A DNA stretch of 32,382 nt from Gammaproteobacteria bacterium (GTDB lineage: Bacteria; Pseudomonadota; Gammaproteobacteria; SZUA-229): positions 1 to 32,382 of the forward strand of contig WFOC01000116.1 in NCBI GenBank assembly GCA_015488295.1, written 5' to 3'. The notes beneath the pieces were generated by a model. It had not been told where the DNA came from. It searched no databases and saw only the letters and a program-made list of their open reading frames with translations. Shown piece after piece: positions 1-32,382 of the stretch. How positions within the stretch are numbered: position 1 is the first letter of the stretch; each line of letters begins with the position of its first letter. Made by a program: the position numbers and the translations under genes.

Positions 1-25
1 TATTACGGCTCTTGGGCTTGCTCAT
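1..25 (-). CDS. Start of an unidentified gene running off the left edge
   Basis: On the minus strand an ATG at 25 opens a frame reading MSKPKSRN before the window ends. A strong ribosome binding site, GAGAGG, lies six bases upstream (32-37), which is the main support. Its leader holds two inverted repeats: CGTCCAG/CTGGACG (41-47 and 72-78) and ATCATC/GATGAT around a TTTC loop (87-102). The first hairpin ends a few bases before the ribosome binding site. Only eight codons are visible, so no function can be given. It could also be a chance start. Confidence 0.45.
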
Positions 26-167
26 TGAGCACCTCTCATTCGTCCAGTTTTCTCTTGCTTTAGGGGTTTTTCTGGACGTTTATTCTATCATCTTTCGATG
101 ATTACTTATGAAAAATCAGCAGGTTATGTATATTTCAGGATCGACTAATTAGAGTGGCAATTTTTTA

Positions 168-210
168 TACCATAAAACAAGGGCGAATTATTCGCCCTTG
201 TTTTATGGTA
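168..210. terminator. Perfect 20-bp palindrome, probable bidirectional terminator
   Basis: Two perfectly complementary 20-base arms (168-187 and 191-210) flank a three-base loop. The GC-rich inner part, AAGGGCGAA/TTCGCCCTT, is followed by TTTTAT on both strands, so a U-rich run ends the inner hairpin whichever way it is transcribed. It lies just past the stop of the lipoprotein gene at 251, and would also shield the left-edge gene. Confidence 0.8.
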
Positions 211-250
211 GGTTTTAATTGTGGCTGACAAACAAAGCCGTTTTTTTGTT

Positions 251-1168
251 TTAGTTGTCGGAGCCTGTTGCTGTGCCGATTCGTCTGGTAGATAAAGCAA
301 GGTTGTCGATATAAAGATGCATGTTGGAGGGCGCGGTATGCCCGCCATAATATATATCAAACCAGAACTCTTCGATTTTAAGATCAGGTGTGGATCTGAA
401 CATTATGTCAGTTTCTTCCATGGCCAGATAGCCGTCAACCCAGCCTCTTAATATGCCGTCAGTTTCTCCGGGGGTGTTCAGCTTTACATAGGTTTCCACG
501 CAGTACCATCGGTTCTTTTTCAGTGTGCCGCGATTGTCTTTATCCCAGGGCATGTTGTCGCCATATTTTCCTGGCATGTAAGCGTGATAAGTGTAATAAC
601 TTAAATCAATGAGTTCAGGTCCCATCCATGATCGCCCGAACTCCATTCGTGCTGACCAGCCGTTTATGCCGTTGGAGGCTCTTCCGCCCCAGCCGCCACG
701 ATCATATCTTCCGGCTGATCCGGGTAATTTTCCGCTTCCTCTGCTGGTGTTCCATGATTCATCGAAACGCAGGTAGTAGCGTGCATAAAGTTCAGTCGGT
801 TCTTTCATGCCGACATCGGAAAAACGATAGCTTAAGCTGGTGCCGTAGTTGGAATTTCTGTTGACCGAGATGCGAAGTGACTTTTTGCCGTTAAATACAA
901 CATCGCCGCTAACCAGTTGTCTATTGTCGGCGTGTGAGCCGCGGCTGAAATTTTTTTCATAACTGTCATCTTCAAAATCTTCGAAGAAAAAAACGTCTTG
1001 ATCATTTTTTGCAACATCCTGAATTGTGCCGATGCCAAGAGGTCTCGACAGAGGGGAGGTTGGGATTTCGGTGCAGCCTGAAATGGAAGTGATGAGGAAG
1101 ACTGATAACAGGAGTGCTGGAATGATGTGTAAATGTCTGGCGTGAAGGTCGATCCTTGAGTGAGTCAC
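251..1168 (-). CDS. Secreted lipoprotein with polysaccharide lyase 14-like fold
   Basis: A 305-residue exported protein. The N-terminus has a hydrophobic stretch ending in the lipobox ISGC (Cys32); Thr follows the Cys, so outer-membrane sorting is expected. The rest resembles the jelly-roll domain of polysaccharide lyase family 14 and related Cip1-like proteins: an N-terminal FFFEDFED strand, a central Gly/Arg-rich segment (GGWGGRASNG), and a C-terminal FWFDIYYGG...LYIDNLALS strand pair typical of the family. The role would be binding or cleaving an acidic polysaccharide at the cell surface; the substrate cannot be read from sequence. The start is GTG at 1168, with GAGG eight bases upstream. 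It is monocistronic, with a strong terminator after it. No other polysaccharide genes lie nearby. The fold call is by recognition of the C-terminal pattern, not a search. Confidence 0.65.
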   Translation of the reverse strand: MTHSRIDLHARHLHIIPALLLSVFLITSISGCTEIPTSPLSRPLGIGTIQDVAKNDQDVFFFEDFEDDSYEKNFSRGSHADNRQLVSGDVVFNGKKSLRISVNRNSNYGTSLSYRFSDVGMKEPTELYARYYLRFDESWNTSRGSGKLPGSAGRYDRGGWGGRASNGINGWSARMEFGRSWMGPELIDLSYYTYHAYMPGKYGDNMPWDKDNRGTLKKNRWYCVETYVKLNTPGETDGILRGWVDGYLAMEETDIMFRSTPDLKIEEFWFDIYYGGHTAPSNMHLYIDNLALSTRRIGTATGSDN

Positions 1169-1297
1169 TGACTAAACCTCGTTGAAGTTCTGGTGCTGAA
1201 TTAAAATAACTATATCAAATATTCTGCTGTGGTTTTTGTTTTCATGTTTGATGCGAGTTGGTGTGCGGGAAAAGCCCGGTGATTAAGGCTGATATTT

Positions 1298-1834
1298 TCA
1301 GTTTTCTGTAATGATGTAATCGCCGTTATTAATGTTGTCAACTGACCAGTTACCGATGCTGTAGCGGATAAGTCTAAGTGTTGGAAAGCCGGTGGCGGCG
1401 GTCATGCGTCTTACCTGGCGATTACGGCCTTCGGTAATGCTTAGCTCAACCCAGGAAGTCGGGATGTTTTTTCGTTCGCGGATGGGCGGCTTGCGTGGCC
1501 AGAGGTTTTTTGGCGGGTGAATGATTTTTGCTTTTGCCGGTCGTGTCAGGCCGTCTTTGAGTTTCACGCCTTTTTCTAGTTGTGCGATAGCCTTATCTGT
1601 TATTTCGCCTTCGACCTGCGCCCAGTAGGTTTTTTTCATTTTGTTTTTGGGTTCGGTAATTCTGCTTTGCAGTTTGCCGTCATCGGTGAGCAGTAACAGG
1701 CCTTCACTGTCGCGATCCAGTCGACCGGCAGCGTAGACATTTTTCTGTGTGATGAAATCAGCCAGGGTTTTGCGGCCCTGTTCGTCGGTGAACTGGCAGA
1801 GTACATCAAAAGGTTTGTTGAATAATATAATCAT
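1298..1834 (-). CDS. rluE: 23S rRNA pseudouridine synthase RluE
   Basis: A 178-residue RsuA/RluB/E/F-family pseudouridine synthase. RluE converts U2457 of 23S rRNA to pseudouridine in E. coli. Seen here: the N-terminal FNKPFDVL motif, the catalytic loop [15 protein letters not shown] with nucleophile Asp40, and the C-terminal [10 protein letters not shown] and LRLIRYSIG segments. There is no N-terminal S4 RNA-binding domain, which separates RluE from RsuA, RluB and RluF. The ATG at 1834 matches the usual family start just before FNKP. No Shine-Dalgarno is visible, because a palindromic repeat element begins immediately upstream of the start codon. The exonuclease gene lies upstream on the same strand. 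Confidence 0.9.
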
Positions 1835-1835
1835 A

Positions 1836-1958
1836 AGAAAGTTGGCAGTAGGCAGTTAGCAGTCGTCAGTTAAAAACAAAAGCGCTTAAAAGTCGTAGCC
1901 TGCCGCGCAAAAAAAACGATGTTTTGCTTTTGCTGCAAACTGATGACTGCCAACTTCT
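1836..1958. repeat. Heptad-arm palindromic element, copy 1
   Basis: A non-coding element of about 120 bp. The left arm is runs of a 7-base unit (TTGGCAG, TAGGCAG, TTAGCAG, TCGTCAG) then TTAAAAACAAAAG. The right arm is the complement (CTGCAAA, CTGATGA, CTGCCAA, CTTCT). The outermost bases pair as AGAAAGTTGGCAGT / ACTGCCAACTTCT. Related copies lie at 8084-8210 and 21232-21351. It sits between the exonuclease gene and rluE and ends one base before the rluE start codon. It could form a long hairpin in RNA or be a non-autonomous mobile element. Confidence 0.85.
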
Positions 1959-1994
1959 CCTCCTGGCAGTAAGCTGATGAAAGCAATAATGCCA

Positions 1995-2921
1995 TCAGAC
2001 AGGCTGTAAATTATACCAGCGCTCGCGCCGTCCTCTTGCTGCGTCGAGGCGGTTGAACATGGTGATCATTGCGTCCTCGTTAATACCGCGCCAGCGCAGA
2101 TCTTTTTTCGGGCCTTTAAATTCGGCATCGGTAACGATGGTGGTGAGTTGCTTGGTCATCGGTAGAATGTGCTGGTGTTCATCGACCAGCATCTGGATGC
2201 GTTTTGAGCCGCGAAATTTCATCTCGGAAATCTTGTCGATGTTTTCCATGATGTGTTCAACGCCGGGATATTTTTTCAGCAGGTTGGATGCCATCTTGTA
2301 ACCAATGCCTGGAATGCCGGGAATGTTGTCGACCTTGTCGCCGGCCAGTGCCAGCAGGTCGGCGATCAGTTCGGGTTTTACGCCAAAACTTTTTTCCACG
2401 TCTTTGTAATGCAGGATTTTATTTCGTGCGTAATCCCACCAGATGTCGCCGGGGCGTAGCAGTTGCGCCAGGTCTTTATCGGCGCTGAGGATGGTGATGT
2501 TAAAACCGTCTTCGCGTAGCTGTGTAGCCAGCGTGCCGATGATGTCATCGCCTTCAAAACGGTTGCTGGAAAAATCAGCGATGCCGGCAGCGCGGCAAAA
2601 ATCACGGCAGTGTTTGAACTGGCTTTTTAGCTCGACCGGTGCCGGTGGCCGGTTGGCCTTGTATTCGGGAAAAATTTCACGGCGGTAGGAGTTGGTCTGC
2701 TTGGCATCAAAGGCGCAGGCGATATATTCGGGTTGTTCCAGTTCCAGCAGTTCACGCAGGAATTCGGTAAAACCGTAAACCGCATTGCTGGGGTTGCCTT
2801 CGCTATCGACGATGCTGTCATCATAAACATGCCAGCCACGGAAGATGTAGATGCTGCTATCAACAAGGTAGGCGCGTTTTGTTTTAATATGTGACATTGT
2901 GCTGCATTTTACGCGAGCCAT
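1995..2921 (-). CDS. Stand-alone 5'-3' exonuclease (PIN/FEN family, Xni-like)
   Basis: A 308-residue homologue of the 5' nuclease domain of DNA polymerase I, without the polymerase. Seen: the N-terminal metal-site strand YLVDSSIYIFRGWH, a helical-arch region with YRREIFPEYKANR, the acidic motifs GDDIIGTL and SADKDLAQLL, then GDKVDNIPGIPGIG, the helix-3-turn-helix that binds DNA. All the Asp positions expected for metal binding seem present. The E. coli relative ExoIX (Xni) acts on 5' flaps and gaps. Two starts are possible: ATG at 2921 or the internal ATG at 2897 (MSHIKTKRAYLVD), which fits family N-termini better. Neither has a clear Shine-Dalgarno. It is divergent from the PhoX-like gene, with 37 bases between. 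Confidence 0.85.
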   Translation of the reverse strand: MARVKCSTMSHIKTKRAYLVDSSIYIFRGWHVYDDSIVDSEGNPSNAVYGFTEFLRELLELEQPEYIACAFDAKQTNSYRREIFPEYKANRPPAPVELKSQFKHCRDFCRAAGIADFSSNRFEGDDIIGTLATQLREDGFNITILSADKDLAQLLRPGDIWWDYARNKILHYKDVEKSFGVKPELIADLLALAGDKVDNIPGIPGIGYKMASNLLKKYPGVEHIMENIDKISEMKFRGSKRIQMLVDEHQHILPMTKQLTTIVTDAEFKGPKKDLRWRGINEDAMITMFNRLDAARGRRERWYNLQPV

Positions 2922-2936
2922 GTAGATTGTACATAA

Positions 2937-2942
2937 TATAAT
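2937..2942 (+). promoter_or_regulatory. Probable -10 box for the PhoX-like gene
   Basis: TATAAT lies 16 bases before the ATG at 2959, in the AT-rich gap shared with the divergent exonuclease gene. No good -35 is seen. The resulting leader would be only about ten bases. The same AT-rich run could supply a -10 on the other strand. Confidence 0.35.
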
Positions 2943-2958
2943 AGGGTGAATTTTTGAT

Positions 2959-4134
2959 ATGGTTGATTTGCTAAAGAGACGGCTTTTAAAGCAGGGTATG
3001 CTTGGCTTGAGTGTGTGCGGTGCCGGCGCGGTCTGGTCTAATGCATTGATTGCTGCGGCTCGTCTTCCTCATGGTCAGATGCTGCAGGCGGCAGATGAAA
3101 ACGGTGTGCGCCTGCCTCGCGGTCTGCGTTCGCGTATTGTTGCGCGTTCATCGCAGCCGGTAATCACGGGGCGGGATTATAAATGGCACGCTGCACCTGA
3201 TGGTGGTGCCTGCTTTGCTACAAAAGATGGTGGCTGGATATACGTGTCGAACAGCGAGATGCGTTCAACCGGTGGTGTGGGTGCGATTGTGTTTGATGCA
3301 CGCGGTGAAATTATCGATGCCTATCCGATTCTGCAGCATACTCGTGACAACTGCGCCGGTGGTGCTACGCCCTGGGGTAGCTGGCTTTCCTGTGAGGAAT
3401 ATAATCATGGGCGTGTCTGGGAATGTTATCCTGATGGCAAAACGCCGGCAGTGGTTCGCCCTGCGCTGGGCGTTTTTAATCACGAAGCGGTCGCGGTTGA
3501 TGAAGTCAACAAACAGCTGTATCTGACGGAAGATAAAAGAGATGGCTGCCTGTACCGGTTTACTGCCGAGCGCTTGACTGCGCAGGGTTACCCGGATCTT
3601 TCCGCTGGCATACTGGAAGTTGCCACCATGCAGCAAACCTTTGAGGCGGGTGCACGAGGCATTCTGGGCTGGCTGCCGTTGTCTGATGTGCAGGCTGAAA
3701 TGCAACCGACGCGCTATCAACAGGCTTCTGCTCTGACCTTTGATGGTGGTGAAGGTATCACCTGGTTTGACGGAAAAATTATTTTCACCACTAAAGGAAA
3801 TAATCGTGTGTGTCGATATGATACTCGAAGTCAGCTACTTGACGTTGTTTATGATGCGGCTGATTCATTAACGCCAATATTAACTGGCGTAGATAATGTG
3901 ACAGTCTCGTCGTCAGGAGACATCTACGTTGCTGAAGATGGTGGTGACATGCAGGTGGTTGTCATTGATGCGCAGGGTGCGTTGTACCCGTTATTGCAAA
4001 TAGCGGGGCATAACTATTCTGAAGTAGCGGGGCTGGCATTCAGTCCCGATGGTAAACGTCTGTATTTTAGTTCGCAACGTGGTGCCACGGGGCGATCTGT
4101 AGATGGTATAAGCTATGAAATTAGTGGCTTCTGA
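2959..4134 (+). CDS. PhoX/DUF839-family secreted protein
   Basis: A 391-residue member of the PhoX-like family (DUF839), a beta-propeller group that includes calcium/iron alkaline phosphatases. The N-terminus carries KRRLLKQG followed by a hydrophobic segment, a twin-arginine-type signal, fitting a cofactor-bearing enzyme exported folded. Family landmarks are DNCAGGATPWGSWLSCEE near residues 130-150, FNHEAVAVD, LYLTEDKRDGCLYRF and, near the C-terminus, NVTVSSSGDIYVAEDGG and GLAFSPDGKRLYFSSQRG. It is shorter than classic PhoX (usually 500-700 residues) and closer to the compact DUF839 group often annotated only by domain. A phosphoesterase role is therefore inference. It stands alone, about 100 bases ahead of the TPR gene. 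Confidence 0.8.
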   Translation: MVDLLKRRLLKQGMLGLSVCGAGAVWSNALIAAARLPHGQMLQAADENGVRLPRGLRSRIVARSSQPVITGRDYKWHAAPDGGACFATKDGGWIYVSNSEMRSTGGVGAIVFDARGEIIDAYPILQHTRDNCAGGATPWGSWLSCEEYNHGRVWECYPDGKTPAVVRPALGVFNHEAVAVDEVNKQLYLTEDKRDGCLYRFTAERLTAQGYPDLSAGILEVATMQQTFEAGARGILGWLPLSDVQAEMQPTRYQQASALTFDGGEGITWFDGKIIFTTKGNNRVCRYDTRSQLLDVVYDAADSLTPILTGVDNVTVSSSGDIYVAEDGGDMQVVVIDAQGALYPLLQIAGHNYSEVAGLAFSPDGKRLYFSSQRGATGRSVDGISYEISGF

Positions 4135-4233
4135 TTAACGGGATATAGTCCCGGTAAAAATAGCCTACTAATAAGTGAACGATCATTGTAAAATTCGCTC
4201 TTTAAACTGCCTAAAAAACGAAAACATATAAAT

Positions 4234-5265
4234 ATGTCAGGAATATCAAAAAAAGCTGTTATCGAATTATCCAAGAAGGGTAGTCGTCTGTTTCGAAGCG
4301 GCCAGCTGCAAGAAGCTGAAAAAGCATATTTAGAAGCCAAAGAGCTGGATGCGGAAAATCCTTATGTGCTCTCCGGTCTCGGTGATGTTTATCGCAAGCT
4401 TAATCGTTTTGAAGAATCCGGCGCGCAATATGACGCGGTATTAAAAAAAGACCCCAATAATATTTTTGCGCTGCGTGGCGCAGGTGATGCGCGTCGCGGC
4501 ATGAAACAACCGCTGGCCGCCATTCCTTACTGGCTGCGTTATCTGGAGATCAACGAGAAAGACAGCCACGTCATGGTGCGCATTGCTGATGCGTATCACA
4601 AGCTGGATGATAGCGAGAACGCGATTGATTTTTACGAGCAATCGCTGGCCATCAAACCATACGATCCATTTGCGCTGCTTGGCCTGGGCAATGTTTATTA
4701 CGCGCAGCATAACGACGAAAAAGCACTGGACTGTTTTGAAAAACTGCTGGCAAAAAATACTTCGCACAATGTTGTGCTGATGACCATGATCGGCAATATC
4801 TACCGTCGCCGAAAAGAATTTGATCGTGCCATGGGACATTATGAAAATGCGCTGGAACTCGATCCGAAAAATAATTTTGCCCTGTTCGGCATGGGTGACT
4901 GCTTCCGTGGTCAGCTGAACATGGAGCGCGCGGTTTACTGGTGGGGAAAAATCCTTGATCAGGAACCGGATAATCAATCACTGTGGACACGTGTCGGCGA
5001 TGCGCTGGTGTCGCTGGGTCGTCTGGACGAAGCCATTCAGCACTATAATGCCAGCCTGCGGGTTGATCACGATCTGTACGCCGTGCTCGGTCTTGCCCGC
5101 GTCGCGCAGAAACAGGGTGATCCTGACAAAGCCTGTTATTACTGTGAGCAGGCGCTGGAAGTGGACGAAGATAATATTCGCGCACTGGAAGAACTGGCGC
5201 GCATCTGTGATGAGGCGGGTTACACCGAAAGGGCGCAACAGGCGCGCGCACGGATAAAACACTGA
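4234..5265 (+). CDS. Tetratricopeptide repeat protein
   Basis: A 343-residue protein made almost entirely of about ten tandem 34-residue TPR units, from near residue 10 to the C-terminus. Typical units read GLGDVYRKLNRFEESGAQYD and GNIYRRRKEFDRAMGHYENA. There is no signal peptide or membrane segment, so it should be a cytoplasmic scaffold. The partner is unknown. Relatives with this layout in other gammaproteobacteria are annotated only as TPR proteins. The start at 4234 has an A-rich upstream stretch but no clear Shine-Dalgarno. The next gene follows 46 bases later and could be co-transcribed. Confidence 0.85.
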   Translation: MSGISKKAVIELSKKGSRLFRSGQLQEAEKAYLEAKELDAENPYVLSGLGDVYRKLNRFEESGAQYDAVLKKDPNNIFALRGAGDARRGMKQPLAAIPYWLRYLEINEKDSHVMVRIADAYHKLDDSENAIDFYEQSLAIKPYDPFALLGLGNVYYAQHNDEKALDCFEKLLAKNTSHNVVLMTMIGNIYRRRKEFDRAMGHYENALELDPKNNFALFGMGDCFRGQLNMERAVYWWGKILDQEPDNQSLWTRVGDALVSLGRLDEAIQHYNASLRVDHDLYAVLGLARVAQKQGDPDKACYYCEQALEVDEDNIRALEELARICDEAGYTERAQQARARIKH

Positions 5266-5311
5266 TCTGAAATCTGTTCGTTAGACGTTTGCTGTCGTCG
5301 CATTTTCTGTC

Positions 5312-5992
5312 ATGCAATACCTTACCTTTATCAGCGCGCTTATCGCCATTGTTGGCCTGGCGTTTGCGGCCACTGGTATCAAGCGACTGATTCAGCGCCG
5401 CTTTTTCCGTGCCGCCGGGCTGGAAATTTCCGGCCTGTTTTTTCTGCTGCTGGCATCCTCGGCATTTCTGCTGGCCTCAAATTTATACACCTACCAGCGC
5501 CTGGTTTATGAGCAGGCAATCGCCGAAATCACTTTTGAAGAACTTGATGTGCAGCGCTACCGTGCCGACATTCGGGCGCTGGATTCTGATTTTCAGCAAA
5601 GCGTCGAACTGAACGGTGATGAATGGCAGCTGGATGCGCAGGTGCTGACCTGGCAGGGGCTGGCAACGCTGTTCGGGCTGGATGCAAATTACCGGCTGCA
5701 CCGCATCGCCGGGCGCTATCTTGATATTAAAGATGAGCGGGCGCGGCCACGCAGTGTTTATTCGCTGCTGCAAAAGCAGCCGATGATTGGTGCTGATAAA
5801 TTCGACCTCTGGCAGTTCGCGCATAAACATCAGGACTGGCTGCACTGGGTCGATGCCGCCTACGGCAGCGCGGTTTTTCTGCCGATGACTGATGGTGCAA
5901 AATACCGTATTGCCATCAGCCGCACCGGCCTGATCGCTCGCCCGGCCAATGCCGAAGCGCGTAAAGCGGTCAGTCACTGGATTGGTTTATAA
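5312..5992 (+). CDS. Conserved membrane protein of unknown function
   Basis: A 226-residue protein with two N-terminal transmembrane helices (about residues 4-22 and 38-58) separated by a basic loop (KRLIQRRFFR). A soluble domain of about 165 residues follows, likely periplasmic or cytoplasmic depending on topology. The soluble part has FEELDVQRYRADI, YLDIKDERARPRSVYSL and a C-terminal KYRIAISRTGLIARPAN segment. Relatives I recall are sometimes labelled multidrug efflux or cation transporters, but two helices and a large soluble domain do not support a transporter. No function is assigned. It follows the TPR gene by 46 bases. Confidence 0.75.
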   Translation: MQYLTFISALIAIVGLAFAATGIKRLIQRRFFRAAGLEISGLFFLLLASSAFLLASNLYTYQRLVYEQAIAEITFEELDVQRYRADIRALDSDFQQSVELNGDEWQLDAQVLTWQGLATLFGLDANYRLHRIAGRYLDIKDERARPRSVYSLLQKQPMIGADKFDLWQFAHKHQDWLHWVDAAYGSAVFLPMTDGAKYRIAISRTGLIARPANAEARKAVSHWIGL

Positions 5993-6008
5993 AGATAAAA
6001 AAGATCTC

Positions 6009-6111
6009 ACCACAGAGCCACGGAGGACACAGTGATTTCAATGGTTTATCGCATCGCAGGCGCGGTTAACCGTAAAAAAGTTTTTCTCTGTGTCCTCTGT
6101 GCCTCTGTGGT
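6009..6111. repeat. Palindromic element with CTCTGTG-type heptad arms
   Basis: The left arm (6009-6035) and right arm (6085-6111) are 27 bases each and complementary at all but about three or four positions. They are built from a repeated GAGGCACA / TGTGCCTC-type unit. The middle contains TATCGCATCGCAGGCGC. The layout (arms of short repeated units around a 50-base core with TCGCAT) matches the other palindromic elements in this window, although the arm sequence differs. It lies in the gap before typA and could act as a hairpin or terminator for the upstream genes. Confidence 0.75.
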
Positions 6112-6170
6112 AAAAAAACTGTTTTTCATGCTTTCGGCATGAGAAATCTATGGATAGTCCGAAAATAATA

Positions 6171-6199
6171 CAGTTTCTTTCCTCAGAAACGCCTATAAT
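6171..6199 (+). promoter_or_regulatory. Probable typA promoter
   Basis: A perfect TATAAT at 6194-6199 lies 33 bases before the GTG start of typA. The -35 position (CAGTTT, 17 bases upstream) is poor. A C-rich tract, GCGCCCC, follows the -10. Upstream elements were not recognised. Confidence 0.45.
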
Positions 6200-6232
6200 G
6201 CGCCCCTTTTTCCCATTTTAAAGAGAATTACC

Positions 6233-8050
6233 GTGAGTACAAAAATCCGTAACATTGCGATCATCGCCCATGTCGACCATGGCAAAACAACGCTGGTAGA
6301 CAAATTGCTGGAGCAGTCTGGCACCCTGGATGAGCGCAAAGCACCGGGTGAACGCATCATGGATTCCAATGATCAGGAAAAAGAACGCGGTATTACTATT
6401 ACTTCGAAAAACACAGCGATTGAGTGGAATGATTATCACATCAATATCGTTGACACACCGGGGCACGCCGACTTCGGTGGTGAAGTGGAACGTGTACTCT
6501 CTATGGTTGATTCGGTGCTGCTGCTGGTCGACGCGGTCGACGGCCCGATGCCACAGACCCGTTTTGTTACCCAGAAAGCATTTGCCATGGGTTTCAAACC
6601 GATTGTGGTCATCAACAAGATCGACCGTGAAGGTGCCAACCCGAATCGCGCACTGGATTTAACTTTCGACCTGTTCGACAAGCTGGGTGCGACCGATGAG
6701 CAGCTGGACTTCCCGGTTATCTACGCTTCGGCCATCAACGGTTTTGCCAGCGAAGAATCGGATATTACCAGTGGTGATATGACACCGTTGTTTAATGCCA
6801 TCATCGAGCACGTGCCTGAGCCGGATGTTGATCCTGACGGCCCGTTCCAGCTACAGATTTCTACACTTGATTACAACAGCTATGTTGGCATCATCGGCAT
6901 CGGCCGTATTCGCCGCGGCGTTGTTAAAACCAACATGGCAGTGAAAATCATCAGTGATGATGGCAAGGAGCGCGGCGGTCGTATCGGCCAGGTGCTGGGT
7001 TTTCACGGCCTTGAGCGTGTTGAAGCTGAAGAAGCGCAGGCCGGCGACATCGTTGCGATTACCGGCATCGATCCGCTGTCGATCTCCGACACTATCTGTG
7101 ATCCCAACGTGGTGGAGGCGCTGCCGCCGATGACCGTCGATGAGCCGACTATCAGCATGATGTTCCAGGCGAACTCTTCACCGTTTTCCGGTCAGGAAGG
7201 CAAGTATGTTACCAGCCGTAATATCTGGGACCGTTTGCAACAGGAGTTGAAACACAATGTGGCACTGCGTGTGGAGCAGGTCGAAGGCGATAAATACAAA
7301 GTATCTGGCCGTGGTGAATTACACCTTTCGGTATTGATTGAAACCATGCGCCGGGAAAACTTCGAGCTGGCCGTGGGTCGCCCGGAAGTAATTATTCATG
7401 AAGAAAACGGTGTCAAGCTGGAGCCATATGAAGAGCTGACCGCTGACATCGAAATCGAGCACCAGGGTGCGGTAATGGAAGCGCTGGGTCTGCGTAAGGC
7501 CGAGTTGAAAGACATGGTGCAGGATGGCAAGGGCCGTGTGCGACTCGACTTTATTATTCCTGCACGTGGCCTGATCGGCTTTCGAACAGAATATCTTTCT
7601 ATGACGCGCGGCACCGGCCTGTTGTACAGCGTGTTCGACCATTACGGTCCAATCGTGTCGGACGGCATTGGCCAGCGCCAGAACGGTGTGCTGATTTCCA
7701 ATGCGCGCGGCAAGGCGGTGGCGTATTCGCTGTGTCCGTTGCAGGAACGCGGCAAGTTGCTGGTGGGTAATAATGATGAAGTTTATGAAGGCCAGATCGT
7801 CGGCATTCACTCACGTGATAACGACCTGGTGGTCAACCCGATCAAGCCCAAGCCACTGACCAACGTGCGTGCTTCGGGCACCGATGATGCGCTGACCCTG
7901 TCGCCGCACATCAAATATACGCTGGAGCAGGCGCTGGAATTTATTGATGATGATGAGCTGGTGGAAGTCACGCCGGAAAACATCCGCATCCGTAAAAAGC
8001 TGCTGAAAGAAAGTGAGCGTAAGAGTGCGGGTCGCGGTAAGAAGAAATAG
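6233..8050 (+). CDS. typA: Ribosome-binding GTPase TypA/BipA
   Basis: A 605-residue translational GTPase of the TypA/BipA family, close to the usual length. It binds the 70S ribosome and is needed for ribosome assembly and stress adaptation, especially in the cold. Seen: P-loop [10 protein letters not shown], switch I RGITI, G3 [12 protein letters not shown]4 NKIDR; then EF-G-like domain II, domain III ([18 protein letters not shown]), domain V and the BipA-specific C-terminal domain with the LIGFRTEYL motif and a basic tail ([10 protein letters not shown]). The start is GTG at 6233, with AGAGAA upstream. It appears monocistronic, with a perfect -10 box. A heptad palindrome follows, and no ordinary terminator was found. 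Confidence 0.96.
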
Positions 8051-8083
8051 GTTTTTTTGTTGCTGTTGGCTGGCAAGTATTAA

Positions 8084-8210
8084 GAGAAGCTGGCAGTTTG
8101 CAGTCGGCAGTTATCAGTTAAAAGCAGAAAGCTGAGATATTATGTGAGTTGTCGCATAAGCGATGCTTTTGGTTTCTGCTGCCAACTGATGACTGCAAAC
8201 TGCAAACGTT
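8084..8210. repeat. Heptad-arm palindromic element, copy 2
   Basis: The second copy of the family at 1836-1958. The left arm reads GAAGCTGGCAGTTTGCAGTC... then TATCAGTTAAAAGCAGAAAG; the right arm is TTTCTGCTGCCAACTGATGACTG.... The core contains GTCGCATAAGCGATGC, an inner hairpin (GCAT/ATGC). It fills the space between the convergent typA and DUF922 genes and ends four bases before the DUF922 stop codon. It may stop transcription from both sides. Confidence 0.85.
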
Positions 8211-8214
8211 CCCT

Positions 8215-8775
8215 TCAATAAATAACCGCGCCTTCGCTTTCGCCATTGTTTGTCAGGCGATCATATTCATTGTCTTTCTGCGCATATTTCTGCACCACTG
8301 AATTTCCGATGCTGTTGACTATGCGTGCCAGCATGCGGCAGTTTGGCTGCGGCGGGATTTCGCTGAAAGCTTTGTCCATCTCCCTGGCTGCCAGCAAACC
8401 ATTATTGCCATGATTTATTTCATGCTGGGTCAGCGCCCTGTTAAATTTATTAAAAACCTCGATGGTTTGCTGGTCGGTGACGTGTTTGCTCAAAATCGGC
8501 AGGATATGCTCCACATGGACACTGGTCCGGGTGTCGGTGATCTGGCAGCCATAAGGGCCGGGTGCACTGCGAAAGTTCCAGTTGATGTACCAGTTGGTGC
8601 GGCCATTAAAGGAACCGCTGCCGGCGCGTATCGGTGAGTGTCGCATCAACTCGGGTTTGATCTCGTAGGGTGTGCGTGGCGAGATCTCGTAATATTTGTA
8701 CTCGGTTGATTCGATGGTTTCGGCACAGGCGGCGAAACTCAATAGCAATAAGCTCAGGCTTGAAAATAACTTCAT
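8215..8775 (-). CDS. Secreted DUF922-family putative zinc protease
   Basis: A 186-residue protein with a Sec signal (cleavage expected after AACA, about residue 18). The body matches the DUF922 family: a YYEISPRTPYEI start and a central helix carrying HEINH (His118, Glu119, His122), the HExxH zinc-protease signature, followed by GNNGLLAAREMDKAF. It is probably periplasmic. Peptidase activity is predicted for the family but, as far as I know, unproven. It is the last gene of a three-gene minus-strand operon, 19 bases after the unknown 125-residue gene. No Shine-Dalgarno is obvious before the ATG at 8775. Confidence 0.75.
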   Translation of the reverse strand: MKLFSSLSLLLLSFAACAETIESTEYKYYEISPRTPYEIKPELMRHSPIRAGSGSFNGRTNWYINWNFRSAPGPYGCQITDTRTSVHVEHILPILSKHVTDQQTIEVFNKFNRALTQHEINHGNNGLLAAREMDKAFSEIPPQPNCRMLARIVNSIGNSVVQKYAQKDNEYDRLTNNGESEGAVIY

Positions 8776-8794
8776 AAAATTAAAAGGGATAAAT

Positions 8795-9172
8795 TTACCA
8801 GGTGTATTGAAAAATATTGGTCACCGGTTTTTCTATCTCGTCTTCATTCTGAAACAGGCTGTTGGAAACCGGGTTGCCGGTGCTGTCGGGTTTGTAGCTG
8901 GGGAAAAGCTCGACTTTAATTCGAGGTTTGATGATCAGCTCTTCGCTGTTTTCGCGCCAGGGGTTATCCTGCTCTGGCTCGGCGCGCCAGTCTTTGTTGC
9001 CCTCGTGAATCATGTCAGACAGCGGTGTGCGATAAGTTTCGGGTAACTGGATGATGCCATTGGCCGCAGCATAGACGGTGGTGCTGACAAAAAACAGCAG
9101 CAGGGCAAAGCCGTTGCTGCGTTGCGTTGTGGGCAACAGGTGAGAAGCTTTTTTCTGCAAGCGGTTGGACAT
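8795..9172 (-). CDS. Unknown small exported or anchored protein
   Basis: The ORF track starts this at 9202, but the ATG at 9172 overlaps the stop codon of the upstream gene in a TAATG arrangement, so a 125-residue product beginning MSNRLQKK is preferred. It has a basic N-terminus, one hydrophobic segment (FALLLFFVSTTVYA, roughly residues 30-45) that is either a signal peptide ending VYA or an anchor, then a polar, acidic and proline-rich tail (NPWRENSEEL, ELFPSYKPDSTG). No family recognised. The stop-start overlap suggests translational coupling to the binding-protein gene, so the two products probably work together. Confidence 0.6.
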   Translation of the reverse strand: MSNRLQKKASHLLPTTQRSNGFALLLFFVSTTVYAAANGIIQLPETYRTPLSDMIHEGNKDWRAEPEQDNPWRENSEELIIKPRIKVELFPSYKPDSTGNPVSNSLFQNEDEIEKPVTNIFQYTW

Positions 9173-9978
9173 TAGTGTACGTCTGCTACCTGGCGTTGCC
9201 ATTTCAGGCTATTGAACCAGTATTCATGCACGCTTTTGATCCACTCATCAGCTTCATGCGCGATGATCCAGGCGTTAAGAAAGTTCAGCATGTCCTGGTC
9301 GCCTTTGTTGACAGCAAAAGCTTCTTTGGTTGTCAGCAGCGGGTTTTTTAATGGCAGGTCAACCGCGTCGGAATGTTTTAGTGAAATAAATTCAGGAATC
9401 GGTGAGGGCGCGACAAAGGCGTGCACTACGCCATTGATAACGGCTGAGCTGGCATCACGTTCGGTTTTGCGGATATCGAGCCTGGCTTTGGGGAAAACCT
9501 TGCGCGCAAGGCTGGCCGATACTGTGCCTTTTACTGCCGTGATATAGACTTTTTCGTTGTTCAGATCTTTGATGCTGTTGAAGTCCCGGGTTAGCTTCAG
9601 GTTGGTAACCAGGCTGTAACCGGAGCTGGAATAAGGCATGGAATAATTTATCTTCAAAGCGCGCTGTGGTGTAATGGAAAGCCCGGAAGCGATGATGTCT
9701 ATTTCGCCTTTTTGCAGCGCCGGGATCATCTGTTTCCACTGGTATTGCCTGAATACGGCTTTTACGCCGATGTCTTTTGCCAGTTGTCTGGCAATATCAA
9801 TCTCAAAACCGATTAGCTCGCCTTTTTTGTTCAGCATTACCCAGGGTGGCATGATGGAGACACCCACGCGTATTTCGCCGGCTTTTTGAATACTGTCGAG
9901 CAGGTTGCTGCCGGCTGTTGCGGCGCTGCTGAATGTCAGTGACAGGAGAAGAAGGAACAGTGCTTTTAAAAACTTCAT
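9172..9978 (-). CDS. Periplasmic amino-acid-type substrate-binding protein
   Basis: A family-3 solute-binding protein of 268 residues. The start was moved from 10053 to the ATG at 9978, which has AAAGG upstream and opens a proper signal peptide (MKFLKALFLLLL..., cleavage near ATA-G). Seen: GEIRVGVSIMPPWVM, GFEIDIARQLAKDIG, ALQKGEIDIIASGLSITPQR and YSMPYSSSGY, all typical of polar amino acid-binding proteins. No ABC permease or ATPase lies nearby. The gene instead heads an operon with an unknown protein and a DUF922 putative protease, so it may act as a sensor or scavenger rather than transporter feed. The ligand is unknown. Confidence 0.85.
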   Translation of the reverse strand: MKFLKALFLLLLSLTFSSAATAGSNLLDSIQKAGEIRVGVSIMPPWVMLNKKGELIGFEIDIARQLAKDIGVKAVFRQYQWKQMIPALQKGEIDIIASGLSITPQRALKINYSMPYSSSGYSLVTNLKLTRDFNSIKDLNNEKVYITAVKGTVSASLARKVFPKARLDIRKTERDASSAVINGVVHAFVAPSPIPEFISLKHSDAVDLPLKNPLLTTKEAFAVNKGDQDMLNFLNAWIIAHEADEWIKSVHEYWFNSLKWQRQVADVH

Positions 9979-10144
9979 TGATAAACCTTTAGCGAAAACA
10001 GTATGTGTACCCGTTGTATCTTGCGTTATTTGCCTGTGTAGCGCAATTGCCAATCAGAGCGTTTGGCTGCATGTCTGGCTAAAAGCCTGTTGAGCCTGCG
10101 CTGGAACTGCATTGGGCGGTCAGTCCGGCAGCTTTAGGACGGAT

Positions 10145-10169
10145 AAACCGGGAAAGGGTTCGGTTTTTT
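10145..10169 (+). terminator. Weak terminator-like hairpin
   Basis: AAACCG and CGGTTT flank a ten-base loop and are followed by a T run. No plus-strand gene ends just before it, so its role is unclear. It lies in the 438-base gap between the binding-protein gene and the EF-G gene (9979-10416). That gap otherwise holds a small hairpin TGCCG-GTT-CGGCA (10204-10216), the EF-G promoter and its leader; I see no gene in it. Confidence 0.25.
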
Positions 10170-10278
10170 ATAGAAATATCTGTCGCATCTGGTTTCGGGC
10201 AAATGCCGGTTCGGCACGAATTGCAATAATTCACTGATTTCGGCTGTTGAAAGTACACATTTTTATCAAACTTTGCTG

Positions 10279-10284
10279 TATAAT
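10279..10284 (+). promoter_or_regulatory. Probable -10 box for the EF-G gene
   Basis: A perfect TATAAT lies 132 bases before the ATG at 10417, implying a leader of about 125 bases. No good -35 is found at normal spacing; TTGAAA at 10247 is too far away (26 bases). This is the only clear -10 in the gap. Confidence 0.4.
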
Positions 10285-10298
10285 TCGCCGGCTAAATT

Positions 10299-10367
10299 AA
10301 TCCTGATTGGTGTCATCGAAAGCCGGTCGTCTGAAAGCTGTTTTGTAGTGCTTGCTTTATCAGGATT
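10299..10367 (+). promoter_or_regulatory. Inverted repeat in the EF-G gene leader
   Basis: AATCCTGAT (10299-10307) and ATCAGGATT (10359-10367) are perfect complements and would close a 51-base loop inside the predicted untranslated leader. The rest of the leader up to the ATG is AT-rich. It may be a structured leader controlling translation. No known riboswitch class was recognised. Confidence 0.35.
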
Positions 10368-10416
10368 GCGATTTTAACAATTTTAATTTAATGCATACAT
10401 TACGAGTAGTAGAGCC

Positions 10417-12507
10417 ATGGCAGACGTAGACCTAAGTAAATACAGAAATATCGGAATTTTCGCCCACGTGGATGCCGGTAAAACGACAACCACTGAACGT
10501 ATCCTGAAACTGACTGGTAAAATTCATAAAACCGGTGAAGTACATGATGGTGAAGCAACCACTGACTTCATGGAGCAGGAACAGGAACGCGGTATTACCA
10601 TTCAGTCTGCGGCCACCAGCTGTGAGTGGAACGGCCACCGTCTGAACATTATTGACACACCGGGACACGTTGACTTCACCATCGAAGTGTATCGTTCGCT
10701 GAAAGTGCTGGACGGCGGCATCGGCGTATTCTGTGGTTCGGGTGGTGTTGAGCCACAATCTGAAACTAACTGGCGTTATGCTAACGAATCAGAAGTTTCA
10801 CGTGTCATCTTTATCAACAAGCTGGACCGTATCGGTGCGGACTTCTACCGCGTGGTAAAACAGGTGGAAGACGTGCTGGGTGCGAACCCGCTGGTTATGG
10901 TACTGCCAATCGGCATCGAAGACGATTTCAAAGGTTGTGTTGACCTGCTGACTCGCAAAGCCTGGATCTGGGACAACGACGCAGACACCACGGCTTACCG
11001 TATCGAAGAGCCACCTGCTGAGATGGCTGACCAGATCGAAGAATGGCGTGAAAAACTGATTGAGACTGCGGTTGAGCAGGATGATGATGTTATGGAGCGT
11101 TACCTGGAAGGCGTAGAGCCGACACCGGAAGAGGTCAAGGCCTGCATCCGTAAGGGCACGCTGACCATGGACTTCTTCCCGACTTACTGTGGTTCTGCGT
11201 TTAAGGACAAAGGTGTGCAGCTGGTGCTGGATGCGGCGGTCGATTACCTGCCTGATCCAACCGAAGTCAAGCCACAGCCTGAAGTGGATCTGGAAGGTAA
11301 CGAGACTGGCGAATACGCTATCGTTGATCCGGACAGACCTTTGCGCGCACTGGCGTTCAAAATTATGGATGACCGTTTCGGCGCACTGACTTTCGTGCGT
11401 ATTTATTCCGGTCGCATGGACAAGGGCATGACCGTGCTTAACACCTTCACCGGCAAAACCGAACGTATCGGCCGTATGGTTGAGATGCACGCCGACGAGC
11501 GCATCGAGTTAGACGGCGCACAGGCGGGTGATATTATCGCTGTGGTCGGCATGAAGAACGTGCAGACCGGTCACACCCTGTGTGATCCGAAAAATCCTGC
11601 GACACTGGAACCAATGGTGTTCCCTGATCCGGTTATTTCGATTTCGATTTCACCAAACGACAAAGGTGCGTCTGAGAAGCTGGGCATCGCGCTGGGCAAG
11701 ATGATCAAAGAAGATCCATCGTTCCGCGTTGAAACCGACGAAGATTCTGGCGAGACCATTCTGAAAGGCATGGGTGAGTTACACCTCGACATCAAGGTCG
11801 ACATCCTGAAACGTACTCACGGTATCGAAGCGACCATCGGTAAACCACAGGTGGCTTATCGCGAAACCATTACCAAACGTGTTGAAGATTCCTACACGCA
11901 CAAGAAACAGTCTGGTGGTTCAGGCCAGTTCGGTAAAATCGATTACATCATCGAGCCGGGCGAGCCGGGCAGTGGTTACGAGTTTGAGTCAACGGTTACC
12001 GGTGGTAACGTGCCACGTGAGTTCTGGCCTGCGATTGAAAAAGGCTTCGAGAAAATGTCAGAGCACGGTGTGCTTGCCGGCTTCCCGTGTCTGGACTTTA
12101 AGGTAACACTGGTTGACGGTCAGTTCCACGCGGTGGATTCATCGGCTGTTGCTTTCGAACTGGCAGCGAAAGCCGCTTATCGTCAGTCTATGCCGAAAGC
12201 CGGTCCTCAGTTGATGGAGCCGATCATGAAGGTTGACGTGTTCACACCGGAAGATCATGTGGGTGATGTCATCGGTGACCTGAACCGTCGTCGCGGCATG
12301 ATCAAATCACAGGAAGCCGGTCCAACAGGCGTTCGCATTAAAGCTGAGTGCCCGCTGAGCGAGATGTTTGGTTACATTGGTACACTGCGTACCATGACAT
12401 CCGGACGTGGTCAGTTCTCTATGGAGTTCCTGCATTATGTAGCCGCACCGAAGAACGTTTCTGAAGAAGTGATTAAAGAAGTGAAGGAACGCGAAGCAGC
12501 CAAGTAA
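10417..12507 (+). CDS. fusA: Elongation factor G, second-type paralogue
   Basis: A 696-residue translocation GTPase. Seen: P-loop [11 protein letters not shown], switch [14 protein letters not shown]3 [13 protein letters not shown]4 NKLDR, G5 [11 protein letters not shown], then domains II-V including MGELHLDI and a C-terminal [18 protein letters not shown]. Length and all motifs fit EF-G, which moves tRNA and mRNA after peptide bond formation or helps recycle ribosomes with RRF. It is not beside rpsL, rpsG or tufA and differs clearly from the E. coli str-operon protein, so it is probably the extra EF-G (EF-G2/FusB type) that many gammaproteobacteria carry. Whether it is the main translocase or a specialised copy cannot be told here. 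It is monocistronic: its own promoter, a leader with an inverted repeat, and a strong terminator. Confidence 0.93.
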
Positions 12508-12525
12508 GCCTGTTTTGAGTTCTTG

Positions 12526-12560
12526 AAAAAAGCCGGCTCTTTTGGGTCGGCTTTTTTATT
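12526..12560 (+). terminator. Rho-independent terminator after the EF-G gene
   Basis: AAAAAAGCCGGC pairs with GTCGGCTTTTTT across a short loop, ending in a T run, 18 bases after the EF-G stop codon. It is a textbook hairpin. Confidence 0.92.
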
Positions 12561-12596
12561 TGCCAGGACACCTCAGGCTTATAGGTGGTCGATGAA

Positions 12597-13295
12597 ATGA
12601 CGATAGATACGAACTGGTTAATTGGTTTGCACATTCCGGCGCAATTGATGCCGGACTTTGTGCTGTGGGGCATGAATATTCTGTTCGCGTGTCTATTGAT
12701 TTTTGCAGCGATGAAAGTGGAATTCAGGCAGTTGCTGAATAACCGGCCGGGGCAGCACGTTTATTTCGGTGCTATGGTGATGCTGCTGTTGCTGTGGGGG
12801 ATCAAGGCCGGTATCTCGCCGGGGCTGGGTTTTCATCACCTGGGTGCAACACTGTTCACCCTGATGTTCGGCTGGCCGCTGGCGGTTATTGGTCTGACAA
12901 CAATCATGCTGGCCTCGGTATTGTTGCAACACAGTGAATTGATCGGCATGGGGGTGAACGGTATGCTGAGTATTGTCATCCCTGTGTTTACAAGCTACAT
13001 GGTGCTGAAGCTGTCGCAAAAATATCTGCCGGATAATTTTTTTATCTATATCTTTGTGGCGGCGTTTTTTGGCGCGGGGATTGCTGTTGCGGCCAGTCGT
13101 TTAACGTCCATTGTATTATTGAGTCTGGTGGGCGCTTATCCGGACGCTAAGTTAATCGAAGAGTCATTGTTGTACACACCGCTGTTCATGTTTCCGGAAA
13201 TGTTTGTTACCGGCATGCTGGTCAGTATTTTTGTTGTCTATAAACCAGACTGGGTTATGACGTTTGATGATGAGCGCTATATCATCGGTAAGTAA
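12597..13295 (+). CDS. CbiM-like integral membrane protein (COG3235 type)
   Basis: A membrane protein of 232 residues with about six or seven hydrophobic helices. It resembles CbiM-type substrate-binding membrane components of energy-coupling-factor transporters: the N-terminal HIPAQLMPDFVLWG segment, GISPGLGFHHLGATLFTLMFG in the middle, and FIYIFVAAFFGAG. In CbiM the N-terminus and a His bind cobalt or nickel. Here no CbiN, CbiQ or ATPase lies nearby, so transport activity and substrate are unproven. The ORF track starts at a GTG (12585); the ATG at 12597 is preferred because AGGTGG lies eight bases before it. It is convergent with bioF. Confidence 0.75.
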   Translation: MTIDTNWLIGLHIPAQLMPDFVLWGMNILFACLLIFAAMKVEFRQLLNNRPGQHVYFGAMVMLLLLWGIKAGISPGLGFHHLGATLFTLMFGWPLAVIGLTTIMLASVLLQHSELIGMGVNGMLSIVIPVFTSYMVLKLSQKYLPDNFFIYIFVAAFFGAGIAVAASRLTSIVLLSLVGAYPDAKLIEESLLYTPLFMFPEMFVTGMLVSIFVVYKPDWVMTFDDERYIIGK

Positions 13296-13315
13296 ATCAT
13301 GGTGGGTTTTTACCG

Positions 13316-13327
13316 GCCTGTACAGGC
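13316..13327. repeat. Perfect 12-bp palindrome between convergent genes
   Basis: GCCTGTACAGGC lies in the 33-base gap between the stop codons of the CbiM-like gene and bioF. It could assist termination but has no loop and no T run. Low significance. Confidence 0.3.
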
Positions 13328-13328
13328 G

Positions 13329-14561
13329 CTAGGCAGGCTTGAGCAGCGCTGGCAGTGCCGCCGTTAATGCATCGATATGTGCGCGGCTATGCCTGGCTGA
13401 CAATGTTATTCTTAAACGTGAAGTGCCTTTCGGCACCGTCGGCGGGCGGATGGCGGTGACCAGGAAACCGGCATCAAATAATTGCTGGCTGATGCGGACG
13501 GCCTGTTTTTCATCGCCGATGATCAATGGTTGAATGGCTGTTTGCGAGTTTTCGATATTCAGTCCCGTCTGTTCGCAACAGTTTCTGAAATAAGTGATAT
13601 TGCGCTTTAACTTTTGCAGATGCTCAGGCTCGTTCTGTAGAAGTTTCAAACTGCAGCGCGTGGCCTCGGCGATTGCCGCAGGCATGGCGGTGGTGTAAAT
13701 GTAGGTACGCGCCTGCTGGATGATGGTTTCAATCAGTGCGTCGCTGCCCGCGATGAAAGCGCCTGCCGTGCCCATGGCTTTGCCCAGGGTCGCCATGTAG
13801 ATGGGTACATCGTTGTTGCTTAATGAGAAATGCTGCAGGCAGCCTTTGCCGGTTTCACCCAGTGTGCCAAAACCGTGGGCATCGTCCACCATCAACCAGC
13901 TGTCGCTGGTTTTGCACAGTGTGGCTAATGCGGGCAGGTTGGCGATGTCACCGTCCATGCTGAAAACGCCATCGGTCAAAATTAGTTTTTCAGCGGTGGG
14001 TTTTTCTACTTTGCTGATTTTTTGTTGCAGGCTGTCTACATTATTATGCAGGTAACGCTGAAAACGCGCGCCACTGATCAGGCCGCCGTCGATCAGTGAA
14101 GCGTGGTTTAAACGGTCTTCAAAAACAAAATCATTTTTATCGAGCAGTGCCTGGCACAGGCCAAGGTTTGCCATGTAGCCGGTGGAAAACAAAATGGCGC
14201 GTGGATAACCGGTGAATTCAGCCAGTTCCTGTTCGAGCTGATGGTGTGCCATGGTGTGGCCGTTGACCAGGTGAGCAGAGCCGCTGCCGACACCGTATTT
14301 TTTTATGGCATCACAGGTGGTTTGTTTTAGCTGCGGGTGGTTGGCAAAGCCGAGATAATCGTTGCTGCAAAAACTGATAACATTTTTGTTTTCAAAAATT
14401 ATCTCTGCCTGTTGCGGGCTGTTGATGATGCGGCGCTTGCGATAACGATGCTGTCGTTTTTTTTCTTCCAGTGCCGGGCGCAGGTTTTTCAAGAGAGGCA
14501 GTACTGTAAAAAAGCGGGGCTTATCCGCAGGCGCAGGCCGATTGTTTGCCTTTGGTTTCAA
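13329..14561 (-). CDS. bioF: 8-amino-7-oxononanoate synthase BioF
   Basis: A PLP-dependent enzyme condensing pimeloyl-ACP and alanine in biotin synthesis; cytoplasmic. Seen: [54 protein letters not shown], the cofactor-contacting [15 protein letters not shown], and the PLP-lysine motif [10 protein letters not shown]. The ORF begins at a TTG (14561) inside the end of bioB. The only other plausible start is a TTG at 14492, which gives an N-terminus nearer to E. coli BioF. There is no ATG or GTG in the expected zone. The distal start has a weak ACAGG upstream, so the true start is uncertain. It is the second gene of bioB-bioF; bioH, bioC and bioD must be elsewhere. Confidence 0.93.
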
Positions 14562-15525
14562 AAACCTGTTTGGTGTTCAGGCCCAGTTTGGCGAACAGTT
14601 GCTGGTCATGGCTTTCGTCCGGGTTATCTGTGGTTAATAAACGGTCGCCATAGAAGATGGAATTAGCACCGGCAAGAAAACACAGCGCCTGGGTTTCATC
14701 CGACATTTCAGTACGGCCGGCAGACAGCCGCACCACCGATGCCGGCATGATGATACGCGCCGCCGCGACAGTACGGACAAATTCCAGCGCTTCGATTTCA
14801 TCAACGCCGTGCAGTGGTGTACCTTCGACCTGTACCAGCATGTTGATCGGCACGCTGTCCGGGTGTTGTGGCAGATTGGCAAGTTGCTGCAGAAGTGAAA
14901 CGCGATCCTCGCGCTTTTCACCCATGCCCAGAATGCCGCCGCTGCAGACGTTGATGTTGGCGGCGCGCACGTGCGCCAGCGTGTCCAGGCGATCCTGATA
15001 GGTGCGGGTGGTGATGATGTCGCCGTAGTGTTCGGGCGAGGTATCGAGGTTGTGATTGTAATAATCCAGCCCGGCCTGTTTTAAGCGCTGGCTTTGTTTT
15101 TCGGTGAGCATGCCCAGTGTGACACAGGTTTCCATGCCGATGTTTTTTACAGCAGTGATCATGTCGATCACTTTATCCAGGTTTTTATCGGTCGGGTTGC
15201 GCCAGGCTGCGCCCATGCAGAAGCGGTGGGCACCGTTGTTTTTCGCCTGCTGTGCTTTTTCGATGACCTCGTCCAGCGGCAACAAACGCTCGCGTTCGAC
15301 TTCGGCATCGTTCTTCGAACTTTGCGAACAGTAGCCGCAATCTTCCGGACAGGCACCGGTTTTGATGCTGAGCAGGGTGCTGACCTGCACCTGATTGGGG
15401 TCGAAATTTTGCCGGTGAATACTTTGTGCCTGAAATAACAGGTCGTTAAAAGGCAGTTCGAACAGGGCGGAAATTTCCTGTTTTGACCAGTCGTGGCGTA
15501 ATGCAGGCTTGCTTGTTTCTGACAT
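14521..15525 (-). CDS. bioB: Biotin synthase BioB
   Basis: A radical SAM enzyme of 334 residues that inserts sulfur into dethiobiotin. Seen: the CxxxCxxC iron-sulfur motif [10 protein letters not shown] (Cys59, Cys63, Cys66), then [39 protein letters not shown] and [14 protein letters not shown]. These cover the SAM cluster and the [2Fe-2S] ligands of the family. Length and motifs are normal. It starts at ATG 15525, divergent from comF across 59 bases. A minus-strand promoter TTGGCT-N16-TAAAAT (15583-15556) is plausible. No recognisable BirA operator was seen. The bioF frame follows with a small overlap or a short gap, depending on its start. Confidence 0.96.
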
Positions 15526-15548
15526 GATGAGTGCTTCTGGCTTATAAT
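15519..15548 (+). promoter_or_regulatory. Probable comF promoter
   Basis: CTGACA (15519-15524) and a perfect TATAAT (15543-15548) are 18 bases apart, 36 bases before the comF ATG. The -35 overlaps the bioB start codon on the other strand, so the two divergent transcription units share their control region. Confidence 0.5.
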
Positions 15549-15584
15549 TAAGGCTATTTTACACTACACGGATGAGTAGCCAAA

Positions 15585-16307
15585 ATGGAACTTGCGCCGC
15601 CCACGATATTAAAAACCCTGTTATCAGGGCTTTTTCCGTCACGATGTATTTTCTGCCAGCAGACAACAGGGCGTGAGCTTGATGTTTGCCCGGCCTGTTA
15701 TGACGCATTGCCGCACAATCAAACCTGTTGCGTACGCTGCGCCCTGCCGTTGGCGGAGGATATTAACCACGCTGTGTTGTGCGGGCGCTGTATCAAAAAG
15801 CGGCCAGCGTTTGATTACGCTTACAGCCCGTTTCGCTACGAGAATGAAATCATCACTCTGGTGCATCAGCTGAAATTTTCTGAAAAAATTCGTTTTTCAC
15901 GAAGTATCGGCGAAATGCTGTGGCAGCATTTTTCGACTACGGGCGAGCGTCCGGATTGTCTGCTGCCGGTAGCGCTGCACAAATCACGTATGCGCCAGCG
16001 TGGTTTTAACCAGTCGATAGAAATCGCCCGTGTGCTGGCAAAAAAACTGGCGATACCGATTGAGCATACCGCTATCGAGCGCCAGCGAAGCACCGTTGCA
16101 CAGACCGGTCTGAGTGCAAAACAGCGACAGAAAAATATCTGCGGTGCGTTTGCCGTGGTCGGTGAGTTGCATTATAAACACGTGCTGATTATTGATGATG
16201 TCATGACCACCGGTGCTACGGTCAACGAGCTGGCGAAGTTGCTGAAAAAACATAATGTCGAACGTGTCGGCGTGCTGAGTATTGCGCGTGCGCCGGTGAA
16301 GAAATAG
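15585..16307 (+). CDS. comF: ComF/GntX family phosphoribosyltransferase-like protein
   Basis: A 240-residue protein. Its N-terminus has four CxxC-type pairs likely to bind zinc (CIFC, CPAC, CVRC, CGRC; about residues 21-69). It ends in a phosphoribosyltransferase domain with the PRPP-loop motif VLIIDDVMTTGATVNE. In naturally competent bacteria ComF is needed for DNA uptake into the cytoplasm. In E. coli the relative GntX supports gluconate and carbon use, so the role here is not fixed. It is next to bioB, divergent, as is common in gammaproteobacteria, where it lies near bio genes. The ATG at 15585 lacks a strong Shine-Dalgarno. Confidence 0.9.
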   Translation: MELAPPTILKTLLSGLFPSRCIFCQQTTGRELDVCPACYDALPHNQTCCVRCALPLAEDINHAVLCGRCIKKRPAFDYAYSPFRYENEIITLVHQLKFSEKIRFSRSIGEMLWQHFSTTGERPDCLLPVALHKSRMRQRGFNQSIEIARVLAKKLAIPIEHTAIERQRSTVAQTGLSAKQRQKNICGAFAVVGELHYKHVLIIDDVMTTGATVNELAKLLKKHNVERVGVLSIARAPVKK

Positions 16308-16522
16308 TTAAATGTTTTATTTGAAAAATGTGTGAATAGCACGTAATAACCTGGTTCTTGTGACGCTCTAGTTTTTTTAACACCCTAGTTCACCACGTAA
16401 CGGACATTGGGGGAATTACACCGAAGACTAAAAATCGGCCGAAGCAGACCTTCAAATTAGGTCTCAATATCAATAATCGTGGTCTGTCCCCGATTGTTTC
16501 CGTTCTCAACCCAATTTCATTG

Positions 16523-16564
16523 TCTGAAAAAAATTTCACAATGTCGCCTATGTGTTGCATCCGG
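16523..16564 (+). repeat. Left copy of a loose direct repeat flanking the TA module
   Basis: ATTGTCTGAAAAA...AATGTCGCCTATGTGTTGC...CCGG. Its 25-base right part matches 17301-17325 at 18 positions, and the preceding ATTGT-TGAAAAA block is also shared. The copies lie about 760 bases apart in the same orientation and bracket the toxin-antitoxin genes. Confidence 0.4.
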
Positions 16565-16677
16565 TAGTAAAACTGGAAGTGATTTAGAGACTGGACCAGG
16601 ATTAAGATAAGTCATTGAATTCAGAGGTGTATTTATTTTGTCTAAACAGGACTATCAGATGGTATTAAAAAATCCGT

Positions 16678-16700
16678 GAATAAGTGATATGCTTATTTCA
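16678..16700. promoter_or_regulatory. Candidate operator of the toxin-antitoxin operon
   Basis: AATAAG (16679-16684) and CTTATT (16692-16697) are perfect complements with a seven-base spacer TGATATG, extending imperfectly to TGAATAAG/CTTATTTCA. It lies 23-45 bases before the antitoxin ATG, where a self-repressing antitoxin would bind over its own promoter. Confidence 0.4.
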
Positions 16701-16722
16701 TAACGAAACGAGATCAAAGTTT

Positions 16723-16911
16723 ATGGCTACTGTTATGCATGATGTAAAAGAACTGGTCAATCATTTGCCGGATGATGCCAGTATTGAAGACGTGCAATAC
16801 CATCTATATGTATTGGAAAAAATTCGCAAAGGACGTGATGACATTAGCAACGGTCGTCATTTCACGACTGAGCAGGCCAGGGAGCATTTAAGTCGATGGC
16901 TCAAGCCATAA
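16723..16911 (+). CDS. Antitoxin of a ParE/RelE-type toxin-antitoxin pair
   Basis: A 62-residue acidic, helical protein starting MATVMHDVKEL. The ORF track begins at an upstream GTG (16684), but the ATG at 16723 gives the N-terminus seen in related antitoxins, and the GTG falls inside a likely operator palindrome. Features: LVNHLPDDASIEDVQYHLYV, then KIRKGRDDISNGRHFTTEQAREHLSRW, the usual layout of small antitoxins of the RelB/unstable-antitoxin type. It should bind and neutralise the toxin encoded immediately downstream and repress the operon. Its end overlaps the toxin start by 16 bases. Confidence 0.75.
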   Translation: MATVMHDVKELVNHLPDDASIEDVQYHLYVLEKIRKGRDDISNGRHFTTEQAREHLSRWLKP

Positions 16912-17207
16912 TCTGGTCAAAGGAGTCACTGGACGATATAGATAACATTGCACAATACATCAGCCGTGGTTCGCTCTACCATGCGCAACAGGTCGTTGAG
17001 CACATTTTTGAGCGTGGCGATAAGTTGCCAGAGCAACCTGAATCCGGACGGAAAGTACCCGAACTGAATGATCCACTGGTACGGGAATGCTTTATTTATA
17101 GTTATCGACTGATTTATGAAATCAAAGAAGCTGATATTACCATTCCGGGCGTAATTCACGGGCGACGGTTGCTTGAGTCCGTTGAGCGATTTGATTCATC
17201 ACTGTAA
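16896..17207 (+). CDS. ParE/RelE-family toxin
   Basis: A 103-residue protein with the ParE/RelE fold: IIWSKESLDDIDNIAQYIS at the N-terminus, the middle GDKLPEQPESGRKVPEL, then YRLIYEIKEADITIPGVIHGRRLL, the C-terminal strand pair with the basic HGRR that is conserved in the family. ParE-type members block DNA gyrase and RelE-type members cut mRNA on ribosomes; the target cannot be settled here, though the sequence looks more ParE-like. The ATG lies inside the antitoxin gene (16-base overlap), so the two are translationally coupled. The pair sits alone between comF and ubiA, in degenerate DNA, consistent with acquisition. Confidence 0.85.
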   Translation: MAQAIIWSKESLDDIDNIAQYISRGSLYHAQQVVEHIFERGDKLPEQPESGRKVPELNDPLVRECFIYSYRLIYEIKEADITIPGVIHGRRLLESVERFDSSL

Positions 17208-17281
17208 ACTGTTAGAACAATCCCCCAACGTTGTAAATAAAACTACCTCCTGCCTGAACGTTTCCTTTGGCGAAAATTTCG

Positions 17282-17325
17282 ATTGTTGAAAAAGCCGCTT
17301 AACGTCTCTTATGTGTTGTTGCGGG
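17282..17325 (+). repeat. Right copy of a loose direct repeat flanking the TA module
   Basis: ATTGTTGAAAAAG...AACGTCTCTTATGTGTTG...CGGG, the partner of 16523-16564. An additional short similarity in inverted orientation (TTGGGGGA-type, near 16405 and 17222) brackets the same region. The similarity is modest and was judged by eye. Confidence 0.4.
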
Positions 17326-17384
17326 ACACTACATCAATTGGAACTATTGGTTAATAAAACAGTGCTTATAACTTTCTCAAGCCG

Positions 17385-18479
17385 TTAAGTAACAGCCGCA
17401 AACTGATAATCCAGAAACACACCAACAAATAACACCAGCCCGAACCAGTTATTGTTTAAAAAGGCTTTAAAGCAAAGCTCGCGTTTTCGATCCTTGATCA
17501 GGTATTGCTGGTAGATGGCGAATACACTGGCGGCGGTGACACCGAGATAGTAGAAGCCGCTTAATTCTGCACGGTGCCCGATCAGTAATAAATCCAGGAT
17601 GAGCAGGATTTGTATTATGCCGATGATTAGCTTGTCCTGATTGCCGAACAGGATGGCGGTGGATTTAACACCGATTTTTATGTCGTCATCGTAGTCCACC
17701 ATGGCATACATGGTGTCGTAGGCAGTGGCCCACAGGATGGTGGCGAGAAAGATCAGCCAGGTGACGGCGGTAATCTCGTTTGCCTGTGCGGTATAGGCCA
17801 TCGGTGCCGACCAGCCAAAAGCTGCACCCAGATGCACCTGCGGCAGATAGTGGTAGCGTTTCATGAAAGGATAACTGGCAGCGAGGGCGATGCCGCCAAG
17901 TGACATCCAGATGGTCAGCTCATTCATGAACAAGACTAAAATGAATGCGATCAGACTGAGCGAGGCGAATACCAGCAGGGTCTCTTTTTCGGTGATCTGT
18001 CCCGAAGCAAGCGGGCGCTGTTTTGTGCGCGCCACTTTGCCATCGATATGGCGGTCGGCGTAATCATTTATTGCGCAGCCGGCAGAGCGCATCAGGATAA
18101 CTCCCATCACAAAAACAAACAGCACCAGCGGATCCGGCCAGCCTTCGGCGGCGATCCACAATGCGATCAGGGTTGGCCACAGCAGTAAAAGAATGCCGAT
18201 GGGTTTGTCCAGTCGCACCAGCCGCGCATAGAGTACGGCTTTTTTATAAAGTGAACTTTGCTGAAATGTTGCAAGCCCCTGCCGGGCACTTTTATTCAGA
18301 GCGCAAAAAAATGCCTCGGCCCTGTCGAGCAGAGGGTGTCGTGCCAGAGCATCGATCAGTTGATCAATTTTTTTGAGCAGTGTTTTGCCCGCCCGCCCGA
18401 TGTTTTTTACAGTAGTGAGCAGGCTGGATAATGCAGCGTTTGTCTTCATCGAAGGCGATTTTACCTGATTTGAAATCAT
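17385..18479 (-). CDS. ubiA: 4-hydroxybenzoate polyprenyltransferase UbiA with long N-terminus
   Basis: An integral membrane prenyltransferase attaching the polyprenyl tail to 4-hydroxybenzoate in ubiquinone synthesis. Both magnesium-diphosphate motifs are present: NDYADRHIDGKVARTKQRP and YDTMYAMVDYDDDIKIG. The catalytic body starts near residue 84 (YARLVRLDKPIGILLLLWP) and has about eight or nine helices. The protein is 364 residues, whereas family members are usually about 290. The first 75-80 residues are an extra, basic, helical region (NIGRAGKTLLKKIDQLIDAL) with no known domain. No ATG, GTG or TTG was found close to the normal start, so the extension is probably real. Starts at 18479 or 18449 (MKTNAALSS) are both possible. 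ubiC is not adjacent. Divergent from the carbonic anhydrase-like gene. Confidence 0.92.
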   Translation of the reverse strand: MISNQVKSPSMKTNAALSSLLTTVKNIGRAGKTLLKKIDQLIDALARHPLLDRAEAFFCALNKSARQGLATFQQSSLYKKAVLYARLVRLDKPIGILLLLWPTLIALWIAAEGWPDPLVLFVFVMGVILMRSAGCAINDYADRHIDGKVARTKQRPLASGQITEKETLLVFASLSLIAFILVLFMNELTIWMSLGGIALAASYPFMKRYHYLPQVHLGAAFGWSAPMAYTAQANEITAVTWLIFLATILWATAYDTMYAMVDYDDDIKIGVKSTAILFGNQDKLIIGIIQILLILDLLLIGHRAELSGFYYLGVTAASVFAIYQQYLIKDRKRELCFKAFLNNNWFGLVLFVGVFLDYQFAAVT

Positions 18480-18545
18480 TAAATCAGGCGTAATCGGTGT
18501 TATAGTTTTAATCTGTTATTAATCGCTTTTAAACCAGATTTAGTC

Positions 18546-19076
18546 ATGAAAAATATTCGCAGTTTTGAAAATTTTACGCCGCAGATAGACGAAACTGTTT
18601 TTGTCGATGACAGTGCCGTGGTCACCGGCAACGTCAGCATTGGTGAAGACAGTTCGGTGTGGCCATGCTGTTCCATCCGTGGTGACATTCATACCATAAC
18701 CATCGGCGTACGCACTAACATTCAGGATGGCAGCATCCTGCACGTCACGCACGACAGCGAGTATGCACCCGGCGGTTTTGGCCTGACCGTGGGTGATGAC
18801 GTGACCGTGGGACATAACGTGGTGCTACACGCCTGCACGGTGGAAGATCTATGCCTGATCGGCATGGGATCGGTGGTGCTCGACGGTGCGCTGGTGCAGT
18901 CGGGCGCGATGGTCGGTGCTGGCAGCCTGGTGCCGCCCAACAAGGTGCTGGAAGGTGGTTATATGTGGCTGGGCAGCCCGGTAAAACGTGTGCGTGAGCT
19001 GACAGATAAAGAAAAGTCATTCCTCAAATATTCCGCGCAGCAGTATGTGAAGCTGAAAAATCGCCACGCTGGTTAA
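18546..19076 (+). CDS. Gamma-class carbonic anhydrase-like hexapeptide protein
   Basis: A 176-residue left-handed beta-helix protein of the gamma-carbonic anhydrase (YrdA/PaaY/CaiE) family. Hexapeptide repeats run through residues 15-140. The three metal His are visible: His66 in SILHVTH, and His90 and His95 in VGHNVVLHAC. SSVWPCCSIRGD is the expected N-terminal landmark, and GSPVKRVRELTDKE is the C-terminal helix start. Many family members are inactive or weakly active anhydrases or thioesterases, so the enzymatic role is unproven. The ATG at 18546 has no strong Shine-Dalgarno. A TATAGT at 18501-18506 may be its -10. Confidence 0.9.
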   Translation: MKNIRSFENFTPQIDETVFVDDSAVVTGNVSIGEDSSVWPCCSIRGDIHTITIGVRTNIQDGSILHVTHDSEYAPGGFGLTVGDDVTVGHNVVLHACTVEDLCLIGMGSVVLDGALVQSGAMVGAGSLVPPNKVLEGGYMWLGSPVKRVRELTDKEKSFLKYSAQQYVKLKNRHAG

Positions 19077-19143
19077 ATTGGATTATTTTTTAAGTGCTTG
19101 ATTAGCCTGCTGTTTGCCAGAACGATGGCAGACAGTGCCGGCG

Positions 19144-19217
19144 AGCGCCAAAAAACCATCCGCCTGTCGATTTTTTGACAGCGGGCGCTGTATTCGATGA
19201 TGAGTGGACTATACTCA
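19144..19217 (+). promoter_or_regulatory. Structured upstream region of the GAF-GGDEF-EAL gene
   Basis: This gap holds nested inverted repeats: AGCGCC (19144-19149) with GGCGCT (19184-19189), and CCGCcTGTC (19160-19168) with GACAGCGG (19177-19184). A perfect TTGACA -35 lies at 19175-19180 within the hairpin; the -10 at normal spacing is weak (TGATGA/GATGAT). Further on, TATACT (19210-19215) sits inside the inverted repeat TGAGT-N7-ACTCA (19201-19217), which could be a repressor site over a second promoter. Confidence 0.3.
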
Positions 19218-19265
19218 CGGCTATGTATATTTGTAACTCTTTGATTGATTTTGGAATAAGTCCCG

Positions 19266-21185
19266 GTGTTCGTGGATAAACAAAAATCGTCAAACATCAT
19301 CGATCTTAATCGCAGTCTTCAACAAAAAGAGACTGAGATCGAATTGTTGCAGAAGACTTTTACCGAAATCGGCAGCGAGCTGGATATCGAAAAAGTTTTT
19401 CAGATCGTCTCCGAGCGCGCGCGGGAACTGATCAATGCGGAAACCCTGTTAATCCCCCTGTTAGATAGTAACTGCGAAACCTATACTTATCGCGGTGGTG
19501 CTGGCAAAAATGCGGAAGAGATTGTCGGTGAGTCGCTGCCGCTGGATTTTGGTGTTTGCGGCTGGGTGTGGAAACATAAAAAACCCTGGTGGCAGGGCAT
19601 GATGAATGAGCTCAGTGGTGATGAAAAAAATCGCTGGGAGCAGGAAGCTGGCAATATGATTCTGGTGCCGCTGCAGGGGAAACGGCACTTTCTTGGTGGT
19701 ATTGCTGGTCTGAATAAGCGAGGAGGCGGTAGCTTTGGCAAAAAAGATCTCAGCCTGTTGCAGCTGTTTGCCAGCATCGTTTCTGTTGCTATTGAAAATG
19801 CCATGGCGGTCAAGAGCATGGAAGATTCACATGCGCTGAATGAAGACTACCGTTACAAGCTTGAAAACCTGAACAAACAGCTCATCGAAAGCAGCAAAGA
19901 GCTGGAATATCTGTCGTTATATGATTCGGTTACGGCGCTTCCTAATCGCTCATTATTTTATGATCGTCTTTCGCGTGACATTGTCGAAGCCAGAAATGAC
20001 GGCAGCACGATTGGCGTGCTCTTAATCGATATTGATAGTTTTAAGGACATCAATGATACGCTCGGCCATGATCTTGGTGACAGCCTGCTCAACAAAATTG
20101 CGCGCCGCTTTGATGACGGCATTAATATCAACGAAACACTGGCTCGCCTTGGTGGTGATGAATTTACCGTGATTTTACCCGGGCATGATCAGGCGCAGGT
20201 GCTCAGGCGTGCAGAAAAACTGATTGATAGCCTGAAGCCGGCTTTCATCCTTGAGAAAAACAGCATTGTGGTCAGCGCCAGTATTGGTGTTGCGGTTTAT
20301 CCGGATCATGGTGAGAACATCGGCAACCTGTTGAGCCACGCTGATTTTGCCATGTATGAAGCCAAAAGCAGCAGCCTGAAAATCTGTGTGTATAACCCGG
20401 ATAGCGATCATCTGGCGCAGGGGCATCTGGCGATGGTTGCCGACGTGCGAACAGCGATGAAAGAAAAACAGTTTGAACTGCATTATCAGCCAAAGGTCAG
20501 TGCGGTGAGTGGAAAGGTTGTTTCTGCAGAAGCTCTGGGACGCTGGTGCTGCACAGAGCGTGGTAATGTGCCGCCGAATATCTTTATCAATGTGCTTGAA
20601 CAGAACGGCCTGATTGATGAGTACACCTACTGGGCGATAGAGACGGCGCTGGCGCAGGCAAAAGACTGGCAGCAGCGTTACGGTGAGATGCGAATTGCTG
20701 TCAACCTGTCACCACAAACCTTGATGCATCCGGGCTTTAAGGAAAAGTTTGACCAGATTGTTAAAACAGAAAATGATGGCAAGTTGCTGACTTTTGAGAT
20801 TACAGAAAATCTGTTTTTGTCTGAGTTCGACCGGCTGGCCGAAGTGCTTGAGCATATCTGTGCGCTGGGCGTGGAATTATCGATTGATGATTATGGCACG
20901 GGTTATTCTTCGTTGAGCCGGCTCAGACGTTTGCCCGTTAGCGAATTAAAAATCGACCAGACCTTCATCAAGGAAATGGTCGACAATAAAGATGATCAGG
21001 TTCTGGTGCACTCAACCATCGAGCTGGCACATAATCTTGGTTTGAATGTGGTGGCCGAAGGCGTGGAAAATGAAGCGGCACTGGCACTGCTGAGAAAATT
21101 AGGCTGCGACACGATACAGGGTTTTTTGATCAGCCAGCCATTGCCGGTGGAAAAATTTAATGCGTTTATTGAAGCGCAGTCATAG
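19266..21185 (+). CDS. GAF-GGDEF-EAL cyclic-di-GMP signalling protein
   Basis: A 639-residue soluble protein. Order: an N-terminal coiled stretch (10-30), a GAF-like sensor domain (about 40-180), a coiled linker (190-215), GGDEF (about 216-375) and EAL (about 392-635). The GGDEF active site is intact (RLGGDEF, DIDSFKDINDTLGHD). The RxxD inhibitory site expected five residues before it is absent (NINE). The EAL phosphodiesterase set is complete by eye: EALGRW, VNLSPQ, FEITEN, SIDDYGTGYSSL, ELKIDQ, VAEGVEN. Both synthesis and breakdown of cyclic-di-GMP are thus possible, presumably switched by the GAF ligand. The start is GTG 19266 with GGA about ten bases upstream; GTG 19272 is an alternative. 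It ends at the third heptad palindrome. Confidence 0.93.
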   Translation: MFVDKQKSSNIIDLNRSLQQKETEIELLQKTFTEIGSELDIEKVFQIVSERARELINAETLLIPLLDSNCETYTYRGGAGKNAEEIVGESLPLDFGVCGWVWKHKKPWWQGMMNELSGDEKNRWEQEAGNMILVPLQGKRHFLGGIAGLNKRGGGSFGKKDLSLLQLFASIVSVAIENAMAVKSMEDSHALNEDYRYKLENLNKQLIESSKELEYLSLYDSVTALPNRSLFYDRLSRDIVEARNDGSTIGVLLIDIDSFKDINDTLGHDLGDSLLNKIARRFDDGININETLARLGGDEFTVILPGHDQAQVLRRAEKLIDSLKPAFILEKNSIVVSASIGVAVYPDHGENIGNLLSHADFAMYEAKSSSLKICVYNPDSDHLAQGHLAMVADVRTAMKEKQFELHYQPKVSAVSGKVVSAEALGRWCCTERGNVPPNIFINVLEQNGLIDEYTYWAIETALAQAKDWQQRYGEMRIAVNLSPQTLMHPGFKEKFDQIVKTENDGKLLTFEITENLFLSEFDRLAEVLEHICALGVELSIDDYGTGYSSLSRLRRLPVSELKIDQTFIKEMVDNKDDQVLVHSTIELAHNLGLNVVAEGVENEAALALLRKLGCDTIQGFLISQPLPVEKFNAFIEAQS

Positions 21186-21231
21186 GCTTCATAACTGTCT
21201 TTAGAGGTGTTAAGGCAGCTTTCTGTCAGGG

Positions 21232-21351
21232 AGAGAAGTTTGCAGTTGGCAGTTATCAGTTAAAAACAAAAACTGAAAACCACGTAATTGATCGCACAAG
21301 CAATGCTTTTGTTTTTTACTGTTAACTGATAACTGCCGACTGCAAACTTTT
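21232..21351. repeat. Heptad-arm palindromic element, copy 3
   Basis: The third copy. The left arm is AGTTTGCAGTTGGCAGTTATC then AGTTAAAAACAAAAAC; the right arm is TTTTGTTTTTTACTGTTAAC, TGATAACTGCCGACTGCAAACTT. The core contains GATCGCACAAGCAATGC, which matches the core of copy 2 (GTCGCATAAGCGATGC). The arms are the closest to perfect complements of the three copies. It lies between the convergent GGDEF-EAL and sensor kinase genes. Confidence 0.88.
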
Positions 21352-21381
21352 TCGATATTGTTCATGCCAGGCCTCTAAATA

Positions 21382-22773
21382 TTAAAAACGAATAATCACC
21401 TTCAGCCCCTGCCCGCTATCAGCCTGGCATAGTTGCAAGCTTCCCCGGTGCATCTGCACCACACGATCAACAATTGACAGACCAATGCCGCAACCGGCGA
21501 CCTGGTGATTCTGCGCCCGATAAAATCGTTCCACGACCCGTTCACGATCTTCTTCTGAAATGCCCGGCCCGTTATCTTCAAAAATCAAAGTGGTTTTTTT
21601 ATCTTGCTGTGAAAGGCTTATTTTTATCTTTCCGTTTTCCGGCGTGTGCGAAATAGCATTGGTCAGCAGGTTGCGAATCAGTAGTCGCAGAGAAGGTTCG
21701 TTGCCATTGATCGACGCGGCATGTGTTTCGTTAAAGCTGATCTCGATGTTCCTGTTGATTGCCAGCGGGGATAACATGGCGCTTTCTTCGATAAGCAGCG
21801 CATTCAGATCTACCCGGGTAAAATCTTTGCTCAGCAGTTCGGGTTCCAGCCGTGCCAGTGTGAGCAGTTGTTCGACCAGGTGTGTGGTTCGGTCAACGCT
21901 GTGAATAACCTGATCAAGCGATTCATTTTGCTGTTTATGATTTTTGGCATTTTTTGCCAGCTCGGTGTGCAGGCGAATGGCTGCCAGCGGTGTGCGTAAC
22001 TCATGGGCTGCGTCTGAGGTGATGCGCTTTTCACGCGCCAGGGTTTCATTTAAGCGAGTTAATAACTGGTTGAGAGCATTTTTAATGGTTGATAATTCTG
22101 CATAATTATTATCAGTTTCTATTCGTTCAAGATTGTCACCGCTGCGCCGGTTGATCTGTGAGGCGAGTTGATGCAGTGGTTTCAGTCCCTGATAGATGGA
22201 GAAAAACATGATCAGGAACAGTGCCGGTATCAGAATAATGAACATGTAAAAAAGATCATTGCTGATTTTTCCGGTGAGGTCGTTGCGCACATCAATGCGC
22301 TCGGCGGTAATGCAGATGTATTGCCCGTTGCTGCTGCGAAGTTTGAATGCGCGCCAGTCGTAGCCGTTGATGAGCGTGTCGTGAAAGCCGGGAGCCTGTT
22401 CGGTGATTGGTTCCAGTGGCGCATTATATGATTTGATCAGCAGGTTGCCTTCATCATCCCAGACCTGAAAAGACAGCTTGGTCTCGTAGGCGTGTGCCGG
22501 ATTGTTGTCAGTGTTTTTACCCTGTTCTTCAAAATCGATATACATGAGTGCAATCCCGTTCTCATCCAGATATTCCTGAATTCTGGAAAAACCGCCGTCA
22601 GCGTTCTGTGATTGTGCCAGGCTGAGAATGATTCGGGCAGAGCGTGCCAGCTGGGCATCGAACAGCTCACGGGTTTCGTGACGTACATCCTGATAGGCGA
22701 ACCATGCGATGCCGCCGACCAGAATGATTGATGCAGTAATGAGGCGTGATAATAATTGAAAACGGATTGACAT
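21382..22773 (-). CDS. QseC/PmrB-type sensor histidine kinase
   Basis: A 463-residue inner-membrane kinase. Transmembrane helices lie at about 8-27 and 174-195, enclosing a periplasmic sensor domain of about 145 residues rich in acidic residues. A HAMP-like segment follows, then the dimerisation domain with phospho-acceptor His257 (SDAAHELRTPLAAI). The ATPase domain has the N box (LLIRNLLTNAISHTP), G1 (EDNGPGI), F (RFYRA) and G2 (GCGIGLSIV). Its closest characterised groups, from the layout, are QseC, PmrB and TctE. It follows its response-regulator gene by 17 bases in one operon. The signal is unknown; acidic periplasmic domains in PmrB-like kinases often bind metals, which is only suggestive here. 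Confidence 0.93.
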   Translation of the reverse strand: MSIRFQLLSRLITASIILVGGIAWFAYQDVRHETRELFDAQLARSARIILSLAQSQNADGGFSRIQEYLDENGIALMYIDFEEQGKNTDNNPAHAYETKLSFQVWDDEGNLLIKSYNAPLEPITEQAPGFHDTLINGYDWRAFKLRSSNGQYICITAERIDVRNDLTGKISNDLFYMFIILIPALFLIMFFSIYQGLKPLHQLASQINRRSGDNLERIETDNNYAELSTIKNALNQLLTRLNETLAREKRITSDAAHELRTPLAAIRLHTELAKNAKNHKQQNESLDQVIHSVDRTTHLVEQLLTLARLEPELLSKDFTRVDLNALLIEESAMLSPLAINRNIEISFNETHAASINGNEPSLRLLIRNLLTNAISHTPENGKIKISLSQQDKKTTLIFEDNGPGISEEDRERVVERFYRAQNHQVAGCGIGLSIVDRVVQMHRGSLQLCQADSGQGLKVIIRF

Positions 22774-22790
22774 GGCGCTGTGGGTTTTTC

Positions 22791-23450
22791 TCAGGCTTTA
22801 GCGATGATGTAACCGATGCCGCGCACGGTTTTGATCAGCTCGCTGCAGAATTTTTTGCGCAGGTGATGGATGTGTACCTCGATGGTGTTGCTTTCGATTT
22901 CGTCGCCCCAGCTGTAGAGCTTCTGCTCCAGATGGTGTCTTGATAAAACGCGGCCCTGATTGGTGATTAACTCTAGCAGCAGTGTGAATTCGCGCCGTGA
23001 TAGAGTTATGGGCTGCTGCCGGTATTCCACAGTATGGGCGGTGGTGTTGATAACAATGTCTTTGTATTGCAGTGTTTCTGATGCACTGCCGCGATTACGG
23101 CGGCTCAAAGCGCGCAGGCGAGCGCATAGCTCGGCAAACTCAAAAGGTTTTACCAGGTAGTCATCTGCGCCGGCATCAAGACCTTTGACGCGGTCAGCAA
23201 TATCGTCCTGTGCGGTGAGAATCAATACCGGGCTGTGGTCGTTTGCTTCGCGCATCTTTTTCAGCACATCAAGGCCGCTCATCCGGGGCAGGCCGATGTC
23301 CAGAATGATGCAGTCATATTGTGTGCCGGTGATGGCTGAGAGCGCAGTTTCGCCATTTTTCACCCAGTCGACAGCATTATCCTCGCGGCGCAAACCTGCG
23401 CAGACACCATCACCAAGTAGCGTATCGTCTTCGACCAGTAATATTCTCAC
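22791..23450 (-). CDS. OmpR-family response regulator (QseB/PmrA type)
   Basis: A 219-residue regulator with a receiver domain (residues 1-115: Glu7/Asp8/Asp9, phospho-acceptor Asp51 in ILDIGLP, Thr79, Lys101 in YLVKPFEF) and a winged-helix DNA-binding domain (about 125-219: LSRREFTLLLELITNQGRVLSRHHLEQ, SNTIEVHIHHLRKKF). It should be phosphorylated by the kinase encoded just downstream. The start is GTG at 23450, with GGA upstream. The gap ahead of it contains two exact PmrA/QseB-type direct-repeat boxes, so it probably controls itself and the divergent thioredoxin-lipoprotein-barrel operon. Confidence 0.94.
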   Translation of the reverse strand: MRILLVEDDTLLGDGVCAGLRREDNAVDWVKNGETALSAITGTQYDCIILDIGLPRMSGLDVLKKMREANDHSPVLILTAQDDIADRVKGLDAGADDYLVKPFEFAELCARLRALSRRNRGSASETLQYKDIVINTTAHTVEYRQQPITLSRREFTLLLELITNQGRVLSRHHLEQKLYSWGDEIESNTIEVHIHHLRKKFCSELIKTVRGIGYIIAKA

Positions 23451-23493
23451 AATGTAATCCGTCGCTTTGTTTGTAGTGTTTTAGGCTTTCTTT

Positions 23494-23510
23494 CTTAAGG
23501 TTTTCTTAAG
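23494..23510. promoter_or_regulatory. PmrA/QseB-like box 1 (response-regulator side)
   Basis: CTTAAG-GTTTT-CTTAAG: two six-base repeats with a five-base spacer, matching the YTTAAK-N5-YTTAAK pattern bound by PmrA-type regulators. It lies 44 bases before the GTG of the response-regulator gene on the minus strand, where autoregulation would be expected. CTTAAG is self-complementary, so orientation cannot be fixed. Confidence 0.7.
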
Positions 23511-23541
23511 GCTGTGGCTGATGCTTTTAAATTTAACCAGT

Positions 23542-23558
23542 CTTAAGGGTTTTTTAAG
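23542..23558. promoter_or_regulatory. PmrA/QseB-like box 2 (TlpA operon side)
   Basis: CTTAAG-GGTTT-TTTAAG, again YTTAAK-N5-YTTAAK, 55 bases before the ATG of the TlpA-like gene. Its centre is about 48 bases from the centre of box 1, so the pair would sit at the two divergent promoters. A -10 for the plus strand is not clear, as is common for activator-dependent promoters. Confidence 0.7.
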
Positions 23559-23612
23559 AAAGACAGATTACTCTTGTTGGCAGTAATTGAAAATTTATAT
23601 AACCGTTATTTT

Positions 23613-24107
23613 ATGAAAAAAATTATTGCCTTTATTCTACTGACGGCTTCCTTGCTGAGTTTGAATGTGTATGCCGAAGTGTCCCAGTCAGTAGCGCAGG
23701 CACCTGATATAAAACTGCCGACGGTCGATGGCAGTGTGCAGCTTTCTGACTTTAAGGGCAAAGTGGTCTATCTGGATTTCTGGGCATCGTGGTGTGTGCC
23801 CTGTAAAAAATCGTTTCCCTGGATGAATATCATGCAAAAACGTTATGCCGATCAGGGCTTTGTTATTGTGGCGGTTAATCTTGATAAAGAACGGGCGCTT
23901 GCTGATAAATTTCTTGAACAGATGGTGGTGAATTTTATAGTCGCTTTTGATGCCAGTGGCAGCAGTGCAGAAGAATACAAGTTGAGAGGTATGCCCAGCA
24001 GCTATTTGATTGGTCGTGATGGTAAGTTGCATGCGTCGCACATTGGCTTTCGTGAAAAAGATAAAGATAAATTAGAGCAGGCGATTAAAAGTCTGCTGCT
24101 CAGGTAG
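23613..24107 (+). CDS. Periplasmic TlpA-like thioredoxin
   Basis: A 164-residue exported thioredoxin-fold protein. The ORF track begins at a TTG (23574); the ATG at 23613 opens a clean signal peptide (MKKIIAFILLTASLLSL, cleavage after VYA, residue 21). Seen: the active site FWASWCVPCKK (Cys61, Cys64), the TlpA-type lead-in APDIKLPTVDGSVQLSDFKGK, and the cis-proline loop GMPSSYLIG. Such proteins reduce disulfides in the periplasm, for example during cytochrome or copper-site assembly. It is the first gene of a three-gene operon with a Cys-tailed lipoprotein and an outer-membrane barrel. The lipoprotein Cys-Gly-Cys tail is an obvious candidate substrate (inference). Confidence 0.9.
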   Translation: MKKIIAFILLTASLLSLNVYAEVSQSVAQAPDIKLPTVDGSVQLSDFKGKVVYLDFWASWCVPCKKSFPWMNIMQKRYADQGFVIVAVNLDKERALADKFLEQMVVNFIVAFDASGSSAEEYKLRGMPSSYLIGRDGKLHASHIGFREKDKDKLEQAIKSLLLR

Positions 24108-24129
24108 TCAAACAGCAGGTGTTTTTTGT

Positions 24130-24342
24130 ATGAAGTTAAGTCTTTTATTTATTGTTATGGCGCTGCTTGCAGGTTGCAGTTCTATGGGTGTGGAGCCGTG
24201 GCAACGTGATTTGCTGGCAAAAGATTCGATGCAGCCGGTACCGAATTATTTTGAAAACTTTTATGACGAGCATATCTATTTTAGTAAAGAAGCCTCCAGT
24301 GGTGGTCAGGGTGTTGGTGGAGGTGGCTGCGGATGCAACTGA
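24130..24342 (+). CDS. DUF4266 small lipoprotein with GGGGCGCN tail
   Basis: A 70-residue lipoprotein. The signal peptide ends in the lipobox LLAGC (Cys16); Ser follows, predicting outer-membrane sorting. The mature part is only 55 residues: WQRDLLAKDSM, an acidic aromatic segment (YFENFYDEHIYFSKE), and then a Gly-rich tail ending GGQGVGGGGCGCN, with Cys67 and Cys69 at the very C-terminus. This tail is the hallmark of the DUF4266 family as I remember it. It lies 22 bases after the TlpA gene and overlaps the DUF3570 gene by ten bases. Function unknown; the tail could bind a metal, be oxidised or reduced by TlpA, or be modified. Confidence 0.88.
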   Translation: MKLSLLFIVMALLAGCSSMGVEPWQRDLLAKDSMQPVPNYFENFYDEHIYFSKEASSGGQGVGGGGCGCN

Positions 24343-25643
24343 TAAAGATCAAGGGCAAGCTTGCAATGGCGACCTGCACCCTGTTGCAGGTGAGTGCTTC
24401 TGTTAGTCAGGCCGGTGCCAGCCAGTCTGGTGACTGGGATATCGATTCCTCATTTTTATATTATTCAGAAAGTGATGGTCGGGTTACCGCGTTTGAACCG
24501 GCAGTAAGGGCCGGGGTTGATCTGGGTGATGATGAGTACATTAATTTTCAGGTAGTGGTTGATGCACTGACCGGTGCCACCCCCAACGGTGCGCATAAAT
24601 CAAAACAGGTGCAGACATTCACCAACCCGTCTGGCAAGGGTGAGTATACGGTGCAGCCTGGTGAGTTGCCATTGAGCACAACTTTTCGTGATACCCGCGT
24701 GGCAGTAACGGCAGAATGGGATAAACCCATTGATCGTTTGTCCAGTGTGCTGTTGGGTGCCAGTGTCTCGGCGGAGGTTGATTATACTTCGCTGGGTGTC
24801 AGCTCGACGTATCAACGTGACTTCAATAACAAAAATACCACGCTTGCTGCGGGCCTTGCATTAACCTTCGACACTATAATGCCTATCGGTGAAGTGCCGG
24901 AAGGTTTAAATCCGATGCGGGTTGGTGGTGTTGATCAGCAGCGTCTGGGAGCGAGTGATACCAGAGAAACGATTGATCTGGTAATTGGTTTTACCCAGAT
25001 TGTTAGTCGTACCACCCTGTTTCAGCTGAATTATACTTTCGGCACATCTTCGGGGTATCATAATGATTACAATAATGTATTAACCGTGGTGAATCCTGAT
25101 GGTACGCTGAGCACAGCGCCCTGGGTTGCATCAGGCACGGGTAATCGACCTTATCTATTTGAGAAACGCCCTGATTCACGCAGCAGAAATATTCTGTTTT
25201 TCAGAGGTGTGCATCACCTGACAGAAGACGTGATTAATTTCTCTTACCGCTATTTTACCGATGACTGGGGTATAAATTCACATACGCTGGATTTCAGATA
25301 CCGTTACCAGCTGAATTCGCGCCAGTACCTGCAGCCGCATATTCGTTACTACACACAGACCGGGGCAGATTTTTACCGGCATGATCTGGTGCAGGGCAGT
25401 GATGTTGATGCCAGTGGCGTGGCGATAGTGCAATATGCCAGCAGTGATTATCGCGTTGGTGCCTTTGATAGCACAACGCTGGGATTGTCTTATGGCATTG
25501 CTTTAACAAATAACAGCGAGCTCACCATACGTGGTGAGTTGATGCAGCAGAAGATTGATAATTCTGAAGTGCCAAGAGCCGGTGAGGAAACCCCTGATCT
25601 GACAGCGGTGATTTTCCAGATGGGTTACCGTTTTATCTGGTAG
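24333..25643 (+). CDS. DUF3570 outer-membrane beta-barrel protein
   Basis: A 436-residue exported protein with a signal peptide (cleavage near SVSQA) and alternating hydrophobic/polar strands through to a C-terminal aromatic end (MGYRFIW), the signature of an outer-membrane barrel recognised by BAM. Segments such as DEYINFQVVVDALTGATPNG, DTRVAVTAEWDKP and SYRYFTDDWGINSHTLDFRY match the DUF3570 family. It always seems to travel with DUF4266 (from memory). The ATG at 24333 lies within the last codons of the lipoprotein gene. It is the last gene of the operon, with a terminator 30 bases later. It may be a pore or a surface partner for the lipoprotein; no activity is known. Confidence 0.88.
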   Translation: MQLIKIKGKLAMATCTLLQVSASVSQAGASQSGDWDIDSSFLYYSESDGRVTAFEPAVRAGVDLGDDEYINFQVVVDALTGATPNGAHKSKQVQTFTNPSGKGEYTVQPGELPLSTTFRDTRVAVTAEWDKPIDRLSSVLLGASVSAEVDYTSLGVSSTYQRDFNNKNTTLAAGLALTFDTIMPIGEVPEGLNPMRVGGVDQQRLGASDTRETIDLVIGFTQIVSRTTLFQLNYTFGTSSGYHNDYNNVLTVVNPDGTLSTAPWVASGTGNRPYLFEKRPDSRSRNILFFRGVHHLTEDVINFSYRYFTDDWGINSHTLDFRYRYQLNSRQYLQPHIRYYTQTGADFYRHDLVQGSDVDASGVAIVQYASSDYRVGAFDSTTLGLSYGIALTNNSELTIRGELMQQKIDNSEVPRAGEETPDLTAVIFQMGYRFIW

Positions 25644-25672
25644 ATTTTTTTAATTAGTAGTGGTGGTATTCA

Positions 25673-25698
25673 AGGTGTCCTGTCGGGCACCTTTTTTT
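25673..25698 (+). terminator. Rho-independent terminator after the DUF3570 gene
   Basis: AGGTGTCC pairs with GGGCACCT (one G-U pair) around a TGTC loop and is followed by a T run. The T run overlaps the aroE stop codon, so the convergent genes share this spot. Confidence 0.92.
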
Positions 25699-26548
25699 AT
25701 TCTGTGTTTTGTTGCTGATCAAATGACTGGCGCAGTTGTTTTATGACGGGAGAGGTTTCCGGTTTAACGCCGCGCCAGATATAAAATGATTCTGCTGCCT
25801 GCTCGACCAGCATGCCCAGGCCATCAAAAACCTGTTTGGCACCATTGCCTGTTGACCATTGCATGAACGGTGTGGCCTGTGCTGCATACATCATGTCGTA
25901 ACTGCAGGCAGCGGTTTTGAAAACGGTACCGGGGATGGGTGGCAGGTCGCCCTGCAGGCTGGCGGAGGTGCCGTTGATGACAATATCAAAACATGCATCA
26001 TTGATTTCATCCAGCCCGCAACCGTTGATTGCTCCCAGATCGGAAAAGTCCTCAGCCAGTTGTTCGGCTTTGTGTTTGGTTCGGTTTGCGATTAATAGCG
26101 AGGCGGGTTGTTGTTCCAGCAGTGCCTGTAGTACGCCGCGAACAGCGCCGCCAGCACCGATGAGCAGGATGTCTTTATCTTTTATTGTGACACTGTGATT
26201 TTTCATCAGGTCGCGTACCAGCCCGATGCCATCGGTGGTGTCACCAAACAGACTACCGTCTGCCTGCAGCACTAAAGTATTTACCGCGCCAGCACGTTGT
26301 GCACGAGCGCTGTGTTGTGTGGCGCATGACCAGGCATCTTCCTTGAATGGCACGGTGACGTTTAAGCCTTTGCCATTGCTGGCAATGAAATCTTTTACTG
26401 CTTGCTCAAACTGACCGATCTCGACCAGTTCAGCGGTGTAGATCAGCGACTGCTTTGTTTGCTCGGCGAACTGTGTGTGTATCTGCGGTGATTTGCTGTG
26501 AGCTATCGGGTTGCCAAAGACAGCGTAGCGATCAATAGTGGTAGTCAT
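25697..26548 (-). CDS. aroE: Shikimate dehydrogenase AroE
   Basis: A 283-residue NADPH-dependent enzyme of aromatic amino acid synthesis, reducing 3-dehydroshikimate to shikimate. Seen: FGNPIAHSKSP (substrate site), NVTVPFKEDA with catalytic Lys69, GAVNTLV (Asn90), FGDTTDGIG (Asp106; the usual NTDG has Thr in place of Asn), the nucleotide-binding GAGGAVRGV, and C-terminal FDGLGMLVEQAAESF. Length is normal. It follows hemB by 19 bases in the same operon. Confidence 0.95.
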   Translation of the reverse strand: MTTTIDRYAVFGNPIAHSKSPQIHTQFAEQTKQSLIYTAELVEIGQFEQAVKDFIASNGKGLNVTVPFKEDAWSCATQHSARAQRAGAVNTLVLQADGSLFGDTTDGIGLVRDLMKNHSVTIKDKDILLIGAGGAVRGVLQALLEQQPASLLIANRTKHKAEQLAEDFSDLGAINGCGLDEINDACFDIVINGTSASLQGDLPPIPGTVFKTAACSYDMMYAAQATPFMQWSTGNGAKQVFDGLGMLVEQAAESFYIWRGVKPETSPVIKQLRQSFDQQQNTE

Positions 26549-26567
26549 GTTTGTCCGGGCGTGGGGG

Positions 26568-27641
<1,074 letters not shown>

Positions 27642-27709
27642 TTACATTATTTAAATTTGAAAATATCGTGGCATAATATGGTTTTTTACAAACAGGGAAT
27701 GGTGAGCTA

Positions 27710-28219
27710 ATGCGTGAGAAAAAAATAACAGGTTTATTGGCGGGCAGCGTTACATTTTTTTTATTACTGGTGCCGTTAATGCTGGTGCATGCGGATGAGG
27801 GCAAACGGGTATCTCATCCGGGGGTGTATGTTCAGCAGGTAGATAAACCGGTTTCAGCGGTTTATGACGCTTTGTATAAAAGCCTGGAAGAGGCACGTTT
27901 TTATGTGGTGTTCGAGCCGGATATCGGAAAAAACCTGGCGCGTTTTTCAGAGAAGTGGGGCGATGATTATAATCAAAACAAGCTTTCGGTTATTCGCAGC
28001 ATGATTTTCTGTAACGGCTGGTATGCCAATGAAGTCAGTAACTTAGATCCGAATATGTTGGGTTTTTGTCCGCTGCATCTGACCCTGATCGAACGTGATG
28101 GTAAAGCCACGGTGCTGTTTAACCGACCGGGTGTGATGGCGAAAAATAGTCCCGCGCAAAAGCTGCTGGAAGAAATTGAGGACAAGATTATCGGTGCGGT
28201 ACAGCAGGGCTTAAAATAA
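27710..28219 (+). CDS. Exported DUF302-family protein
   Basis: A 169-residue protein with a Sec signal (VTFFLLLVPLMLVHA, cleavage before DEG). The mature part fits DUF302: SAVYDALYKSLEEARFYVVF, then a mid section with FCNGWYANE and GFCPLHLTLIERDGKATVLF, and a C-terminal helix. Two Cys (in IFCNGW and GFCPLH) could form a disulfide in the periplasm. Function of the family is unknown. The start at 27710 has GGTGAG just upstream. It is divergent from hemB, with its own terminator. Confidence 0.8.
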   Translation: MREKKITGLLAGSVTFFLLLVPLMLVHADEGKRVSHPGVYVQQVDKPVSAVYDALYKSLEEARFYVVFEPDIGKNLARFSEKWGDDYNQNKLSVIRSMIFCNGWYANEVSNLDPNMLGFCPLHLTLIERDGKATVLFNRPGVMAKNSPAQKLLEEIEDKIIGAVQQGLK

Positions 28220-28357
28220 GCGCCTTGTTTTTGTGGCGAATTTTTTAAAAGCAAAGCCTGAAGAGCATTCTTCATTTTTTTGATTTATGGCAGGAACATG
28301 ATGATGGGGACTCATAATCAGGCACTCTAAAGTTCTATATTTTGTTTTTTTAGACGA

Positions 28358-28399
28358 GAATAATAACGGAGCCGGCGTTTGTCGGCTTTTTTATTATTC
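28358..28399 (+). terminator. Rho-independent terminator after the DUF302 gene
   Basis: The inner stem AGCCGGC/GTCGGCT with a GTTT loop is followed by TTTTTT, and outer arms GAATAATAA/TTATTATTC extend it. It lies 139 bases after the stop codon. The rest of the 357-base gap (28220-28576) holds a weak GAAGA/TCTTC hairpin and a possible promoter; no gene was seen. Confidence 0.9.
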
Positions 28400-28435
28400 T
28401 TGTGTCGATATATTGTAAATAGTAGATTTCCCGGC

Positions 28436-28464
28436 TTGAATTGCTATAAGTAAGCTAATAAAAA
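28436..28464 (+). promoter_or_regulatory. Candidate promoter of the REC-REC-PAS-GGDEF-EAL gene
   Basis: TTGAAT and TAAAAA are 17 bases apart, each matching four of six consensus positions. The start codon is about 110 bases downstream. TAATAA and TATAAG nearby are alternatives. Weak evidence. Confidence 0.3.
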
Positions 28465-28576
28465 TGTGATCAAACTCAGGGCTAAAGCAGGTTTTTTCGT
28501 TCTCTATTGTCTGTTATGTGCCTGCACCAGCCTGCAATTCTCATGAATTGCTCATTGATATTTGGGGAAACATCAC

Positions 28577-31144
28577 ATGTCTGATACTGCCGTCAAGCAA
28601 CGCATCCTGATTGTTGAAGAGTCAGCGACACTGCGTTACATTCTTGGCAAAACTCTCCAGAAGCAAGGTTACGAACTTATCAGCGCCGACAGTTTTGAGT
28701 CGGCGGTCGAGACACTGCAGACCAATACACTACAGCTGCATGCCATTCTGGTCGGCTGGCCTAATTACGAGCATTTTGAGCACTCCAAGCAACTGCTGGT
28801 TTTACTGGATCGTGAACCTTACAGCGAGGTGCCGGTGGTGCTGTTATCCAATGATGCCGAACTGGAACTGCTTAACTGGATGAGTACGCGTAAAACCACT
28901 GCACTGGTTCCCTGGGAAAATTATCAGGAAGTGGTGTCCTCATTGCAGTCGATGCTGGATACCGATTCACCTGAACCGATCATTGAGCAGCGCCAGTTCC
29001 GGCGAGACATAAGGCCGACGAGTGTGTTATTTGTCGATGATTCAAAAAGTATCCGTACTTATTACCAGCGTTTGCTGGAGCGCAATAATTACTCTGTGGT
29101 AACGGCGAGCTCGGTTGATGAGGCTTATAAAATTGCGCACGAGAAAGTGATCGACATTGCTATTGTTGATTATTTTATGCCGGAGCAGAACGGTTATGTG
29201 CTGTGCCAGAAATTAAGGGATGACCCGCTTACTGCTGATATTCGCACAGCGGTGATTACCGGCACTTATCTGGATTCTGTTATTCGTGACTGCCTGCAGG
29301 CGGGTGCGATTGAATGTATGTTTAAAAATGAAGCGGAAGAATTATTTCTGGCGCGTATTTCGGGGATGCGCCGTTTTATCGAAGTGCAGCGTTCTATAGA
29401 AAAGCAACGTGAAAATCTTTCTGCCATTTTAGAGTCGGTGGGTGAAGGTGTTTACGGCGTTGACAAAGATGGTCGCATCACTTTTATGAATCCTGCTGCG
29501 TTAAAAGTTCTGGGGCTGCATGATGTAAAGCCTTTGCTTGGTGTTGGTGCCTATGATGCGTTTCATTGCAGGCAGCACGACATCGGTCGTGACCTGTTGA
29601 AGGAAGCCTATTATTCCGGTGAACAATTAAAAGGCTGGGAAACGCAGTTTCGCCATAAAAACGGAAAAGAGATTCCGGTTGACTGCACGTTGTACGCGTT
29701 GTCGGTAAATGGTAAGCAGGAAGGTTCAGTGATTGCGTTTCGTGATATTTCTGAACGCAAGATGATGGAAGAGAAACTGCGTTGGCAGGCAACGCATGAT
29801 CACCTTACCGGCTTATACAACCGTCGTTATTTTGAAACCTATCTGGAAAAAGAGATCGGCAATGTTAACCGTACCGGCATCATGAGTGCGCTGGTATATC
29901 TTGATCTGGATCGCTTTAAATACGTTAACGATACGGCCGGCCATGAAGTCGGTGACAAGCTGCTCATTGATCTTAGTAACGAACTCAATAAACATTTACG
30001 TCGTCATGATATTGCAGCACGAATCGGTGGCGATGAATTTGCCCTGATTCTGAAAAATGTTGATGAAGGTATGGCGGTAAGTATTGCCGATGAAATCCGT
30101 GTATCACTTTCCAATCTGCGCGTGCATCATGAAGACAAGGCGTATCATGTCAATGCCAGTTTTGGTGTGGCGATGATGGATATAGCCGACATTACGGCCG
30201 GTGACGTAATGGCGAATGCAGATATTGCCTGCCATATTTCAAAACGACTGGGCCGCAATCAGACACACATGTACGAAAAAGGCAGTGATGAGCGTAACGC
30301 CATGGGCAGTGAGCTGGGCTGGTCGGTGCGTATCCGTGATGCGCTGGAAAAAGATATGTTCCAGCTGCATTATCAGCCCATCATGCGTATGGAAGATGTC
30401 GATCTGGTTAACCTGCCGGCGCAGGATGGTGTTCTCTGGCAGCGCCACCTGGATGAAACCGACAAGGTTAATAGTTATGAAGTGCTGGTTCGCATGATTG
30501 ATGAGAATGGCGAATTAAACTACCCTGACAGCTTTATTCCGACGGCAGAACGTTTCAACATGATGACCGATATTGATATGTGGGTGCTGGAAAATGCCCT
30601 GCAGGAAATGGTTGCTACCGGGCCGGCGAGTAAAAACATACGGCTGTCGATTAACATCTCCGGCAATACGGTAGACAGTGATGAGACGCTGGGAAAAATA
30701 AAAGCGTTGATCGAGCAATACGATATCAGTCCCAGCTCATTGACCTTTGAAGTGACTGAAACCTGTGCTATTGCAAACCTGGAGCAGGCCAATGATTTTA
30801 TCAACGAGCTGAGAAAAATCGGTTGCCGTTTCTCGCTGGATGATTTTGGTTCAGGATTCTGTTCGTTCTCGCAACTGAAAAATCTGCCTACCGACTTTGT
30901 CAAAATTGATGGCCAGTTTGTGCGTAGCATGGCGCGTGGAGCAACCGACCGTGCCATCGTTACTGCGATGAATGATGTTGCGCATTCGCTGGGGCGTTAT
31001 ACCGTGGCAGAATACGTGGAGAGCCCAGAGATTGTGCGGTTGCTGAAAATTTGCGGTGTTGACAAGATTCAGGGGAATTATATTTCGGTGCCGTTGACTG
31101 GTCTGCCGAATACGAATGTTTTCAAGTTGCAGCAAAGTGTTTGA
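28577..31144 (+). CDS. REC-REC-PAS-GGDEF-EAL response regulator
   Basis: An 855-residue cytoplasmic cyclic-di-GMP protein. The start was moved from a TTG (28562) to ATG 28577, with GGGGA eight bases upstream. Domains: REC1 (about 8-130) is degenerate, with Glu14/Glu15 for the Asp pair and Gly60 where the phospho-Asp should be; REC2 (147-265) is intact (Asp154/155, Asp198, Thr228, Lys250); PAS (280-395); GGDEF (403-568) with GGDEF at 484-488 and an RxxD inhibitory site at 475-478; EAL (583-845). The EAL signature is EVL, a known functional variant, and AEGVE reads AEYVE. The other catalytic residues (Asn693, Glu725, Asp755/756, Lys776, Gln832) appear present. An unusual insert (residues about 604-630) sits before EVL. 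No cognate kinase is adjacent. Confidence 0.93.
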   Translation: MSDTAVKQRILIVEESATLRYILGKTLQKQGYELISADSFESAVETLQTNTLQLHAILVGWPNYEHFEHSKQLLVLLDREPYSEVPVVLLSNDAELELLNWMSTRKTTALVPWENYQEVVSSLQSMLDTDSPEPIIEQRQFRRDIRPTSVLFVDDSKSIRTYYQRLLERNNYSVVTASSVDEAYKIAHEKVIDIAIVDYFMPEQNGYVLCQKLRDDPLTADIRTAVITGTYLDSVIRDCLQAGAIECMFKNEAEELFLARISGMRRFIEVQRSIEKQRENLSAILESVGEGVYGVDKDGRITFMNPAALKVLGLHDVKPLLGVGAYDAFHCRQHDIGRDLLKEAYYSGEQLKGWETQFRHKNGKEIPVDCTLYALSVNGKQEGSVIAFRDISERKMMEEKLRWQATHDHLTGLYNRRYFETYLEKEIGNVNRTGIMSALVYLDLDRFKYVNDTAGHEVGDKLLIDLSNELNKHLRRHDIAARIGGDEFALILKNVDEGMAVSIADEIRVSLSNLRVHHEDKAYHVNASFGVAMMDIADITAGDVMANADIACHISKRLGRNQTHMYEKGSDERNAMGSELGWSVRIRDALEKDMFQLHYQPIMRMEDVDLVNLPAQDGVLWQRHLDETDKVNSYEVLVRMIDENGELNYPDSFIPTAERFNMMTDIDMWVLENALQEMVATGPASKNIRLSINISGNTVDSDETLGKIKALIEQYDISPSSLTFEVTETCAIANLEQANDFINELRKIGCRFSLDDFGSGFCSFSQLKNLPTDFVKIDGQFVRSMARGATDRAIVTAMNDVAHSLGRYTVAEYVESPEIVRLLKICGVDKIQGNYISVPLTGLPNTNVFKLQQSV

Positions 31145-31279
31145 AGATTTTTTCCGCAAAAGAAAGCGAATAAACGCAAATTTTCTTATTTCATTGTCGT
31201 TGCTGAATTTTAATAACAGCCTGTTGTTGGTCGGTGCCGGGCCTGCAAAAGTTTATGTTTTATATTCGCGGGCGTTTTA

Positions 31280-32212
<933 letters not shown>

Positions 32213-32382
32213 TTAATGCCGGAAGATGTGATTATCGCACAATCGAATTATTTTTGATGGCCTGGCGGTCAGCTTTTGCTGTGATGCCAGTATTTTATCA
32301 ACGCGGCCGTGAAAATACCGGTGCAGTTCAAGGCTGTTGCGTGCCGGTTTTTTTCCTGATGGGTTGGCGCTGGTGGAGATGA
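32213..32382 (-). CDS. tsaC: C-terminal end of threonylcarbamoyl-AMP synthase TsaC (partial)
   Basis: Not in the ORF track because the start is outside the window. The minus-strand frame from the right edge to TAA at 32215-32213 encodes 55 residues beginning ISTSANPSG, the conserved STSAN-SG motif of the TsaC/YrdC/Sua5 family, and ending ...RPSKIIRLCDNHIFRH, matching the PS(T/E)I...RxG end of TsaC. TsaC makes threonylcarbamoyl-AMP for the t6A tRNA modification. Its neighbour hemF is the usual downstream gene, which supports the call. Confidence 0.88.
   Translation of the reverse strand, partial: ISTSANPSGKKPARNSLELHRYFHGRVDKILASQQKLTARPSKIIRLCDNHIFRH

Follow-up and report, generated by a model that had tools for sequence, protein, structure and literature searches.

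The small lipoprotein gene at 24130..24342 (+) ends in codons for two closely spaced cysteines, which raises the question of whether this tail is the working part of the protein and, if so, what it does. The window analyzed here is the whole 32,382-nucleotide stretch of gammaproteobacterial DNA in which the gene lies. The 70-residue product, MKLSLLFIVMALLAGCSSMGVEPWQRDLLAKDSMQPVPNYFENFYDEHIYFSKEASSGGQGVGGGGCGCN, belongs to the DUF4266 family: positions 1-50 of the 50-position PF14086 profile align to residues 21-70 (E 2e-20), with a score of 73.8 bits against a curated cut-off of 27 bits. Because this match runs to residue 70, the tail is part of the family model. The tail itself, GGGGCGCN, occupies residues 63-70 (24316..24339, +) and closes in CGC-N ahead of the stop codon at 24340-24342. 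A lipobox, L-A-G-C, is found at residues 13-16 (24166..24177, +), and its Cys is present in 70 of 72 homologues; the mature chain holds this Cys and the tail pair, and no further Cys. Sorting to the outer membrane is expected since the +2 residue is Ser, and Asp occurs at +2 in just one of 135 scored homologues. The open reading frame, the lipobox and the profile match thus bear out the first-pass annotation of a predicted 70-residue lipoprotein with a Gly/Cys tail.

To avoid selecting for the tail, we used DUF3570, the protein encoded downstream, and not DUF4266 as the bait in a search of 399 genomes of the phylum. DUF3570 was present in 29 of them, and every DUF3570 locus fetched from this search had a DUF4266 open reading frame ending in GCGC plus one residue. 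These loci, together with DUF4266 matches in relatives and in larger stretches, gave 72 distinct sequences; addition of 80 named loci and deduplication brought the set to 142 distinct homologues, mostly gammaproteobacterial. The sample is nearly all Pseudomonadota, with one Bacteroides genome that entered through a control search, and a search of a plasmid collection returned three Vibrio records only. Among the 72 distinct sequences, G66, C67, G68 and C69 are the sole invariant columns, so that the alignment of C-termini proposed as a check on the first-pass annotation was strongly positive. Asn70 is kept in 67 of the 72, and L29, A30, M34, H48 (67/72) and E54 are also strongly conserved. In the larger set CGC is found in all 142 homologues and is part of a GCGC-x-COOH terminus in 141; the remaining one ends CGCEQ. 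At the nucleotide level, TGC and TGT are used at the two tail Cys positions in ratios of 34/37 and 41/30, and the tail Gly positions use all four codons. Since GCGC is invariant while its synonymous codons vary freely, selection acts on the protein. High conservation of the C-terminal CXC of DUF4266, and its possible redox cycling, have already been published (Meheust et al. 2021, PMC8238504); what is new here is the strictness of that conservation, its independence of the anchor, the topology of the neighboring barrel and a PmrA/QseB-like operator.

The arrangement of the genes could in principle account for a fixed tail. The ATG of DUF3570 (24333) sits within the GGA-TGC codons of the DUF4266 tail and GGAGGT lies 8 nt ahead of it, so that conservation might be a by-product of a start codon and ribosome-binding site embedded in the upstream gene. 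However, 30 loci have no overlap between the tail and DUF3570, and all of them retain GCGC plus one residue (29 GCGCN and 1 GCGCY); the nearly equal use of TGC and TGT at both cysteines and the use of all four Gly codons likewise argue against this account. The non-overlapping loci and the free codon variation rule out the overlap as the full cause of tail conservation, and we give such an explanation almost no weight, although the overlap may influence local codon choice within the tail. At 24319-24335 of the window, the GGA-GGT codons of the tail precede the ATG of DUF3570 by 8 nt and are probably used as its ribosome-binding site as well.

Conservation of the tail is also separable from the lipid anchor. 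Vibrio-type DUF4266 proteins (L107, L110 and L224 at 7424-7909) carry an ordinary signal peptide without a lipobox, are longer by about 90 N-terminal residues, and end GGGGCGCN; in L107 and L110, for which full sequences are available, there is no Cys outside the CGC tail. A lipid anchor at one end with a reactive tail at the other, as first suggested, is therefore not a general property of the family. There is good support for the companion suggestion that the tail does the work of the protein: no region of the family is better conserved than the tail, which persists where the anchor is lost.

When DUF4266 was modeled alone with AlphaFold, it was mostly disordered (mean pLDDT 62, about 41 in the tail), giving no confident fold model, and the best hit of a PDB sequence search was a beta-glucosidase at E 0.87, which is not meaningful. 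A protein that is disordered in the model yet strongly conserved in sequence suggests a partner-binding peptide, and the simplest partner is DUF3570. This gene adjoins DUF4266 in 136 of 138 loci, a near-obligate pairing. In the two non-adjacent cases, DUF3570 lies elsewhere on the same contig (L096, genome G457) or is separated by one gene (L121). In one case, L206 (5751-9275), a DUF3570 locus whose flanks are complete has no DUF4266; by eye, its DUF3570 gene, which carries the flavin motif described below, lies directly downstream of a soxB-like gene. Another locus, L106 (L015:1390-4125), has a 912-aa open reading frame that carries DUF3570 and is double the normal size, next to a DUF4266 with the terminus GCGCY.

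The DUF3570 protein of the window (24333..25643, +; 436 aa; PF12094, E 2e-117) is predicted to be an outer-membrane beta-barrel. Its AlphaFold model has 16 strands and a mean pLDDT of 90.7, and Foldseek matched the model to outer-membrane barrels including FadL, AlgE and BcsC with modest TM-scores; a PDB sequence search found no relative. The loops at one end of the model are 4, 38, 2, 26, 40, 4, 35 and 14 residues long, and the turns at the opposite end are of 2-4 residues. Outer-membrane barrels usually show such a pattern, with the long loops outside and both the N- and C-termini in the periplasm. With strand heights taken from DSSP output of the model, 35 of the 38 highly conserved DUF3570 residues fall in the predicted extracellular half (hypergeometric P 3e-4), as do 20 of 23 when only strand residues are counted (P 2e-4); there is no Cys and no His among the invariant residues. 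At the predicted extracellular end of strand 3 is TGAT (residues 80-83; 24570..24581, +), which fits the canonical ApbE flavinylation motif [ST]GA[ST] and lies within DALTGATPNG (residues 77-86); the second site, PSGKG, is degenerate. A DUF3570 protein was shown to be flavinylated by ApbE at such motifs (Meheust et al., PMC8238504). The main text of the 2021 paper contains no mention of a barrel or of a lipoprotein (PMC8238504). A 2024 follow-up alludes to outer-membrane flavinylation sites, DUF3570 not being named, and the barrel may therefore already be known to that group.

Upstream of the lipoprotein gene, 23613..24107 (+) encodes a periplasmic thioredoxin/TlpA-like protein, ResA-like, with a Sec signal peptide and a WCVPC active site (Redoxin/AhpC-TSA, E 5e-22). 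A thioredoxin gene adjoins DUF4266 in 109 of 133 loci, nearly all with a CxPC active site. Across 142 DUF4266 neighborhoods, the recurring families were DUF3570, thioredoxin, ApbE, a two-component system, DsbD and envelope proteins. Within the window there is no ApbE beside the operon, which thus represents a split form shared by 32 of 108 loci; two ApbE genes lie elsewhere in the genome, one with a lipobox. The gene for this lipoprotein ApbE (L002 1390-2469, contig C90) has glutathione synthetase-like and TonB-like neighbors by eye. Likewise there is no DsbD in the cluster, and DsbD-family genes occur solely on other contigs of the genome. A second DUF4266/DUF3570 lineage (L215-L223) has a conserved cluster of its own, comprising a protein that resembles hydrazine synthase alpha and has CxxCH motifs, together with SH3, OMP, thioredoxin and TPR proteins; in several of its members ApbE is 6-18 kb off, and the DUF3570 often has S[SN]AS, which is not the flavinylation motif.

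The operon is preceded by a divergent two-component system, a QseB/PmrA-like response regulator (22791..23450, -; Response_reg and Trans_reg_C) and, by profile matches, a QseC/PmrB-like sensor kinase (21382..22773, -). Of the NCBIfam models, QseB (244 bits) and PmrA (242 bits) score best for the regulator, although neither score reaches the cut-off. Two putative operators of the PmrA/QseB type, identified by pattern match, lie in the region 23451-23612 between the regulator and the thioredoxin-DUF4266-DUF3570 operon: CTTAAG-N5-CTTAAG at 23494..23510 (+) and CTTAAG-N5-TTTAAG at 23542..23558 (+). The pattern occurs three times in the window against 0.08 expected, and in 17 of the 21 loci with a divergent regulator, where about 0.014 matches per region are expected. 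The PmrA box is known as CTTAAG and xTTAAT with five base pairs between them (PMC3973317).

These observations provide a model for the tail. We consider it probable, though well short of certain, that the CGC tip of DUF4266 is a mobile thiol/disulfide arm working between the thioredoxin and an FMN on the DUF3570 barrel. DUF4266 would be an intrinsically flexible peptide, usually anchored in the outer membrane, whose C-terminal Cys-Gly-Cys would alternate between dithiol and disulfide. The tip would trade electrons with the TlpA-like thioredoxin of the periplasm, which a protein of the DsbD/CcdA type would keep reduced, and would pass them to or from the ApbE-attached FMN on the neighboring barrel. 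The Gly-rich stretch would let the tip swing, much as the GCUG arm at the C-terminus of thioredoxin reductase does. We infer the redox activity of the Cys pair, its partners, the direction of electron flow and the final acceptor; the direct results behind the model are the strict conservation, the pairing with DUF3570, the adjacency of thioredoxin, the barrel model, the flavin motif and the lack of any other Cys.

Several lines of evidence favor the arm. Invariance of GCGC under free synonymous change and the presence of CGC in 142 of 142 homologues point, at the level of sequence, to a role for the tip, and the frequent adjacency of DUF3570 (136/138) and thioredoxin (109/133) is consistent with the proposed partners. 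DsbD, thioredoxin, DUF4266 and ApbE are known to co-cluster (PMC8238504), and the genome examined here could supply the parts missing from the operon in trans, having two ApbE and DsbD-family proteins. The predicted lack of fold in a conserved protein is what would be expected of a partner-binding peptide, and the Vibrio-type members, in which the lipobox is lost and CGC is kept as the only Cys, also appear to favor it. There is a precedent in thioredoxin reductase, where a flexible 16-residue C-terminal extension ending -Gly-Cys-Sec-Gly operates next to a flavin (PMC10452626). Against the arm, CGC persists in 24 loci without an adjacent thioredoxin, in the 32 of 108 without an adjacent ApbE, and in the lineage where S[SN]AS replaces [ST]GA[ST] in DUF3570; the window operon itself has no adjacent ApbE. 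In such cases either the partners act in trans or flavin plays no part in what the tail does. The idea that tail conservation requires the flavin motif was considered and rejected, given that CGC is retained in the S[SN]AS lineage. Moreover, the FMN motif is modeled at the barrel's extracellular end, which an arm confined to the periplasm could touch only by passing through the lumen; it is by analogy that we infer such threading. A bolder version, in which DUF4266 together with DUF3570 would conduct electrons across the outer membrane without haem, with the tail threaded in the 16-strand barrel and CGC carrying thioredoxin electrons to a covalent FMN at the extracellular end so as to reduce something outside the cell, is put forward tentatively and is on balance doubtful.

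The first-pass annotation had offered a redox or a metal site for the tail. The redox half fits the thioredoxin neighbor and the flavinylated barrel partner; the other half, in which the CGC tip would hold a metal such as Cu(I) or Fe or deliver it at the barrel, we judge unlikely. A flexible terminus with two cysteines is capable of binding soft metals, H48 is conserved in 67 of 72 sequences, and the divergent regulator resembles PmrA, whose family has known metal-sensing members. An iron transporter is also sometimes found in the published clusters (PMC8238504). However, Vibrio-type members without H48 still keep CGC, no metal transporter, chaperone or metal-binding family is prominent among the recurring neighbors of the 142 loci, the invariant residues of DUF3570 include neither Cys nor His, and the adjacency of thioredoxin favors thiol chemistry.

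Less likely again is a purely structural role, in which a disulfide would act as a clasp holding DUF4266 in the barrel or in a dimer with no transfer of electrons. The near-obligate pairing with DUF3570 and the disorder predicted for DUF4266 alone would suit a clasp, but DUF3570 has no conserved Cys with which to pair, a CXC pair is more naturally self-closing, and the thioredoxin and flavin context argues against it. A resemblance to the Gly/Cys cores of modified peptides had also been proposed, and a post-translationally modified core of the RiPP-like or MNIO type now seems very improbable. The C-terminus is indeed rich in Gly and Cys and the genome has one MNIO gene, but that gene has its own partner genes next to it on a different contig, and no MNIO gene lies near DUF4266 operons save one, 9 kb off on the opposite strand. 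The search for peptide-modifying enzymes around DUF4266 found none that recurs in the 142 loci; no modifying enzyme was found encoded with the precursor, as would define an MNIO or RiPP system, and there is no leader/core organization. By eye, the genome's MNIO gene (L134 4764-7054) lies beside its usual DUF2063-like partner and a DoxX-like protein, unrelated to the DUF4266 operon.

DUF3570/DUF4266 clusters are widespread, with hundreds published in addition to the 29 of 399 genomes sampled here. If CGC does carry electrons to a flavin on the outer face of the outer membrane, they would represent a thiol-and-flavin route for electrons across the outer membrane, beside the known cytochrome conduits. 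The closest known system is the DsbD/ApbE/DUF3570/thioredoxin/DUF4266 cluster of Meheust et al. 2021 (PMC8238504), with which the window shares DUF4266, DUF3570 and thioredoxin-like genes, adjacent to one another within 23613-25643, and the flavinylation motif. The window operon differs in having neither ApbE nor DsbD adjacent, a thioredoxin that is TlpA/ResA-like and not PF13899, and a divergent QseB/PmrA-like two-component system with putative operators; 316 clusters without DsbD were also reported in the same study (PMC8238504). MNIO-modified peptides of the bufferin type are likewise small exported proteins, with Cys-based modified cores, whereas the DUF4266 operon has no MNIO and its organization does not match. 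RcsF (PMC4942254) is a small lipoprotein paired with outer-membrane barrels, and its chain crosses the outer membrane in the barrel lumen; it is, however, a sensor of stress whose C-terminal domain is periplasmic, and threading of DUF4266 is a hypothesis. The -GCUG-COOH end of thioredoxin reductase is similarly a flexible redox pair near the C-terminus that serves a flavin and thioredoxin. In contrast, DUF4266 has no homology to it, carries CGC and not Cys-Sec, is a separate envelope polypeptide, and would work with a covalent FMN on a barrel, so that the likeness is one of analogy only.
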